From: Spirosomataceae bacterium TFI 002
GTDB lineage: Bacteria > Bacteroidota > Bacteroidia > Cytophagales > Spirosomataceae
DNA length: 64,000 nt
Assembly (NCBI GenBank): GCA_900230115.1
Contig: LT907983.1
Span: forward strand, 992,001 to 1,056,000
Direction of reading: 5' to 3'
Position 1 is the stretch's first letter. Each line of letters begins with the position of its first letter. A program made the translations under genes and the position numbers. Shown piece after piece: positions 1 through 64,000 of the stretch. The notes beneath the pieces were generated by a model. The model was not told the origin of the DNA. It searched no databases and worked only from the letters and a program-made list of their open reading frames with translations.

Positions 1-2
1 AT

Positions 3-737
3 AGGGCAGAATATGCTCCACAACACTTAGAACTAGCGTCATACTATTACAACAAGGGTATTGAGTGGAACAAAGGTGTGGTTCTTCAAGGAAAAAATCA
101 CAAATACGAATCTTTTCCTAGAGGTGCTTATACGCTAGATGTAGAAAGAAGTAAACTTGCGGCAATTCGTGATGAACCATGGCAAACAGATACCTCAGTG
201 GGTAAAAACTCTTGGGGATATGTAACAAATTGGATTTCAAAAGAACCAAATACGCTTGTTGACGACTTAGTAGACATTGTTAGTAAAAATGGCTGCCTAC
301 TATTGAATGTAGGACCAAAAGCTGACGGAACAATCCCACAAGACCAGCAAGATGTATTATTGGCTCTAGGTGGCTGGCTTAAGGTGAACGGTGAAGCGAT
401 TTACGGCAGCAGACCTTTTAAAATATACGGCGAAGGACCAACACAAATATTTGAAGGCCATATTAGCGAGGCTAAAAATAAAGATTTAGGCTCTGAAGAC
501 ATCAGGTACACAGTAAACAAAGGCCAGCTTTATGCAACCCTTATGGCATGGCCAGAAAGCGGAAAAGCGGTAATCAAAACATTAGCTAAGAAGAATGAAC
601 TTGTCGAAAAGGTTAAATCAGTAAGCTTAATAGGCTATACAGGTGACTTGAAATTTAAGCAAACTAAATTGGGTCTAGAAATAACACTTCCAGCTCAGCA
701 AGTAGGTGAGTTTGCCCACGTTTTTAAAATCAATTAA
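3..737 (+). CDS. alpha-L-fucosidase (GH29), 5'-truncated by the window edge
   Basis: C-terminal part of a secreted-type GH29 alpha-L-fucosidase, which removes terminal L-fucose from glycans. The reading frame is open to the window start (first full codon at position 3), so the signal peptide and most of the catalytic barrel lie outside. The visible part contains the family segment with NSWGYV, then LLLNVGPKADGTIP and a GGWLKVNGEAIYGSRP block, which closes the catalytic domain, followed by a beta-rich C-terminal domain of about 100 residues. No start codon is assigned because the gene begins upstream. It converges on an aldo/keto reductase across a shared hairpin terminator. The family call is firm; substrate linkage cannot be read from this part. 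Confidence 0.9.
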   Translation, partial: RAEYAPQHLELASYYYNKGIEWNKGVVLQGKNHKYESFPRGAYTLDVERSKLAAIRDEPWQTDTSVGKNSWGYVTNWISKEPNTLVDDLVDIVSKNGCLLLNVGPKADGTIPQDQQDVLLALGGWLKVNGEAIYGSRPFKIYGEGPTQIFEGHISEAKNKDLGSEDIRYTVNKGQLYATLMAWPESGKAVIKTLAKKNELVEKVKSVSLIGYTGDLKFKQTKLGLEITLPAQQVGEFAHVFKIN

Positions 738-754
738 GAGCCTATAACTTCATA

Positions 755-792
755 AAAAGAAAAGAGCAGCCCCAGGGTTGCTCTTTTCTTTT
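755..792. terminator. bidirectional intrinsic terminator
   Basis: A perfect 14-bp inverted repeat (755-768 with 779-792, loop of 10) between two convergent genes. It has an A-run on the left and a T-run on the right, so it can end transcription of the fucosidase on the plus strand and of the reductase on the minus strand. Confidence 0.85.
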
Positions 793-813
793 ACAATTAG
801 TCTATTTAATCTC

Positions 814-1761
814 TCAATATTCTATGGAGTTTACAATTTCATTAAACAAGTTTTGATCCAACACCCCTGCTTTCCAATCAGCTATAGTTGATTCTATTTG
901 TTCTATTTTCCTAGCACCCATTACAACTCTATTAGCCTCTTTCATTGAGAACAAAAACCGCTGTGCTAATGAAGAAAGCTTAATACCCTCTCGATCAGCA
1001 ATAGCTTTTACCTTTTTGGCATTAGCGATGTCTTTCGCTGTAATCCATTCGTCGTTCGGCGGATTCTCTACATATTGATCATACCTATTACCCAATAATG
1101 AAAAGTGTAAAGCAGAAGCGGCATAATATGCCACTCCTTCGCTCAAGGCATGAGGCAAATCTTTTGCAAACCCACTTAAGTTACAGGCATCTGCCTTAAG
1201 AAAGCCAGATATCACATCAAAATTATTCCGAGTTATAAAGGGTCTAAAATCATCTGTAGGATTCCCTCCTACTCCAATACTTTTGGTATAACCTTTTTCA
1301 ACAAAGCTTTTCAGCGTTTCAACTATCTCATCCAACCTATCCAATGGCACTAGGTAAGGCTCGTGCAAAAAAAGCAAATCCACATGATCTACACCAAGGG
1401 TTTCAAGACTTTCCTCTACACTTTGCAACATTCTACCTGGAGAGTAGTCCACAATTGTTTCATGTGCCGATTGACTTTTAAGCCTACCAACTTTAGTGCT
1501 AATAAATGGTCGCTCCCCTTTCCATCTAGCCAGTGCCTTGCCTACTACTTTTTCAGATTCATTATAAGACGGAGCAGTATCCAAAGAGAAAATTCCATTT
1601 TCGAAAGCATACAAAAGGCAATCTACAGATTCTTCATAGTCTGTTTGCCCCCACACTCCACCTAGTCCTGAGCAACCATAGACCAATCTTGATCCATGAG
1701 AAAAATTAAAATTACTGTTATTGATATCTGCTAAATAAGTTGGCTTCATAATTCTATTCAT
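814..1761 (-). CDS. aldo/keto reductase, possibly aldose 1-dehydrogenase-like
   Basis: Cytoplasmic NAD(P)-dependent aldo/keto reductase of 315 residues, the usual length for the (beta/alpha)8 AKR family. The catalytic tetrad is visible as D61 and Y66 (DTAPSYNESE), K90 (STKVGR) and H133 (LLFLHEP). The C-terminal part holds VVMGARKIEQIESTI, the usual cofactor-binding end of the family. Met5 (position 1749) is an alternative start. There is no signal peptide. The gene faces the fucosidase, and some AKRs of this general shape oxidise L-fucose or related D-threo-aldoses, so a role in fucose use is possible but is only an inference from position. It could equally act on another aldose or aldehyde. 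Confidence 0.85.
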   Translation of the reverse strand: MNRIMKPTYLADINNSNFNFSHGSRLVYGCSGLGGVWGQTDYEESVDCLLYAFENGIFSLDTAPSYNESEKVVGKALARWKGERPFISTKVGRLKSQSAHETIVDYSPGRMLQSVEESLETLGVDHVDLLFLHEPYLVPLDRLDEIVETLKSFVEKGYTKSIGVGGNPTDDFRPFITRNNFDVISGFLKADACNLSGFAKDLPHALSEGVAYYAASALHFSLLGNRYDQYVENPPNDEWITAKDIANAKKVKAIADREGIKLSSLAQRFLFSMKEANRVVMGARKIEQIESTIADWKAGVLDQNLFNEIVNSIEY

Positions 1762-1942
1762 TAATGAACAAAACTAAAATCAAAGTACTAGAATATTAGG
1801 AAGCAGACTAGCAATGAGTTGTACTATGTTAGTAAATCGAACTAAAGTTAGATTTCTGAGAATATCATTGAGCCAACATGAACATTGCTTAATGCCTTAA
1901 ATTAATTCGGCTCTTCGATTTTTCAACCACACATTTTTAACG

Positions 1943-2030
1943 CCCCCCTATTTACATGAGTTGCTTTGTACGGGCAGCCCTTCCTGACGTACGGGAATCG
2001 AAGCGAATCGTCGCACAGCCGGTTTCAGCC
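1943..2030 (-). pseudogene. decayed duplicate of the tRNA-Glu 3' half and its trailer
   Basis: This segment repeats, with decay, the 3' part of the intact tRNA-Glu and its downstream flank. Positions 1943-1969 match 2085-2110 except for a few changes (shared core tttacatgag...gctttgt). After an insertion of about 16 bases, 1986-2002 match the T-arm at 2111-2127 (shared core gtacgggaatcgaa), and 2022-2030 match 2135-2143 (gtttcagcc). The anticodon loop and 5' half are not recognisable, so no functional tRNA can form. The simplest reading is an ancient tandem tRNA duplication, one copy of which has eroded. Confidence 0.65.
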
Positions 2031-2083
2031 CAAAAATATCTCATTTATTTTATATATTAATTCAAACCCCAGATACGTCAAAA

Positions 2084-2109
2084 GCCCCCCATTTACATGA
2101 GAGGCTTTG
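2084..2109 (-). terminator. probable tRNA-Glu terminator
   Basis: Read on the minus strand just after the tRNA, AAAGCCTC pairs with GGGGCTTT (one T-G pair) around a loop of roughly ten bases, followed by a short T-run. The same hairpin is disrupted in the decayed copy at 1943-1969. Confidence 0.55.
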
Positions 2110-2181
2110 TGACCCGTACGGGAATCGAACCCGTGTTTCAGCCGTGAAAGGGCCGTGTCCTAACCGCTAGACGAACGGGCC
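2110..2181 (-). tRNA. tRNA-Glu (anticodon UUC)
   Basis: On the minus strand the sequence folds as a 72-nt cloverleaf: acceptor GGCCCGT paired with ACGGGTC (one G-T pair), D-arm with GCGGTTAGGAC, anticodon loop CTTTCAC giving UUC, and a T-arm with GGTTCGATTCC. The discriminator is A and the 3' CCA is not encoded. It is a single tRNA gene, followed by a hairpin and a decayed duplicate. Confidence 0.95.
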
Positions 2182-2391
2182 GACTGGTCCCATAATTCGT
2201 TGCAAGAAGCGTAAAAACTTACCTGTTTTTGACATTATGTCTCAACTCGTTTCCGAATCGAGATGCAAAAGTAGCAGCATTGTTGATACTAACCAAACAC
2301 TCTCTTAAATATTTCTAATTATTTTTTCACTTCTCTAAAACTTCATATGATTTTAGGCTTTTATCCTATAAAGGGTTCCAACAATTAAATC

Positions 2392-2399
2392 TATTTTTG
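2392..2399 (+). promoter_or_regulatory. -7 promoter element (TAnnTTTG) of the M14 peptidase gene
   Basis: TATTTTTG matches the Bacteroidota -7 consensus exactly and lies 22 bases upstream of the ATG, implying a leader of about 15 nt. A convincing TTTG at -33 is not seen. Confidence 0.5.
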
Positions 2400-2421
2400 T
2401 AAAGTCAACAAAACAACCCTA

Positions 2422-4893
2422 ATGAGCGATTTGAAAAAATTCCTTCTCGGCTGCTTTGCAGCTTTTATTCTATGCATTGATACCAACGCTCAAATCACAA
2501 CCCCAGCTCAGTTTTTAAATTACGAGCTTGGAGAGCAATTCACGAGACACCATAGAATATTAGAATATATGCAGTTGGTTCAATCACAGATTCCAACTCA
2601 ATGTAAAGTAATTCCATATGGCTACACGAGCGAAGGACGATCTCTCAAAGTAATAGCACTTAGTTCGGCCAACAACATTAAAAACTTAGAAACGATCAAG
2701 GCAAACCAAATTGCCCAAATGAAAGGAACCAAAAAACCGGCAGCTACAGACCCTATTATAGTATGGCTCAGCTACAATGTGCACGGTAATGAAGCTTCAA
2801 GCTCCGAAGCCTTCATGCAGGTCTTACACGACATTGCCCAGAACCCTGGTAGCTACTTAAAAGATAACATGGTTTTAATCCTTGACCCATGTATCAACCC
2901 TGATGGTCGTGACCGTTATACCAACTGGTATAACATGGCAATGGGAAAAAGCCTTAACCTTGATCCTAATGGTAGAGAACATCATGAACCGTGGCCTCAA
3001 GGTCGTACAAATCATTACGGTTACGACCTCAACCGCGACTGGCTGTGGCAAACTCAAATAGAAAGCCAACAAAGAATGGCTCTATACCATAGCTGGATGC
3101 CACACATACATGCCGATTTTCATGAAATGGGAGCAGAAGATTCTTATTACTTCCCCCCAGCTGCAAAACCATTTCATCAGGTAATAACAAATTGGCAAAG
3201 AGAATTCCAACAAGTACTGGGATCATACATCAGAATGCCTTTTGACAAAAATGGATGGGGATATTTCACAAAGGAAAGCTACGACCTGCTTTACCCAAGC
3301 TATGGCGACACCTACCCTATCTACAATGGTGCAATTGGTTTAACCCTAGAGCAAGGTGGATCGTCAAGAGCAGGTTTAGCTTATATTCAAAAAACGAGTG
3401 ACACCTTGACTTTGAACGACCGACTTACACATCACCACGCGACTAGTTTTCAAATTATAGCTGCAGCTCAGTCTAAGAAAGAACAATTGGTAAAAGAATA
3501 CGCACTTTTTTTTGAGACCGCCAGAAACAAGGGAATTGGAGAATACAAAGGGTATTTACTTAAAAACAAAGATGCCCGTAAAACAGCATCACTAACTACA
3601 CTACTGGATCAGCTAGGTATAGAATATGGCTATACTAAGTCGGGAACTAAGTTGACTGGATATAATTTTGACAAAAAATCAAAAAACGACTATACCACTA
3701 AAGAAGGTGACCTATTTGTAAGTACACAACAAACAAAAGGACTTCTTACTAATGTGCTTTTTGAACCAAATACATTCGTAGAAGACTCCAACACTTATGA
3801 TATCACAGCATGGTCTTTGCCTTATGTTTACAATATTGGGGCATATGGTTTAAGCGAAAACTTGAACACAACAAAAACTTTGCAAGTCAAGAAAAAAGAT
3901 GTTGTAAAAGAAACTAATGCATACGCTTATTTAGTCGAATGGAATCATCCTAGTGATGCTTCTTTCTTGGCAGATGTTTTAAAAAATGAAATAGGAGTTG
4001 AAGTTCAAAAAGATAAATTCCAAGTAAGCGAAAAGTCTTTTGCTCCAGGTACTTTGATAATTAAGCCTAAAAAAGACAAAGAATCACTTTTGATTTCTTT
4101 ATTAAATAAACATGGGATTACTCCCACCACAATTTACTCTGGAATGGTTTCCTCAGGACCAGATCTAGGTAGCGGTAGCACATATGCCCTTCGAACTCCA
4201 AAAGTAGGCTTAGTAATGGGCGATGGTACAAGTACAACCGGAGTGGCCGACCTGTGGCATTATTTTGACGAAGTAATCAAGTACCCTGTTTCACTTTTGG
4301 AAACCTCCTACTTCAGTAAAGTAGATATTTGGAACTATAATACCCTGATTTTTGGAAGCGGTGATTACTCTGAGGTTATAAAAGATAAAAGTGCTTTAGA
4401 AAGATGGATAAAAGACGGTGGAAACCTTATTTTGATTGATGATGCTGTTAATATTGCAAAAAACACTATTGGCTTTTCTCTTAAAAGTAAAGACGATAAA
4501 AGCGACTCTAGTAAAAACGACCCAGCTATTTACGGTAATAGAGCTAAACAAAATGCAGATGACCAGGTTGCAGGAGCGATTTTCAAAGTTAAAATTGACC
4601 CAACCCATCCGCTTGGATTTGGCTATCAACCTAATGCCTATTTTATTGTTCATGATAAGCCAAACTTAGCATTACTGAAAGATGGCTGGAACGTAGGGTA
4701 CATTCAAGAAAATAGTCACATGGCAGGTATAGCAGGCAAAAAAATTCTAGAAGCAAGCAAAAATAGCCTAATGTTTGGAGTAGAATCTAAAGGTAAAGGA
4801 AACGTAGTTTACATGAGCACAAATCCTGTTTTCAGAGGCTTTTGGCATGAAGGAAAACTCATTCTTGCTAATGCTATCTTTATGCTTGACTAA
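2422..4893 (+). CDS. secreted M14-family zinc carboxypeptidase-like protein
   Basis: Exported zinc peptidase of 823 residues. Residues 1-23 form a signal peptide ending at TNAQ. The M14 catalytic domain spans about 35-370: the HxxE zinc motif is H121-GN-E124 in NVHGNEASSSEA, the substrate-binding region includes NPDGRDRY and DLNRDW (202-206), a third zinc-ligand region is in HIHADFHEMG (228-236), and a candidate catalytic glutamate sits in LTLEQGG near 314. The remaining 450 residues are much longer than a plain carboxypeptidase; the segment around 590-820 (GLVMGDGT, then LILIDDAV) resembles a glutamine-amidotransferase-like Rossmann domain, a common addition in Bacteroidota M14 proteins. It probably trims peptides in the periplasm or outside the cell. 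Substrate is unknown. It appears monocistronic. Confidence 0.88.
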   Translation: MSDLKKFLLGCFAAFILCIDTNAQITTPAQFLNYELGEQFTRHHRILEYMQLVQSQIPTQCKVIPYGYTSEGRSLKVIALSSANNIKNLETIKANQIAQMKGTKKPAATDPIIVWLSYNVHGNEASSSEAFMQVLHDIAQNPGSYLKDNMVLILDPCINPDGRDRYTNWYNMAMGKSLNLDPNGREHHEPWPQGRTNHYGYDLNRDWLWQTQIESQQRMALYHSWMPHIHADFHEMGAEDSYYFPPAAKPFHQVITNWQREFQQVLGSYIRMPFDKNGWGYFTKESYDLLYPSYGDTYPIYNGAIGLTLEQGGSSRAGLAYIQKTSDTLTLNDRLTHHHATSFQIIAAAQSKKEQLVKEYALFFETARNKGIGEYKGYLLKNKDARKTASLTTLLDQLGIEYGYTKSGTKLTGYNFDKKSKNDYTTKEGDLFVSTQQTKGLLTNVLFEPNTFVEDSNTYDITAWSLPYVYNIGAYGLSENLNTTKTLQVKKKDVVKETNAYAYLVEWNHPSDASFLADVLKNEIGVEVQKDKFQVSEKSFAPGTLIIKPKKDKESLLISLLNKHGITPTTIYSGMVSSGPDLGSGSTYALRTPKVGLVMGDGTSTTGVADLWHYFDEVIKYPVSLLETSYFSKVDIWNYNTLIFGSGDYSEVIKDKSALERWIKDGGNLILIDDAVNIAKNTIGFSLKSKDDKSDSSKNDPAIYGNRAKQNADDQVAGAIFKVKIDPTHPLGFGYQPNAYFIVHDKPNLALLKDGWNVGYIQENSHMAGIAGKKILEASKNSLMFGVESKGKGNVVYMSTNPVFRGFWHEGKLILANAIFMLD

Positions 4894-4977
4894 GCTTGAA
4901 AGAGTATAAGTTGCTTTGATAGAATGCCTTAAATCAAAGCCTATATGACAAACATCATTCTGAATTTATTTTAAGAT

Positions 4978-5616
4978 TTAGAGTGACAATGCATAGCCAT
5001 ATATGGAGAAACATATCCCTAGTACTCCACAACTTACCATTAAACCAATAAAGGTTTTTTGGAGTCTAGGGTTGTCATAAATGATAATACAAACTGCTCC
5101 AAGCACAAGAGCGATTTGAAAGAAAAGCATTGCGAGGTCAAACTTTTGGGTAGAAATATCCATTTTTTCGGCTCTTGCTTCCCATTCTTTTACACCCATT
5201 ATCACGCCCAATTTGCCGTCTAAATCTTGAGCCCAATTTTCTTCTCCCACCTCACTAGAGCCTAAAAGTATCTCTGTTTTTTCAGCACCATATTTTTCAA
5301 TTGCCCGTTTGGTTTGGGCTATTTTTTCATCAAACAATACTTTTTTGGTGTCGTCAACTGTAAGTTTCAAACTTTCCAAAGTTGCAAGTTCACTTTCCAT
5401 CAGGCTCTCTTTCACACTTTTGGATTGATACCAGCTTGAGTAGCTATTCACACGATTGTGAGCAATCATCATTTCTTCTTCGAGATTGGAATTAACCAAC
5501 TGAGCTATTGCCATGAGTGCGGCAAAAAAGGCGATCAAAACTCCACCTATTGCTTCGGCTCTTTCGGACGCAACCGATACAGAGACCATCTTCTCTTCTT
5601 TGGGACTTGTGTTCAT
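4978..5616 (-). CDS. DUF4337-like membrane protein
   Basis: Integral membrane protein of 212 residues. I start it at Met17 of the longer frame (position 5616), giving MNTSPKEEKM, because the upstream extension overlaps the terminator of the preceding gene. One membrane segment lies near residues 24-42 (IGGVLIAFFAALMAIAQLV). It is followed by a charged helical region with SSWYQSKSVKES, similar to the WxYYQAKSIK signature of DUF4337, and two membrane segments near the C-terminus. DUF4337 proteins have no established function. It follows the zinc metalloprotease on the same strand but is separated from it by a terminator. Confidence 0.7.
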   Translation of the reverse strand: MNTSPKEEKMVSVSVASERAEAIGGVLIAFFAALMAIAQLVNSNLEEEMMIAHNRVNSYSSWYQSKSVKESLMESELATLESLKLTVDDTKKVLFDEKIAQTKRAIEKYGAEKTEILLGSSEVGEENWAQDLDGKLGVIMGVKEWEARAEKMDISTQKFDLAMLFFQIALVLGAVCIIIYDNPRLQKTFIGLMVSCGVLGICFSIYGYALSL

Positions 5617-5650
5617 TCTAGGATTTAGTTTAGGGTACTCAAAAATAAAA

Positions 5651-5682
5651 AAATACCCAAACAAATGAATGAATGGGTATTT
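5651..5682 (-). terminator. intrinsic terminator of the zinc metalloprotease gene
   Basis: A 9-bp stem (5651-5659 with 5674-5682) is followed on the minus strand by a T-rich run (complement of the A-rich 5640-5653). It lies just past the stop of the 5701-8286 gene and argues against an upstream start of the DUF4337-like gene. Confidence 0.7.
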
Positions 5683-5700
5683 TGAGGAAATGCGGTGGGA

Positions 5701-8286
5701 CTACTTTGGATCTAGAGCCATCTCAATTCTTTTGGCTAAATCTTGGTAATGATATTTTGTCATTTTATCACTTACTCTTGTAGAAGCGTAAGTCAAGCTT
5801 TTCGCAATCTCGGTCAAGTGGCCTCTAGCTATAGATGGAATATCTGTTGTGGTCAAATCCACCGAACGAGAAGAAAAACCATAAGTAACCCCAACTGGGA
5901 TACTTCTCAAGGTTGTTTTGCCTGGATTAAGCAGCTCAATCATGTTGTTAACAAACGATTTCTGTAAATTCCTACGGTACAAGTCTGTGTTCGTTCTTGC
6001 TTTTACTTCTTTCAAAATTCCATTTTCGAGATCAGTTATAAGATTATCAACACTATAGTTTGATGAACTTAAAGCAGCTGCTTCTTGTAAACGCACTAAT
6101 CTATCACCACTCAATAGTGAATTGATAGCACCATCTTGCATTGACTTCAAAGCTTCTACACCTGTTTCTATTTTGATTTTACTCAATATCGTTTGATCCA
6201 GCATCCATGTTGGAGTTGTGAATAGTTGATCATTTAAAAATTTAACAGCATCTTTTTGTAAACTTGCTGGTACCACTTCAAATTGTGCACCTTCCATGTC
6301 ATATGTCTTAGGAGAATCATAAACTCCGCCAACATTTTTAGTTACGTGTCCTATGTACCTTCTATACTGACCTACCACGTTATTATAAAGGGTCTCCAAT
6401 TCTTGATAGCTTTCGCCATCTTTGGCACTCCACTTCTCTAGATTAGGAATAATACGCTTCAAGTTTCTAATTCCATACTCCGAAGCTATCATAGCGTTAT
6501 CACTTAGATCTTCCGTTTGATACCTAGGATCATATGGACTAATTTCTGTTCCAAACCAGTTTCTACGGTTTTCATAAGCTTTCTTTGTCATTCCGCTAAG
6601 AATCGCCTTTTCTTCATCTTCATCTTTGGCATCGGCAAAGTAAGAGTAACCCCATTTGATAGCCCATTTGTCATAGTCGCCAATTCTTGGGTATAAATCC
6701 GTAACTCCATCCTCAGGCTGAGCTACATAATTAAATCTCGCATAATCCATTATAGACGCTGTATGGCCATTTACTTTTATCCATTCATTGTCTCTTAGCT
6801 TTTCTACAGGTGTTGCTGAACTTGCACCCATATTATGACGAAGACCAATTGTATGACCAATTTCATGAGAGGATACAAAGCGAATCAAATCACCCATAAG
6901 CTCATCATCAAAATCAATTGTACGGGCTCTCTCATCAACAGCAGCTGCTTGAATTAAATACCAATTACGCAATAAGCTCATTACGTTGTGATACCAACCA
7001 ACATGGCTTTCAAGGATTTCTCCACTTCTTGGGTCGTGAACATTTGGCCCGTATGCATTAGGAATAGGAGAAGCAAAATACCTAACTACCGAAAACCTTG
7101 CATCTTCAAGGCTCATTGTGGTATCATTCTCTGGCCAATACTCACCACGAATAGCATTTTTCCAACCAGCATTTTCAAAGGCAACTTGCCAATCATCAAC
7201 ACCTAGTTTTATGTATTTTTTCCACTTATCTGGAGTTGCAGGATCAATGTAATATACAATTGGCTTTTTCGGCTCAATCAACTCTCCTGCTTTCTGTCTT
7301 GCAGCATCTGCCGCATTCTTTGGCTCAAGTCTATATCTCACAGCAAACACATCTTCGTCGGCTTTTTGAGATTCTTCACCAAATACAGAGAAACTATTAG
7401 CGAAATAACCCACACGAGCGTCAAAAATCCTTTTTCTCATAGGAACTTTTGGAAGCAAAATCATGGAAGTATTAAACTCCATAGTTACTACACCTGCATC
7501 TCTACCAGCTGGTAAATAGCTCCCAACATCTGGGCGTGGAGTCAATGAAATTGCAGGTGGCACAACTGCAAATGTTTTTACAGTTCTGATCTCCGTATTT
7601 ATTGGGAAAGTTTTAATGGATTCAATGTAAGATCTATCTTTTTTGATAGCCGAAAGCTTGAATCTTTGTTTTCTAATGTTATCCAAACTAAATACTTGCT
7701 CCTCACCGTCGAACAATGAAGTAACATCCACTACATAAGAAGTAGTATTATTGATTGTATCTTTCTTGATTGCTTTGATATCCACAGCTGCCAAAATAGG
7801 GTCAGCATTAGAGTTTTTAACAGCTTGAGCTATTGGACTTGTACTGTCTGGGCTCATGATCACGTGGGTAATAGACTTCATGAAAAGCTTGTCCTTTGTG
7901 CCTTTTTCCCACTGAACCACTTGTCTATTTACTTCTTCTCCACCATAAATAGATCCACCCGCTGCGGTTTTAGAATATCTTGTAATTGCCATAATTTCTC
8001 TTCCCAATAATGAGTCAGGAATTTCGAAATAATAGTCTTCGTCCTTTTTGTGAACGGTAAAAAGGCCAATGCTCGTAACCACTGTACTATCAATGACCTC
8101 CTTATAGGGTTTTGGCCCTTTTTTAGGAGCTTCTTTCTTCTTATCAGGAGATTTTTTTGAGGCAGAATCAGCAACTGCTGCTACTGTTTCCGGTAAGTTT
8201 TTTTTCTTTTTTCTTTGAGCTTCTGCCGTAAGCGACAAAGGTAAAAATGCCACTAGTGACAGTGTAAGTAGACGAAGTGATTTCAT
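5701..8286 (-). CDS. secreted zinc-dependent metalloprotease (DUF5117/DUF4953 type)
   Basis: Exported metzincin-like protease of 861 residues. Residues 1-23 are a signal peptide ending at AEAQ; a Lys/Pro-rich low-complexity stretch follows to about 60. The zinc site is HEIGHTIGLRHN at about residues 473-484, i.e. HExxHxxGxxH with the catalytic Glu and three His ligands, and a downstream SIMDYARFNY supplies the Met-turn. The layout, an N-terminal beta-rich domain (DUF5117-like), a central protease domain (DUF4953-like) and a helical C-terminus, fits the large Bacteroidota family usually annotated as zinc-dependent metalloprotease. Its substrates are not known. It is preceded by about 130 bases without genes and ended by a hairpin terminator. 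Confidence 0.9.
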   Translation of the reverse strand: MKSLRLLTLSLVAFLPLSLTAEAQRKKKKNLPETVAAVADSASKKSPDKKKEAPKKGPKPYKEVIDSTVVTSIGLFTVHKKDEDYYFEIPDSLLGREIMAITRYSKTAAGGSIYGGEEVNRQVVQWEKGTKDKLFMKSITHVIMSPDSTSPIAQAVKNSNADPILAAVDIKAIKKDTINNTTSYVVDVTSLFDGEEQVFSLDNIRKQRFKLSAIKKDRSYIESIKTFPINTEIRTVKTFAVVPPAISLTPRPDVGSYLPAGRDAGVVTMEFNTSMILLPKVPMRKRIFDARVGYFANSFSVFGEESQKADEDVFAVRYRLEPKNAADAARQKAGELIEPKKPIVYYIDPATPDKWKKYIKLGVDDWQVAFENAGWKNAIRGEYWPENDTTMSLEDARFSVVRYFASPIPNAYGPNVHDPRSGEILESHVGWYHNVMSLLRNWYLIQAAAVDERARTIDFDDELMGDLIRFVSSHEIGHTIGLRHNMGASSATPVEKLRDNEWIKVNGHTASIMDYARFNYVAQPEDGVTDLYPRIGDYDKWAIKWGYSYFADAKDEDEEKAILSGMTKKAYENRRNWFGTEISPYDPRYQTEDLSDNAMIASEYGIRNLKRIIPNLEKWSAKDGESYQELETLYNNVVGQYRRYIGHVTKNVGGVYDSPKTYDMEGAQFEVVPASLQKDAVKFLNDQLFTTPTWMLDQTILSKIKIETGVEALKSMQDGAINSLLSGDRLVRLQEAAALSSSNYSVDNLITDLENGILKEVKARTNTDLYRRNLQKSFVNNMIELLNPGKTTLRSIPVGVTYGFSSRSVDLTTTDIPSIARGHLTEIAKSLTYASTRVSDKMTKYHYQDLAKRIEMALDPK

Positions 8287-8414
8287 ATAAAAGGTTTACG
8301 GTTTTGAAATATTAACCAATTGACGATTTCTTTAATTAAAAATTGCATCCTCTAGTAAAAATATTGCAACACTTATTAATAACAATGTGTCGATTATAAA
8401 AATTAACTATTTCC

Positions 8415-8798
8415 ATGAATAAAATCCTATCAGTCATATTTTTTTCTTTCATTACTTTTTTAAGCAATGCTCAAGCCTTCATATCGATGGAAGTCGTAGA
8501 AATTCAGAATCAAAACGAAGCTGAGGCTATATATTATTTTCAAAACAACTGGGAACAGCTGAGAATAGCAGCAAAGAAACAAAACTATATTGATAGCTAC
8601 ACTTGGTATGTTGAAGGCAAAAATCAAAGAATATACCTCATAACTAATTTTGGAAATATTGAAAATTGGGAGAAGAGAGAAGAGAACTTTGGACTACTAA
8701 TAAAAGAAGCTGGGCCATTGAAATTATTAAACGAAAAGCAACCTTCCGAATTTAGAAAATCTATTGACCACTCAATCAAAAATATGACCAGTCAATAA
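8415..8798 (+). CDS. small exported protein of unknown function
   Basis: 127 residues with a clear signal peptide (MNKILSVIFFSFITFLSNAQ, cleavage near residue 20). The mature part is a compact alpha/beta sequence with alternating motifs such as SYTWYVEGKNQRIYLITNF and a Trp in NWEKREENF, compatible with a ferredoxin-like or dimeric alpha/beta-barrel fold, but I do not recognise a family. It is not a lipoprotein. It lies divergently from the zinc metalloprotease and 72 bases before another small gene on the same strand. Function unknown. Confidence 0.7.
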   Translation: MNKILSVIFFSFITFLSNAQAFISMEVVEIQNQNEAEAIYYFQNNWEQLRIAAKKQNYIDSYTWYVEGKNQRIYLITNFGNIENWEKREENFGLLIKEAGPLKLLNEKQPSEFRKSIDHSIKNMTSQ

Positions 8799-8870
8799 TT
8801 CATAATTGTAATTCTCCTCTTTTTTCCACATTTTTGGTGTCTAACCCATTCAGAATAGAATTCAGGCCAA

Positions 8871-9491
8871 ATGAAGACGTTGATTGACCATGGGCTTATT
8901 AAAAGCCTAAAAACTAAGTCATACTTGAGACTTCATAACCTCAAGAATACAAGTGATTTAAAATTAATTATTCCCACTTGTTACACTCAAGATAAAGAGA
9001 AGGAGTTCAATCTCCATCAAAAATCCTACCTCGTAAATTACCCTATTGACCAAGTATGGGATGCATACTTAAACATACCACCTAGTAAGGCATGGAGTGG
9101 CAAAAAAATACAGTTCTCATTCTCTTTTGATTTTGATAAAGATCAAATTAGCTATACGAAAGACAAGTACGAGGGTTTAAGAGTTGGTCAACTCATTTTT
9201 CTTGAGATTAAGTTAGCATTTGGCCTTGTCAAATTGGCTGTAACCCATCAAGTCAATGAAATATCCGAAGCTAAGAAAAGTATGAAATTTTGTTACGTAG
9301 AGGGAGGAAAAGCTTCAGGTTCTCAAATGCTCAGCCTAGTTAAAAAAGGCGAAAATCAAACAGAAGTCGTACACAATACTTACTACAAAAGCGACTCAAA
9401 ATTTCGCGATAAGAGATTATATCCCACGATTCACGAAAGCATCATCAACGAGTTCCATAGAAATGTTTTCAACTTTTTGAGAGAGTCTTAA
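8871..9491 (+). CDS. uncharacterised SRPBCC-like (DUF1990-like) protein
   Basis: 206 residues, no signal peptide and no membrane segment, so probably cytoplasmic. After a 50-residue N-terminus comes LVNYPIDQVWDAYLNI, the typical opening of a START/SRPBCC helix-grip domain, then paired strands (GLRVGQLIFLEIKLAFGLVKLAV) and FCYVEGGKASGSQMLSL, arranged as in DUF1990 proteins. The C-terminus (ESIINEFHRNVFNFL) is a long amphipathic helix, as expected for this fold. Ligand and role are unknown. Its last four bases overlap the end of dnaG on the opposite strand, leaving no room for a conventional terminator. Confidence 0.6.
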   Translation: MKTLIDHGLIKSLKTKSYLRLHNLKNTSDLKLIIPTCYTQDKEKEFNLHQKSYLVNYPIDQVWDAYLNIPPSKAWSGKKIQFSFSFDFDKDQISYTKDKYEGLRVGQLIFLEIKLAFGLVKLAVTHQVNEISEAKKSMKFCYVEGGKASGSQMLSLVKKGENQTEVVHNTYYKSDSKFRDKRLYPTIHESIINEFHRNVFNFLRES

Positions 9492-11437
9492 ATAACAGAA
9501 CCTAGCAAATCGGCCATTTTTGTGATCAAAGCCTTTGCTTTTATCATTTGATCCAGAATCTTATCTTGCTCTTCCTCGCTATCTGTGGAGCCAAGCTCTT
9601 CGGTTAGTAAATCGTATTTTTTCTCATATCTATCTTTTCGAATACGAAGGAGATTTTTAAAACCAAACTCATCTAGTTTGTCGGTATATTTAGGTACATG
9701 TATCTCAAAACCTTCCCATTTATCACTTAGCACATACCTTGGTGATAACCAGTTTACAGTGGCTTCTTGTATTTCTGTATCTTGATGCGATGAGAAAAAT
9801 TGCGGACTTAACTTATTTCCTTTATCGTAGTTCTCCTTATAGATAATTAAGATCTTCATGAAAAGTGGTGTTACAAAGTCTGGTTCACCAATTTCATTTA
9901 ATAAATAGTCGGCCAAAGTTGTTTCCTCGCCAGTTTCATGATCTTTATCAATTACCTCATTTCCGTGGCAAACCAAATCCCTTACAAATACTTCTTCTTG
10001 GTAAAAAATTGATTTTTTAGAATCGTAATTTGTTTCGGCGGGTATATCAATAAGTAAATCCCTAGGTTGCTGAGAGGCATTGCTATACCCACCACCGTCT
10101 TCTCTTCTTTTTGACTTCTTCTCATCGGCATTTTTCTGCCTAATAAGCTTCCCTCCTTCATTGATAAGTATTTGTTCATCAATATTTAGCAAGCCTGCCG
10201 TTTCTTGAAAAAAGATTGCACGCTTGATTGGGTCTGGTATTTTGGAAATCGTTCCTACAATGTCACTTATCAAGTTTGCTTTTTGAACTGGATCGTCACC
10301 TATTTCGGCCAAAGATAATTCAGTTTTAAAACGAACAAAATCTTTTTGATTCTCGGTGATATAGCTCAAAAATGGCTCTGAACCTACTTTTTTTACATAG
10401 CTATCAGGGTCTTCTCCATCTGGAAAGGATACAACTTTCACATTTAGACCTTCTTCCAAAATAATATCTGTACCGCGAAGCGAAGCTTTAATACCCGCTG
10501 TATCTCCATCATAGAGGACAGTAATATTGGTAGTAAACCTTCTTATTAGTTGGATTTGCTCTTTTGTGAGCGATGTACCAGATGATGCCACAACATTCTC
10601 AATACCCGCTTGATGCAAAGATACAACATCTGTGTACCCTTCTACCAAGTAACAATTATCCAAATCACGAATTGCTGATTTTGCATGATGAATCCCATAT
10701 ACAATCCTGCTTTTGTGATAAATATCTGTTTCAGGAGAATTGAGGTATTTGGGAGCCTTAGGATCAATTTTTAAGATTCTCGCACCGAAAGCGATAGGCT
10801 TGCCCGCTACGTTATGAATAGGAAACATGACCCTTCCTCTGAACCTATCTATAGGATCTTTTCCCTCTTTTATGATGCTTAATCCTGCTTTTTCGAGAAT
10901 GGGTAATGTAAATCCATTTTTCAGGGCTTTTTCAGTAAATGAAGACCAAGATTCCAAAGAATAACCTAATTGAAACTTCTCGATTATGGCTTTATTATAG
11001 CCTCGTTCTTTGAAATAAGATTGACCTATGCTTTCCCCTTCTTCGGAGTTCATCAAGGTTTCGTAAAAGTGCTTTTGAGCATATTCCGATACAATAAAAA
11101 GACTCTCACGCTCATTTTGAGCAAGCAATTGATCATCCGTAAATTCCTTTTCAACAATATCTATAGAGTATCGTTTTGCAAGCCACTTTAGTGCTTCAGG
11201 ATAACTAAAACCCTCTAGGTCCATTACGAACCTCACTGCATCTCCCCCTTTTCCACAACCAAAGCATTTATAGATTCCTTTACTCGGCGAAACTGAGAAA
11301 GAAGGTGTCTTTTCATTATGGAAAGGACAGCATGCAATCATGTTTGCACCACGTTTTTGAAGTGACACAAAACTGCCTACTACATCTACCACATCTGCGG
11401 CATCCAATATCTGCTGTACTTGTTCCGGAGGAATCAT
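9488..11437 (-). CDS. dnaG: DNA primase DnaG
   Basis: Primase that synthesises RNA primers at the replication fork. From the ATG at 11437 it has 649 residues (a TTG two codons upstream is possible). The N-terminal zinc-binding domain has C37-x2-H40 and C58-x2-C61 (CPFH and CFGC). The central catalytic region includes DRFRGRVMFPI and the TOPRIM domain at about 255-340, with EGYTDVVSLHQAGI and the acidic LYDGDTAG. The C-terminal part after a Lys-rich linker (DEKKSKRRED) should be the DnaB helicase-binding domain. Length is normal for the family. It stands alone on its strand and overlaps the convergent 8871-9491 gene by four bases. Confidence 0.97.
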   Translation of the reverse strand: MIPPEQVQQILDAADVVDVVGSFVSLQKRGANMIACCPFHNEKTPSFSVSPSKGIYKCFGCGKGGDAVRFVMDLEGFSYPEALKWLAKRYSIDIVEKEFTDDQLLAQNERESLFIVSEYAQKHFYETLMNSEEGESIGQSYFKERGYNKAIIEKFQLGYSLESWSSFTEKALKNGFTLPILEKAGLSIIKEGKDPIDRFRGRVMFPIHNVAGKPIAFGARILKIDPKAPKYLNSPETDIYHKSRIVYGIHHAKSAIRDLDNCYLVEGYTDVVSLHQAGIENVVASSGTSLTKEQIQLIRRFTTNITVLYDGDTAGIKASLRGTDIILEEGLNVKVVSFPDGEDPDSYVKKVGSEPFLSYITENQKDFVRFKTELSLAEIGDDPVQKANLISDIVGTISKIPDPIKRAIFFQETAGLLNIDEQILINEGGKLIRQKNADEKKSKRREDGGGYSNASQQPRDLLIDIPAETNYDSKKSIFYQEEVFVRDLVCHGNEVIDKDHETGEETTLADYLLNEIGEPDFVTPLFMKILIIYKENYDKGNKLSPQFFSSHQDTEIQEATVNWLSPRYVLSDKWEGFEIHVPKYTDKLDEFGFKNLLRIRKDRYEKKYDLLTEELGSTDSEEEQDKILDQMIKAKALITKMADLLGSVI

Positions 11438-11576
11438 TTTCAAAATTAGCCCTTTTATCTAATATTCATAAATCAAAACTGATTTTAGGTAAAGTGTACG
11501 ATTAGTGATTTTTGGCAAGATTTTTGAACTTTTTACTACCGTAGAATTAGGAAACACGAATATCTTACATACAATC

Positions 11577-12962
11577 ATGCGACAAAAACGCAATTACTTT
11601 TTCATCATATTGGCCTTCATTAGCATCATTTCCTGCAAACCAGGTGATGAAATTGACCCATTGGAAGAGAATGAAACCCAAGAAGGTAATCTAAGTTTTG
11701 GCAAGTCTAAATCAGTAAGTACCTATGCAGGAACTATCGTTAGTGACTGGAATAGCTTACAAATTAAGCTTATTCAAGCGACACCAGGCTACTCTGCCCC
11801 TGTTGCAGCACGAACAATAGCTTATGTGAATTTAGCCTTATACGAATCCACAGTTTATGGTCTCGTTGGTTATAAATCACTTGAAGGTCAAATTCAAGGA
11901 TTGGAAAAGCTTCCAAAACCAGAAAATGGCAAAGACTACAACTGGGCATTATCTGCAAATGCTGCTCAATATACCCTCCTTAGAGAGATATATGGAACAA
12001 CGAGCGATGTCATGAAAAGCCGTATAGATACGCTAAGAAGACAAACTGAGGTAAAGCTCAAAGCTGGTGTGGATGAAGATGAAATCGAAAGGTCAATAAG
12101 ATTCGGTGCGGCAATAGCCAATTCTATTTGGGAATTCTCAAAGAAAGACGGCGGACACGAAGCCTATAACAACAACTTTCCAAACGAATACACGAGAAAT
12201 GGTGGTGCGGCTTCTTGGATGCCGACTAGCACCCAAACCAAACCAATACTTCCAAAATGGGGATCACTAAGAGCCTTTATCAAAAGTAACATTGAAAGTA
12301 TGCCGAGTGTGAAAGTTCCGTTCTCTTTTGAACAATCTTCCGCTTATTTTAAAGGAGCACAAGAGGTTTACGGGTTGGTGAAAACATTAAACGGAGAACA
12401 AAAAGATATCATGAACTTCTGGAAGGATGGGGAAATGTCGTTTACTTCTGCTGGGCACAATCTAGCAGTACTTAATAATATTGCACGAAAAGAAGGCCTC
12501 AAAATGGATGACATGGTTATCCTAAACTTACAAATGGGAATCGCACTGCATGATGCAACCATCGCTTGTATGAAAAGTAAATATGACACTGATTTCATGA
12601 GACCCGTTACATATATTCGTCAAACTATTGACCCTAGATGGACAAATATTGAGAAAGATGATTCAAGTCCAGAATACACCTCTTTACCAGCTACAATGGC
12701 AGGGGTAACTGCTGAGATTTTGGCGAATAGATTTGGAGAAGAGTATACTTTTGAAGACGAAACATATGCCCAAGCATTGGGTAAAAGACCTTATAAAAAC
12801 TTCACTTCTTATGCCAAGGAGGCATCTCTAGCTCAGCTATATGCGGGTAACCATATGAGAACTTCAATCGAGAATGGAGTCGAAAGCGGTAGATTAATTG
12901 CTAAAAACGTACTTCAATTAAAACTGAAATTATCAAGTGATTCTACCGTTGTAAATATGTAG
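11577..12962 (+). CDS. vanadium-haloperoxidase/PAP2-fold lipoprotein with a degraded active site
   Basis: 461 residues from the ATG at 11577, chosen because it begins a lipoprotein signal ending ISIISC (lipidated C20). It is a paralogue of the next gene along its whole length (shared DGGHEAY, PVAART/PPVTAR and KLPKPENGKDYNW-like blocks) and belongs to the vanadium-dependent haloperoxidase / acid phosphatase superfamily. The first active-site motif K-x6-RP is kept (K335, R342). The SGH motif that supplies the acid-base histidine is SLP (369-371), and the SR of the third motif is AQ (419-420), although H426 remains. It is therefore probably catalytically dead or altered. It lies 57 bases upstream of its intact partner on the same strand. 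Confidence 0.85.
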   Translation: MRQKRNYFFIILAFISIISCKPGDEIDPLEENETQEGNLSFGKSKSVSTYAGTIVSDWNSLQIKLIQATPGYSAPVAARTIAYVNLALYESTVYGLVGYKSLEGQIQGLEKLPKPENGKDYNWALSANAAQYTLLREIYGTTSDVMKSRIDTLRRQTEVKLKAGVDEDEIERSIRFGAAIANSIWEFSKKDGGHEAYNNNFPNEYTRNGGAASWMPTSTQTKPILPKWGSLRAFIKSNIESMPSVKVPFSFEQSSAYFKGAQEVYGLVKTLNGEQKDIMNFWKDGEMSFTSAGHNLAVLNNIARKEGLKMDDMVILNLQMGIALHDATIACMKSKYDTDFMRPVTYIRQTIDPRWTNIEKDDSSPEYTSLPATMAGVTAEILANRFGEEYTFEDETYAQALGKRPYKNFTSYAKEASLAQLYAGNHMRTSIENGVESGRLIAKNVLQLKLKLSSDSTVVNM

Positions 12963-13019
12963 ATTTGCTTTGAACGCCATTAAGGCTCTGTGAGTTAGGA
13001 GCAAAAAATAAGTACTCGA

Positions 13020-14315
13020 ATGAAAACCGCTTTCTTAAAAATAGCAATACTTTTATTTTTCCCTCTGATGTCATTTGCTCAAAAAGACATTGGACAGTTC
13101 TCGCATGAACTGGCATCAAAGTGGTTTCAGCTGGAAGTGGAAATGGTACCCAACACCGAAGGTTTTACACCACCAGTCACAGCTCGCGTTTTTGGTTATT
13201 CGGGATTAACATTATATGAATCCATGGTACACGGCAGTACCAAATACAAATCACTAGTAGGAACGATCAATGATTTTGAGAAAATGCCCAAACCTAGTTC
13301 GGGCAAAACTTATAATTGGATGGTTGTAGCAAACACTGCTCAAGCTGAGATTGTAAGACTACTCTTTGCTAATGCCAATGACAAATACACAAATGAAATC
13401 GACCAACTCGAATCTACACTTAACAAGAAATATACTGCCACCTCTTCTTCCGACGAACTCAAAAGGTCTCAAAAATTTGGAAAGGATATAGCCAATGCGA
13501 TTTTCGATTATTCCAAAAGCGACGGTGGACACGAAGCATACAAACATAATTTTCCTAAAGATTTTAAGCTAGCTCCTGGTTCTTGCATGTGGGTGCCTGT
13601 AGGTCAGCAAAAAGCATTGCAACCATATTGGGGCGAAAATAGAACTTTCGTTAAAGGTAATGCTGACTTTGACATGCCACCTCCGCCAAGATGCGAGATT
13701 GGAAACAGCTCCATTTTGTATGTACAAGCTCTTGAAGTTTACAGTGTTAGTAAAAATCTAAACGAAGAACAAAAAGCCATAGCAGAGTTTTGGAGTGATG
13801 ATCCAGGGAAAACCTTCACACCTCCAGGGCATGGTGTTTCTATTGCTAATCAATTAGTTATAAACGAAGATCTACCATTCGATAAAGCTGCCGAAGTTTA
13901 TTGTAGAGTAGGAATGGCAGCACACGATGCTTTTATTTCTTGTTGGAAATGTAAGTACAAGTATAACTTATTACGACCAGTTACTTTTATTCAAACAAGC
14001 ATTGATCCTTCTTGGAAAGCATATTTGGAAAACCCTCCTTTTCCAGAATATACGTCAGGTCACGGAACGGTTTCCGGTGCTATTGCAATTGTGCTCAGCG
14101 ATATGTTTGGTTACAATTACTCTTTCACAGATCACTCCCACGAGAAAAATGGACTCAAGCCAAGAACTTTCGAGTCGTTTTTGCACTATGCAAATGAGGC
14201 CGCACTTTCAAGACTATATGGTGGAATTCACTATAGAATGTCCAACGAAAAAGGCTTAGAAAATGGCAAACGAGTAGGCAGAGCAGTTTGCGATATTAAG
14301 ATGAGCAAAAGTTAA
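13020..14315 (+). CDS. vanadium-dependent haloperoxidase / PAP2-like phosphoesterase, exported
   Basis: 431 residues with a signal peptide ending MSFAQ. The superfamily motifs are present: K312-x6-R319-P320 (KYKYNLLRP), S346-G347-H348 (EYTSGHGTVSG) and S397-R398-x5-H404 (SRLYGGIH). The Asp usually found four residues after that His is Ser408. By family knowledge these residues bind vanadate or phosphate, and H404 would be the covalent anchor. The enzyme could be a haloperoxidase or an acid phosphatase; sequence alone does not decide. It follows a paralogue with a damaged active site, and the two probably share a transcript and could act as a pair in the envelope. A terminator follows at 14381-14409. 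Confidence 0.87.
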   Translation: MKTAFLKIAILLFFPLMSFAQKDIGQFSHELASKWFQLEVEMVPNTEGFTPPVTARVFGYSGLTLYESMVHGSTKYKSLVGTINDFEKMPKPSSGKTYNWMVVANTAQAEIVRLLFANANDKYTNEIDQLESTLNKKYTATSSSDELKRSQKFGKDIANAIFDYSKSDGGHEAYKHNFPKDFKLAPGSCMWVPVGQQKALQPYWGENRTFVKGNADFDMPPPPRCEIGNSSILYVQALEVYSVSKNLNEEQKAIAEFWSDDPGKTFTPPGHGVSIANQLVINEDLPFDKAAEVYCRVGMAAHDAFISCWKCKYKYNLLRPVTFIQTSIDPSWKAYLENPPFPEYTSGHGTVSGAIAIVLSDMFGYNYSFTDHSHEKNGLKPRTFESFLHYANEAALSRLYGGIHYRMSNEKGLENGKRVGRAVCDIKMSKS

Positions 14316-14380
14316 TTGCGATTTCTTAGCTTCAGCCAATCCCGCCATTTTTGAATCAAAACTTACTAAAAGGGCATAAA

Positions 14381-14409
14381 AAAAGCCAAAAACTAAGTCT
14401 TTGGCTTTT
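14381..14409. terminator. bidirectional intrinsic terminator
   Basis: A 10-bp stem, 14381-14390 with 14400-14409 (aaaagccaaa/tttggctttt), between convergent genes, with A/T runs on both sides. It can end both the haloperoxidase transcript and the minus-strand hemerythrin transcript. Confidence 0.75.
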
Positions 14410-14430
14410 AGATATTTTATAATTCAAGTA

Positions 14431-15072
14431 TTACAGTAAAGCTTCTACTCTCGGCAATAATACTTCATCTTCTATGATTGCATGTCGCCTCAAATCAAAT
14501 TCGAATAAATCGATCTGATTCATGAAAACACTATATGCAAAAGGAACTTTAAGCCCCTGAACTGCCTCTTTAATTATCAAGTTTACTTTTTTCAATTCAT
14601 CCTCAATGGGATCATGATTACCCATAAATTCTACAAAAGAAGTCCATTTTTTTGTCTTAGATAACTGCTCTTTAGAAGTATTCAATAAACTTTTCACCAT
14701 TGGGAAAAATACATTCTCTTCCATCTTAATATGGCTGATTAAGCTTTTTTGATATTTACCAAAAAACAAAGCAAGTGTTCTCAGTAGATTGGAAACATCC
14801 TCCTGACCAAAAACATGCTCAATAGACTGCTGAAGTTCAGGCAGCTTCTTGGTCATGTAATAGTGGTGGTTAAAAACTAGATAATCGATGATATCTTCTG
14901 TTGTAAACTTTTCAAACTTCTCTACCGTCCCTGACAAATCATTCATGTCAAGTTGTGAAGCTATCTCAGTAAGCTCCCGACTTGGCTTATTTAACTCTAA
15001 ATTTGAATTATAAAAGCTGTTGAAGTTTTGGTTAACCGCCTCGTATGTAGTAATGTCCAATCTTTCTGTCAT
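14431..15072 (-). CDS. hemerythrin-domain protein (RIC/ScdA-like di-iron protein)
   Basis: 213 residues, cytoplasmic. A helical N-terminus (1-55) precedes a hemerythrin-like four-helix bundle with paired His and Glu ligands: H69-H70 (VFNHHYY), H114-IKM-E118 (SHIKMEENVFFP), a HDPIEDE segment and a final RRHAIIEDEVLLP. The spacing resembles the iron-sulfur cluster repair proteins RIC/ScdA/YtfE, which respond to nitrosative and oxidative damage. The short N-terminal ScdA domain with a CxxC motif is not evident, so it may be a diverged relative. It lies 68 bases downstream of the BtuB-like receptor on the same strand with no obvious terminator between, so it may be co-transcribed and under the B12 riboswitch. 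Confidence 0.82.
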   Translation of the reverse strand: MTERLDITTYEAVNQNFNSFYNSNLELNKPSRELTEIASQLDMNDLSGTVEKFEKFTTEDIIDYLVFNHHYYMTKKLPELQQSIEHVFGQEDVSNLLRTLALFFGKYQKSLISHIKMEENVFFPMVKSLLNTSKEQLSKTKKWTSFVEFMGNHDPIEDELKKVNLIIKEAVQGLKVPFAYSVFMNQIDLFEFDLRRHAIIEDEVLLPRVEALL

Positions 15073-15140
15073 CTCTTTTTCATTTTCATATACAAAGATT
15101 ACTAGAAGTCGTGGTGAAAAGTATGACCACAGTCATTCTT

Positions 15141-17075
15141 TTACCTTCCGTATCGAATTCCTACTTTAAAGTTAAAAGGTTCTGAGTTAAAACCATAAAC
15201 TTCTTGGTATTTCGCATTTGTAATGTTTCTCAAATTTGCGAATACATGAAAAGATTTTGTAATGTCATAGTTGGCAACAACGTTCAGAACTCCATAAGAA
15301 GCCAAATTCACTTCCTCCGTACTGAATGTAGTGCTATTGTAGAACCTATCTTCACGGCTTCCAGTAAATTGGAAATTAGCATCAAGATTAAGCTTAGGAC
15401 TTACAGAATATCCAATTCCTACATTAAAAGCATTTTTGGGTCTTCTCAATAAATTGTACTTTTTGTCTTGATCGTTAGCATCTTTCACAAAAGCATAACC
15501 ATTCAAAAACGTGTAGTTTCCGTTCATTCGGAATGATCCTACTTTTTGAACAACATCCAACTCTACCCCTTGATCCTTTTGCTCATCTTGGTTCATATAA
15601 ATTCCATATGGTGCCGAATCTAAGCCTTGGAATACTATACCATTCTTAATGTTTCTATTGAAATATGCCAACTGAACAAATCGCTGCTGATCTACACTTC
15701 TCCACTCTAACCCTAAATCGAGATTATTACTTTTTTCTGGTGTTAAGTCAGTGTTTCCGTAAGGAGAAAACAATTGATAAAGTGATGGATTTTTAAAGCT
15801 ACTCGCCCACACTGCCAAAGCCTTAATACTTGGACTAATCTTGTAAAAAGTACTTAAAGTATATGATGAGTTCCAATCGTAGGTGCTATGATGATTAGCT
15901 CTAAATCCTGCCTCCACTCCAAAACCTGTTTCTGACTGATAGTTAAGAGAAGTATACATAGCGTAGTTCTCCATTTGTGCCAATTTAGCTTCAATAGGAG
16001 CATCTATGAATTCGCCAAAATCACTTACAGACCTATATGACTGATCAGTATTTTGGGTTGTGAACTCACCTCCGGCCAATAACTTTAGGTTTTTATTCAA
16101 ATCAAAACTTCCATAGAGATCTAGGAAATTGCTTAATGTGCCAAAGGTGCTCAAGCTATACTTATTGAAAGCTGTAACTGCTACATCTGTAGAGTCATCT
16201 TCAAAAGTTCTATCAATTTTAGAAATTAGATAGTTCATTACAATTTTCGACTTATCTAGTCCGATATCAAAACCTCCTCCAACTTGAAAATTCTCTGTTT
16301 GGAAGGTGTTGTCTTTGTCATCTGTAAATCCTCCTGCATCTATATCGGCAGTATATTTAGAGTAATCTCCTTTCAATCTTAAATTCATTACTCCAAAACT
16401 TGTACTAAGCTTTGACCTAAATACATTTCTGTCAAATCCATCGTTTTCGAACCCATCTCCCACTGCCGAAGAAAAGCCATCACTTCGAGATTTTTGGTAC
16501 GATAAATCATAAGCAAGTTTTTTGACTAATCCACGAGTGTTGACATTGAAATCTAGTGAATTGAAACTTCCTGCCTGAAAACCTATACTAGGAACAAATG
16601 CCTTGCTGACACCTTTTTTACTTATAATGTTAATAACACCAGCCACCGCATTAGAGCCATATAGTGTAGATTGACCTCCTTTTAATACTTCAATTCGCTC
16701 AATATTTGCAAGTGAAATGAAATTTAGATCAAAATTTCCTTCAATATTGGAAGGGTCATAAACTGGTACTCCGTCCAACAAAATGAGCGTATAACCTGCC
16801 CCAGCTCCTCTTGTGAAAACCGATTGCAAACTACCGGGAGCTTGAGAACTTCCTACAATCTGAATTCCAACTTGTTGGTTTAATAAACCCGTAAGACTTA
16901 AATGTTGGTTTTGTTGAATGAGAGAATCGGAAAGGACAGTTACTATTCTTCCGATTTGACTTTGTTTTTGTTGGTATTTAGACGCCACTACAATTGTTTC
17001 GTCTAGAGCGAGTTGAGCAAATGAAGTTACCGTGCTCAAAAGAAAGAGTAATGCAATTTTCTTTGAAGAAAACAT
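15141..17075 (-). CDS. btuB: TonB-dependent outer-membrane receptor, BtuB-like (cobalamin uptake)
   Basis: Outer-membrane beta-barrel of 644 residues that imports a large solute using TonB energy. A signal peptide ends at TSFAQ (residue 21). The plug domain spans about 28-155, with ETIVVASKYQ near the start as a possible TonB box region and the conserved RIEVLKGGQSTLYGS and GVINIISKKG blocks. A 22-strand barrel fills the rest, ending in an aromatic-rich GIRYGR strand. Size and plug resemble BtuB rather than SusC. A cobalamin riboswitch lies immediately upstream on the same strand, strongly suggesting that vitamin B12 or a related corrinoid is the substrate. The hemerythrin-like gene follows. 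Confidence 0.9.
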   Translation of the reverse strand: MFSSKKIALLFLLSTVTSFAQLALDETIVVASKYQQKQSQIGRIVTVLSDSLIQQNQHLSLTGLLNQQVGIQIVGSSQAPGSLQSVFTRGAGAGYTLILLDGVPVYDPSNIEGNFDLNFISLANIERIEVLKGGQSTLYGSNAVAGVINIISKKGVSKAFVPSIGFQAGSFNSLDFNVNTRGLVKKLAYDLSYQKSRSDGFSSAVGDGFENDGFDRNVFRSKLSTSFGVMNLRLKGDYSKYTADIDAGGFTDDKDNTFQTENFQVGGGFDIGLDKSKIVMNYLISKIDRTFEDDSTDVAVTAFNKYSLSTFGTLSNFLDLYGSFDLNKNLKLLAGGEFTTQNTDQSYRSVSDFGEFIDAPIEAKLAQMENYAMYTSLNYQSETGFGVEAGFRANHHSTYDWNSSYTLSTFYKISPSIKALAVWASSFKNPSLYQLFSPYGNTDLTPEKSNNLDLGLEWRSVDQQRFVQLAYFNRNIKNGIVFQGLDSAPYGIYMNQDEQKDQGVELDVVQKVGSFRMNGNYTFLNGYAFVKDANDQDKKYNLLRRPKNAFNVGIGYSVSPKLNLDANFQFTGSREDRFYNSTTFSTEEVNLASYGVLNVVANYDITKSFHVFANLRNITNAKYQEVYGFNSEPFNFKVGIRYGR

Positions 17076-17174
17076 AAAATAATAATTAATAAAGGATCAA
17101 TAAAACTATTGATAGTGATAAAAGAATCGAACGCTCGTTTTAGCAACATCCACCGTATTACTAAACAAAGAATG

Positions 17175-17346
17175 ATAAAAGGCAGGTCTCCTGACTCAGC
17201 ACTTACTTCTCTTGTCTTCCCATTCCTAAGAACAGTGACCTGGATGAGAGAAGCTATTATGCCTTACAGTTGCGAGGACAGTTTGCGATTTTCACGCCAT
17301 TCCCTATTAAGTTTTGAAACCAATGATTGGCTTCAAACACCCCTTA
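17175..17346 (-). ncRNA. cobalamin (B12) riboswitch
   Basis: Read on the minus strand, the leader of the BtuB-like gene carries the hallmark elements in order: GGGAATGGCGTGAAAATCGC, then CTCGCAACTGTAA, a helical arm with GGGAAGAC, and the B12 box GAGTCAGGAGACCTGCC (about 17181-17197). The aptamer ends about 100 bases before the ATG. By family knowledge it binds adenosylcobalamin or a related form and turns down the downstream gene when B12 is plentiful. The expression platform is probably between 17076 and 17175; I cannot decide between transcriptional and translational control. Confidence 0.93.
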
Positions 17347-17444
17347 CTGAACGCAAAAGTAAGAATTGTTTCCGCTTATTTTTATTAATATTGATTTTTA
17401 GACAAAATAGGCTTTTCGTGCTAAGCAATAATGGAATTTTACAG

Positions 17445-17452
17445 TATATTTG
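17445..17452 (+). promoter_or_regulatory. -7 promoter element of the phosphoglucomutase operon
   Basis: TATATTTG matches TAnnTTTG exactly, 47 bases upstream of the ATG at 17499, in the short gap behind the riboswitch of the divergent gene. No clear -33 TTTG is seen. Confidence 0.45.
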
Positions 17453-17498
17453 AAATCTTACAACTGAAATACTGCGAGTCCATAAATCGAAAGAAACA

Positions 17499-19265
17499 AT
17501 GATCAATAACCTCAAACTAGACAAAACCACCGAAAAGAATATCAAAAAATGGCTTCGCGGAAAATATGACGAAGAAACGAAAGCCACAATCAACAAATTG
17601 ATTGAGGATGGAAATGTAACTCAACTCACAGATTCATTTTACAAAAATCTTGAATTTGGTACAGGTGGTATGAGGGGAGAAATAGGTGTAGGCTCCAATA
17701 GAATGAACAAATATACAGTAGGTGCTGCCACGCAAGGACTTGCAAATTATTTAAACAAAACACTCGTTGATAAAGAAGAACCAATCAAAGTTGCGATTGC
17801 CTACGATAGTAGAAACTTCTCTCCAGAGTTTGCTCAAATCACAGCTGACATTTTCTCAGCAAACGGAATCGTAGCATATTTATATCCGGAGTTAAGACCA
17901 ACTCCACAATTATCATTTACTGTTCGTGAACTTGGTTGTGATGCAGGAATCGTAATTACGGCTTCTCACAATCCAAGAGAATACAACGGATACAAAGCGT
18001 ATTGGAATGATGGCTCTCAGGTAGTAGCACCTCACGATAAAAACATTGTAGATGAGGTTAACGCAATAAGCAGTGTAAGTAAAATCAAGTTTAGGGGAGT
18101 AAAAAAACGCCTTAAGAAAATCCAACCTGCACTCGATAAAAAATACCTAAAAGCAGTAAAACGTATTTGCGTTTCTCCAGGTATTATTAGAAAACAAAGC
18201 GATCTTAAGATTGTGTTTTCGTCTATACATGGTACAGGAATTACAATGGTTCCAGCTGCTTTGGAGCAATTAGGGTTTAAAAATGTTCACATTGTAGAAG
18301 AACAAGCCAAACCTGACGGAAACTTCCCAACAGTAGTTTATCCTAACCCCGAAGAGAAAGAAGCAATGAGCCTCTCTCTTAAACTGGCAAAAGAGATAGA
18401 CGCTGATTTAGTAATGGCTACTGATCCCGATGCCGACAGAGTGGGTATGGCAGTAAAAGATCCTGACGGAAACTGGCAATTGCTAAATGGTAACCAAGCT
18501 GCTAGTTTGATTGTAAACTACTTGCTTATGGCTTGGAAAAAATCCAAAAAGCTGCAAGGAAAAGAGTTTGTTGCCAAAACCATCGTAACGACCGACCTCA
18601 TTGATAAGCTTGCTATGAAGGCAGGCGTAAAATGTTACAACACATTAACTGGATTTAAATACATCGCACAAGTCATTCGTGAACTTGAAGGTGTTGAGAA
18701 GTTCATAGGAGGAGGAGAAGAAAGCTACGGTTACCTCATTGGTGATGAAGTTCGAGATAAAGATGCTATTGCCGCATGTGCAATGATAGCTGAACTTACC
18801 GCTTATGCCAAGCACCAAGGGCTGACCTTATTCGACTACCTTGCCGAGATGTACATCAAAAATGGCTTTTATTACGAAGGCCTTTTCTCTGTAACTAAAA
18901 AAGGAAAATCTGGAGCTGAAGAAATTCAGAAAATGATGGCTGACTTCAGAACTAATCCTCCTAAAAGTATGGCAGGCTCTCCTGTTATAAGAATGGATGA
19001 TTACAAGTCACTGATAAGAACGCACCTTGACACCAATCAAAGCGAAGTTATAGAAAGTGGAAAAAGAGGAATTGAGAGTTCAAATGTGATTCAATTTTTC
19101 ACAAAAGACGGAACAAAATTCACTTGTCGACCATCGGGTACAGAGCCTAAGATTAAGTTTTATGTCGGGGTAATTGGAGACCTTAAAAGCAAGGATGAGT
19201 TTTTCAGTACAATGGAAACGCTGAAAGAAAAAGTAAATTCAATAAAAGAAGAGCTTCAGTTATAA
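17499..19265 (+). CDS. phosphoglucomutase / phosphomannomutase
   Basis: Alpha-D-phosphohexomutase of 588 residues, which interconverts hexose 1- and 6-phosphates at the branch point to polysaccharide and cell-wall precursors. Phosphorylated Ser156 lies in TASHNPREYNGYK, the metal loop is D309-P-D311-A-D313 (DPDADR), the sugar-binding loop is GGGEESYGY, and the phosphate-binding loop is TCRPSGTEPKIKFY near the C-terminus. The length and the EFGTGGMRGE start block place it in the long (about 580-residue) PGM2-like group. It is the first gene of a run with a LytS kinase seven bases downstream and a LytTR regulator, so it may be co-expressed with that signalling pair. Confidence 0.93.
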   Translation: MINNLKLDKTTEKNIKKWLRGKYDEETKATINKLIEDGNVTQLTDSFYKNLEFGTGGMRGEIGVGSNRMNKYTVGAATQGLANYLNKTLVDKEEPIKVAIAYDSRNFSPEFAQITADIFSANGIVAYLYPELRPTPQLSFTVRELGCDAGIVITASHNPREYNGYKAYWNDGSQVVAPHDKNIVDEVNAISSVSKIKFRGVKKRLKKIQPALDKKYLKAVKRICVSPGIIRKQSDLKIVFSSIHGTGITMVPAALEQLGFKNVHIVEEQAKPDGNFPTVVYPNPEEKEAMSLSLKLAKEIDADLVMATDPDADRVGMAVKDPDGNWQLLNGNQAASLIVNYLLMAWKKSKKLQGKEFVAKTIVTTDLIDKLAMKAGVKCYNTLTGFKYIAQVIRELEGVEKFIGGGEESYGYLIGDEVRDKDAIAACAMIAELTAYAKHQGLTLFDYLAEMYIKNGFYYEGLFSVTKKGKSGAEEIQKMMADFRTNPPKSMAGSPVIRMDDYKSLIRTHLDTNQSEVIESGKRGIESSNVIQFFTKDGTKFTCRPSGTEPKIKFYVGVIGDLKSKDEFFSTMETLKEKVNSIKEELQL

Positions 19266-19272
19266 CAAAAGC

Positions 19273-20427
19273 ATGCAGCTTTTTAGGTTAGTAATTGTAT
19301 TTGCCGTATTCGTCCAAAGTATCCTCCTTGGGTTAAAATCTACAGGTCAGCCTCTTGATATATGTATAAAAAGCATAGAGGTTGCAGGAAAGGAGGTACC
19401 TATCAAGGAAGAAATCCAAACCGATTACAATCAAAACAATTTCCAATTTCTTATAGATTGGAATTCGCCTATACCTATTGACTATAAGCTTTTAAAAAGG
19501 GTCGGACACGAGCGTTTTAGAAACGTTGATTTTGGAGAGTGGGAAGAAGTTGAAGACAATAGATTCAAAATCCTCAATGTACAAACAGGAAAGTTTATTG
19601 TTGAAATAAAAGCAATAGCTCAAAATAATAATAGTAACATTCTTACTACTAAGTTAGTTATAGATAGACCATGGTGGAGAACTTGGTGGTTTTGGGGTGC
19701 TTCTTTTATAGGATTGTTTGGGCTTTTCTATAGCCGAGAGCAATTGCTAAAACAATGGGAAGATGAAGAGCAAATTCATCATCAGAAAATCATTGAACTC
19801 GAGCTTAAAACTCTCCAGTTGCAGATGAATCCCCATTTTATTTTCAATGCCCTTAACTCCATTCAAAACTATGTACTTTCTCATGACGCATTAACAGCAA
19901 ACAACTACCTTTCAAAATTTGCTAATTTAATACGGCTGTTTTTGGACTCTTCTCGAAGCAAATATATTTCGCTTAGCGAAGAACTTAGATTGCTAGGCTT
20001 GTATTGCGATATGGAACAATTGAGGTTTGAAAATAAATTTTCATATGAATTAAATGTTGACCCCAAAGTCGATCGTTATATAGAATTACCAACAATGATT
20101 TTACAACCATTTGTAGAGAATGCGATCAACCATGGTCTGAGATATAAAAAATCAAAAGGACTTCTTTCAATTGAATTTTTCGTACATAAGAATCATCTAA
20201 TTTGCGAAATTACAGATAATGGGGTTGGAAGGGATTTATCCACTCACTTACAAGAAAAATCGAAAAAAGGATACAAATCACAAGGCCTAGCTATTACTTA
20301 TGAGAGGCTAATGACATATAATTCGATAAACGATACAAATATTATTTTTACTATTAATGATTTGTTTACCAAAGAGCAAAATGAAGAACAGGGAACAGTT
20401 GTAACTGTTAAATTCCCCTTAAACTAA
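19273..20427 (+). CDS. LytS-family sensor histidine kinase
   Basis: Membrane sensor kinase of 384 residues. Residues 1-25 look like a signal or first membrane segment; a periplasmic domain of about 110 residues with beta-sandwich character follows; a membrane segment lies near 134-153 (WWFWGASFIGLFGLFY). The His_kinase domain carries the phosphoacceptor H188 in QMNPHFIFNALNSI. The ATP-binding domain has LQPFVENAINHG and ITDNGVGRD. It begins seven bases after the mutase stop and ends eight bases before the regulator start, so it is the partner of that regulator. The signal it senses cannot be read; the sensor domain is much shorter than in the Bacteroidota kinases with a two-component beta-propeller. 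Confidence 0.93.
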   Translation: MQLFRLVIVFAVFVQSILLGLKSTGQPLDICIKSIEVAGKEVPIKEEIQTDYNQNNFQFLIDWNSPIPIDYKLLKRVGHERFRNVDFGEWEEVEDNRFKILNVQTGKFIVEIKAIAQNNNSNILTTKLVIDRPWWRTWWFWGASFIGLFGLFYSREQLLKQWEDEEQIHHQKIIELELKTLQLQMNPHFIFNALNSIQNYVLSHDALTANNYLSKFANLIRLFLDSSRSKYISLSEELRLLGLYCDMEQLRFENKFSYELNVDPKVDRYIELPTMILQPFVENAINHGLRYKKSKGLLSIEFFVHKNHLICEITDNGVGRDLSTHLQEKSKKGYKSQGLAITYERLMTYNSINDTNIIFTINDLFTKEQNEEQGTVVTVKFPLN

Positions 20428-20435
20428 AGCCTAAA

Positions 20436-21194
20436 ATGACCACTTGTATAATTATCGATGACGAAGAAAGAAGCGTAGATACTATGCGGACGATTATTGA
20501 AAAATATCTTTCTGATAAGCTTGTGATCATTGATACAGCTAGCTCTTCACAGGAAGGATATGAGAAAATTCAAAAACTACATCCTCAGTTAATCTTTCTT
20601 GATATCGAAATGCCTCATGGTTCAGGCTTTGACTTGCTAGAACGATTCAATAAACCTTCATTCGAAGTTATATTCACTACAGGCTTTGAAAAGTATGCGA
20701 TTACTGCAATCAAGTTCAGTGCATTAGATTATTTGCTCAAACCAATTAATATCAACGATGTTCTCGAAAGTGTAGATAGAGCTATTGAGCGAATTAATGT
20801 TGGGAACAAAGGCAACCTCGGTCTTCAGATGTTGTTAGAAAACCTGAGAACTCCTAAAAACAAAAATACTAAGATTCCACTTCCAGTTTTGAATGGTCTA
20901 CAAATGGTGAAGGTTAGTGACATTATCTTTTGCAAAGCAGATGAAGATTACACACATGTATACCTCAATGACAAAGAGCAAAAACTAGTTGTTACCAAAA
21001 GTATCAAAGACTTTGAGGATCTTCTTGAAGACTACGATTTCTTTAGATTGCACCACTCCTACTTGGTCAATAAGAACTACATTATGAAGTACGTGAAAGG
21101 AGAAGGTGGTTACATTACAACAGAATTTGATCATGAAATTCCTGTTTCAAGACGTCGTAAAACCGACTTTTTGGCATGGCTTAATAACAACTAA
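20436..21194 (+). CDS. LytTR-family response regulator
   Basis: Two-domain DNA-binding regulator of 252 residues. The receiver domain (1-125) has acidic D8-D9, phosphoacceptor D56 (LIFLDIEMP) and K102 (DYLLKPIN). A short linker leads to a LytTR DNA-binding domain (about 148-248) with IIFCKADEDYTHVYL, FFRLHHSYLVNKNYI and IPVSRRRK. It lies eight bases after the LytS kinase and should be phosphorylated by it. LytTR proteins usually control envelope, autolysis or polysaccharide genes. A further LytTR protein without a receiver lies just downstream. Confidence 0.95.
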   Translation: MTTCIIIDDEERSVDTMRTIIEKYLSDKLVIIDTASSSQEGYEKIQKLHPQLIFLDIEMPHGSGFDLLERFNKPSFEVIFTTGFEKYAITAIKFSALDYLLKPININDVLESVDRAIERINVGNKGNLGLQMLLENLRTPKNKNTKIPLPVLNGLQMVKVSDIIFCKADEDYTHVYLNDKEQKLVVTKSIKDFEDLLEDYDFFRLHHSYLVNKNYIMKYVKGEGGYITTEFDHEIPVSRRRKTDFLAWLNNN

Positions 21195-21353
21195 AATAGC
21201 CCAAATATTATTAATAGGACCGTCTTTTACCCTATCGCATAAATACCTCCTCCACTTATCTTAGAAAGCCTACCAGTTATCGACTCTTTATTGAACGGTA
21301 CCTAACGCGTGCATACCTTGCACATGTATTAGAAACAAGCTTTCCAAATAATT

Positions 21354-21824
21354 ATGAGACGACTATTAAAAGTAAAGCCAACAATGGCCATCAGCCATTT
21401 TAGGAATCCGGAGGTAGGTACGCTATCCACAGAGGCCAGCATGAACATGAGAGTTGCCGGTAAAAAGAACATGGTAAATCTTAATGATGTAGCTTATCTT
21501 AAAAGTGCCAAAAATTATACAATTTTTAAACTAAAAAATGGTAAAGAGCTTATCAGTTCTAAAACTCTTCGAATTTTTGAAGAAGAGCTAGAATCGGTAG
21601 CAAACTTTGTAAGACCACACAGGTCGTACATTGTCAATTTTGATTACGTTGATGATCTCAGATTTAATTGCCGCGGTGGTGAATTATATCTAGATGATGA
21701 AGTTATAAATATTTCGCGTAGAAAAGCGGCTGAGTTCAGAAGACAGTATAGAAGATTTCTTACTGCATCTGGTGCAAATGTTACTTCTACCATACGAATG
21801 AAGACTAAACTAAGAGTGTCATAA
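21354..21824 (+). CDS. stand-alone LytTR DNA-binding protein
   Basis: 156 residues. The first 40 residues are not a receiver domain. The LytTR domain runs from about 42 to 140 with VNLNDVAYLKSAKNYTIF, FVRPHRSYIVNFDYV and INISRRKAAEFRRQY. A basic tail follows. Without a receiver it cannot be phosphorylated directly, so it may compete with or modify the neighbouring regulator, or be controlled by abundance. It lies 159 bases downstream of the two-domain regulator and has its own terminator at 21865-21888. Confidence 0.88.
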   Translation: MRRLLKVKPTMAISHFRNPEVGTLSTEASMNMRVAGKKNMVNLNDVAYLKSAKNYTIFKLKNGKELISSKTLRIFEEELESVANFVRPHRSYIVNFDYVDDLRFNCRGGELYLDDEVINISRRKAAEFRRQYRRFLTASGANVTSTIRMKTKLRVS

Positions 21825-21864
21825 GCACTTGTGGTTAATTTTTACTTTTTGGGTTACTAATAAT

Positions 21865-21888
21865 AAAGTACTGTACTTACAGTACTTT
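21865..21888 (+). terminator. intrinsic terminator after the LytTR protein
   Basis: A 10-bp stem (aaagtactgt with acagtacttt, loop of 4) followed by a T-rich run, 40 bases after the stop codon. Confidence 0.8.
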
Positions 21889-21932
21889 ATTTTTTTATAC
21901 CAACCCAAGACCACTTTATCCACCATTTGTCT

Positions 21933-21940
21933 TATTTTTG
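21933..21940 (+). promoter_or_regulatory. -7 promoter element just upstream of the GH13-like gene
   Basis: TATTTTTG matches TAnnTTTG exactly and ends ten bases before the ATG at 21951. It would give a transcript with almost no leader. It also rules against starting the protein at the upstream TTG at 21927, which lies inside the promoter. Confidence 0.5.
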
Positions 21941-21950
21941 TCAACAACCT

Positions 21951-23942
21951 ATGATAAAAAATAAAGACGAAATAAGACCGAGCTCTTTTTTAGAGCAATG
22001 GCGAAGCCTGCATGGCAGTAACTTTTCGGAATATACGCAAAGCAAAAGTTACGTTCCCAACCTGCTCCCTCAAATAGCAACACAGCTAAACATTTACAGT
22101 TTTCTAGATATATTGAAGAGGAAACTTGGTGACGAGCTTTTTTTCGATTGCCTCAATTCAGAAGCCACCATTCCTAGCTCGGTATTTAATAAACCTAATG
22201 GAGACTGGCTCAAGAAAGCCAACATGGTTGGCGTAAATGTCCGAACCGTAAACAATTTTTTCAATGTCGTAAAATACGCTTTGACTTTACCTGAGAGCCA
22301 AAATAGTATTCACCTTTTGCCTATTTGGGAACCCGGAGTAGTAAATAGTTTATATGGAAAAGTGAGTTGGAACATTAATCCAGCTTTTTATAGTTCGGAA
22401 TTAGCCCAAGCATTCCCGCATCTCAATAGCGTAGAAAAGCAATTAAAGGTTACAATAAACTTTATTCATGCTCTGGGTAAAACCGTAGGCATGGATGTGA
22501 TTCCACACTGCGATAGATTTGCCGAAATGGTGATAAGTCAGCCTGTTTTCTTCGAATGGGTGAATCAGAAAGAAGGTGAAATAAAGCGATTTTCAGAAAA
22601 CTTACATTTGGATGTAGAAGAAATTGTATGGCAGTACCTCATTGAAAAAGGATCTGCTCATGGACAACATGTAAGTATCAGTAAGGCCGACTTTTTTGAT
22701 TTAGAAAAAGGTATAATCACCGAAGAGGAACAGCTAAAAGTGATCTTTGGTTATTCTTCAGATATTGAAGGTAGAAGACGCAGAAGAGTGGAGTTGATGT
22801 GTAAAATAATCGAGCAAGGTTACGAAACCCTGCCCATGACTATGGCACCACCCTATCGTGGTTTACATATCAACAAAAATAGGTTTGAATTAGACGACAA
22901 AGGATATAAGTGGTACGATTACGAATTCGACGCTCCAGAATATATGTCTCGAGTTTTTGGGCCCTTGACCAGGTATAGGTTCTACAATTCACCTAATAAA
23001 TCTTGGGAATTAGAGTTTGACAAACCCCTACCTAATGTTTGGAATTACATAGCCAAAAAATATACTGATTGTCAGGCCAAATACGGATTTGACTTCATGC
23101 GTGGCGACATGGCTCATGTACAACCAAGACCGTCAGGTGTTCCTGATGAAATTTCGGAATACTACGATCCATTGAGATATATTAAAAACTATATCTCAGA
23201 GAAAAACGCCCCATATTTCGCTTTCTACGCTGAGACATTCCTCGCCCCTGATGGAATAATGAGCTATGGAAAAGAGGCCGATCACCTTAATGCGATTGAA
23301 GCAGAAGCGACTTTGGGAGATCTCCAATCTACAGTTTTTGGCTCTTATGAGTTCCGTGAAAAACTTAGCAACTATATAACATTAGGCAAAGAGAATTCAT
23401 TTAGTCCATCATTTACAATTCTGACATCAGACAAAGATGATCCTAGGTTCGATATTTTTTTCCATCAAGGAAATATAGCTCGATACTTTATCGGTCAATT
23501 TCTACAAATGTTTCCTAGCTACTTCTCATTAGGTTTTGAAACTAGAGGAAGGAATTATGAACGACCTGCAAATGAAACGTATTCAAAACTCTATGTATTC
23601 AGTATTCATGACTCCAGCGAAGTTGATAAATTCACCACAGGGCCTTTTAAATGGACCTATAATTTTGAACAATTTAAGCACCTTCAAGACATTAAAGTCT
23701 TTCAAGACGAGGTCATAAAATCATTAGATCATGATGTAATTTTGACTAGCCCTACACAAGACGATATTTTTGCATGGAAAAACAGTGATTACATATTTGC
23801 TGTGGGTCTAAAAGCAGGCACTATCCTCAACACCGAATTGATAAATGAGATAAGCCAAACATCTCAATCAAAAGTCATTTATCACTATCAAGGTGCTCAC
23901 CAGTGTATTCTTCTAAAAAAGGTCCAACTCCCAAAGGCTTAA
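21951..23942 (+). CDS. divergent GH13-like (alpha-amylase-fold) protein of unknown specificity
   Basis: 663 residues, no signal peptide. I do not recognise a characterised member, but the sequence shows candidate (beta/alpha)8 GH13 signatures in order: region I GMDVIPHCD (D182), region II YGFDFMRGDMAHV (R384, D386 as nucleophile candidate), region III FAFYAETF (E428 as acid/base candidate) and a region IV-like TSDKDD (D496 or D497). The stretch between regions I and II is about 200 residues, longer than in standard amylases. IHLLPIWEPGVVNSLYG near 120-136 resembles the first conserved barrel strand. It lies alone between LytTR and histidine genes and ends in a hairpin terminator. A glucan- or trehalose-type role would be a guess. 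Confidence 0.6.
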   Translation: MIKNKDEIRPSSFLEQWRSLHGSNFSEYTQSKSYVPNLLPQIATQLNIYSFLDILKRKLGDELFFDCLNSEATIPSSVFNKPNGDWLKKANMVGVNVRTVNNFFNVVKYALTLPESQNSIHLLPIWEPGVVNSLYGKVSWNINPAFYSSELAQAFPHLNSVEKQLKVTINFIHALGKTVGMDVIPHCDRFAEMVISQPVFFEWVNQKEGEIKRFSENLHLDVEEIVWQYLIEKGSAHGQHVSISKADFFDLEKGIITEEEQLKVIFGYSSDIEGRRRRRVELMCKIIEQGYETLPMTMAPPYRGLHINKNRFELDDKGYKWYDYEFDAPEYMSRVFGPLTRYRFYNSPNKSWELEFDKPLPNVWNYIAKKYTDCQAKYGFDFMRGDMAHVQPRPSGVPDEISEYYDPLRYIKNYISEKNAPYFAFYAETFLAPDGIMSYGKEADHLNAIEAEATLGDLQSTVFGSYEFREKLSNYITLGKENSFSPSFTILTSDKDDPRFDIFFHQGNIARYFIGQFLQMFPSYFSLGFETRGRNYERPANETYSKLYVFSIHDSSEVDKFTTGPFKWTYNFEQFKHLQDIKVFQDEVIKSLDHDVILTSPTQDDIFAWKNSDYIFAVGLKAGTILNTELINEISQTSQSKVIYHYQGAHQCILLKKVQLPKA

Positions 23943-24053
23943 TTTATTGCATTGTTAATTGCTAAAGTCTCAACTATCATCTAAATTGCATTCCGAAAAG
24001 AAATCCTACACAATTAAAGATTTTTTTCCTGACAAATTTAGCGAACAAATAAG

Positions 24054-24070
24054 CCCGACACTTTGTCGGG
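24054..24070 (+). terminator. intrinsic terminator of the GH13-like gene
   Basis: A 7-bp GC-rich stem (cccgaca with tgtcggg, loop of 3) followed by a T-rich run, 112 bases after the stop and 45 bases before hisH. Confidence 0.8.
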
Positions 24071-24115
24071 TTTTATTTTTTGCAAGAATTTGAGCCTTTA
24101 GAATCTATAGTTCCA

Positions 24116-24712
24116 ATGAAAAAAGTGACAATTATTAAGTACAATGCCGGCAATGTAATGTCCGTAATGTATGCTCTAGATAGGCTAAATGTTGCCTACG
24201 AACTTACAAATGACCGTAAGGAAATAGAAAATGCGGATTACATAATATTTCCTGGAGTTGGCGAAGCAAGTACTGCCATGGACAGTCTCAAATCTACCGG
24301 ATTAGATACCATTATTCCTAATTTGAAACAACCATTTTTAGCCACTTGTGTTGGGATGCAATTACTATGTAATAAATCACAAGAAGGTGATGCTCAATGC
24401 CTTGGGGTTTTTGATGTTGATGTTTTAAAATTTCCCAAAACCGAAGGATTTAAAATCCCCCAAACTGGATGGAATAACCTTTACGACTACAAATCTGACT
24501 TGTTAAAAGGGATCAAAGAAGACGCATATGTGTACTTTAATCATTCGTTTTATGCACCCATTTGTGATTATACTGTAGCAACTACCGACTACATCCTACC
24601 CTATTCATCTATTTTACAAAAAGACAATTTTTACGCATGTCAATTTCATAGTGAAATAAGCGGAGACATTGGAGAACAAATATTTAAAAACTTTCTAGAT
24701 ATCAATGATTAA
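24116..24712 (+). CDS. hisH: imidazole glycerol phosphate synthase, glutamine amidotransferase subunit HisH
   Basis: Class I glutamine amidotransferase of 198 residues from the ATG at 24116; the frame extends upstream to a TTG inside the preceding terminator region, which I reject. It releases ammonia from glutamine for HisF. The nucleophile is the Cys of LATCVGMQLL, and the His/Glu pair is in CQFHSEIS. It starts the hisH-hisA-hisF run; its last eight bases overlap the hisA start. Confidence 0.96.
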   Translation: MKKVTIIKYNAGNVMSVMYALDRLNVAYELTNDRKEIENADYIIFPGVGEASTAMDSLKSTGLDTIIPNLKQPFLATCVGMQLLCNKSQEGDAQCLGVFDVDVLKFPKTEGFKIPQTGWNNLYDYKSDLLKGIKEDAYVYFNHSFYAPICDYTVATTDYILPYSSILQKDNFYACQFHSEISGDIGEQIFKNFLDIND

Positions 24713-25427
24713 GATTATACCTGCAATAGACATTATTGACGGTAAGTGTGTGAGACTTACCAAAGGGGATTACAGCACTAAAAAAGTGTATAACGAAAGC
24801 CCACTGGAAGTTGCCAAAATGTTTGAAGACAGTGGTATCAAGCAACTTCATTTGGTTGATTTAGATGGTGCAAAACAGAAGAAAGTTGTAAACTACAAAG
24901 TGTTAGAAGCCATCACAACACATACCAATCTAGACATTGATTTTGGCGGTGGTGTACAAGACGATAGCGACTTAGAGAAAGTATTTGATCACGGGGCAAA
25001 ACAAGTAACTGGAGGCAGCATTGCCGTAAAAAATCCCGAGCTTTTTGACAAATGGCTATCTCGCTGGGGAGGAGAAAAGATCATTCTCGGTGCCGATGCC
25101 AAAGAAGAAATGATTGCCATAAGTGGATGGGAAGAAAAAACCAGTATTGATATCTACGATTTTATAGAAGATAAAATCACAAAAGGCGTTAAATATACAA
25201 TTAGTACGGATGTAGCAAAAGATGGTTTATTACAAGGACCATCTTTCGATCTTTACAAAAATATACAGTCCAAATTCCCAGACCTGCACATTATTGCAAG
25301 TGGAGGAGTAAGTTGTCTTGATGACATTTCTCAATTAAACAACCTGAATTTATATGGTGTTATAGTAGGGAAAGCGATTTACGAAGGAAAAATAAGTCTC
25401 CAAGAGATTAGTACTTTTTTAGCTTAA
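24705..25427 (+). CDS. hisA: ProFAR isomerase HisA
   Basis: 1-(5-phosphoribosyl)-5-[(5-phosphoribosylamino)methylideneamino]imidazole-4-carboxamide isomerase, 240 residues, the usual size. A (beta/alpha)8 barrel with [15 protein letters not shown] carrying the catalytic Asp, phosphate-binding FGGGVQ in the first half, a second catalytic Asp in [10 protein letters not shown], and IIASGGVS in the second half. It overlaps hisH by eight bases and precedes hisF by eight. Confidence 0.97.
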
Positions 25428-25435
25428 TTTTAAAA

Positions 25436-26191
25436 ATGCTTACCAAAAGAATAATACCCTGTTTAGACGTTAAAAATGGACGTACTGTCAAAGGAACAAA
25501 CTTTGTCAACCTTCGTGATGCAGGTGATGCTGTAGAATTGGCTGCTATTTATGCCAAAGAAGGAGCCGATGAGCTAATTTTTCTTGATATCACAGCAACT
25601 GTAGAAGGAAGAGCTACACTTTTAGAACTAGTTAATAAGGTTGCTCATACCATTAATATTCCTTTTTGTGTGGGTGGCGGCATCAGTTCTATTGCAGATG
25701 TAACAGCATTGCTAAATGCTGGGGCTGATAAAATTTCTATAAATTCTTCGGCAGTAAAGCGACCTGAACTAATCACTGAACTTGCCCAAGAATTTGGCAG
25801 CCAGTGTATTGTAGTAGCGATCGATACAAGATTCGTGAACGGAAAACATACAGTTCATACACATGGAGGTAGACAAGCAACCGAACTTGAGACAATTGCA
25901 TGGGCCAAAAAAGTTGAGGATCTTGGAGCTGGAGAAATATTACTTACATCCATGGATACAGATGGCACCAAAGATGGATTTGCATTAGAGCTTACTGCAG
26001 AAATATCTCAAAATGCAGGCATCCCTATCATTGCGAGCGGCGGAGCTGGTACCATGGAGCATTTCAAAGAGGTATTCACAACAGGGAAGGCAGATGCTGG
26101 TTTAGCGGCTTCCATTTTCCACTTCAAAGAAATCCCAATTCCTCAACTCAAGACTTATTTACATGAAAATAAAATTGCCATGCGATTTTAA
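25436..26191 (+). CDS. hisF: imidazole glycerol phosphate synthase, cyclase subunit HisF
   Basis: Cyclase subunit of 251 residues that pairs with HisH to make imidazole glycerol phosphate and AICAR. The barrel shows [16 protein letters not shown] with the catalytic Asp, GGGISS and IIASGGAG phosphate sites, and a second catalytic Asp in [11 protein letters not shown]. It is the last his gene here: hisIE, which usually follows in this order, is absent, and lon comes next after 133 bases. Confidence 0.97.
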
Positions 26192-26324
26192 CTGCCATAA
26201 TAGCATGAAAATAAGCCTTGGCACAAAGCTTGGCATATTAAGCTAATCTTGATAAATTTAGAATTATAATAGAGTGCATGGCAATTAGGTGACAAGCTGT
26301 CATATCTATTTTGAAATACCATAT

Positions 26325-28796
26325 ATGAAAAGAGATATAGATCTTCTAGAACGTCTTGCAGTTTCGGGCCAAAACCTTGAGAATGTAGAGATGATCGAAA
26401 TTGCCTCACCAGACGAGGTAATGGAAGACGAAAATGAACTTCCTGAGGAGCTTTCATTGCTCCCTTTACGTAATACAGTTTTATTCCCTGGAATTGTTAT
26501 CCCAGTTACAGTAACTAGGTCTAAAGCAATTAGGCTAGTAAAAAGGGCATACAGAGGAGATAGAACACTTGGAATTGTTACTCAGTTAAGGCAAACTAAA
26601 GAAGAACCAACTCCAGATGACCTTTACAAAACTGGAACATTAGGGAATATTTTAAAAATGATTGTATTGCCAGATGGCAACGTTACAATCATCATACAGG
26701 GGCGTAGAAGGTTTACTATTAACACAATAGTAAAAGAAACTCCTAACATAATTGCCAGAGTAGATTATATCCCTGACGTTTTTCCAAATCCAAAAAAGAA
26801 AGAAACAAAGGCTTTGATTCAAAGCCTAAAAGAGGTTTCTCTAAATATTCTTAATCTTAATCCTGAAATTCCTCGCGATGCCCAGGTTGCAATTAGCAAT
26901 ATAGAATCTCCAAGTTTCCTAACTCACTTTTTATCTTCCAATCTATCTATTAGTTTACCCGAAAAGCAGCTATTGCTTGAGACTTTAGATGGAAATGAGC
27001 AAGCTCATAAGCTTCTTGAGCATATGCTTAAAGAAGTACAAGTTTTGGAAATCAAAAAAGATATTCAATCTAAGGCAAGTTCAGATATCGATGATCAACA
27101 ACGTGAATATTATTTACGTCAACAGATCAAAGTATTACAAGAGGAACTAGGAACAGAAAGCCCAGACCAAGAAGTTGAAAAACTTCGAATGAAAGGAGCC
27201 AAGAAAAAGTGGAGTAAAGAAGTTAACGAGCACTTCAACAAAGAACTCAACAAAATCATGCGTATGAATAGCATGGCACCTGAGTATGGGGTTTCTATTG
27301 GCTACTCCGAACTTTTAGTTGAATTACCTTGGAACGAGTTTTCGAAAGATAACTTCGATTTAAAGAGAGCTAAAAAAGTACTCGACTCAGACCACTTTGG
27401 CTTAACCAAGGTTAAAGAACGTATCATTGAGTATTTGGCGGTACTTAAGCTACGTAAGGATATGAATGCACCTATTCTTTGCCTTTATGGCCCTCCTGGT
27501 GTAGGTAAAACATCTTTAGGGAAATCAATTGCAAAGGCATTAGGTAGAGAGTATCGAAGAATAGCTCTTGGTGGTATTCACGACGAAGCCGAAATTCGAG
27601 GACATAGAAAAACTTACATTGGTGCAATGCCAGGTAAGATTATTCAAAATATTCAAAAAGCAAAAAGCTCTAATCCGGTTTTTGTACTTGATGAAATAGA
27701 TAAAATCTCTCGCGATATGAGAGGAGATCCATCTAGTGCATTACTTGAGGTTCTTGATCCTGAGCAAAATTTTGCTTTTAAAGACAATTACCTTGAGGTA
27801 GAATATGATCTTTCAAAAGTTCTTTTTGTAGCAACTGCGAATTCATTAGACACGATTCAGTCTGCATTGAGAGACAGAATGGAGATTATTGAAATTTCGG
27901 GATATACCGTGGAAGAGAAGTATGAAATTGCTAAAAGGCACCTTCTTCCAAAGCAAATGAAAGAGCATGGCTTAACCAAATCAGCATTGAAGCTTTCCAA
28001 AGCTGCAATAGTTAGATTGATAGAGGGTTATACTCGAGAGTCTGGTGTGAGAGCTTTGGAACAAAAAATTGGAAGTGTAGTAAGAAAGATTGCTAAGTCA
28101 ATCGCGATGGAAGAAGAATACAATCCAAACATTGACGAAGCAGCTGTTGAGAAATTACTAGGAATTGCAGTTTTCGACAAAGACCTCTACGAAGGCAATG
28201 ATATGGCAGGTGTTGTCACTGGCTTAGCTTGGACTCCAGTAGGAGGTGACATTTTATTCATTGAGTCTAATGTAAGTAAAGGTAAAGGAACGCTAACACT
28301 CTCAGGACAATTGGGAGATGTGATGAAAGAGTCAGCGATGACAGCATTGTCTTACCTTAAGTCTAATTCAGAAGATCTAGGAATAGACTACAGGACTTTC
28401 CAGAACTACGATTTGCATATACACGTGCCTCAAGGTGCTGTTCCAAAGGATGGTCCCTCAGCTGGAATTACAATGCTTACTTCTATGGCGTCTATCTTTA
28501 CGCAAAGAAAGATCAAGCAAAACCTAGCCATGACTGGCGAAATCACACTTAGAGGCAAAGTATTACCAGTAGGAGGAATAAAAGAGAAAATTCTTGCTGC
28601 TAAAAGAGCTGGTATTAAGGATATAATAATGTGCTATCGCAACGAAAAAGATGTGATAGAAATTGGTGAAGAGTACACCAAGGGACTAACCTTCCATTTC
28701 GTGAATTTTGTAGAAGAGGTTCTAGAAATTGCCTTACTTAACGAGAAGGTTGCCAAACCAGTCAACTTTACGTTTGAGACTAAAACGGAGAAATAA
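26325..28796 (+). CDS. lon: ATP-dependent Lon protease
   Basis: AAA+ serine protease of 823 residues that degrades misfolded and regulatory proteins in the cytoplasm. I chose the ATG at 26325 (MKRDIDLLERL); a GTG 36 bases upstream is possible. The N-terminal substrate-binding domain begins at LSLLPLRNTVLFPG. Walker A is GPPGVGKT (about 388-395), Walker B contains VFVLDEIDK. The protease domain has the catalytic Ser in KDGPSAGIT (about 712) and Lys in GGIKEKILAAK (about 754). No heat-shock promoter is recognisable. A perfect 12-bp stem terminator follows. Confidence 0.97.
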   Translation: MKRDIDLLERLAVSGQNLENVEMIEIASPDEVMEDENELPEELSLLPLRNTVLFPGIVIPVTVTRSKAIRLVKRAYRGDRTLGIVTQLRQTKEEPTPDDLYKTGTLGNILKMIVLPDGNVTIIIQGRRRFTINTIVKETPNIIARVDYIPDVFPNPKKKETKALIQSLKEVSLNILNLNPEIPRDAQVAISNIESPSFLTHFLSSNLSISLPEKQLLLETLDGNEQAHKLLEHMLKEVQVLEIKKDIQSKASSDIDDQQREYYLRQQIKVLQEELGTESPDQEVEKLRMKGAKKKWSKEVNEHFNKELNKIMRMNSMAPEYGVSIGYSELLVELPWNEFSKDNFDLKRAKKVLDSDHFGLTKVKERIIEYLAVLKLRKDMNAPILCLYGPPGVGKTSLGKSIAKALGREYRRIALGGIHDEAEIRGHRKTYIGAMPGKIIQNIQKAKSSNPVFVLDEIDKISRDMRGDPSSALLEVLDPEQNFAFKDNYLEVEYDLSKVLFVATANSLDTIQSALRDRMEIIEISGYTVEEKYEIAKRHLLPKQMKEHGLTKSALKLSKAAIVRLIEGYTRESGVRALEQKIGSVVRKIAKSIAMEEEYNPNIDEAAVEKLLGIAVFDKDLYEGNDMAGVVTGLAWTPVGGDILFIESNVSKGKGTLTLSGQLGDVMKESAMTALSYLKSNSEDLGIDYRTFQNYDLHIHVPQGAVPKDGPSAGITMLTSMASIFTQRKIKQNLAMTGEITLRGKVLPVGGIKEKILAAKRAGIKDIIMCYRNEKDVIEIGEEYTKGLTFHFVNFVEEVLEIALLNEKVAKPVNFTFETKTEK

Positions 28797-28816
28797 GCTT
28801 CTTAGTTAAACCGCAT

Positions 28817-28850
28817 AAAAAAGTCGACCTCTAACGAAGTCGACTTTTTT
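28817..28850. terminator. bidirectional intrinsic terminator
   Basis: A perfect 12-bp stem (28817-28828 with 28839-28850, core aagtcgac/gtcgactt) flanked by A- and T-runs, between the convergent lon and processing protease genes. Confidence 0.9.
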
Positions 28851-28872
28851 ATTTACAATAAATTCTCGGTTA

Positions 28873-30921
28873 TTATTTCCAAGAATTGATTAAGTCTATT
28901 GCTACACCTTCGGCCAATGTAAGGTAAAGATCCTCTGATCTATCTTCACCAGTTTCGCTTTTTCCCAATTTCTTAATAGCCGCACGGTTAGTCTCATTTC
29001 CTTCTTTTTCCTTTTGACGCTCTTCTAAGTTAAGCGAATAAGACTTTTTCTCTTTCAAGATTTTATATTTCTCAATTTCGCTAGCAACTTCCACGATATC
29101 CTTATCAGCCTTAACTCGCTGATCGAACTTGGCCTTCACTTTATTCATTGCCTTGTCTCCTATAGCAATTGTTTTGGTATAATTGGCAGCAGGAACAACA
29201 TCGTATTCCAAAGCACTTTCTCTAGAGCTTTCTCCAGTTTCTTCACTTTTAAAAGGAGTTGGAAAAGCTATATCAGGAATTACTCCCTTACGCTGAGTAC
29301 TTTCACCCGTAATCCTGTAAAACTTCTCTGTAGTAAGTTTTAATTGGCCATACCTCTCTTTGTCTTCAAAGCCAACGTTTCCATTTTGCTTATTTGAAGA
29401 AGCAACCCTAGGAGATAGTAAAAATTGATCTAAATCTACCAACTGCTGAACAGTACCTTTTCCAAATGATTGCTCACCCACAATGATTCCTCTACTATAG
29501 TCTTGTATTGCACCAGCAAAAATCTCAGAAGCAGATGCCGAAAACCTATTTTGCAAAACAACTAAAGGACCCGCGTAAGCTACATCTAAATCAGCATCAA
29601 ATTCTTGATCGACTTTACCCTTGCCAGTTCTTCTTTGAACAACTGGGCCATCAGGTATAAATAAGCCTGTAAGAGATATGGCTTCTGTAAGAGATCCACC
29701 TCCGTTATTCCTTAAGTCAATTACAACTGCATCTACTTTTTCGTCTCTATACTGGTCAAGAAATACTTTCGCATCTTTAGTAGTAGACTGGAAATCTGCT
29801 CCAGAACGAGCCGATGCAAAATCTCTATAGAACATTGGAATATCAATTATTCCAACCCTGTAAGTTTTTTTATCTTTTTGGACTTCTATAATTTGAGAAG
29901 AAACCACGGCCTCTTCAAGCTTGATCTTTTCACGAACTATGCGAACCTCTCTAGACTCTGAACCTGCTGGTGCATCTGCAGCTAAAAGTTGCAACCTCAC
30001 TACCGATCCTTTTTTGCCTCTAATCAATTTTACTGCATCGTCCGTAAGCCACCCAATAATGTCCTGAAACTCTCCATCATCTCCCTGAGCAACTCCTAAT
30101 ATATAGTCGTTTTTATTCGCTTGCCTTGTTTTATATAGTGGACCACCAGGTATTACATCTGTGATCATTACATAATCATTCTCATTCATTAACCTCGCAC
30201 CTATTCCTTCAAGTGATTGGCTCATGTCAATATTGAACTGCTCCGCATTACTCGGAATCATGTAGTTTGTATGAGGATCTATCACTTCTGTGAAAGAATT
30301 CATAAATGTTTGGAATACATCTTCTGCTCTCCACTTGGCTACTCTTTTTTCGTAACGTTCGTATCTCTTTGTAAGAATCGAAGTAATTGCACTATCAGTA
30401 GAGCCACTTAACTTCATGTTTACAGCTTGGCTTAACACAATTTTATTCCATTCTGCATCAAGTTCTCCTTCTGTTTCTTTCCATTCGGTCTCGTCATCTT
30501 CTAGCTCATAAATGAGATCTGTATTGTAGTCAAAATCTTCATTTAAACGAGTTGCAATGTAATTGTAACGTTTTAAATACTTATCTCTATATAGATTGAA
30601 AATCTCATATGGAGCAGATAGATCACCAGAAAGGATTGCTTCATCTAGTAAATACCTGTATTTCTCGAAAGAATCGACTTCACTTTTTACAAAATAGTTT
30701 TTCCCTCTATCAAGGTCATTTAAATAATTGTCGAAAATCTTAGAAGACAATTCGTCGTCAATTTTGAACTTCTTGTAGTGGTAATTATTCAAAAATTGAG
30801 TTACAAATTGTTGTACCTTCTTTTGCGTTTCGGTTGGAGTTAACTTAGCAAAGTCAGCCGTTTCTTGTGCTGATGCACTAAAGACTCCTACGAATGCTAA
30901 TAATATTATGATTTTCTTCAT
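28873..30921 (-). CDS. prc: carboxy-terminal processing protease (tail-specific protease, S41)
   Basis: Periplasmic serine protease of 682 residues. A signal peptide (MKKIIILLAFVGVFSASAQ) is followed by a helical N-terminal domain, a PDZ domain at about 235-330 (QSLEGIGARL, then VIPGGPLYKTRQ), and the S41 catalytic domain with VIDLRNNGGGS, the nucleophile Ser in FSASASEIFAG (near residue 460) and the Lys of SFGKGTVQQ (near 485). The C-terminal helical domain fits the Prc/Tsp group rather than short CtpA forms. By family knowledge it trims or degrades periplasmic proteins, including peptidoglycan hydrolases and lipoproteins. It has an FKBP isomerase gene 94 bases upstream on the same strand. 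Confidence 0.94.
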   Translation of the reverse strand: MKKIIILLAFVGVFSASAQETADFAKLTPTETQKKVQQFVTQFLNNYHYKKFKIDDELSSKIFDNYLNDLDRGKNYFVKSEVDSFEKYRYLLDEAILSGDLSAPYEIFNLYRDKYLKRYNYIATRLNEDFDYNTDLIYELEDDETEWKETEGELDAEWNKIVLSQAVNMKLSGSTDSAITSILTKRYERYEKRVAKWRAEDVFQTFMNSFTEVIDPHTNYMIPSNAEQFNIDMSQSLEGIGARLMNENDYVMITDVIPGGPLYKTRQANKNDYILGVAQGDDGEFQDIIGWLTDDAVKLIRGKKGSVVRLQLLAADAPAGSESREVRIVREKIKLEEAVVSSQIIEVQKDKKTYRVGIIDIPMFYRDFASARSGADFQSTTKDAKVFLDQYRDEKVDAVVIDLRNNGGGSLTEAISLTGLFIPDGPVVQRRTGKGKVDQEFDADLDVAYAGPLVVLQNRFSASASEIFAGAIQDYSRGIIVGEQSFGKGTVQQLVDLDQFLLSPRVASSNKQNGNVGFEDKERYGQLKLTTEKFYRITGESTQRKGVIPDIAFPTPFKSEETGESSRESALEYDVVPAANYTKTIAIGDKAMNKVKAKFDQRVKADKDIVEVASEIEKYKILKEKKSYSLNLEERQKEKEGNETNRAAIKKLGKSETGEDRSEDLYLTLAEGVAIDLINSWK

Positions 30922-30999
30922 TAAGATATAAATTAAGCCTACTAATTAGGTTTTTCACCTTGATTTGTAAAAGGTCGCAATAAAAGAACGATAAAAAAA

Positions 31000-31014
31000 G
31001 ACAAATAACTTGTC
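31000..31014 (-). terminator. weak intrinsic terminator of the FKBP gene
   Basis: On the minus strand GACAA pairs with TTGTC around a five-base loop, followed directly by seven T residues. The stem touches the FKBP stop codon. It is short, so some read-through to the processing protease is likely. Confidence 0.5.
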
Positions 31015-31015
31015 G

Positions 31016-31684
31016 TTAACCTTCTTTAACAATTTCAATCAATTCAACCTCAAAAATTAACACTTCATTGGGTCCAATACCTCTTGAGCCCTGAGGTCCG
31101 TAAGCCAATCCAGAAGGGATAAACAGTCTCCACTTAGAACCGGTAGGCATTAACTGCAATGCTTCAACCCATCCTTGTATCACTTGCGTCACTCCAAATT
31201 CTGATGGGGTTCCTCTATTAACTGAACTATCAAATACCTTGCCGTCGATAGTTGTTCCGTGATAATGAACTTTTACTTTATCAGTAGAAACTGGCTTTGC
31301 TCCTGTTCCCTCAGTAAGTACTAAATACTGTAAGCCACTGGCTGTAGTTTTAACTCCTTCTTTAGTTGCGTTTTGAGCAAGAAAATCTTCTCCAACCTTT
31401 TTGCCAGCTTCAGCTTTACGTGCGAACTCTTTTTGAAAATAGCTCTGAATATAAGCATTACACTCTTGCGATTGTATAAGTAAAGGCTGCTTTGATAATA
31501 TATCAGAAATTGCCTTCGATAGTATTTCAATATTGGGCTCCAAACCTTGATTTGAAATATTTTCTCCAATATTAATTCCAATAGAATAACTTAGTGAATC
31601 GATGGCGTTGTTTAATTGTGCAAAAGAACTTTTTGTAATAAAGAGAAAAAGAAAAGCAGCTGAATACTTAAATACCTTGTTCAT
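31016..31684 (-). CDS. exported FKBP-type peptidyl-prolyl isomerase
   Basis: Folding catalyst of 222 residues. A signal peptide ends at KSSFAQ (about residue 23). Residues 24-105 form a helical dimerisation domain like that of Mip/FkpA, with DSLSYSIGINIGENI. The FKBP domain (about 112-220) shows KVHYHGTTIDGKVFDSS, VIQGWVEALQLM and SGLAYGPQG, including the conserved aromatic binding pocket. It should speed prolyl isomerisation of periplasmic proteins. The processing protease lies directly downstream on the same strand, giving a periplasmic quality-control pair. Confidence 0.93.
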   Translation of the reverse strand: MNKVFKYSAAFLFLFITKSSFAQLNNAIDSLSYSIGINIGENISNQGLEPNIEILSKAISDILSKQPLLIQSQECNAYIQSYFQKEFARKAEAGKKVGEDFLAQNATKEGVKTTASGLQYLVLTEGTGAKPVSTDKVKVHYHGTTIDGKVFDSSVNRGTPSEFGVTQVIQGWVEALQLMPTGSKWRLFIPSGLAYGPQGSRGIGPNEVLIFEVELIEIVKEG

Positions 31685-31843
31685 TTCGTTTTAAAAATTA
31701 TGTTTTTGTTGTATTAATAACATGCAAAATGCAAAATTATTTGCTCAGTCATAAAATTACTGAAATAAATATCCGTTAGCTCTAAGTTGGCTGTTGGTAT
31801 AGTTTTTGAACCGCTCAATAACATAAAACCATTTTATACTACG

Positions 31844-32758
31844 ATGATCAAAACAATTTTAAATTTACCATTGAGTTTTGCCCAATCTATGGTGAGCAAA
31901 TTTTCCTTATTGAGTGGAAAAATAAGAGAAAAACTCAATGAACCCATTCAATCAAATTTTCTAAGTCTCAATGGTGTAATTCAATCAATTAGTGCTGCAG
32001 TAATAGTTTTTGCTGTCGCATTTATTGCCCAACCATATGGCATCTCTCAGTTTTCAAGTCCAAATAAAACATTCTTTATTGGTGCCTTAGCTCTAAGTGC
32101 TTTTGTAGGCTTGGGTATTTCATTATTCGCTCTACCGTCTATTTTTTCTTCATTCTATAATAAGAATAAGTGGACAGTAAGTAAGGCAATTCTAGGAAAT
32201 GTAATTACAGCGTTTTTCTGTGGATTAAGTGTAATGGTGTTTGGAAACCAAATCGGTTTAACACAATTTGACCTTCCTATGGAGCTATTGAAGTTTACAG
32301 CAATTTTTGCAGCTGTGTCATTGATTTATAATTTCATACTTCAATCAATATTAAACAAAAGGTTCGATCAAAAATCAGAAGTTCTAACAAGTAAGATAAT
32401 TGGAATGGAGCTTATTGAGAATAAATCAAAGGTTTTCCCTATTGCTAAGTTTGTAGGTGCAAATGATGTTATTTCTCTCGTACCAAATCAACTTATTAAA
32501 GTTGAAATGTCTAAATACAGCTCTGAATTTGTTTTTCAAAATCTTTTTGGAACTGCGGTTAAAACATTAGATATTTCTGAGAACGAGGTGAGGAAAGAAA
32601 TTTCAAACTACGAGCAATTCATTCAGCTAGATAAAAACGTATTTATTAATAAAAACGCCATTTCGCAAGCAACTGGTGATGCGGCAGGTATCAAAGTAGC
32701 TGTTCATAAAGTAAATGATTCCATTAGGGTTTCTAAAAAGTACCTAAAGAATCTTTAA
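31844..32758 (+). CDS. membrane-anchored LytTR-domain regulator (proposed)
   Basis: 304 residues from the ATG at 31844. There are four predicted membrane segments at about 47-63, 76-97, 115-136 and 148-168. The C-terminal 100 residues (206-304) follow a LytTR pattern: NDVISLVPNQLIKVEMSKYSSEFVF aligns in pattern with the first strands (quoted here only by its ends, ISLVPNQL and SSEFVF), FIQLDKNVFINKNAIS matches the FIRIHRSYLINLNYI block, and the end SIRVSKKYLKNL matches IPVSRRYLKKL. I therefore infer a membrane-bound DNA-binding regulator with a four-helix sensor, similar in layout to known Bacteroidota membrane LytTR proteins. The match is by eye and several usual residues are replaced. It stands alone, with a terminator after it. 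Confidence 0.65.
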   Translation: MIKTILNLPLSFAQSMVSKFSLLSGKIREKLNEPIQSNFLSLNGVIQSISAAVIVFAVAFIAQPYGISQFSSPNKTFFIGALALSAFVGLGISLFALPSIFSSFYNKNKWTVSKAILGNVITAFFCGLSVMVFGNQIGLTQFDLPMELLKFTAIFAAVSLIYNFILQSILNKRFDQKSEVLTSKIIGMELIENKSKVFPIAKFVGANDVISLVPNQLIKVEMSKYSSEFVFQNLFGTAVKTLDISENEVRKEISNYEQFIQLDKNVFINKNAISQATGDAAGIKVAVHKVNDSIRVSKKYLKNL

Positions 32759-32780
32759 TTAACTTTTCGCAAAAGACTAT

Positions 32781-32809
32781 AGCCGAAATTCTGAAATAGA
32801 GTTTCGGCT
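32781..32809. terminator. intrinsic terminator between convergent genes
   Basis: An 8-bp stem (agccgaaa with tttcggct) followed by a T-run on the plus strand, between the membrane LytTR gene and kdsC. Confidence 0.8.
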
Positions 32810-32825
32810 TTTTTATTGATTCCTT

Positions 32826-33344
32826 TTAAAGAATCTTCATCCAATCACCTTTCGCTTTTAAGACAAGTTCAATCACTTCCCTTACAGCACCTTCGCCACC
32901 TTTCTTTTCCGTAATGTAGTTTGCCTGCTCAAGTACTTCTGGAACTGCATCGCATGGACATGCGGAAAAAACATCTCTCTGCGACATAATTTGCAAATCT
33001 GGCAGATCATCGCCGATATAAAGCACTTGCTCAGCTTTTAGCCCCTTTTCATTTAAGAAAGAATCAAATATTTCTAATTTTCCATAGGTCGAAACTGCTA
33101 TGTGAATATTTTCAATTCCCAATCCGCTTAATCTTGTTCTTATGCTTTCTTGTTTCCCGCCGGAAATGACTGCCAACTCATAGCCAAGTCTTGCGGCTAC
33201 TTGCACTGCGTATCCGTCTTTAACATTAAATATACGCTGTACATCGTTTTCACCTACAAGAAGAGTGGCATTTGTAAAAACACCATCAACATCGAAAACC
33301 AACGCCTTTATTCCTTCTATTTTTTCTTTTAACTCTATTGTCAT
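32826..33344 (-). CDS. kdsC: KdsC-like HAD phosphatase (KDO 8-phosphate phosphatase)
   Basis: Cytoplasmic HAD-superfamily phosphatase of 172 residues without a cap domain, the KdsC/YrbI size. Motif I is VFDVDGVFT with D18 and D20, motif II lies in AVISGGKQ, motif III is the Lys of TYGKLEIF, and motif IV is YIGDDLPDL. By family knowledge it removes phosphate from 3-deoxy-D-manno-octulosonate 8-phosphate in lipopolysaccharide inner-core synthesis, although some relatives act on other 2-keto-sugar acid phosphates. No other KDO gene is adjacent. Confidence 0.92.
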   Translation of the reverse strand: MTIELKEKIEGIKALVFDVDGVFTNATLLVGENDVQRIFNVKDGYAVQVAARLGYELAVISGGKQESIRTRLSGLGIENIHIAVSTYGKLEIFDSFLNEKGLKAEQVLYIGDDLPDLQIMSQRDVFSACPCDAVPEVLEQANYITEKKGGEGAVREVIELVLKAKGDWMKIL

Positions 33345-33458
33345 ATTCGCATCGCTTTTTACTAAATAATATTAATCCAAATTTTAACTTATTGGTTTCC
33401 TCTCAAAATAGAACTGGTCCATCCTTTTGGTCAAAATTCTAAAATTAGTCAAAAAAAA

Positions 33459-33480
33459 AAGCGGTGATTTCTCACCGCTT
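33459..33480 (-). terminator. intrinsic terminator of the helix-hairpin-helix protein gene
   Basis: A 9-bp stem (aagcggtga with tcaccgctt, loop of 4); the A-run at 33451-33460 gives the T-tail on the minus strand, 18 bases past the stop codon. Confidence 0.85.
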
Positions 33481-33498
33481 TCTCTTAATAACTTAACA

Positions 33499-34041
33499 TT
33501 AGATTTTTCCTTTGTTAAGTTCATCTTGCCAATTTTTTAGCTCATCCCACTTACCATCACGAGCAAGTGCTGCTTGTGCTGGCCATGTTGTAGGATCATG
33601 CATTTGAAATCTTGAACCAGCATCTTCAAGAATCTTCTTCACTCTTGAAGCATCACTAGCAGCTAGATCCGCAAAAGTATAAATACCTGCTTTGTGGCAT
33701 AGTTCCTCTATTTTAGGCCCGATACCCTCCACTACTTTGAGATCGTCTTTCTTAGCTGGCTTACTAGGCTTAGCAGCAACGGCCGCTACAGCAGCCATAG
33801 CGGCAACAGGAGCAGTGACTCCCGCAGCAGCAGCAACAGCTCCACCTACAGACACCTTAGATTTACGGCAGGCATCTAACTCGCCTTCTAAAAAGTTAAT
33901 TCTATCTTGTAACTCACTTGCATGAGCTTTATATCTATTGATTTGTCTTGACAACCACCACCACAGAAACAAAAGTGGTATAAGCCAGAAAAGAAATACA
34001 TCCCAAGGGAAGTTTGAAAAAAGACATGATAAGTTTTCCAT
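33499..34041 (-). CDS. membrane-anchored helix-hairpin-helix protein
   Basis: 180 residues. A single N-terminal membrane segment (about 13-31, with LFWLIPLLFLWWWL) is followed by a short coiled-coil (RINFLEGELDACRKS), an Ala/Val-rich low-complexity linker (about 64-90) and a C-terminal domain starting KVVEGIGPKIEELCHKAGI. That segment is a helix-hairpin-helix of the type often found next to L21- or DUF4332-like domains, and it is followed by DPTTWPAQAALARDGKWDEL. The family is common in Bacteroidota beside OmpA-domain genes, as here (25 bases downstream of one on the same strand). Function is not established. Confidence 0.78.
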   Translation of the reverse strand: MENLSCLFSNFPWDVFLFWLIPLLFLWWWLSRQINRYKAHASELQDRINFLEGELDACRKSKVSVGGAVAAAAGVTAPVAAMAAVAAVAAKPSKPAKKDDLKVVEGIGPKIEELCHKAGIYTFADLAASDASRVKKILEDAGSRFQMHDPTTWPAQAALARDGKWDELKNWQDELNKGKI

Positions 34042-34066
34042 TGTTTTAATGTTTTGAGGTTTTTAA

Positions 34067-34594
34067 TTAGTTCATGAGTCTTATAGAGACTCTTCTATTT
34101 TTTGCTTTGTTTTCTGGGGAATCGTTTGGCACAGTCGGCTCAGATTCTCCCTTTCCGTCGGTTATTAATTGGTCACCAGTAAAACCATCAGCTATAAGCA
34201 AATCTTTAATTTGTTGAGCTCTACGCTCAGATAAGATTTGGTTAGAAGCCTCTGTACCATCGCTATCGGAGTGGCCTGTGATACTCAATTTTTTGTCAGG
34301 ATGTGCAGCTAGATAAGCTTTGGCCGTTTCCAAGAAGTTTGTTACTTCTTCGTTTCGGTTAATGCCTGATCTGTTTACCTCAAAATAAACATCTAATGGA
34401 GTGAAGAGTAATTCTTCTTCGGTGGTCATTTCTTCTACTACAACGGGCTCTTCAACTACAACGGGTGCCACGGTTTCTACAGGTGCAGCAATTTCTGCAT
34501 TACATGTAGGCCTACGGTTTTCATTGCAATTCCAAAACCAACTGTACAGAAATGACCCTAATAAAATTAAAAGGGGGATCAAAAATCTGTTCAT
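34067..34594 (-). CDS. OmpA-domain envelope protein
   Basis: 175 residues. An N-terminal hydrophobic segment (4-20) is a signal anchor or uncleaved signal; there is no clear lipobox. A Glu/Val/Pro-rich linker (about 36-60) leads to an OmpA peptidoglycan-binding domain (about 65-175) with SITGHSDSDGTEASNQILSE quoted in part, SERRAQQI and a terminal NRRVSIRL containing the Arg that contacts diaminopimelate. It should tether the envelope to peptidoglycan. It lies just upstream of the helix-hairpin-helix protein in the same run, which suggests that the two act together. Confidence 0.9.
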   Translation of the reverse strand: MNRFLIPLLILLGSFLYSWFWNCNENRRPTCNAEIAAPVETVAPVVVEEPVVVEEMTTEEELLFTPLDVYFEVNRSGINRNEEVTNFLETAKAYLAAHPDKKLSITGHSDSDGTEASNQILSERRAQQIKDLLIADGFTGDQLITDGKGESEPTVPNDSPENKAKNRRVSIRLMN

Positions 34595-34644
34595 GATCGT
34601 TTTTGTTGGGGGTTAAAAGGTTATGATAATTTAAAAATAACCTA

Positions 34645-34653
34645 TGTGGATAA
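34645..34653 (-). promoter_or_regulatory. single DnaA-box match
   Basis: The complement reads TTATCCACA, the canonical DnaA box, in the gap between rho and the OmpA-domain gene. It is isolated; there is no cluster and dnaA is 16 kb away, so it may be a titration or regulatory site or simply chance. Confidence 0.35.
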
Positions 34654-34755
34654 ATAAGTTATCATAGCAATATACGATTCTTCTTAGCAAAAAGTCACAC
34701 TTTTCCCCAAGAAATTAACCATATAACCTAGTAAAACCCTAAAAAAAACTAAGAA

Positions 34756-36381
34756 CTAGCGATTCATCGTCATTAAGAACTCCTCGTTATTACGAGTACC
34801 TTTCATTTTGTCCAAGAGAAACTCCATTGCTTCCATTGGATTCATGTCAGAAATGTATTTGCGTAGCAACCAAACTTTATTCATTTCGTCTTTATGCATT
34901 AACAAGTCTTCTCTTCTTGTACCCGATGTTAATATATCTATAGATGGATATACTCGCTTATTGGACAACCTGCGGTCAAGTTGCAATTCCATGTTACCCG
35001 TACCTTTGAACTCCTCAAAAATAACTTCGTCCATTTTAGAACCTGTATCTATCAAGGCAGTTGCCACAATAGTAAGTGATCCTCCATTTTCAATATTTCG
35101 AGCTGCTCCAAAGAATCTTTTTGGTCTGTGAAGTGCATTTGCATCTACCCCACCAGAAAGTATTTTACCAGATGAAGGAATAACAGTGTTATAAGCTCTA
35201 GCAAGTCTCGTTAGAGAATCTAGCAAAATGACTACGTCATGTCCACTTTCTACTAGTCTTTTTGCTTTTTCGAGCACCATTCCAGTCACTTTTACGTGAC
35301 GGTCGGCAGTTTCATCAAATGTTGACGAAATAACTTCTGCTCTTACACTACGAGCCATGTCAGTTACCTCCTCAGGTCTTTCATCAATGAGCAATATGAT
35401 CAAGTAAACCTCTGGGTGGTTTCGTGTGATCGCATTTGCAATTTCTTTTAACAATACTGTTTTACCAGTTTTAGGCTGTGCTACGATCATACCACGTTGC
35501 CCTTTACCTATCGGTGCAAAAAGGTCTAAAACCCTTGTTGACATGATATCTGGCTTAGTAGACAAGGAAATTTTTTCATCTGGGAATAAAGGAGTCAGGT
35601 ATTCAAATGGAACCCTATCTCTAATCTCCTCCGAAGTCTTCCCGTTAACCGAAATAACTTTTAATAGAGCAAAGTACTTTTCACCGTCTTTAGGAGGGCG
35701 TACAGTACCTTTAATGGTATCTCCCGTTTTTAAACCAAATAGCTTAATCTGTGATGGCGATACATAGATATCATCTGGACTTGCTAGGTAATTGTAATCT
35801 GCTGAACGCATAAAACCATAGCTACCTTCTTGCACAATTTCCAATACTCCTTCATTGTCGATCAATCCATCAAACTCTTTCACAAGGTTGTTGAATTGCT
35901 TTTTAATGTTGCGAGCATAATCCTCTTGCCTTTTTACCTCTTTAGGGTCTTTAGGCTCTTTATCATCGTCGTCATCATCTATTCCCAGATCTTCATCTGT
36001 GATATCAGGAATTTCTTCTTCTATCTCGCTTAAATCAATATCGTCTACTACTGGCTCGGGAATATCAACTTGACCTTTCTCTTTTTTGTCTACAGAGGAT
36101 TCATCTTTGTCCTGCTTTAGCTTTGGCTTATCTGAGAAAAGTGTATCTCCAGATTTGACCATTCTTTTTCTTGCCCTAGGTCTTTTACTATCCTTCGATT
36201 CGTCAGATGTAGTTTTCTTTGGCTCCTCTTTAGCTTTTTCTTGAGGTTTTGGATTATTTTCTAAAATCTTAGTAATTAGCTCTTTTTTGGACAAGTTTGA
36301 TACAGACTTTATACCTAATTCTGCACAAATGCTTTTTAACTCAGGAAGCACCTTAGTTTTTAAATCTTTTTCTTGGTACAT
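34756..36381 (-). CDS. rho: transcription termination factor Rho
   Basis: Hexameric RNA helicase of 541 residues. The N-terminal SAP-like helix region contains [22 protein letters not shown] highly charged Lys/Glu/Asp-rich insertion (about 50-150, with [20 protein letters not shown]) separates it from the RNA-binding cold-shock domain (about 165-240, with [19 protein letters not shown] quoted only by parts such as GYGFLR-like SYGFMR). Walker A is AQPKTGKT and Walker B is [10 protein letters not shown]. It is about 120 residues longer than E. coli Rho because of that insertion, which is usual in Bacteroidota and Actinobacteria. A 228-base leader precedes it with no recognised attenuator. Confidence 0.96.
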
Positions 36382-36609
36382 ATAAAAGGTTGATTTACTC
36401 GAAAGTATTTACCCGTAAGGTCATGTTAACCTTCAGGCCTTTATAAAATTTGAATTTTTTTTTGACAAAATTTGAAATAAGAATCTTCTCGATTAAGAAG
36501 TTTTGGTCGATAAATTCTAGGTTGATTGAAACCAGGGAAGTGTGTTTCGATTTCGATGCAATGTTAAAAGGAAATTTCTAAAATGTCAAAATAAACTGCA
36601 TTGAATTAA

Positions 36610-37380
36610 TCAATTTACTAAAAAACCTTCGAAAACCATCATTGCAGGTCCAATGAGTTTGATATTTTGATAGCCTTTTCCAATTTTATCGAAACTAATA
36701 CTCAAATTCCCACCTAGCGTTGTGACTTTTATAGGTGAATTCATTTCTTTTACACTATTAATGATAAGTGCACAAGCCGTAACACCTGTTCCACAACTAT
36801 ACGTTTCATCCTCTACTCCTCTTTCAAAGGTTCTAACTGAAATTTCTTGCTTACCCTTCTGCTCTAAGAAATTCACATTTGTCCCGCCTTTTTGCTGCCA
36901 AAAGTCAGAATTCCTGATTGCAGCTCCTTCTCCAAAAACATCAAAGTCAGAAACGTTTTCTACAAATTGAACGACGTGAGGAGAGCCTGTATTACAAAAA
37001 TAATCTCCATTCTGAGACTCTAGCTCTTTTACATCTACCATTCCAAGAGATACTGTTCCATCTGACAATACTTCTGCTTCGTGTAATCCATCCACAGCAA
37101 TAAACCTTGTTTCTTTGGTAAAAAGCCCCAAATCATGTGCAAACTTCACAGTGCACCTACCTCCATTTCCGCACATACTGCCTTCGGCACCATCTGCGTT
37201 GTGATAGATCATTCGAAAGTCATACCCATCCTCAAGGGTTAGGAATATAAGTCCGTCAGCACCAACCCCAAAACGCCTATGACACAATTTTGCGATATCT
37301 TTTTGACTCAAAGAAATTGAATTATCGCGATTATCAATCATCACGAAATCATTGCCAGTACCTTGGTATTTATAGAATTT
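36610..37380 (-). CDS. dapF: diaminopimelate epimerase
   Basis: Cytoplasmic enzyme of 256 residues from Met11 of the longer frame (MKFYKYQGTGNDFVMID at 37380), which is the standard start of the family. It converts LL- to meso-diaminopimelate for lysine and peptidoglycan. The two catalytic cysteines are C71 (SMCGNGGRC) and C197 (YSCGTGVTAC). Both substrate loops are intact. It lies upstream of rho on the same strand but 228 bases away, and no other lysine-pathway gene is adjacent. Confidence 0.96.
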   Translation of the reverse strand, partial: KFYKYQGTGNDFVMIDNRDNSISLSQKDIAKLCHRRFGVGADGLIFLTLEDGYDFRMIYHNADGAEGSMCGNGGRCTVKFAHDLGLFTKETRFIAVDGLHEAEVLSDGTVSLGMVDVKELESQNGDYFCNTGSPHVVQFVENVSDFDVFGEGAAIRNSDFWQQKGGTNVNFLEQKGKQEISVRTFERGVEDETYSCGTGVTACALIINSVKEMNSPIKVTTLGGNLSISFDKIGKGYQNIKLIGPAMMVFEGFLVN

Positions 37381-37427
37381 CATATCCCTCACAAACAGAA
37401 TTGCCAACAAATTAATTCATAAAAAAA

Positions 37428-37446
37428 GCCACCTTATAAAGGTGGC
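37428..37446 (-). terminator. intrinsic terminator of rplS
   Basis: An 8-bp stem (gccacctt with aaggtggc, loop of 3). The A-run at 37421-37427 supplies the T-tail on the minus strand, about 50 bases after the rplS stop. Confidence 0.85.
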
Positions 37447-37496
37447 ATTTTCCAACACAAATTATGAAAAAGCTATTACTTATATTCTTTAATATT

Positions 37497-37850
37497 TTAT
37501 TTCAATTCTTTGATCTTAGCTGCTTTACCATGCTTACCTCTTAGGTAGAACAATTTAGCTCTTCTCACTTTTCCTTTACGGATAAGCTCAAGCTTCTCTA
37601 TACTAGGAGACAATATAGGAAAAATTCTTTCAACACCAATACCATTAGAAATTTTTCTAACAGTGAATGTTTCACCATTTCCGCCTTTATTTCTTCTTTG
37701 AATTACCGCTCCTTGAAATACCTGAATACGCTCTTTGTTTCCTTCTTTGATACGTACGTGTACGTTTACAGTGTCACCTGCCTTGAAATCTGGCATTTGA
37801 GTTTTTTCTGCATTTAACTCCTGCTCGATTGATTTGATAATGTCGCTCAT
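37497..37850 (-). CDS. rplS: 50S ribosomal protein L19
   Basis: Ribosomal protein of 117 residues at the 30S-50S interface, standard length. Typical blocks are [49 protein letters not shown] and the C-terminal [20 protein letters not shown]. It is monocistronic here with its own terminator; the trmD and rimM genes often found beside it are absent. Confidence 0.98.
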
Positions 37851-37971
37851 TTTACTTTGAATTATTGTTTAAGAAATGCTAAGAAAGAGGCTACATATCA
37901 GGAAATGTGCAGCGTTCCTAAATTTCGGAGTGCAAAGGTAAAAATTCTTTGTCTTTTAACAATGATTTTAC

Positions 37972-39021
37972 TTACAATTTAACTCTGCCCCAGCCAATTG
38001 TGGAAATCATCCAATTTGGGAGATTTTTTGCCACTCCTCTTTTTTTAAGGTTGATGTACCACCCAAGCTTTTTCATAATAGGAACCCTATGTGTCTCTAC
38101 AAACTCTACCAAAGTCCCATCTGGGTCTTGAATGTAACTAAATCGCCCTCCTGCTTCGCCCATATCAAATGTTTCACCACTGTCTACAGTAAAGCTAAAG
38201 CCCGCATTTTTGCACCTTTCTTTAAGTATATTCATATCTAATGTATCGAAACATAAATGAATATAACCTAAATCCCCCCAGCTTCTTCCTTCAAATATCG
38301 TATGCACACTTGTGCTTAAACACTGAACCAGCTCTATTTCTATATTTCCTAATAGCTTAGAAAATGCTCCTATTCCTTTATTTGTTTTTCTCAAAAGCAC
38401 CCTTCTGAACCTTTCATTACCCCTTGGCATGTCTTTGTAATCATCAAAAACACCTTCTTCGTCATATACGAGCTCATCAATGCCTAATACATCTTTATAT
38501 AGCTTAAGTGATTTTTCCATTTGAGACACACCTATTGTGACTCCCAATACTCCACCAGTTAGTGTTTTAGTGGCTTTAAACCATGATGTGTCTGGCAAAA
38601 CTTCAATAGGATTTTCGTAATTGTCCTCAAGAATCATTTTCCTTCGGCCATCTGGACTGAAACTAGTTGAAAAACCCATTTGATCAGCTAGCTTCTCCAC
38701 ATTGGTAGTCTTTAGCTTTAAACTAAATATTCCCAAATCGCCAATTTGAGGTTTAAATTTAGGTGCCAGCGGCTCTGGACTATTGGATTGCCATATTTCA
38801 GCACCTCCACCACCTGCCATATTCATAGCGAGAATAGCTCTTCGCTCTCTAACTACGCCGTTGGTATGCGGTGTCATCAATTTAGCTTGTGCTACGTCAT
38901 CAAACACAGGCACATCCAATTTGAAGTTTTTATTATACCATACAAATGAGTTCCAGGCATCTTTCACACCGATCCCTACCTGCTGAATGCCTGCGATGAG
39001 AGTTGTTTCTTTTTCTTTCAA
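37972..39021 (-). CDS. two-domain VOC (glyoxalase-fold) protein
   Basis: 349 residues, cytoplasmic. Two vicinal-oxygen-chelate domains are visible: residues about 8-130 begin IAGIQQVGIGVKDAWNSFVWYNKN, and about 150-310 begin GVLGVTIGVSQMEKSLKLYKDVLGIDEL, ending with RFSYIQDPDGTLVEFVETH, where the final Glu is a metal-ligand position. The layout resembles 4-hydroxyphenylpyruvate dioxygenase-type or glyoxalase-type enzymes, but no specific substrate can be named. The start is a TTG at 39021: no ATG exists between the upstream in-frame stop and the first domain, and a TAgtTTTG promoter element lies 20 bases upstream. Confidence 0.82.
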   Translation of the reverse strand: MKEKETTLIAGIQQVGIGVKDAWNSFVWYNKNFKLDVPVFDDVAQAKLMTPHTNGVVRERRAILAMNMAGGGGAEIWQSNSPEPLAPKFKPQIGDLGIFSLKLKTTNVEKLADQMGFSTSFSPDGRRKMILEDNYENPIEVLPDTSWFKATKTLTGGVLGVTIGVSQMEKSLKLYKDVLGIDELVYDEEGVFDDYKDMPRGNERFRRVLLRKTNKGIGAFSKLLGNIEIELVQCLSTSVHTIFEGRSWGDLGYIHLCFDTLDMNILKERCKNAGFSFTVDSGETFDMGEAGGRFSYIQDPDGTLVEFVETHRVPIMKKLGWYINLKKRGVAKNLPNWMISTIGWGRVKL

Positions 39022-39040
39022 ATTTTCTAAATTAAGCCCA

Positions 39041-39048
39041 CAAAACTA
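39041..39048 (-). promoter_or_regulatory. -7 promoter element of the VOC gene
   Basis: The complement reads TAGTTTTG, an exact TAnnTTTG match 20 bases upstream of the TTG start of the VOC gene. It is divergent from the nnrDE promoter 44 bases away. Confidence 0.5.
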
Positions 39049-39091
39049 TGAAAAATTAAGAACGAATCTTAAAACCCAAAGTAATGGTACC

Positions 39092-39099
39092 TATTTTTG
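39092..39099 (+). promoter_or_regulatory. -7 promoter element abutting the nnrDE start codon
   Basis: TATTTTTG matches TAnnTTTG exactly and ends four bases before the ATG at 39104. If used, transcription would begin at about the start codon, giving a leaderless mRNA. Confidence 0.45.
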
Positions 39100-39103
39100 A
39101 CAA

Positions 39104-40564
39104 ATGAATATATATTCTGCCCAGCAACAACACGAAATTGATCAAAACTGCATCTCAATTGAACCTATTTCGTCAATCGACCTTATGGAGCGAGCAAGCC
39201 ATGCATTTTGTAAGGTTTTCAAAGAAAGTTTCACAGCTGAAAACAAATTAGATGTTTTCTGTGGGGGTGGGAATAACGCTGGTGATGCACTAGCTATAGC
39301 AAGGATATTATTTCAACAAGGTTACGACATACAGGTATATTTGATTCAAAGCGAATTCAAAACCGATGAATTTGAAACGAATCTAGAAAGGCTAAGAGCG
39401 ATATTACCGAGCTCAAAAATTTGCAATTGGAGCCAAATTGAGCACCCAAAAACGAATGATATTGCAATAGACGGTATTTTTGGAACAGGTCTTAACCGAC
39501 CATTAAGTTTAAAATACGGTGAAATATGTCAATTCATTAATTCCAACTATACCGACATTGTTGCAATTGATATTCCATCGGGTATGTATGCAGACAAACT
39601 CAATGATCCATCAGATGCTTTTGTAAAACCTAGCCTTTGTATTAGTTTTCATGCCCCAAAACTTTGCTTTTTCTTGGATGAAAGTGGTCAATGGATCAAA
39701 GAATGGAAAGTTGTAGATATTGGAATTTTGAAAGAAGCAGAAAAAGACTTAGCCACCTCCTATCATTTAAGCTCTTTTTCAGAATGCGAAAGTTTAATAA
39801 CTCCAAGAGCTCAGTTTACACATAAAGGGACATTTGGTTATGGCATGTTATGGGCGGGCTCAATAGGAATGTTTGGTGCGGCTATCCTAAGCTCTAGAGC
39901 TGCCATGAGATCGGGCATAGGGAAATTAACAGTTTTCTCTCCCGAAGCTGGACATGATATTGTACAAATAGGTACTCCTGAGGCCATGTTTCTATCAAGT
40001 AAAAATCTACATGAATATAGACCATTTTCTGCAATTGGTATTGGTCCGGGATTGGGAAGTGTCGCAAACTTCAAAGGATTGGTGTTATCACTTTTAGAGC
40101 ATTACAGCGAACTCCCTTGGATTATTGATGCAGATGCAATTAACATGTTTTCTCAAAATAGAGAGCTCTTAACAAAGCTTCCCCAAAGTTGTATTTTCAC
40201 TCCCCATCCTAAAGAATTAGAAAGGCTAACAGGATTAAAAGCCAATAACAGACTTCAACAAATAGAAAATGCTAGAGACTTTTGTAAAAAACATAACTGT
40301 ATCTTGCTATTGAAAGGAGCATATTCTGCCATTTGCAATAACGAAGGTGAAGTCTTTTTTAATCCAAATGGAAATCCAGGAATGGCTACTGCTGGCAGTG
40401 GAGATGTGCTCACCGGAATTGTCTTAGCCTTTCTAAGTCAGGGATATAACACCCAAAATGCAGCAATACTGGGTGCATATCTTCATGGAAAAGCGGGAGA
40501 CAAAGCTGCTAAATCAAGAAATGAAAGGGCATTAATTGCCTCAGATATCATCGAAAATCTATAA
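39104..40564 (+). CDS. nnr: bifunctional NAD(P)H-hydrate epimerase/dehydratase
   Basis: Metabolite-repair enzyme of 486 residues that restores damaged NAD(P)H hydrates. The N-terminal YjeF epimerase domain (1 to about 215) has VFCGGGNNAGDALAIARIL, GIFGTGLNRPL and the catalytic Asp of VAIDIPSG. The C-terminal ADP-dependent dehydratase domain (about 225-486) has a ribokinase-like fold with GIGPGLGS, DADAIN, FTPHPKE and the NPGMATAGSGDVLTG loop with its catalytic Asp. It is the first gene of a run: the aldolase-like gene starts two bases after its stop. Confidence 0.96.
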   Translation: MNIYSAQQQHEIDQNCISIEPISSIDLMERASHAFCKVFKESFTAENKLDVFCGGGNNAGDALAIARILFQQGYDIQVYLIQSEFKTDEFETNLERLRAILPSSKICNWSQIEHPKTNDIAIDGIFGTGLNRPLSLKYGEICQFINSNYTDIVAIDIPSGMYADKLNDPSDAFVKPSLCISFHAPKLCFFLDESGQWIKEWKVVDIGILKEAEKDLATSYHLSSFSECESLITPRAQFTHKGTFGYGMLWAGSIGMFGAAILSSRAAMRSGIGKLTVFSPEAGHDIVQIGTPEAMFLSSKNLHEYRPFSAIGIGPGLGSVANFKGLVLSLLEHYSELPWIIDADAINMFSQNRELLTKLPQSCIFTPHPKELERLTGLKANNRLQQIENARDFCKKHNCILLLKGAYSAICNNEGEVFFNPNGNPGMATAGSGDVLTGIVLAFLSQGYNTQNAAILGAYLHGKAGDKAAKSRNERALIASDIIENL

Positions 40565-40566
40565 AA

Positions 40567-41643
40567 ATGAACTGGTACGAAATTAAAAATATTGAAACTG
40601 TTGACTCTCCATCGCTCCTTATATTTAAGGATAGGCTTATCCAAAATATTGATCAAATGATTGCGATGGTTGATGGAGATACGAATCGACTAATGCCACA
40701 TGTAAAAACAAATAAGTGTATCGAAGTAGTTGGCTTAATGGTGGCAAAAGGAATTAAAAAATTTAAAGCATCTACCATAGCCGAAGCTGAAATGGCTGCA
40801 ATGGCCGGAGCAAATAAGGTTCTTATTGCCCATCAACTAGTTGGTCCAAAAATCGATCGTTTCAATCAATTGTGTAAAACTTTTCCAAAAGTAGACTTCT
40901 CATTCCTACTTGATAACGCCAGCCACTTAAGCAATCTAAACACTAAGTTTATAGCTGCTAAAGTTCAAGTAAATGTTTATATTGATATTAACAACGGCAT
41001 GAATCGTTCAGGTATTAAAACTGAAAACCTAAATGACCTAATTAATAAAATAAATGCCTGTGAAACGGTGAATCTCCTTGGATTACACGTTTATGACGGA
41101 CATCATCGCCAAGTTAATTTTGAAGAAAGGCTAGAAAAGATTGAGAGTGATTTCTCAAACATAGATACAACAAATTACGAAGTAATATCAGGCGGAAGTC
41201 CTGCTTTCAATATTCATAGCAAGAACAAAAATAGAATTTGCAGCCCTGGCACAAGCGTATTTTGGGACTGGGGCTATGGTGAGAAATTTAAAGAACAAGG
41301 GTTTAAAGAAGCTGCGATTTTAGTAACTAGGGTTATTTCAAAACCAAGTGAAGGTCTCATAACTATAGACCTAGGACATAAGGCTGTGGCTGCAGAAAAC
41401 CCGATTGATAGAAGAATAAAATTCCTCAATCTTAACAACTACGTTTTACTTTCGCAAAGTGAAGAGCACGGCGTACTTTCGGTTGAAAATTGGAACGAAA
41501 TCGCAATAGGTGATGTATTTTATGGAGTTCCCTATCACGTATGCCCAAGTGTAAACTTATACGAAGAAATGGGGATAGTAGTAGACAACGAAGTACAAGA
41601 GTACTGGCAAGTAATAGCACGTAAAAGAAAAATAACTATTTGA
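40567..41643 (+). CDS. D-threonine-aldolase / D-serine-dehydratase-like PLP enzyme
   Basis: Fold-type III PLP enzyme of 358 residues. The PLP-binding Lys is K47 in MPHVKTNK, the alanine-racemase-like barrel fills residues 15-235 (VNVYIDINNGMNRSG, LHVYDGHHRQ, EVISGGSPAF), and the C-terminal beta domain includes a metal-binding HxC in PYHVCPSVNLYE. By family knowledge such enzymes cleave D-threonine or D-3-hydroxyaspartate or dehydrate D-serine; choosing among these needs experiment. It is translationally close to nnrDE (two bases) and to the GroES-like gene (one base). Confidence 0.87.
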   Translation: MNWYEIKNIETVDSPSLLIFKDRLIQNIDQMIAMVDGDTNRLMPHVKTNKCIEVVGLMVAKGIKKFKASTIAEAEMAAMAGANKVLIAHQLVGPKIDRFNQLCKTFPKVDFSFLLDNASHLSNLNTKFIAAKVQVNVYIDINNGMNRSGIKTENLNDLINKINACETVNLLGLHVYDGHHRQVNFEERLEKIESDFSNIDTTNYEVISGGSPAFNIHSKNKNRICSPGTSVFWDWGYGEKFKEQGFKEAAILVTRVISKPSEGLITIDLGHKAVAAENPIDRRIKFLNLNNYVLLSQSEEHGVLSVENWNEIAIGDVFYGVPYHVCPSVNLYEEMGIVVDNEVQEYWQVIARKRKITI

Positions 41644-41644
41644 T

Positions 41645-42022
41645 ATGCTCGAAGTTACCTCTGACAATAAATTAAAAAAGATTTTGGTTGTAGGAGATCG
41701 TGTTTTGATCAAACCCAAAAATCCAAACGATAAAACTAAATCTGGACTCTTTTTACCTCCTACTGTTACAGCTAAAGAAGAAGTGAAAAGTGGCTTTGTA
41801 GTTAAAGTAGGCCCTGGATACCCAATTCCTAACAGTGGTGAAGACGAGCCTTGGAAACAAACCGAAGAGAAGGTAAAATATATGCCCCTGCAAGCAGAAG
41901 AGGGCGATTTGGCGATTTACCTTCAAAGGCACGCCATAGAAATACAACTCGATGGTGAAAAGTTCGTAATTGTGCCTCAGGGATCTATTCTTATGCTCGA
42001 GAGGTCAGAGGATCTGTATTGA
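41645..42022 (+). CDS. GroES-like co-chaperonin domain protein without GroEL
   Basis: 125 residues forming a cpn10 beta-barrel: KILVVGDRVLIKPKNP at the start, the SGLFLPPTVTAKEEVKSGFVVKVGPG region corresponding to the mobile loop and first half of the barrel (quoted in parts: SGLFLPP, GFVVKVGPG), and YLQRHAIEIQLDGEKFVIVPQ at the end. It is about 30 residues longer than GroES because of an insertion with IPNSGEDEPWKQTEEKVKYM. No groEL is adjacent; instead it closes the nnrDE / D-threonine-aldolase-like run. Such second GroES-like proteins are seen in other Bacteroidota. Its partner is unknown. Confidence 0.82.
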   Translation: MLEVTSDNKLKKILVVGDRVLIKPKNPNDKTKSGLFLPPTVTAKEEVKSGFVVKVGPGYPIPNSGEDEPWKQTEEKVKYMPLQAEEGDLAIYLQRHAIEIQLDGEKFVIVPQGSILMLERSEDLY

Positions 42023-42023
42023 T

Positions 42024-42461
42024 CTATTTCATTTGAGCTAAAGCAAAATCTGCTTCTGCAATGAGACCTTCCTCAGTAAACATGCCTTCAAGGCGGTGAA
42101 CAACTTTTCCATCTTTATCTAGAAATAAATATGTTGGAAACGAATTGACCTTGTAATTTAAACTCACATTAACACCATCAAAGCTCTCTACATCTACTTT
42201 GTAATTCACGAAGTTTTTGGAAAATTTATTAATAACCGAGGGTAACTTGAATACATTCTCATCCATGTATTTGCACGGGCCACACCATACAGCATATAAG
42301 TCCACAAAAACTAGTTTATTACTTTCTGCAGCTTGTTGAAGCACATTTTCAATGGGAGTATCCACTACACTTTGAAAATCGATTGAAGAGGATGGTGGCT
42401 TTTGGCAACTATCCATTACAAGAAGCACTAGGATGGCAATTAACTTTCGGAAAACTTTCAT
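42024..42461 (-). CDS. thioredoxin-domain lipoprotein
   Basis: 145 residues. A lipoprotein signal ends at VMDSC (Cys19), so the protein should be membrane-anchored in the periplasm. The thioredoxin domain has VDLYAVWCGPCKYMDE with the redox CGPC, the cis-Pro in SFPTYLFLDKDGKV, and a C-terminal helix. It probably works as a disulfide reductase or oxidase. The next gene upstream on the same strand is a larger thioredoxin protein (51 bases), and a CcmF-type protein is divergent from both, which suggests a link with cytochrome c maturation. It converges on the GroES-like gene with one base between the stops. Confidence 0.9.
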   Translation of the reverse strand: MKVFRKLIAILVLLVMDSCQKPPSSSIDFQSVVDTPIENVLQQAAESNKLVFVDLYAVWCGPCKYMDENVFKLPSVINKFSKNFVNYKVDVESFDGVNVSLNYKVNSFPTYLFLDKDGKVVHRLEGMFTEEGLIAEADFALAQMK

Positions 42462-42512
42462 TTAATATGTTTTAATGAGAGATTTCAAAAACCATCCCAT
42501 TTTTCAGGTAAT

Positions 42513-43805
42513 TCAATTCTTTTTAAACGAGTTCTGAATACTTTTGGTATCTACACCTTCTTTTTTAGCAAGTTTTATTGACCTTTTAATTGCTTTTTTA
42601 GCATCACCACCTCTTCCTAATTTTTTCAAAATCAAGGCATAAGTCTGCCAATTCGTTGGTGTTTCAAGCAGCTTAATGGCGTAAGCAGACCATTTAAGGG
42701 CATCTTTTAATTCAGCGGGGCTATTTGTCATTTGATAAAAACCATATGCAAATTCATTTAATTGAAAAGATGCTGCTCTTCTAGAACTCCCCTCTATGGA
42801 CGCTATAGCAGCCTGTAATCTCGGTGAAGTTTCTGTAACTCCATTTCTAAACGCATCTGCCTTAACTTGCTCTATTTTCTGCTGGTCAAGCTCATCAAAA
42901 CTCTCGGGCTCTTTTTGCATAATTAAACCTGCCTCACCATGAGCAATAATCGCAAAGTGTTTGAAATTCTTAGTTAGCCTCGCGAAGTCATACCTAAACT
43001 GACGTTCTTCATCCAACGCACCTTCTTTAGAATACGCACTAGCATGAACAGCTTTAATTAGTTCTTCAAAAAGTGTTTCGTCTTGCTCATTAACAGCTTT
43101 TTTAAAACTTAGAATTTTTGCTTTAGAAATTCCATCCAAAATAGATTTCTGTTGACTTTCGGTCATTTTCAAGAAACTATCCAACGACCCCAATAAAACA
43201 TCAAAACCTTTGGACCTTATACTTGTCACATTATTAGCAATGAGTTGTAATACTTTTTCAGTTTTCAAGTTTGCCTGAGATGCGTATTTCAGATACTCTT
43301 CTAGCAAAATATCCTGTGCACCGTTAAGTTGATACTTCCTTTCTATCAACTCAAATAAGAAAGCAGGTTCTCTATTTCCGTTCTCATAATCAGTTTCAAG
43401 TTCATTTAAAGGCACATATGTTTTCGCAACTTTACTTGCAGCATCCGCTTCGCGTAGCAATCTAACAGGAGAATGATACCCAATAATTTTGTACACTATG
43501 TCGCCTTCAGCATTAAGGAATAGATAGGTGGGATATTCCGATACTCCAAATTTCTCGGCAAGCAATTCCCCCTCCCCTTCCTCAGCATCGAAACGTGCGT
43601 TTATATACCTACTATTAAATACGTCCCCAACCTCGTCTTTTGAGAAAACAGACTTGTCCATTACCTTGCATGGCCCACACCAAGTAGCATAGAGGTCCAA
43701 AAATATAAGTTTGTTTTCCGATTTAGCAGTTTTTCTTACTTCGGACCAGTTTGTTTCCAAAAAAACCACACCGTCCGTACCCTTTGCTATAAAGCAAATG
43801 GACAT
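42513..43805 (-). CDS. thioredoxin-fold protein with a helical C-terminal extension; start codon doubtful
   Basis: 430 residues from the ATG at 43805. The thioredoxin domain (about 15-135) has LDLYATWCGPCKVMDK with an intact CGPC and SEYPTYLFLNAEGD with the cis-Pro. The remaining 290 residues are helical with TPR-like spacing (NWQTYALILKKLGRGGDAKKAIKRS), a layout seen in other Bacteroidota thioredoxin-family proteins. From 43805 the N-terminus is only half a signal peptide (MSICFIAKG). In the same frame, 13 codons upstream at 43844, an ATC would begin IKKNFSILKFAIFMSICFIA, a normal signal peptide except for its first codon. The protein is probably exported, with either a rare ATC start or a recently lost ATG. 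Confidence 0.82.
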   Translation of the reverse strand: MSICFIAKGTDGVVFLETNWSEVRKTAKSENKLIFLDLYATWCGPCKVMDKSVFSKDEVGDVFNSRYINARFDAEEGEGELLAEKFGVSEYPTYLFLNAEGDIVYKIIGYHSPVRLLREADAASKVAKTYVPLNELETDYENGNREPAFLFELIERKYQLNGAQDILLEEYLKYASQANLKTEKVLQLIANNVTSIRSKGFDVLLGSLDSFLKMTESQQKSILDGISKAKILSFKKAVNEQDETLFEELIKAVHASAYSKEGALDEERQFRYDFARLTKNFKHFAIIAHGEAGLIMQKEPESFDELDQQKIEQVKADAFRNGVTETSPRLQAAIASIEGSSRRAASFQLNEFAYGFYQMTNSPAELKDALKWSAYAIKLLETPTNWQTYALILKKLGRGGDAKKAIKRSIKLAKKEGVDTKSIQNSFKKN

Positions 43806-43977
43806 AAAAATGGCAAATTTCAGTATGGAAAAGTTTTTTTTGATAGTGGTAAACAGTTTGATTTCACAATTTATTCATTTAAAGCAACTATTTGAATTCT
43901 TAAAGCGGATTTTAATCTAAAAAAAGGATTTGAAGAATCCTTTCGTTGTAAATTGCAGAAATTTTAGTGAATCAAAT

Positions 43978-46497
43978 ATGTTAAGACCATTTCTAGGTAA
44001 TATAGGCCACGGATTTGTAGTATTATCTTTCGTTTTCTCGCTTATAGCGACTTATTTTTTCTTTCTTGACTCCAAAAAAGAAAATAACTTTTTTACTTGG
44101 GCAAAACGTGCGTTTTGGATCCAAAGCATTGCCACAGTAGGAATTTGCGTGAGTTTATTCCTTATTATTTTCAATCATTATTTTGAATACCATTATGCTT
44201 GGGATAATGCTTCTCTAAGCCTACCTCTCGGGTATGCCATATCCTGTTTTTGGCAGGATCAAGAGGGCAGTTTCCTACTATGGATGTTTTGGAATGCTAT
44301 AGTTGGAGTGTTTTTACTTTTTACTTTTTCAAAAGGTAAGAAGAAAGCCTTTGCCGATAACTTACACAGCCCTACAATGGTGGTAATAAGTGCAATTCAA
44401 GCATTTCTTGCCTCTATGATCTTAGGTGTCGTATTTTTTAGCGAATTGAAAATTGGAAGCTCTCCATTTTTACTTCTAAGGCAATCAATGCCAGATCTAC
44501 AATTATGGGCCACTAATCCTGACTTTATACCTAAAGATGGAAATGGTCTAAATCCATTACTTCAAAACTACTGGATGGTTATACACCCTCCTACCCTATT
44601 CCTAGGCTTTAGTTTAACGATGGTGCCTTTCGCTATGGCAATTGCATCGCTTTGGAAGAAGGATTATAAAAGCTGGTTAAAATTAGCTCTACCTTGGTCA
44701 CTTGTAGCAGCAGTTGTGTTGGGTACAGGTATTATCATGGGAGGAGTTTGGGCCTATGAAACCTTGAACTTTGGCGGATATTGGAATTGGGATCCTGTTG
44801 AAAATGCCGTTTATGTTCCTTGGATCATATTAGTGGCTGCTTTTCATACCTTATTTCTAGCCCAAAAGAGCAGTACGGCACTTAAGTATTCATACATACT
44901 TATTATCGCACAATTCATTCTTATTCTTTATTCTACGTTTTTGACTCGAAGCGGTATTTTAGGAAATGCTTCTGTTCACTCTTTTACGGACCTTGGCTTA
45001 TCAGGTCAATTATTAATTTACCTTTTAACTTTTGTTGTTTTGGCGATTGTTTTAATCGCTATAAGATGGAAAGATTTACCTCGAGACCAAAAAGAACTCG
45101 ATACTCACACACCCGACTTTTGGGTTTTCATGGGTGTATTAACTCTCTCTCTGGCAGCTTTTCAAGTTATTTTAACAACTTCAATTCCAGTTTACAACGC
45201 AATTGCAGAAGGCTTAGGGTTTGACCTAAACTGGGCAATGCCTACCGATCCTATTGCTCACTTCACCAGTTTTCAGATGTGGCTATTTATAGTTGCAATT
45301 GCCCTTACTGGTCTTGGACAATATTTCTGGTGGAGAAGGATAACTTCAAAAAAACTAAATGAACTAATAGCACCCTTGATTATTACTCTTCTGGTTTCAT
45401 CTATTGCTATTATTTTGACAAAAATTAATGATTGGAAATATATCATTCTCCTTACAGCTTCGATTTTTGGACTAGTATGTAATTTAAGTATCCTAACTGA
45501 CCTATTTAAGGGTAAATTCAAAGTTGCTGGAGGAGTAATTGCCCATGTTGGTGTAGGTCTAATGTTGCTAGGAATTATGTTTTCGTCAGCCTATGAAAGA
45601 ACTATTTCTATCAACATGACAGGAAATCAAATATTTTCAGACTCCGAAAAAGAAAGTAGAGAAAATGTACTACTTTGGCTCAATCGCCCACTTAAAATGG
45701 GTGACTTCACTTTAGATTATCGTGGGGAATTTGTTGATGTTAGAGGTGTTCCTGGTTACATTGAAAAGAAATATGTAAAACCGATAATTGGAAGTGGTTT
45801 CAAAGGCCTAGCCCTTGCACCTATCACTGACAATAACGATACATTGGTCAATCGCTTCGATACACTAGCTTACGAGGCAGAAAACACCTACTACCAAGTA
45901 GCTTATTCAGACTCCAAAGGAAATGAATTTAACCTGTATCCACGTTTTCAAGTAAACGAAAGCATGGGAAATGTAGCTTCTCCAGACATTAAACAATTTT
46001 GGAATAGAGATATTTACTCACATGTCACATACGTTACTCGTGAACAAGATAAGGAGTGGTCAGCTCCAATGGACTACAATGTGGCATTAAGAGATACATT
46101 TTTCCTAAATGATTATGTAGCTATTTTGGACGACGTTGTGGGAGTTAACGAAATAGATGGTATGGAGCTAAAAGAAGGCGATGCTGCAGCAGTGGCGATC
46201 TTGAGACTTTTAGAGCGTGACGGTGAAAAAATAATGAAACCAACATTTGTGATCAAGGAGGGTCAAGTATGGAGCAAACCAGTGGTTAGTAACGAACTGG
46301 GAGTAAAAGCTCAGCTTTCGCGTATTGACCCTGTTAGTGGACTTTTCACCTTCTCCATAAGTAGAAGTGAAAGAGAATATATCGTCCTAAAAGTAATAGA
46401 AAAACCCCTTATCAATCTACTTTGGTTGGGTATCATTCTACTTATTATTGGAATTACAGTTTCAGCTGTTAGAAGATTTCAAATAGCTTTCAAGTAG
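43978..46497 (+). CDS. cytochrome c biogenesis protein, CcmF/CcsA-type heme lyase
   Basis: Polytopic inner-membrane protein of 839 residues from the ATG at 43978 (MLRPFLGNIGHGFVVLS); the frame continues upstream only to a TTG. About 14-15 membrane segments are visible. The heme-handling WWD region reads FGGYWNWDPVENAVYVPW, and the N-terminal half has SCFWQDQEGSFLLWMFWN, both diagnostic of CcmF. A periplasmic domain of about 270 residues lies near the C-terminus, closed by a last membrane helix (LLWLGIILLIIGITVSAV). It attaches heme to apocytochrome c. Two thioredoxin proteins are divergently transcribed next to it and could keep the apocytochrome cysteines reduced. Confidence 0.93.
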   Translation: MLRPFLGNIGHGFVVLSFVFSLIATYFFFLDSKKENNFFTWAKRAFWIQSIATVGICVSLFLIIFNHYFEYHYAWDNASLSLPLGYAISCFWQDQEGSFLLWMFWNAIVGVFLLFTFSKGKKKAFADNLHSPTMVVISAIQAFLASMILGVVFFSELKIGSSPFLLLRQSMPDLQLWATNPDFIPKDGNGLNPLLQNYWMVIHPPTLFLGFSLTMVPFAMAIASLWKKDYKSWLKLALPWSLVAAVVLGTGIIMGGVWAYETLNFGGYWNWDPVENAVYVPWIILVAAFHTLFLAQKSSTALKYSYILIIAQFILILYSTFLTRSGILGNASVHSFTDLGLSGQLLIYLLTFVVLAIVLIAIRWKDLPRDQKELDTHTPDFWVFMGVLTLSLAAFQVILTTSIPVYNAIAEGLGFDLNWAMPTDPIAHFTSFQMWLFIVAIALTGLGQYFWWRRITSKKLNELIAPLIITLLVSSIAIILTKINDWKYIILLTASIFGLVCNLSILTDLFKGKFKVAGGVIAHVGVGLMLLGIMFSSAYERTISINMTGNQIFSDSEKESRENVLLWLNRPLKMGDFTLDYRGEFVDVRGVPGYIEKKYVKPIIGSGFKGLALAPITDNNDTLVNRFDTLAYEAENTYYQVAYSDSKGNEFNLYPRFQVNESMGNVASPDIKQFWNRDIYSHVTYVTREQDKEWSAPMDYNVALRDTFFLNDYVAILDDVVGVNEIDGMELKEGDAAAVAILRLLERDGEKIMKPTFVIKEGQVWSKPVVSNELGVKAQLSRIDPVSGLFTFSISRSEREYIVLKVIEKPLINLLWLGIILLIIGITVSAVRRFQIAFK

Positions 46498-46520
46498 AGC
46501 TAAATAAAAGCTATTGCAAA

Positions 46521-46551
46521 AAAATGACGTCCACATAATGGGCGTCATTTT
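46521..46551 (+). terminator. intrinsic terminator of the CcmF-type gene
   Basis: A 9-bp stem (aaaatgacg with cgtcatttt) followed by a T-run, 24 bases after the stop codon. Confidence 0.85.
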
Positions 46552-46743
46552 TTTTGAGATTATGATCTATTTGAAATAGATACATTATTAATTATATTTC
46601 TAAGGATTTTCTATTTTAATGTTAATCTAAGTGGAATTAGCCAATCAGTAAAAATGAGCTATATCTTTTCACAGACAATTTCTAACTCATAACGAAAGGG
46701 TTTCTCAGCTCGTAAAAATGAAATTTAAGAGCTTAGTAAAGTA

Positions 46744-47421
46744 TCACTTCCCTGGCAAAGGAGCTCCCACTGCTACAGCACAATCATGGCCAGGCTTCCC
46801 ATGAGCCGGATTTACTTTTAAGTTTGCACCAAAATTCGGGATTGAAGCACCAGCACTAATTGCCTGTGGTTCGGTTTGAATAGTAGTTGAATTAGTAGCA
46901 GCTGTTGTTGTTTTCGGAGTTGATCCGTCCAAAGGAGCACCTACAGCAACTGCACAGTCATGACCTGGTTGACCATGTGCTGGATTAATTTTTAAATTAG
47001 GCGTTAAATTGGGAGTAGAAGCAACTAAGGGTTGAGATTCTGTTGGGACATTTACGGCAGCTGTTGTAGGAACAGATGAAGCTGCTTTGTTTAAAGGGGC
47101 TCCAACAGCCACAGCACAATCATGACCTGGTTGACCATGTGCTGGATTAATCCCAGTTGTACTTGGGCTCAAAAATTGACCAGTCATCGTTGGAGGATAA
47201 TACACCGTTCCGGATGTTTGGTCTACACTTCCTGACGCACTAGTCGTAGGAGGAGGAACAATCACATTACTTGCAGGGACGGTAGTCGTACTACTTTCTA
47301 TTGAGGATGACTGCAAACCATTGTCAGAGTTACAGGCAACCATACCTAAAAATATAAAACTAGATAGTGATAGAGTGCCCTTACGAATTGTCATATTATT
47401 AAGAAATTGTTTCATGATCAT
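46744..47421 (-). CDS. lipoprotein with three HGQPGHDC repeats
   Basis: 225 residues. A lipoprotein signal ends at GMVAC (Cys30 from the first Met; Met10 is an equally good start). The mature protein is Thr/Ser/Pro-rich and disordered, and carries three near-identical 20-residue units, at about 91-110, 144-163 and 203-222, with consensus NPAHGQPGHDCAVAVGAPL. Each unit holds two His, one Asp and one Cys, which could bind metal. Single copies of this motif occur at the ends of other Bacteroidota proteins, as I recall, and have no known function. Spacers are unrelated in sequence and 33-39 residues long. I cannot assign a role; it is probably exposed on the outer membrane or in the periplasm. 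It lies just downstream of the ATP synthase run but beyond its terminator. Confidence 0.75.
   Translation of the reverse strand: MIMKQFLNNMTIRKGTLSLSSFIFLGMVACNSDNGLQSSSIESSTTTVPASNVIVPPPTTSASGSVDQTSGTVYYPPTMTGQFLSPSTTGINPAHGQPGHDCAVAVGAPLNKAASSVPTTAAVNVPTESQPLVASTPNLTPNLKINPAHGQPGHDCAVAVGAPLDGSTPKTTTAATNSTTIQTEPQAISAGASIPNFGANLKVNPAHGKPGHDCAVAVGAPLPGK
46755..47152 (-). repeat. three coding repeats of about 57 bases
   Basis: The three units encoding the NPAHGQPGHDCAVAVGAPL block lie at about 46755-46811, 46934-46990 and 47096-47152. The first two from the protein N-terminus (at 47096 and 46934) are almost identical in DNA, and the last differs by a Gln-to-Lys change and several silent changes. 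This argues for internal duplication with selection on the protein sequence. Confidence 0.85.
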
Positions 47422-47626
47422 ATAAATACAATAATAAAGCCAAGATTTGGATTCTTAAATTTAAGCAAAATTGAGAAGGCATAAAAATATACCAGTTATA
47501 ATGGCTCTACTAAGACTTTATGCAATATTCTGAAAGACATTTTACCGAATTGAAAACAATCGACAAGCCCAAGAGTATAATTGTGATAATTTTAATACAA
47601 TTCTTGACTGGCATAAAAAGAAAAAA

Positions 47627-47643
47627 CCTCCGAAAATCGGAGG
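47627..47643 (-). terminator. intrinsic terminator after atpH
   Basis: A 7-bp GC-rich stem (cctccga with tcggagg, loop of 3). The A-run at 47621-47626 gives the T-tail on the minus strand. It lies about 40 bases past the atpH stop and closes the ATP synthase run. Confidence 0.88.
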
Positions 47644-47681
47644 CCTTTCTCAACTTTATAGCCATGAAAACTAATAATCGT

Positions 47682-48215
47682 CTAAGCTAATTCTAGCTTT
47701 AATTCGTTTAATCTCTTTCTAATTGAGGTGTCTATTTGGGTATCTCCTACCTTTAAAACATATCCTCCAATTAGATTTGCATCTATTTTCTCAACCAGCT
47801 TTACTGTTTTGCCAGTTGCATCTTTCACTATCTTTAAAAACTCACTTCTTTGATCATCTGTAAGTTCTTCTACTGAAATAACTGTCGCAATCTCTATTTT
47901 ATTGAGTTCATTATATAATTTATTAAACTCAATTGCGATTGGATAAATCAGTTTCTCTCTGTTCTTCCTTGTTAAGACGTCGAAGATCGAGAAAGTCACT
48001 TTATTTACATTATTTTTGAAAATTTTATTTAAAATCTTCGATTTATCGTCGTGACGCACGATTGGGTTGGCCATTACAGCCATAAATTCTCTATCCGCTT
48101 TACAAACATCTAGAAAATAAGTCATATCTGCACTGACCTCTTCAACTACTTTTTGCTCAATCGCAAAATCGATAAGTGCTTTGGCATATCTATAGGCTAC
48201 TACTGACTCACTCAT
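47682..48215 (-). CDS. atpH: ATP synthase F1 subunit delta
   Basis: Stator subunit of 177 residues, linking the peripheral stalk b subunit to the F1 head. The N-terminal helical bundle begins VVAYRYAKALIDFAIEQ, and the C-terminal part has the family signature IDANLIGGYVLKVGDTQIDTS (quoted by GGYVLKVGDTQID). Length is normal. It is the last gene of this run: the alpha and gamma genes that commonly follow are missing and a terminator comes instead. The gap to atpF is 36 bases. Confidence 0.96.
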   Translation of the reverse strand: MSESVVAYRYAKALIDFAIEQKVVEEVSADMTYFLDVCKADREFMAVMANPIVRHDDKSKILNKIFKNNVNKVTFSIFDVLTRKNREKLIYPIAIEFNKLYNELNKIEIATVISVEELTDDQRSEFLKIVKDATGKTVKLVEKIDANLIGGYVLKVGDTQIDTSIRKRLNELKLELA

Positions 48216-48251
48216 AATATTCTTTCTAGCTGATAACAGCCAATTTGGATT

Positions 48252-48746
48252 TTAGTTTAAATTCGCTTGACTTATCAAGTCCGATACCAATGTTTGTTGA
48301 GACTTTTTATCAGTTAATTCTTTTCTAATTAACTTCTCAGCAATCGAAATAGATATATCAGCAACTTCCTTACGCAGGTTATCTACCATTATAGTACGCT
48401 CCTGATTCAAAGTCTCACGAGTATCTGCAATGATACGTGCACCTTCTGTCTTCGCAGTTTCTTGTGCTTCAGATATCATTCTATTCGAAGTTTCTCTCGC
48501 TTCAGCCAAAATCTTATCTCTTTCTTTTCTAGCTTCAGCCAATTGATTTTCATTATCAGCTTTCAACTTTGCCATTTCGGCACGAGTTTCTTCTGCCATT
48601 TTAAGAGCAGATTCAATTTCATTTTCTCTATCTGAAAGAGCTGAAAGTATAGGCTTCCATGCAAATTTTCTAAGAATAAGAAAAAGTGAAGTAAAGATCA
48701 ATAACTGCCAAAAAATCAGACCTACTGCTGGGGTTAATAATTCCAT
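48252..48746 (-). CDS. atpF: ATP synthase Fo subunit b
   Basis: Peripheral stalk subunit of 164 residues. One N-terminal membrane segment (about 7-24, GLIFWQLLIFTSLFLILRKF) is followed by a long charged helix with LSDRENEIESALKMAEETRAEM (quoted by its ends) that dimerises as a right-handed coiled coil and binds delta. Standard length and position between c and delta. Confidence 0.96.
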   Translation of the reverse strand: MELLTPAVGLIFWQLLIFTSLFLILRKFAWKPILSALSDRENEIESALKMAEETRAEMAKLKADNENQLAEARKERDKILAEARETSNRMISEAQETAKTEGARIIADTRETLNQERTIMVDNLRKEVADISISIAEKLIRKELTDKKSQQTLVSDLISQANLN

Positions 48747-48832
48747 GATTTATATTTATTCTAAAAGTATTTCAAAAGATAAAGTTTTGTTCTGACACCT
48801 AATGTGAACAGAACAAAACTTTGGGCAAAAAA

Positions 48833-49102
<270 letters not shown>

Positions 49103-49129
49103 TTATATAGTTAAAAAATAAAACACAAA

Positions 49130-50191
49130 TTAATGATCGTGATGCTCTTCTATAGCCGATCCAATATACATAGAGGACAATAAAGTGAAAATGTAAGCTT
49201 GAATAAAAGCTACAATTATCTCAATCATACTCATGAACGTACCAATAACACCAACTCCTGCACCAACACCCCAGCTTTTGAACATGAATATAATTCCAAT
49301 AAAGCTCAAGATGATAATGTGACCTCCTGTAATGTTTGCAAATAAACGAATCGTTAAAGATGCTGGCTTCATAAAAACACCAATAACTTCAATAACCCAA
49401 AAAAGTGGCTTCAACCATCCCGGTACTCCTGGAGGTGCTACTATGTGCATCCAATAGTTCTTATTTGCTTTGATATGAACAATCACAAATGTTATTAAAG
49501 CAAGTGTTAATGTTACTGCAATATTTCCAGACAAGTTTGCTGCACCTGGAGTAAGACCCATCAAGTTGTTTACCAAAATAAAGAAAAACAATGTAAGCAT
49601 ATAAGGAAGGTATCCTTCATACTTAGGTCCAATACTCGGCTTAATCACCTCATCACGAATCGTTAAAATTACAGGTTCAAGAAATGACTGAATTCCAGAT
49701 GGAGCTTTTCCTTTATTCTTTTGGTAGCCTTTACTAACTAAAAGAAATACTACAATTAATATCAAAGCACTTAAAATAAGTGAAGCCACATTCTTTGTAA
49801 TGGAAAAATCCAATGGATGTACACTTTCGTCTACAACCCCAGCTTCATTAACTCTTACAATATGTTCGTGCTGATTTTGATATCCATTATATACTTGCCC
49901 ATGATCTAACTTGCTTGAAGAAAATACCTCAAGACCCCTATCTGCTGTATACAATATAATAGGAAGCGGTATTTTCACACCATGTGCAAACTCCCAACCA
50001 TGCTCATCTAATATGTGATGCATGATCATTCCGCCCATATCGAAAGGTTTCTCATCGTGCAAAGCCTCTACGACATTGCCATGATGTTGGGTAACATGTT
50101 CAGTTTGACCTTCTTTATGCTCCTCCTGAGCAGAAACCGAAACTATGTAAAATACTGATAATGTAAGTGTTAGAAGTAGTCTTTTAATCAT
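49130..50191 (-). CDS. atpB: ATP synthase Fo subunit a
   Basis: Proton-channel subunit of 353 residues. Unlike the E. coli protein it has a cleavable signal peptide (ending VSVSAQ) and a His/Glu-rich periplasmic N-terminal extension of about 110 residues, which is common in Bacteroidota. The membrane part has the essential Arg in KPASLTIRLFANITGG and conserved polar residues in the last helix (FIQAYIFTLLSSMYI). The C-terminus is IGSAIEEHHDH. It follows the AtpI-position gene by 27 bases and precedes atpE by 39. Confidence 0.96.
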   Translation of the reverse strand: MIKRLLLTLTLSVFYIVSVSAQEEHKEGQTEHVTQHHGNVVEALHDEKPFDMGGMIMHHILDEHGWEFAHGVKIPLPIILYTADRGLEVFSSSKLDHGQVYNGYQNQHEHIVRVNEAGVVDESVHPLDFSITKNVASLILSALILIVVFLLVSKGYQKNKGKAPSGIQSFLEPVILTIRDEVIKPSIGPKYEGYLPYMLTLFFFILVNNLMGLTPGAANLSGNIAVTLTLALITFVIVHIKANKNYWMHIVAPPGVPGWLKPLFWVIEVIGVFMKPASLTIRLFANITGGHIIILSFIGIIFMFKSWGVGAGVGVIGTFMSMIEIIVAFIQAYIFTLLSSMYIGSAIEEHHDH

Positions 50192-50218
50192 CTCTATCTT
50201 TAAATTAGAAAAGACGCA

Positions 50219-50590
50219 TTACCGTCTCTCTGAAAATCGCCGCAAGGTACGATATAAATTATTGATTTCAAACACGGTAAAACATAAATATAATGCAAAA
50301 AAGTTAAGCACAAAAAGAATTGGTTTTTCGTGCCCCAACAAAATGAAAGTTGTAATGAAAATCAAACTCCCAATCATTCGTATTACAGTGAATGTAAGGT
50401 AATATTCGATAAATTTCTCCCCTGAGTTGACCAAACCTGCCTTATTTAGCAAATCGAGTAAATAGGAAAGTGCTGAAAAGAAAACCAGCATATACCATTT
50501 AGATGAGTCCAAAAAAGCTACTGGCCCAAAGTAATCAGCTAAAAAAAATGCAATTGCTATCAAACCAATTAAATAGACTGTTTTCTTCAT
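50219..50590 (-). CDS. small membrane protein at the AtpI position of the ATP synthase run
   Basis: 123 residues with about four membrane segments (5-22, 33-47, 66-86, 91-110). It is the first gene of the run ahead of atpB, the place usually held by atpI/atpZ-type genes thought to help c-ring assembly or magnesium supply. The sequence has no clear AtpI signature, so assignment is by position and topology only. It ends with a basic tail (NLYRTLRRFSERR). Confidence 0.65.
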   Translation of the reverse strand: MKKTVYLIGLIAIAFFLADYFGPVAFLDSSKWYMLVFFSALSYLLDLLNKAGLVNSGEKFIEYYLTFTVIRMIGSLIFITTFILLGHEKPILFVLNFFALYLCFTVFEINNLYRTLRRFSERR

Positions 50591-50922
50591 TTTCTGACTA
50601 CAAATAATGTATCTTCCAAATGAAAATTAACCATTTGAAGTGAATTGCAAATATAAAACAATTGATTCCAATAGCAGTAAAACAAAGATTTGAAAAAGAT
50701 TAAAAAAAAGAACACCTTTCTCCTTTGTAATATTCCAAGATTTTTTGAGCCATTTACAGACTGACTATCTAAAGACATTGAACAAAAATAAGATGCAAAT
50801 TTTTACACAACTATTTCCTGAAAAAAACTTCAATGAAAGGTCTTTTTTAGGAGGCTCAATTGATTAGCTTTGTACCCCTGAAAATAAAATGAATCGAGTT
50901 CTCTCATATAACTGTAACCCAT
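50591..50922. other. intergenic region between the divergent ATP synthase run and dnaA
   Basis: AT-rich, 332 bases. It should hold the promoters of both directions. On the plus strand a TAgcTTTG -7 element is at 50865-50872. A 63-codon frame on the minus strand (50587-50778) has no protein-like features. No cluster of DnaA boxes is seen, so it is not an obvious origin. Confidence 0.6.
50865..50872 (+). promoter_or_regulatory. -7 promoter element upstream of dnaA
   Basis: TAGCTTTG fits TAnnTTTG exactly, with a T-run (50843-50848) about 18 bases upstream standing in for the -33 element. It lies 51 bases before the proposed dnaA start. Confidence 0.45.
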
Positions 50923-52368
50923 TTGACCTCCGAATTAGTGGCTAACGAAGCCAACATAGCATGGCAAAACTGCCTTAAGATAATAAAGGAAAATGTCTCA
51001 CAGCAAAGTTTCAAAACTTGGTTTGAGCCAATAATCCCATATCGTCTTATTGGTCAGAAATTGATCATACAAGTACCAAGTCAATTTTTTTATGAATGGC
51101 TTGAAGACCATTATGTTCAGTTACTCCGAAAAGCTTTGGATTACTCATTGGGAAAAAATGGTCAACTAGAGTACTCTATAATAGTTGACAGTGGTAGTAA
51201 GGCGAAAAATGAGCCAACAATTTCTGTAGAGGCTCCAAAGCCAGAAAAAGAAAAACCTAGAAATTCTTTTTCTAATGATAAAAGCTCAGAAACGATAAAG
51301 AATCCATTTAACCTTAAAGCTCTTGAAGATAATGGTATCGATTCTTGCCTAAATCCAAATTACCATTTTTCTAATTTTATAGAAGGAGACTGCAACAGAC
51401 TTGCTAGAGCAGCGAGTTTCGCTGTTGGAGAGAGGCCAAGTTTATCATCTTTCAACCCACTTATGATTTATGGTGGGGTTGGTTTGGGTAAAACTCACTT
51501 AGTTCAAGCGATTGGTAATCATATAAAAATGAGCCAAAAAGGTAAAGAACTATTTGTATTATATGTTTCGTCTGAAAAATTCACCAGTCAATTTATAAAT
51601 TCTATTAGAGAAAACAGCTTGCAAGACTTTATGTCATTTTATATGCAAGTTGATGTATTGATAATAGATGACGTTCAATTTTTATCAGGAAAAGAAAAGA
51701 CACAAGAATCTTTTTTCCATATTTTCAATCATTTGCACCAAAATGGAAAGCAAATAGTAATGACTTCCGACCGTCCTCCTCGTGACTTAGTGGGAATGGA
51801 AGACAGGTTGCTTTCAAGGTTTAAGTGGGGCCTTACAGCCGACCTGCAATCGCCAGATCTAGAAACTCGCATCGCGATTATTCAGAAGAAAATTGAGGAT
51901 GAAGGTATAGATGTAGCATTTGAAGTTATTGAATACTTAGCTCACAGCATTGAATCTAATGTTCGTGAACTTGAAGGAGTAATGATTTCACTTATTGCAC
52001 AAGCCTCACTGATGCGTAAAACTATCACACTTGAGCTTGCAAAAACTACGCTTAATCATATAGTTGCAGAAAACGAAAAAGAGGTAAACATTGACAATAT
52101 CATGTCAACTGTTGCTGAAGAATACGATGTTAGAATAAGCGATTTGAAAAGTAAATCAAGGCTAAGGAATTTTGTAATACCTAGGCAAGTTGCAATGTTT
52201 CTTACTAAAGAACATACTTCCCTTTCTTTAAAAATGATCGGATATCATTTTGGAGGCAGAGACCACAGTACAGTAATTCATGCAATTCAGACAATTAATG
52301 ACCTTTCTGAAGTAGATAAAGAATTGGCTACTAAGGTCAATAAGCTAAGACTGATGTTTAAGCGTTAA
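50923..52368 (+). CDS. dnaA: chromosomal replication initiator DnaA
   Basis: Origin-binding AAA+ ATPase of 481 residues. Domain I (1-85) has WQNCLKIIKENVSQQSFKTWFEPI; a linker rich in Lys/Glu/Pro follows to about 135. Domain III has Walker A GGVGLGKTHL, Walker B LIIDDVQFLSGK and sensor regions. Domain IV carries the DnaA-box-binding helix (SLSLKMIGYHFGGRDHSTVIHA, quoted by GGRDHSTVIHA). The in-frame stop at 50890 leaves no ATG before domain I; the start is TTG at 50923 or GTG at 50938. The rare start may limit DnaA synthesis. The last 24 bases overlap coaE on the other strand. Confidence 0.96.
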   Translation: MTSELVANEANIAWQNCLKIIKENVSQQSFKTWFEPIIPYRLIGQKLIIQVPSQFFYEWLEDHYVQLLRKALDYSLGKNGQLEYSIIVDSGSKAKNEPTISVEAPKPEKEKPRNSFSNDKSSETIKNPFNLKALEDNGIDSCLNPNYHFSNFIEGDCNRLARAASFAVGERPSLSSFNPLMIYGGVGLGKTHLVQAIGNHIKMSQKGKELFVLYVSSEKFTSQFINSIRENSLQDFMSFYMQVDVLIIDDVQFLSGKEKTQESFFHIFNHLHQNGKQIVMTSDRPPRDLVGMEDRLLSRFKWGLTADLQSPDLETRIAIIQKKIEDEGIDVAFEVIEYLAHSIESNVRELEGVMISLIAQASLMRKTITLELAKTTLNHIVAENEKEVNIDNIMSTVAEEYDVRISDLKSKSRLRNFVIPRQVAMFLTKEHTSLSLKMIGYHFGGRDHSTVIHAIQTINDLSEVDKELATKVNKLRLMFKR

Positions 52369-52935
52369 TAACAATTGCTTATGAATATCAAGTACTTGTG
52401 GAATTACTAAGTCTTGATTTCCATTCTTAATCTCAAAGCTTGATATTTCTGCAAAGTACTCATTACTACTTTGTTTAGATATTATAGCGAGAATATCACT
52501 TTCGCTTCTATGTTTGTCACGTTGTAAAACTCGATTTAAGCGAACGGAAGAAGGTGCAGTTACATTTATAATATAATCCGCAGAATCCTTACCCATAATT
52601 GCTGCTTCCTTAATCACATAAGGAAAACTTCCTTTCGCTTTACACCATAGCTCCCAATCTAAACCTACTCTTGGATGTACTATTTTATTAAGTTTTTTCA
52701 AAAGTTTTTGATTTGCAAATACTTGCTGAGCAACCCATTTTGAGTTATAAAAACCACCCAAGTAAGAATTATCCCCCAAAAGCTCTTTTATATAGTTAAT
52801 CAGTTGAGCATCGTTATTAATGAGCCACTTCGCCCTTTTATCTGCCCCATAAATAGGAATACCTAATAGAGAGAAGACTTGTGCAACCGTTGTTTTACCT
52901 GTACCAATACCACCTGTTAATCCTACTTTAAGCAT
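52345..52935 (-). CDS. coaE: dephospho-CoA kinase
   Basis: Last enzyme of coenzyme A synthesis, 196 residues. P-loop GGIGTGKTT (8-16), the ADKRAKWL lid-side segment near residue 31, and HPRVGLDWELW corresponding to the CoA-domain HP motif. Length is normal. Its end runs 24 bases into dnaA (convergent), and its start overlaps the end of the glycosyltransferase gene by eight bases, so it belongs to the run YbaB - glycosyltransferase - coaE. Confidence 0.94.
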   Translation of the reverse strand: MLKVGLTGGIGTGKTTVAQVFSLLGIPIYGADKRAKWLINNDAQLINYIKELLGDNSYLGGFYNSKWVAQQVFANQKLLKKLNKIVHPRVGLDWELWCKAKGSFPYVIKEAAIMGKDSADYIINVTAPSSVRLNRVLQRDKHRSESDILAIISKQSSNEYFAEISSFEIKNGNQDLVIPQVLDIHKQLLLTLKHQS

Positions 52936-53935
52936 TGACTATTGCATTAAAGGTTTTCTTATTTTTTATGAAATACTCCCATACAATGGACGAATTGAAA
53001 CGACTCACTTTTACCTTTCTATTAATTAACTTTCGCTGCTTCAGTGCGTAAGGAATCATACCATAAAAAGAAAAATGTGCCTTTAAAACAGCTAAAAAAT
53101 CATTAAAATCTCCACTCAGAAGCATTTTCAGTGCTGCAACGCCATCTAAAACCAAACGAGCAAAGATGATTGGTAATACTTCTTGGGAATCTAAGTTTTT
53201 GAGCAAAAGTAATAGTCCATTTCGAAAGTTAAGGAAAGTTTTTCTAGGGTTAGATTTATGCAAAGTCCCACCTCCCACGTGATAAATAGCGGATAATGGT
53301 GCAACCATGTTTGTATACCCAGCTAGCTGAAGTCTCCAACAAAGGTCAATTTCTTCCATGTGAGCAAAAAAACGATCATCAAACCCACCAACTTCAAAAA
53401 ACACTTTTTTTCTTATTGCTAAACATGCTCCAGTAGCCCAAAATACCTGTGTTGTATCGTTAAACTGCCCTCCATCTTTTTCGCACTTATCAAATACTCT
53501 ACCCCTACAAAATGGGTAGCCATATTTATCTATAAAGCCTCCTGATGCTCCGGCATATTCAAAAAAACCTTTTGAATGAAATGACAATACTTTTGGCTGA
53601 ACTGCTGCTACGTTATTATTTGTTAAGCTTTCTATAAGAGGCTCTAACCAACCTTCACTCACTTCTACATCTGAGTTAAGCAGAATTAGATTGTCAGCCT
53701 CAATTTGAGCCAATGCCCGATTATAACCACCTGCAAAGCCATAATTTTGCTTAAAATAAACTGACCTTACAGATTCTGAAAAGCCCTTTGAAAGTAATTC
53801 TTTAGTTTTGTCACTACTATTATTATCAACAACCCAAATTTCGGCATTTGTTGTATACTCAATCAAAGTAGGCAAAAACTGCCTAAGGTATTTCTCAGAA
53901 TTGTAAGCAAGTATTACAACTGCCGTTTTGGTCAT
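52928..53935 (-). CDS. family 2 glycosyltransferase
   Basis: 335 residues, GT-A fold. The nucleotide-sugar-binding start is VVILAYNSEKYL with VVDNNSSDKT, the metal-site region is ILLNSDVEVSEGW (near 85-97), and the acceptor region has GGFDDRFFAHMEEIDLCWRLQLAG. This is the rhamnosyltransferase-like GT2 pattern of cell-surface polysaccharide synthesis. There is no membrane segment beyond a weakly hydrophobic C-terminal part. Donor and acceptor are unknown. It sits two bases after YbaB and overlaps coaE by eight. Confidence 0.92.
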   Translation of the reverse strand: MTKTAVVILAYNSEKYLRQFLPTLIEYTTNAEIWVVDNNSSDKTKELLSKGFSESVRSVYFKQNYGFAGGYNRALAQIEADNLILLNSDVEVSEGWLEPLIESLTNNNVAAVQPKVLSFHSKGFFEYAGASGGFIDKYGYPFCRGRVFDKCEKDGGQFNDTTQVFWATGACLAIRKKVFFEVGGFDDRFFAHMEEIDLCWRLQLAGYTNMVAPLSAIYHVGGGTLHKSNPRKTFLNFRNGLLLLLKNLDSQEVLPIIFARLVLDGVAALKMLLSGDFNDFLAVLKAHFSFYGMIPYALKQRKLINRKVKVSRFNSSIVWEYFIKNKKTFNAIVNA

Positions 53936-53937
53936 GT

Positions 53938-54282
53938 TTATTTATTAAACATACCATTAAGGTCTAAACCTGGAATATTTGGCAACATTCCTTCAGTAGC
54001 ATTTTGAAGCTCAGCTTTAGCCTTTACTTCTGCATTTTCTAAAGCCTTATTAACAGCCCCTACAATAAGATCCTGTAACATCTCTTTATCATCTGGATTT
54101 ACTAGCTCTTTTTCAATTTCAATTTTAAGTATTTGCTTTTTACCATTTGCAGTGGCTTTAACCATTCCAGCACCGGCCTCACCTTCTGCAGTAATATCAC
54201 CTAGCTTTTCTTGGGCTTCTTGCATTTTGGCCTGCATTTCTTTGACCTTTCCCATCATGCCCATCATATCCATCATTCCCAT
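53938..54282 (-). CDS. YbaB/EbfC nucleoid-associated protein
   Basis: Small DNA-binding protein of 114 residues. A Met-rich N-terminus (MGMMDMMGMMGKVKEMQ) leads to the family core: helix with KEMQAKMQEAQEKL, then VKATANGKKQILKIEIE and the second helix DLIVGAVNKALENA. It probably forms a tweezer-like dimer. It is not next to dnaX or recR, its common partners; here it begins the run with the glycosyltransferase and coaE. Several Met codons make the exact start uncertain by up to ten residues. Confidence 0.92.
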   Translation of the reverse strand: MGMMDMMGMMGKVKEMQAKMQEAQEKLGDITAEGEAGAGMVKATANGKKQILKIEIEKELVNPDDKEMLQDLIVGAVNKALENAEVKAKAELQNATEGMLPNIPGLDLNGMFNK

Positions 54283-54329
54283 TTGTGTTCTATTTATTTT
54301 AGCAAAAATACTGATAATAGGGCATAAAA

Positions 54330-54351
54330 AAAACGGCCAAACAGCCGTTTT
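54330..54351 (-). terminator. intrinsic terminator of the type-IX-secreted protein gene
   Basis: An 8-bp stem (aaaacggc with gccgtttt); the A-run at 54326-54333 provides the T-tail on the minus strand, about 25 bases past the stop. Confidence 0.8.
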
Positions 54352-54374
54352 AGGATTTATAATAATATCAGAAA

Positions 54375-56501
54375 TTACCTTATCAATGTTATTGTTCCAG
54401 TTTTTGAGAATTTCTCACCCGCATCACTTTCACCCTGTATTCTGAAAGCATAGTTACCCGCAGGAACAGGAGAAGTTCCACGATTATCCATACCATCCCA
54501 TTGAATTAATGGATTATCGGTTTCAAAAAGGATTGCACCCCATCTATCGTAAACTACAAAAGTAGACGTTTTGATAAATTTCTGAAATACCTCAAACCTG
54601 TCGTTTGTACCATCACCATTTGGAGTGAAAGCCGATGGTAAGAAAACATTTGGTGGCACATTTATTACCACAGTATTGCTATAGCTAAATATAAACTGGC
54701 CTGGAGAAACCGTACCTGTAACATACTGCTTCGCCTGAACTCTAAACTTAACTTGAGATTCTTTGCTGTTTAATATAATATCAAAAATACCCTGTGAAGT
54801 ATCCTTTGTATTGAATCTTGGCACCCAAGTTTTCACGTTGTTATCAAAAAACTCAACAGTGTATTCAACATCAGAAGAATTACTAACAACCGAAGCTGGA
54901 AATGTATAAGGCGTCCAATTAAGAGCACTTGCATTACCGCTCAAAAACACTGTACAAAACTCAGGTGAAGGCTCACTCAAAATTCCACAAACATCTTCAA
55001 ATTCATATTTATAACAATATCCGTTCGAATTAGGGTCAATTGAAATATCATCGATTTGATTATCCAAGACAGATCCAATTGAAAAGAAATCATTTGCGTA
55101 TGCATTTGACCTGTAAAAATTATATAGCTCACCATCTGATCTACCAACTACAATTCTAATTGTTTCCTCATCATTTGCCATAAAACCTACTGTTACTAAA
55201 TCCAAAGGCTTTATTGAAACAGAACCACCTTTTGGATCCACTTCCACCATGTCAGAAATTACAGTAATATCCTTTCCCTCAGAATTTTTAAAAACATAAG
55301 TCAATTGATATGAATATGTATTTGCACAATTTAAGCCATTATCAAGCATAGAAACATCCAATACATTGATATATGGCCTATTGGTACAACTTCCCGTTGT
55401 ACAATTTAAAATAGTTTTGTTCATGGTAATTCTAATAGGCACGGTAGATGGCTCACTAGGTCTATTCCATGCTAGTTTCACACTTTGAGAACCATTTTGA
55501 GTTGCACTTAAATTACTTGAACACAAAATTGGTGAGTAGGAAACCTTACCACACTTATCCGTTGCTCCAATCCTAAAACAATACTTTTTAGTTTTATCTA
55601 AACCCGCAATATTAGCCGACCCATCAGATATATCACCGGAAACATTCCAGTTAAATCCACCGCCGCCGCCATCCTGAGAAAATTCTAACTTATACTTAGT
55701 CCCCGCTGTGAAGTTTTTAAATTTAATTAATGCTCCTTCACCTTGCCCTGTCAATTCTAAGTGATCCATGTATGGCACATTTGCTACTGAAGGGTTGATT
55801 TTGGAAGGAATAGAATTACATAGTTCATTTCCCGATCGTATGTACCAACCTGTTACGGATACTTCCGCACCAGTATTGGGCCTTGAAATCGTATGGGGCA
55901 AAGTAATATTTGATTTAAGTATTGTTTCCTTATTCCCAGTTCCACCCCAATCTATTACATATTTTTCATGACTATTTTTCGGATCGTCTTTAAGAGTTAT
56001 TTCTACTTTTGTAGGGTCGCAAATGGAGTAATCAACAACTGGAGCAGTTGAAATATCGATCACCTCTACCCAAGTACAACTTTTAACTTTTGTTCCATTG
56101 TCATTTGCTGAAGCAAGTAAGTAATGAAATCCTGGACTTAAAGTTTTATTAGCTATCCACCTTCCTGCCACTTTTTGACCTGCTACTTCATTTGCTGCTG
56201 ATGGCGAGTTTAAATCAAAGTCAGTTGGGACTGAAAAGTAAAATTTAACGTCGGTATAGTTTTTACCGTTATCTTCAAAAGAAACAGGAATACTCCTAGA
56301 AGCCTTATCTAAGTCAGTACAATTGTACAAAATGGCCTGTATTTTACCCAAATCTTGGAAACCATCTCCGTTGCCAACATTACATGCAGCTGGCTTAGGT
56401 GGTCCTTGAGCAAAGGCCCCAAAACTTATGGCGAAAAGCACAAGTGTAACTAAGCGGCCAAATACTTTTTTAGTAGTTAGTAAATTCAATTTCATTTTCA
56501 T
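54375..56501 (-). CDS. type-IX-secreted cell-surface protein with a type B C-terminal domain
   Basis: 708 residues from Met20 of the longer frame (56501), which begins a normal signal peptide (ending ISFGAFAQ); Met at 56495 is also possible. The body consists of beta-sandwich domains, some fibronectin-III-like (WNRPSEPSTVPIRITM), with many scattered Cys. The C-terminal 85 residues are the gliding-motility-associated / type B T9SS sorting domain: FLPSAFTPNGDGTNDRFEV, YDRWGAILFET, WDGMDNRGTSPVPAGNY. It should be exported through the outer membrane by the type IX system. The passenger function is unknown; adhesion is plausible. Confidence 0.9.
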   Translation of the reverse strand: MKMKLNLLTTKKVFGRLVTLVLFAISFGAFAQGPPKPAACNVGNGDGFQDLGKIQAILYNCTDLDKASRSIPVSFEDNGKNYTDVKFYFSVPTDFDLNSPSAANEVAGQKVAGRWIANKTLSPGFHYLLASANDNGTKVKSCTWVEVIDISTAPVVDYSICDPTKVEITLKDDPKNSHEKYVIDWGGTGNKETILKSNITLPHTISRPNTGAEVSVTGWYIRSGNELCNSIPSKINPSVANVPYMDHLELTGQGEGALIKFKNFTAGTKYKLEFSQDGGGGGFNWNVSGDISDGSANIAGLDKTKKYCFRIGATDKCGKVSYSPILCSSNLSATQNGSQSVKLAWNRPSEPSTVPIRITMNKTILNCTTGSCTNRPYINVLDVSMLDNGLNCANTYSYQLTYVFKNSEGKDITVISDMVEVDPKGGSVSIKPLDLVTVGFMANDEETIRIVVGRSDGELYNFYRSNAYANDFFSIGSVLDNQIDDISIDPNSNGYCYKYEFEDVCGILSEPSPEFCTVFLSGNASALNWTPYTFPASVVSNSSDVEYTVEFFDNNVKTWVPRFNTKDTSQGIFDIILNSKESQVKFRVQAKQYVTGTVSPGQFIFSYSNTVVINVPPNVFLPSAFTPNGDGTNDRFEVFQKFIKTSTFVVYDRWGAILFETDNPLIQWDGMDNRGTSPVPAGNYAFRIQGESDAGEKFSKTGTITLIR

Positions 56502-56721
56502 CTCAATAAGCTTGGATAGTTTAATGCAAAAATCATGCCTATAAATCACTTGTTCCATATACTACGTAACCAATCAATTGTATATCAGTATTTTACACCC
56601 TACATGAAATATTAGGGCTATTTTCGAACTTTTGCTCGCATATCAAATCAAAATCCTTTAAAACTGGCTCACTTTTTGTAGAACCTGTTGATTTCTAAAT
56701 TCAGAATTGAGATAAGAAACA

Positions 56722-56729
56722 TATCTTTG
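56722..56729 (+). promoter_or_regulatory. -7 promoter element of ribBA
   Basis: TATCTTTG matches TAnnTTTG exactly, 35 bases upstream of the ATG. No convincing -33 TTTG, and no FMN riboswitch is recognisable in the gap. Confidence 0.45.
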
Positions 56730-56764
56730 CAAAATTCTGTTAGACTCAAAAGAACAATCAACAA

Positions 56765-57976
56765 ATGAGCCAAAGTATATTAGATCCGGTAGAAGAAGCA
56801 ATTAATGCTATAAAAGAAGGTAAAGTAGTCATCGTGGTAGATGATGAGGATCGCGAAAATGAAGGGGATTTTATATGTGCTGCCGAAAAGGTCACCCCAG
56901 AACTTGTGAACTTCATGGTTAAAGAAGGTCGCGGACTTATGTGTGCTCCTTTAACACCTGATAGATGTGCAGAACTAGAGTTAGAAATGATGGTAGGTAA
57001 AAATACTGCTACTCACGAAACTCCATTTACAATTTCAGTGGATTTGTTAGGTAATGGTTGCACCACTGGAATCTCTGCTTCGGATAGAGCTAAAACTATC
57101 CTAGCATTGGTTGACAGTAATACAAAACCTAGCGATTTAGGCCGACCAGGTCATATATTCCCTTTGAAAAGTGTAAAAGGCGGAGTACTGCGAAGAGCAG
57201 GCCATACTGAAGCGGCTATCGATTTAGCAATGCTTGCCGGACTTCAACCTGCTGGCGTTTTAATAGAAATATTAAATGAAAACGGTACAATGGCTCGTTT
57301 ACCACAACTTCGAATTTTGGCAGACAAATTTGACCTTAAACTTATAAGTATAAAAGACCTTATTTCTTACCGATTAGAAAATGAGTCGCTAATTAAAAGA
57401 GAGATTGGTGTTCAAATGCCCACCCAATGGGGGAATTTTGACATGATTGCTTTCAGACAAACCAATAATAACCAACTGCACCTAGCCCTGAAAAAAGGAA
57501 GTTGGGAAAAAGATGAACCTGTTATGGTACGAGTTCACTCAAGCTGTGTAACTGGTGATATTTTTGGATCGTGTAGGTGCGATTGTGGGCCTCAACTTCA
57601 CAAATCAATGGAAATGGTTGAAAAGGAAGGTAAAGGATTGGTATTATACATGAATCAGGAAGGTCGAGGAATTGGGCTTTTAAACAAACTTAAAGCCTAC
57701 AAATTGCAAGAGCAAGGTCGAGATACTGTAGAAGCAAACTTGGAACTAGGCTTCAATATGGATGAAAGAGATTATGGCGTAGGAGCACAAATCTTACGAG
57801 ACCTTTCAATTTCAAAAATTAAATTAATTACAAATAACCCTAAGAAGAGAGTAGGACTCATGGGATACGGTTTAGAAATAGTTGAAACTATCCCTGTAGA
57901 AATAAAGTCAAACCCTCACAATGAAGCATATCTCAAGACAAAAAGAGATAAAATGGGGCATACAATATTACAATAG
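56765..57976 (+). CDS. ribBA: bifunctional DHBP synthase / GTP cyclohydrolase II
   Basis: Riboflavin synthesis enzyme of 403 residues. The N-terminal RibB half (1 to about 205) makes 3,4-dihydroxy-2-butanone 4-phosphate from ribulose 5-phosphate, with [21 protein letters not shown] and [11 protein letters not shown]. The C-terminal RibA half opens GTP, with the zinc motif C-x10-C-x-C in [18 protein letters not shown] (quoted by [17 protein letters not shown]), [11 protein letters not shown] and [18 protein letters not shown] in parts. Both halves look intact. No other rib gene is adjacent. Confidence 0.97.
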
Positions 57977-57978
57977 GT

Positions 57979-58722
57979 TTACCGAATGTAGCTGCCAGCA
58001 TTAACGTCAATGGTTGTTCCCGTGGCGTGATCCATCATACCTGACACCATTAATGCAATTAATGGTGCTAGGTCTTCTGGCTTTGTTAACTCTTTTAGAG
58101 ATAATTCATCGAGTACTCTTTGTTCACCATATTCATTGATAAACTGATCCGCCATTGCAGTTTTGACAAATCCAGGTGCAACTACAAAAGATTTTATGTT
58201 GTACTCACCAAAGGAACGTGCTACTGACTTGGCTAATGACGTCAAGCCTCCTTTAGAAGCTGCATAAGCGAGATACTCTTCCGTTTCTCCCCTATTTGCG
58301 GCTCGTGAACTAATAAAAATCAACCTGCCACCTCCTATTTTCTTAAAATGCTCTAATGCAAGTCGAGTGAGGATACCTGCTGCATTTAAGTTTATTTGAA
58401 TGGTCTTATTCCAAGTCCTCAACCAATCATGGAAATTAGCCTCGAGAGAATGAGGCTCAAAGATTCCAGCATTCAAAATCACATTATTCAGCTCGGGTTG
58501 AATCTTCACTGCCTCTTCAAATAAACGAATAGTCTCAGCTTCACTACTTAGATCGGCATACAAATGTGACTTATAATTTTGCTTTACATTTTCTTGCAAT
58601 GGGCTTATACTATGACTTATCACTGTCGCTTTACTATCCACCAATTGTGTAAAGATCGCCTTACCGATTCCCCTACTCGCTCCAGTGAGCAAAACTTTCT
58701 CGAATTGTAAATCAATATTCAT
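57979..58722 (-). CDS. short-chain dehydrogenase/reductase
   Basis: 247 residues, classical SDR with Rossmann fold. Cofactor motif TGASRGIG (14-21), NNVILNAGIF (NAG block), catalytic Ser in LIFISSRAA, and Y-x3-K in AYAASKGG. The C-terminus GTTIDVNAGSYIR is typical of beta-ketoacyl-ACP-reductase-like SDRs, but the substrate is open. The stop lies two bases from the ribBA stop (convergent), and its start codon coincides with the promoter of the divergent mtgA. Confidence 0.92.
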   Translation of the reverse strand: MNIDLQFEKVLLTGASRGIGKAIFTQLVDSKATVISHSISPLQENVKQNYKSHLYADLSSEAETIRLFEEAVKIQPELNNVILNAGIFEPHSLEANFHDWLRTWNKTIQINLNAAGILTRLALEHFKKIGGGRLIFISSRAANRGETEEYLAYAASKGGLTSLAKSVARSFGEYNIKSFVVAPGFVKTAMADQFINEYGEQRVLDELSLKELTKPEDLAPLIALMVSGMMDHATGTTIDVNAGSYIR

Positions 58723-58729
58723 AGTTTTG
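58722..58729 (+). promoter_or_regulatory. -7 promoter element of mtgA
   Basis: TAGTTTTG matches TAnnTTTG exactly, 26 bases before the mtgA ATG. It touches the first codon of the divergent SDR gene, so its -33 element would lie within SDR coding sequence. Confidence 0.4.
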
Positions 58730-58755
58730 TAAAAAAAAATGAACCCTCTCCGTTT

Positions 58756-59436
58756 ATGTTTCTCAAAATAAAACGAATTATCTACAAAAGCATTCTTTGG
58801 TTTTTTATTCTTTCTATAGGAGGGGTAATTCTTTTCAAATTTATTCCAATCCCGTTTACAATGACAATGATTGGCTCAAAATTGAACGTAGAGAAGTCGT
58901 ATGACCAATTCTATAGATGGACAGCAATTGAAAACATTTCAAAAGAGGCACAACTGGCAGTAATTGCTTCTGAAGATCAATTATTTTTTGAACACAATGG
59001 CTTCGATATCAAAGGAATTAAAAACGCAATTGAAAAAAATAAAAAAGGGAAAAAACTTCGAGGAGGAAGCACCATTTCTCAGCAAGTAGCTCGAAATGTT
59101 TTTCTTTGGCAAAAAAGAAGTTGGTTTCGCAAAGGTTTAGAAGCTTACTTCACGCTATTAATAGAACTAGTATGGGGCAAAGAAAGAATACTAGAAGTAT
59201 ATCTCAACATTGCTGAATTGGGACCAAATACTTTCGGAATGAAAGCGGCAGCACACAATTTCTTCAAAAAAGATGCCTCTAAACTTACTCGTCAAGAAGC
59301 AGCTAGATTAGCGGCATGTCTTCCAAGTCCGAGAAGATATTCCGCTGTAAATCCGGGCGGGTATGTACAAAAAAGAACCTCCCAGATTGTTCGACAAATG
59401 CGAGCTCTAGGAGGCACTTCTTATCTAAAGTTTTAA
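58756..59436 (+). CDS. mtgA: monofunctional peptidoglycan glycosyltransferase
   Basis: GT51 enzyme of 226 residues that polymerises lipid II into glycan strands without a transpeptidase domain. One N-terminal membrane segment (about 11-32). Motif 1 ASEDQLFFEHNGFD contains the catalytic Glu E73; motif 2 is GGSTISQQVARN; the second Glu is in ELVWGKERILEVYLN; motif 5 follows as RLAACLPSPRRY. Standard length and layout for MtgA. Confidence 0.95.
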   Translation: MFLKIKRIIYKSILWFFILSIGGVILFKFIPIPFTMTMIGSKLNVEKSYDQFYRWTAIENISKEAQLAVIASEDQLFFEHNGFDIKGIKNAIEKNKKGKKLRGGSTISQQVARNVFLWQKRSWFRKGLEAYFTLLIELVWGKERILEVYLNIAELGPNTFGMKAAAHNFFKKDASKLTRQEAARLAACLPSPRRYSAVNPGGYVQKRTSQIVRQMRALGGTSYLKF

Positions 59437-59467
59437 ACCAACGATATTTTCATATCGAAGAATAGGC

Positions 59468-60667
59468 TTATTTTGACTCAGCAGCCTTTTTAACCTTTTC
59501 GTATATCATTACTTGGTTGGACGCAATTTTGGTGAAACCACGAACATCGTCTCCGTTCCAAGCATTGTTCATTTCTCCATAGCTTCCAAACTCGGCAGAC
59601 ATGAGGTCGTAATCTGACCTCATTCCTAATATTTCAAATTTATATGGCGAAAGTAAAACTCTTACTTCTCCTGTTACATGTCCTTGAGTACTTTCAAAAA
59701 ACTGCTCCATGTCACGCATTACTGGATCATTAAACTGACCCTCGTGCAAAGTCATTCCATACCATTCTGCCAAATTCTGCTTCCAATATTGCTGCCACTT
59801 AGTAAGCGTATGTTTCTCAAGTAAATGGTGAGCTTTTATGATAATTAAAGGAGCCGCGGCTTCAAAACCAACTCTTCCTTTGATCCCAATAATAGTATCT
59901 CCGACATGCGTATCTCTACCAATTCCGTAAGGAGCAGCTAGTGCATGTAATCTTTTAATTGCATCTACTGGATTCCTAAATCTCCTTCCATCTATTCCTT
60001 TTAGTTCTCCTTTTTTGAAAACAAGTTTATACTCTTTTGGCTTTCTTTTTGAAACTTGAATCGGGAAAGCACTTTCTGGTAAATTATCCCAAGAATTAAG
60101 CGTTTCTTTTCCACCAACAGACGTTCCCCAAAGCCCCTGATTTATAGAGTAAGTTGACTTGTGCCAAGGCCTATCAACCCCTTTACCTTTCAAATATTCT
60201 ATTTCAGCTTCACGAGAAAGCTTCTTATCACGAATTGGCGTAATCACCTCAGCATCAGGAACTATGATTCTAAATGCCATATCAAATCTTACTTGGTCAT
60301 TTCCGGCTCCAGTACTTCCATGTGCAATTGCATCAGCACCAATCTCTTTGGCATATTCAGCTACTGCAGTTGCTTGAAAAATACGCTCTGCACTTACAGA
60401 AAGTGGGTAAGTATTGTTTTTAAGAACATTCCCGTAAATCAAATATTTGATACACTTTTGGTAGTACTTATCAGCTACACGTGCCGTAAAATGATTTTTA
60501 ACACCTAGCTCATAGGCTTTCTTTTCAATGTCTGCGATTTCTTCATCGCTAAAACCACCAGTATCAACAAGAACAGAATGCACTTCCATTCCTTTGTCTT
60601 CTGTCAAATACTTTACACAAAAAGAGGTATCTAATCCTCCGCTATACGCTAAAACTACCTTTGGCAT
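59468..60667 (-). CDS. argG: argininosuccinate synthase
   Basis: Cytoplasmic enzyme of 399 residues joining citrulline and aspartate with ATP. The ATP pyrophosphatase P-loop is AYSGGLDTS (6-14). Further conserved blocks are AHGSTGAGNDQVRF for aspartate and citrulline binding and KSTYSINQGLWG. No other arginine gene is adjacent. It converges on mtgA; only a weak 6-bp hairpin (cgatat/atatcg at 59442-59457) lies between them. Confidence 0.97.
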   Translation of the reverse strand: MPKVVLAYSGGLDTSFCVKYLTEDKGMEVHSVLVDTGGFSDEEIADIEKKAYELGVKNHFTARVADKYYQKCIKYLIYGNVLKNNTYPLSVSAERIFQATAVAEYAKEIGADAIAHGSTGAGNDQVRFDMAFRIIVPDAEVITPIRDKKLSREAEIEYLKGKGVDRPWHKSTYSINQGLWGTSVGGKETLNSWDNLPESAFPIQVSKRKPKEYKLVFKKGELKGIDGRRFRNPVDAIKRLHALAAPYGIGRDTHVGDTIIGIKGRVGFEAAAPLIIIKAHHLLEKHTLTKWQQYWKQNLAEWYGMTLHEGQFNDPVMRDMEQFFESTQGHVTGEVRVLLSPYKFEILGMRSDYDLMSAEFGSYGEMNNAWNGDDVRGFTKIASNQVMIYEKVKKAAESK

Positions 60668-60746
60668 TTTGAATTAATTTATGAAATAGAAACGCTTGCA
60701 AAAATAGTAGATTATAAAGAAAACACCCTTTAAAAAGCTGTTATTT

Positions 60747-61826
60747 CTACTTTGGGATAGTAAAATACATCAAAAAGGCAATTCCAGAAAAAACAAGGTT
60801 AGGAAGCCATACAGCTAAAAGTGGGGACATATTGCCTGATTCCGCAATTCCTTTTGCCATGATGTAGAATAGGATGTATATAAATGCCAACACAAAACCA
60901 ATGGCAATTTGCAAGCCCACGCCTCCCCTTTTCTTACGGGCGGCAACAATAAGACCCATCATGGATAAGATTATAACTGCAAACGGCGTAGCAAATCGCT
61001 GATACCTTTCTATTTCAAAACTTGCGATACCTTCCTCCCCACGAGTTTTTATAAGTGCAATTCGATCGTTCAACTCTGGAATAGTGAAAGTTTCATAAAT
61101 CGCATGAGTACTTTCAAAGTCGGAAGGAAACATACCTACTGCCGAATCCATTGGTGTTTTACCAAATGTCATTTCATCTTTCATGATTCCAAACTCGCGA
61201 ATTTGGTAATCATACAATCTCCAAGTCTGAAGGCTATCCACCCAAGCAATACGCCTTGCAGATAGTTTTTCTAAAAGTTTATTTCCGTCAAATTTTTCGA
61301 TAGTAAAATCATATGCGGTTTGCGATTGATTACTGTAACTTGAAAAGTAAACATAGGTATCCTTTTGAATCGCAAGATGAAAATCCCTTTCATTAAAAAA
61401 AAACTGGTCTTTAATGTATTTATTTTCAAAATCTATTCGGGTTTTATTGAGTTTTGGCAAAATCCAGCCCACCATTATAAAAGAAAATATTGCTACTACA
61501 CCTGCCCCCATAAAATATGGAAGCATAAGTCGCCTAAAGCTTGTCCCCGATGTAAGAATTGCAATTATCTCTGTATGAGCAGCTAGCTTGGCGGTAAAGA
61601 ATACAGTAGAAATAAAAATCATCAATGGGCTGATGTAATTGGCCCAGTATGGAGCAAGATTCAAGTAATAGGAAAACAAAATCTCACTCATTGGAGCATT
61701 TTTCTCCAAAAAATCATCGTTTTTTTCAACAAAGTCTATGACCAAAATGATTAAAACAATGACAAGCACCGCAAAAACATAAGTAATCAAAAAACGCTTG
61801 AAAAGATATTTGTCTATGGTTTTCAT
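60747..61826 (-). CDS. LptF/LptG-family lipopolysaccharide export permease
   Basis: 359 residues from Met8 of the longer frame (MKTIDKYLFKRFLITYVFAV at 61826, quoted to 20), the usual start of the family. Six membrane helices, three at each end (about 12-35, 55-75, 95-120, then about 270-290, 300-325, 330-355), flank a periplasmic beta-jellyroll of about 130 residues. By family knowledge it works with LptB as the ABC transporter that lifts LPS from the inner membrane. Whether this is LptF or LptG cannot be told. A DtxR-type regulator gene lies 22 bases or so upstream on the same strand. Confidence 0.93.
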   Translation of the reverse strand: MKTIDKYLFKRFLITYVFAVLVIVLIILVIDFVEKNDDFLEKNAPMSEILFSYYLNLAPYWANYISPLMIFISTVFFTAKLAAHTEIIAILTSGTSFRRLMLPYFMGAGVVAIFSFIMVGWILPKLNKTRIDFENKYIKDQFFFNERDFHLAIQKDTYVYFSSYSNQSQTAYDFTIEKFDGNKLLEKLSARRIAWVDSLQTWRLYDYQIREFGIMKDEMTFGKTPMDSAVGMFPSDFESTHAIYETFTIPELNDRIALIKTRGEEGIASFEIERYQRFATPFAVIILSMMGLIVAARKKRGGVGLQIAIGFVLAFIYILFYIMAKGIAESGNMSPLLAVWLPNLVFSGIAFLMYFTIPK

Positions 61827-61869
61827 TTCGAGTGGCAAGAAACTCAAAGAATTTTATGCCTAGAAATTT

Positions 61870-62535
61870 TTAATGAATATTAACAAGAATATTACGAGCT
61901 ACTTCAAAACTCAATCGCTTTCTATTTCCTCTTTCAGTTAGCTCTACTTCCACGCTTTTGTCAAAAGAACTGATTTCTAAAACTTTCAAACTTAAGCCAA
62001 GTTTAAAGTCAATCTTATCTAAATGTTGCAAAAATGAAGTGGAATCTTCCAAAACACCAACAACTACAAGCGTATTACCTATTGTAGCCTCTGAAAGTTT
62101 GATAGAATCTACTTTTGGTAAATTTCCTTTAACATCGGGGATTGGGTCACCATGTGGGTCGAACTTAGGGTTACCCAAGAAATCATCAAGCCTTGAGGTA
62201 AGCTCCACAGCATCTATATGTTCAAGCTGCTCCGCTATTTCATGTATTTCACCCCATCCAAATCCCAACTTTTCTACCAAAAACACCTCCCATAGCCTAT
62301 GTTTCCTGATAACTTTAAGTGCTATTTGAAGTCCCGAATCGGTAAGCGTAACTCCTTGATATTTAATGTAATTTATAAACGCCTTATCCGATAGCTTCCT
62401 CAACATATCCGATACAGAGGCAGCTCTAGTCTGGGTACTTTCAGCAAGTTCACTTGTACTCACTGACCCACCACCTTTGGAATGTGATAGATGATAAATG
62501 GCTTTAAGGTAATTTTCTTCTGTAAACGATGTCAT
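61870..62535 (-). CDS. DtxR/MntR-family metal-dependent regulator
   Basis: 221 residues. N-terminal winged helix (1 to about 65) with TEENYLKAIYHL and TRAASVSDMLRKLS, dimerisation and metal domain with RKHRLWEVFLVEKLGFGWGEIHEIAEQLEHI (quoted by RKHRLWEVFL and HEIAEQLEHI) containing the family His/Glu ligands, then DPHGDPIP, and a FeoA/SH3-like C-terminal domain (about 145-221). It should repress manganese or iron uptake genes when metal is present. It precedes the Lpt permease gene on the same strand, perhaps only by chance. Confidence 0.93.
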   Translation of the reverse strand: MTSFTEENYLKAIYHLSHSKGGGSVSTSELAESTQTRAASVSDMLRKLSDKAFINYIKYQGVTLTDSGLQIALKVIRKHRLWEVFLVEKLGFGWGEIHEIAEQLEHIDAVELTSRLDDFLGNPKFDPHGDPIPDVKGNLPKVDSIKLSEATIGNTLVVVGVLEDSTSFLQHLDKIDFKLGLSLKVLEISSFDKSVEVELTERGNRKRLSFEVARNILVNIH

Positions 62536-62645
62536 GTACTACTCAGGACTTGAAGGTGCAAAGTTAATTTTTTTGTTCGGGTATTTTATTTGGTTTAACT
62601 TTTATCCTGTTACAACCTTTTTTAGGAAATAATCATCCTTATAAC

Positions 62646-63035
62646 ATGAAAAACATCACGCTATTTTTGATTATAATACTTACTAGTTGTCAATCTGCGA
62701 CATTAGTACCTAGTGAAGGAATTGTAGATCTTAGCTTGAATGAAGCAAAAGAAATACAACTAGAGAATGAGAAGATCAAACTTACCCTGACAAAAATAAT
62801 GGATAGCCGTTGTCCTGAGGATGCAACTTGTGTGAGAGCGGGAGAGGCAATTGCTTCTTTTACTTTTGACAATCAAAGTTTCGACTTGTGCATTGGGCCA
62901 GATTGCAACCTAGCAACAACTGTAAATTTTAAAACTATCAATGGAATCACCATTAAGCTTATTGAGGTAAATCCACTGCCAAAAACTACAAACGGAGATA
63001 TGGCAAAATCTGTAGTAGTAAAAGTCGAAAATTAA
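62646..63035 (+). CDS. small lipoprotein with DSRCP...C motif
   Basis: 129 residues. A lipoprotein signal (MKNITLFLIIILTSC, lipidated Cys15) and a compact beta-rich mature domain with KIMDSRCPEDATCVRAGEA, a pattern (DSRCPxxxxCxxAG) shared by many small Bacteroidota lipoproteins of unknown role. Two more Cys in LCIGPDC may form disulfides with the first pair. It lies between the divergent metal regulator and the LOG-family gene. Function unknown. Confidence 0.78.
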   Translation: MKNITLFLIIILTSCQSATLVPSEGIVDLSLNEAKEIQLENEKIKLTLTKIMDSRCPEDATCVRAGEAIASFTFDNQSFDLCIGPDCNLATTVNFKTINGITIKLIEVNPLPKTTNGDMAKSVVVKVEN

Positions 63036-63068
63036 TATCTACGAAAGCGGAAATCAAATTGTTCCAAA

Positions 63069-63098
63069 TTTGGTTATCATTGCCTAAGTATATATTTG
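63069..63098 (+). promoter_or_regulatory. promoter with -33 TTTG and -7 TATATTTG, abutting the LOG-family start codon
   Basis: TTTG at 63069-63072, an 18-base spacer, then TATATTTG at 63091-63098: the best full match to the Bacteroidota promoter in this window. The -7 element ends four bases before the ATG at 63103, so the transcript would be leaderless or nearly so. Confidence 0.65.
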
Positions 63099-63102
63099 AA
63101 GC

Positions 63103-63816
63103 ATGAGTAAGAGCAATTCGGAGATTAGATTTTTAGAAGGTCCACGTAGTAGATGGCAGGAATTCAAAATGGCAATTAATGTCCTTTTGGAATTTATAAG
63201 AGGTTTTAGAGCATTACACTTTGTAGGTCCATCGGTAACGGTTTTTGGTTCTGCTAGATTTAAGGAAGACAACGAGCATTATATTCAGTGCCGCGAACTC
63301 TCTGGCGAAATCGCCAAACTTGGTTTTACCATCATGACTGGAGGTGGCCCTGGAATTATGGAAGCTGCCAATAGAGGAGCTAAAGATGTAGGCGGAAAAT
63401 CTGTAGGTTGTAATATTGAACTTCCATTTGAGCAAAGTGGAAACCCTTACCTCGATAAATGGGTAGATTTTAAATACTTTTTTGTTCGTAAAGTACTACT
63501 AGTAAAGTATTCATACGCTTTTGTAATTTGCCCTGGTGGCTTTGGTACACTCGACGAATTCTTTGAAAGTGCAACATTGATCCAAACAGGTAAAGTCGCT
63601 AAACTTCCAATTGTGATTTTCAACACAACTTACCATAAACATGTGATGGAACACATTGACAACATGATTAAAGTTGGGACCATTTCTGCAAAAGATAAAG
63701 ATCTTTTCTTGGTAACTGATTCTATTCCAGAAGCTGTTGAATACATCAAGAAGAACACTATAAAGCCTTTTGGCTTGAAATATACTCCTCAAGGTGTATT
63801 TGGTGAAACTGCTTAA
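63103..63816 (+). CDS. LOG-family protein (TIGR00730 Rossmann fold)
   Basis: 237 residues, cytoplasmic. The nucleotide-binding Rossmann core begins VTVFGSARF; the family signatures GGGPGIMEAANRGA and PGGFGTLDEFFE are both present, supplying the catalytic Arg and Glu region known in LOG nucleotide 5'-monophosphate phosphoribohydrolases. Such enzymes cleave the base from AMP or cytokinin monophosphates; in bacteria the physiological role is often nucleotide salvage. A 40-residue N-terminal extension precedes the core. About 180 bases after it contain no gene. Confidence 0.92.
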   Translation: MSKSNSEIRFLEGPRSRWQEFKMAINVLLEFIRGFRALHFVGPSVTVFGSARFKEDNEHYIQCRELSGEIAKLGFTIMTGGGPGIMEAANRGAKDVGGKSVGCNIELPFEQSGNPYLDKWVDFKYFFVRKVLLVKYSYAFVICPGGFGTLDEFFESATLIQTGKVAKLPIVIFNTTYHKHVMEHIDNMIKVGTISAKDKDLFLVTDSIPEAVEYIKKNTIKPFGLKYTPQGVFGETA

Positions 63817-64000
63817 GCATTTGAGTTAGATAGTTTTGGGGATAAAGAGTTTTTTTTTGACGCTCGACCCTTTGTGCTTTTGACTCAATTCTTTATTAGA
63901 TGTGAATGTCTTTTTTTGTTTACACTTGACTAATCATCGGGAATAAATAAAAAACGTGTTCGCCTTTATATTTCTTTGGAGTTACTTACTATCAAGCTGT

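Follow-up and report, generated by a model that had tools for sequence, protein, structure and literature searches.

The window, a stretch of 64,000 nucleotides, carries a gene (46744..47421, minus strand) for a predicted lipoprotein of 225 amino acids that contains three nearly identical His-His-Cys units, and the repeat family to which these units belong is real, selected and apparently undescribed. Based on a comparison of sequences across genomes, we propose that the product may be an outer-envelope lipoprotein that holds soft metal ions, Cu(I) being the likeliest, with each unit acting as a His2Cys site, a reading to which we assign a probability of about 0.5. A metal-binding protein is probable because the His-His-Cys motif is nearly unchanged in relatives and because a metal-uptake receptor is encoded nearby in one family, designated f6 here.

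The lipoprotein gene and its three units

Translation from the ATG start (the ATG codons of residues 3 and 10 are possible alternatives) yields a signal peptide with a lipobox (47332..47421), in which a hydrophobic stretch precedes the sequence MVAC at residues 27 to 30; by sequence pattern this is a lipoprotein whose lipidated residue would be Cys30. A Ser/Thr/Pro-rich stretch leads from the lipobox to unit 1 (residues 92 to 110; 47092..47148) and unit 2 (residues 146 to 164; 46930..46986), which share the sequence NPAHGQPGHDCAVAVGAPL, and to unit 3 (residues 204 to 222; 46756..46812), NPAHGKPGHDCAVAVGAPL, in which Lys replaces Gln (NPAHGKPGH...) and after which the chain ends within three residues. 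The spacers between units 1 and 2 (46987..47091) and between units 2 and 3 (46813..46929) are rich in Thr, Pro, Ala and Ser and contain neither Cys nor His. All of these features lie on the minus strand. The ORF translation, the lipobox and the repeats bear out the first-pass annotation of this DNA, which had predicted a lipoprotein with three near-identical units, and its count of two His, one Asp and one Cys per unit is correct, but the unit is 19 residues long and not 20. Its description of the spacers as Thr/Pro-rich also stands, with Ala and Ser to be added, whereas they are not wholly unrelated as it had claimed, since a short PN...NLK(I/V) stretch can be recognized by eye in the translation ahead of both unit 2 and unit 3.

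At the codon level, units 1 and 2 differ by 7 silent changes and no replacement, and the two pairs that include unit 3 differ by 10 and 11 silent changes with one replacement each. The NG86 estimate of dN is 0 for units 1 and 2 and 0.024 for each pair with unit 3, and dS is 0.76 for units 1 and 2 and not computable (returned as -1) for the others. The earlier proposal that selection acts on the peptide is upheld by these pairs, which differ by silent changes only or by one replacement, and by the invariance of 8 of 20 columns among 153 units. Chance origin of the units is excluded by the internal repetition together with the conservation across other genomes. The gene is present in a single copy: when the 19-mer was searched against the 5.46-Mb genome (one contig; 5,461,465 bases), the three matches obtained were all inside the lipoprotein gene, and the pattern HGxxxHxC was not found outside it in the six frames of the window.

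The lipoprotein gene lies between upstream genes that we take to encode ATP-synthase subunits and, on its other side, a convergently oriented gene presumed to be of cytochrome-c-biogenesis type. Four ORFs at 47682-50191 look, by eye, like the genes of subunits a, c, b and delta, and the series closes with a terminator-like hairpin (47621..47649, minus strand), located after ORF 47682-48215 and upstream of the lipoprotein gene. Because of this hairpin between the two, the lipoprotein gene is probably a separate transcription unit; the hairpin is a consensus match only, one of two terminator-like sites in 46400-47800, where shuffled sequences give a mean of 0.9 (standard deviation, 0.9). The P-loop motifs of the alpha and beta subunits, GDRQTGK and GGAGVGK, are absent from the window in all six frames, and the ATP-synthase operon therefore seems to be split.

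No described family related to the protein by sequence, the SilE-type metal sponge discussed below included, was found in Pfam, NCBIfam or PDB. Pfam gave one match, at an E value of 6.5, and no family at or above its cut-off; NCBIfam gave no match, and the PDB matches of both the protein and the unit profile had E values of 1.7 or worse. Text searches of the open-licence literature found no description of the motif; the matches were a mouse brain glycopeptide paper that shares the six letters HGEPGH and is unrelated (PMC8395275) and a genome paper (PMC10710014). These searches also found no paper that joins a lipoprotein, copper, TonB dependence and an HMA domain in Flavobacterium. AlphaFold run without an alignment returned no usable fold for the whole protein (mean pLDDT, 33.5) and no secondary structure for one unit with its flanks (pLDDT, 60.8).

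Conservation and distribution of the unit

The first homologous loci were collected with the DNA pattern NPxHGxPxHxC, which matched 11 of 200 genomes in the window's own family, one of them being that of the window itself (reversed control, 1 of 200), and 30 of 395 genomes across the phylum (reversed control, 1); about 297 of those 395, by hand count, belong to other classes and gave no match. A profile built from 34 units was then compared with 395 genomes of the class and matched 59 of them at E values of 0.1 or less. The distribution of these matches is two-peaked, with 36 genomes at E values up to 1.3e-6 and the next match at 1.5e-3; matches from 1.5e-3 on were read as noise, so that carriers in the class are counted as 36 of 395. 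The strict DNA pattern misses at least one carrier (G267), which the profile search recovered. Stretches of up to 20 kb were taken from each of 66 genomes, made up of 11 from the window's own family, 27 of the 29 non-window carriers in the phylum sample (G420 and G521 were left out) and 28 further carriers from profile searches. This set spans 14 families and 24 genera of the same class and contains 153 complete units plus a broken one. Adding 12 f6 loci, from 12 of the 37 f6 carriers outside the 66-genome set, brought the total to 181 units. Spread by plasmids or phages was considered and rejected: a tblastn search with one unit gave two plasmid records at an E value of 9, read as chance, and no match in phage records, and viral contigs gave no match to the DNA pattern.

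Eight positions (N1, P2, H4, G5, H9, C11, V15 and G16) are invariant in all 153 complete units of the 66 genomes, and all eight hold in 181 of 181 units in the enlarged set. L19 (151 of 153), P18 (146 of 153) and P7 (143 of 153) are nearly so. To match the search pattern, each gene of the first loci needed at least one unit with N, P, H, G, H and C in place; the pattern set no condition on the remaining units of each gene, on V15 and G16, or on the units found by profile search. Free variation of the His and Cys positions among homologues would have refuted the reading of the first-pass annotation by its own criterion; instead, H4, H9 and C11 are constant throughout, and the profile search of the class returned no intermediate, degenerate units between E values of 1.3e-6 and 1.5e-3.

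Since N1, P2, G5, V15 and G16 vary no more than the His and Cys residues do, the unit amounts to more than its ligands. The equal fixation of these five non-ligand positions is the main weakness of a metal-binding reading of the sequences, and it would suit equally well a serious rival, if on balance a somewhat unlikely one, in which the unit is a recognition motif, two or three copies of which, on a flexible lipid-anchored tether, dock on one conserved envelope partner with His and Cys as contacts. The near-invariance of P7, P18 and L19, the placement of the repeats on low-complexity spacers, which fits multivalent docking, and the variation of gene neighbors among families are all in keeping with such a motif. 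Against it, no constant neighbor presents itself as the partner gene, every complete unit contains a Cys although the rest of the mature chain has few, and the gene context in family f6 is related to metals. If the unit is such a motif, it would be a ready bait for an unidentified conserved envelope protein.

The distribution of Cys is strict. Cys residues occur in the units and in the N-terminal anchor region and are practically absent from the rest of the mature chains: 155 were counted after the anchor region for 153 units, and the extra two proved to be anchor-region residues (L078 and L146). His residues total 317 for the 153 units, 11 of them outside the units. Two units are present in 38 of the 66 proteins, three in 25 (the broken unit counted) and one in 3. 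One Cys per unit and usually two or three units per chain would permit disulfides among the Cys residues or between them and partners, as a device for crosslinking or redox sensing in which the His residues tune the thiol. We consider this improbable, since three of the proteins have a single unit and since disulfides account neither for the two invariant His residues nor for the invariant non-ligand residues N, P, V and G. The three single-unit proteins (L136, L146 and L148; genus g287, family f98) continue after the unit into a longer acidic and Pro-rich tail.

A further regularity concerns the charge beside the Cys. Exactly one of positions 10 and 12 is acidic in 173 of 181 units, neither in 8, of which 5 have Trp at position 8, and both in none. 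Most units combine Arg at position 10 with Asp or Glu at position 12, or Asp at position 10 with Ala, Ser, Asn, Gly or Lys at position 12. Among 104 distinct 19-mers, the numbers with one, no and two flanking acids are 97, 7 and 0, against 60.7, 25.2 and 18.2 expected if the positions were independent, and 97 one-acid 19-mers were reached in none of 20,000 shuffles, a comparison that ignores kinship. Two old unit types could lie behind part of this pattern, but additional pairs such as K-E, L-E, V-E, T-D, D-N and D-G at positions 10 and 12 point to repeated change under constraint.

In one locus (L089:9600-9760, minus strand; genome G505), a TGA codon takes the exact place of the Cys codon in unit 3, and beyond it the reading frame continues for nine more unit-like residues. 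Selenocysteine was considered at this position and rejected, as SelB exceeded its cut-off in 0 of 9 genomes, G505 included, with sub-threshold matches only. An ordinary stop is likelier on these scores, and the TGA probably removes the third unit.

Gene context in family f6 and elsewhere

In the first set of f6 loci, the lipoprotein gene is next to or near a gene for a TonB receptor that carries heavy-metal (HMA) domains at its N-terminus in 8 of 8 cases, and in 8 of 8 a gene for a Cys/His-rich exported protein lies within three genes of it. The receptors at L079:10221-12893 and L077:6589-9261 carry, besides HMA domains that precede the plug, a conserved KAACCNLSESFETN stretch. Pfam cut-offs were passed by HMA and the TonB barrel for the receptor of L077 and by the barrel for that of L078, where a separate small HMA protein adjoins the receptor. 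The Cys/His-rich proteins (L077:9328-9744, L078:13373-13744 and L079:12960-13337), encoded next to the HMA-bearing receptor, have about 120 to 138 residues and end in IWQPPK(I/L)(G/A), and the three gave no match in Pfam or NCBIfam. Gene order differs between f6 genera (L077 versus L078 and L079), so that the pairing of unit and receptor has outlived a rearrangement.

Across 120 f6 genomes, the unit is present in 45 and the receptor in 109. Unit gene and receptor are within 3.1 kb of each other in 36 of the 45 carriers, and within 1.1 kb in 35 of these; in the other 9, which fall in three of the eleven carrier genera, the genes are far apart or on different contigs. Counted by genus (by hand), proximity holds in 8 of 11. 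In f6 genera that lack a receptor nearby, the gene lies beside what we take to be gldB/gldC-like genes (g384: L158, L159 and L167) or secG-like genes (g368: L156, L157 and L166). The unit occurs in 32 of 43 f6 genomes whose receptor aligned to the double-HMA query from its start and in 13 of the remaining 77 (Fisher p = 6e-10, not corrected for kinship). Two-component genes lie upstream in many f6 loci, and a metal-type system was considered for them; the regulator scored best as RprY-like, below the cut-off of that model, rather than as a heavy-metal type, and these genes are thus not evidence for a metal link.

This context is limited to f6, which counts against the metal-binding reading. 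In 58 loci from 13 other families, profile searches of the flanking DNA (at most 10 kb, and less where a contig ended) found no HMA domain, no receptor of the f6 type and no relative of the Cys/His-rich protein, and locus layouts show that the neighbors of the unit gene vary among most families. The 18 non-f6 neighbors scanned with Pfam are mostly housekeeping proteins; they also include, in L135, a TonB-plug receptor of another kind that is divergently transcribed and, in L139, an Omp85 protein. The receptor segment with the KAACCNLSESFETN stretch is itself common, being present in 71 of the 80 non-f6 genomes examined. It occurs in 54 of 60 carriers, 6 lacking it, and in 17 of 20 genomes taken as non-carriers because they gave no match to the strict DNA pattern, by which at least one carrier (G267) was overlooked. 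Since carriers and controls are not separated, receptor presence was rejected as a marker of carriers and is uninformative here. In the window's genome, the segment lies about 4 Mb from the lipoprotein gene in contig coordinates.

The neighbors also bear on a processing role. The alternation of near-identical segments with unrelated spacers is reminiscent of multi-core precursors, and the protein might accordingly be one from which near-identical peptides are cut out and modified or made to carry a covalent cofactor, heme or other. This is highly improbable: the unit sequence is constant over 14 families, the 18 scanned neighbors include no obvious modification enzyme or peptide exporter, and the window protein has no CXXCH heme motif. 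Heme attachment as in a c-type cytochrome was rejected on the same absence of CXXCH from the 225 residues, and the suggestion in the first-pass annotation of a role in heme binding or covalent modification gained no support from the analysis. Its metal-binding suggestion, by comparison, received independent support from gene context in f6 only, and appears strengthened but not proved.

A possible role in metal binding

Working from the repeat, its invariance, the N-terminal anchor signal and the f6 context as read from the sequences, we infer a model of binding, copper identity, loop geometry and transfer direction as follows. The lipidated N-terminal Cys would anchor the protein in the outer envelope, where a flexible spacer chain would carry one to three (usually two or three) 19-residue units. 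His4, His9 and Cys11 of each unit would form one His2Cys site, N1-P2, G5, V15-G16 and P18-L19 may shape the loop, and the single acidic residue beside the Cys would act with the invariant turn-forming residues in shaping the site. A soft metal ion, most likely Cu(I), would in this way be kept outside the cytoplasm. Copper is favored because of the HMA receptor context in f6, while HMA domains also serve metals other than copper. In f6, the lipoprotein would work beside the HMA-bearing TonB-dependent receptor and the small Cys/His-rich exported protein, and it may buffer metal for the uptake system or pass metal to or from the receptor.

A broader version, which we regard as doubtful, would make the unit an undescribed, class-wide metal-binding microdomain, a 19-residue His2Cys loop present in one to three copies on a lipid-anchored tether, that serves as an envelope copper relay or buffer in many Bacteroidota-like bacteria and is dedicated to a TonB/HMA copper-uptake receptor in one family. 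If the metal-binding reading is right, a widespread and unannotated part of envelope metal handling in a large bacterial class would receive a name, and a TonB receptor with metal-binding domains would be tied to a lipoprotein partner. The unit is short enough to be synthesized and tested in days.

Several known systems invite comparison with the proposed metal-binding lipoprotein. The octarepeat of the mammalian prion protein is a copper-binding, PHG-containing repeat on a lipid-anchored chain. The window protein shares with it a Pro-His-Gly core in repeated units and the lipid anchor, but the octarepeat has a single His per repeat and no Cys, and no relationship is claimed. HMA domains of the CopZ-like chaperone type (PF00403) are encoded near the unit gene in f6, both as receptor domains and as a separate small protein; they are folded domains with a CxxC site, whereas the window protein has no CxxC and gave no match to PF00403. 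SilE is a soluble periplasmic protein. It acts as a periplasmic "molecular sponge" for Ag+ (PMC5008109). Proteins of this type bind several metal ions and fold on binding. SilE resembles the window protein in being extracytoplasmic, disordered when metal free, equipped with short His-containing soft-metal motifs and encoded with metal-transport genes, but its motifs combine His with Met, whereas the window protein has one Cys per unit. The window protein differs further in its lipid anchor, its 19-residue unit and the eight invariant positions.

The place of the protein in the envelope seems to be kept while the form of the anchor varies: 63 of the 66 proteins have a lipobox-like pattern ahead of the first unit, and of the remaining three, L069 begins like a plain signal peptide, L078 has a lipobox variant outside the search pattern and L080 begins like a transmembrane segment. 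In Bacteroidota, the surface lipoprotein export signal (LES) that follows the +1 Cys is given as C-X-K-(D/E)2-X, SDDDD or SDDFE (PMC5080379). The mature window protein begins C-N-S-D-N-G, a partial fit that matches none of these consensus forms fully, whereas several f6 relatives begin C-K-K-D-E, in agreement with C-X-K-(D/E)2-X (PMC5080379).
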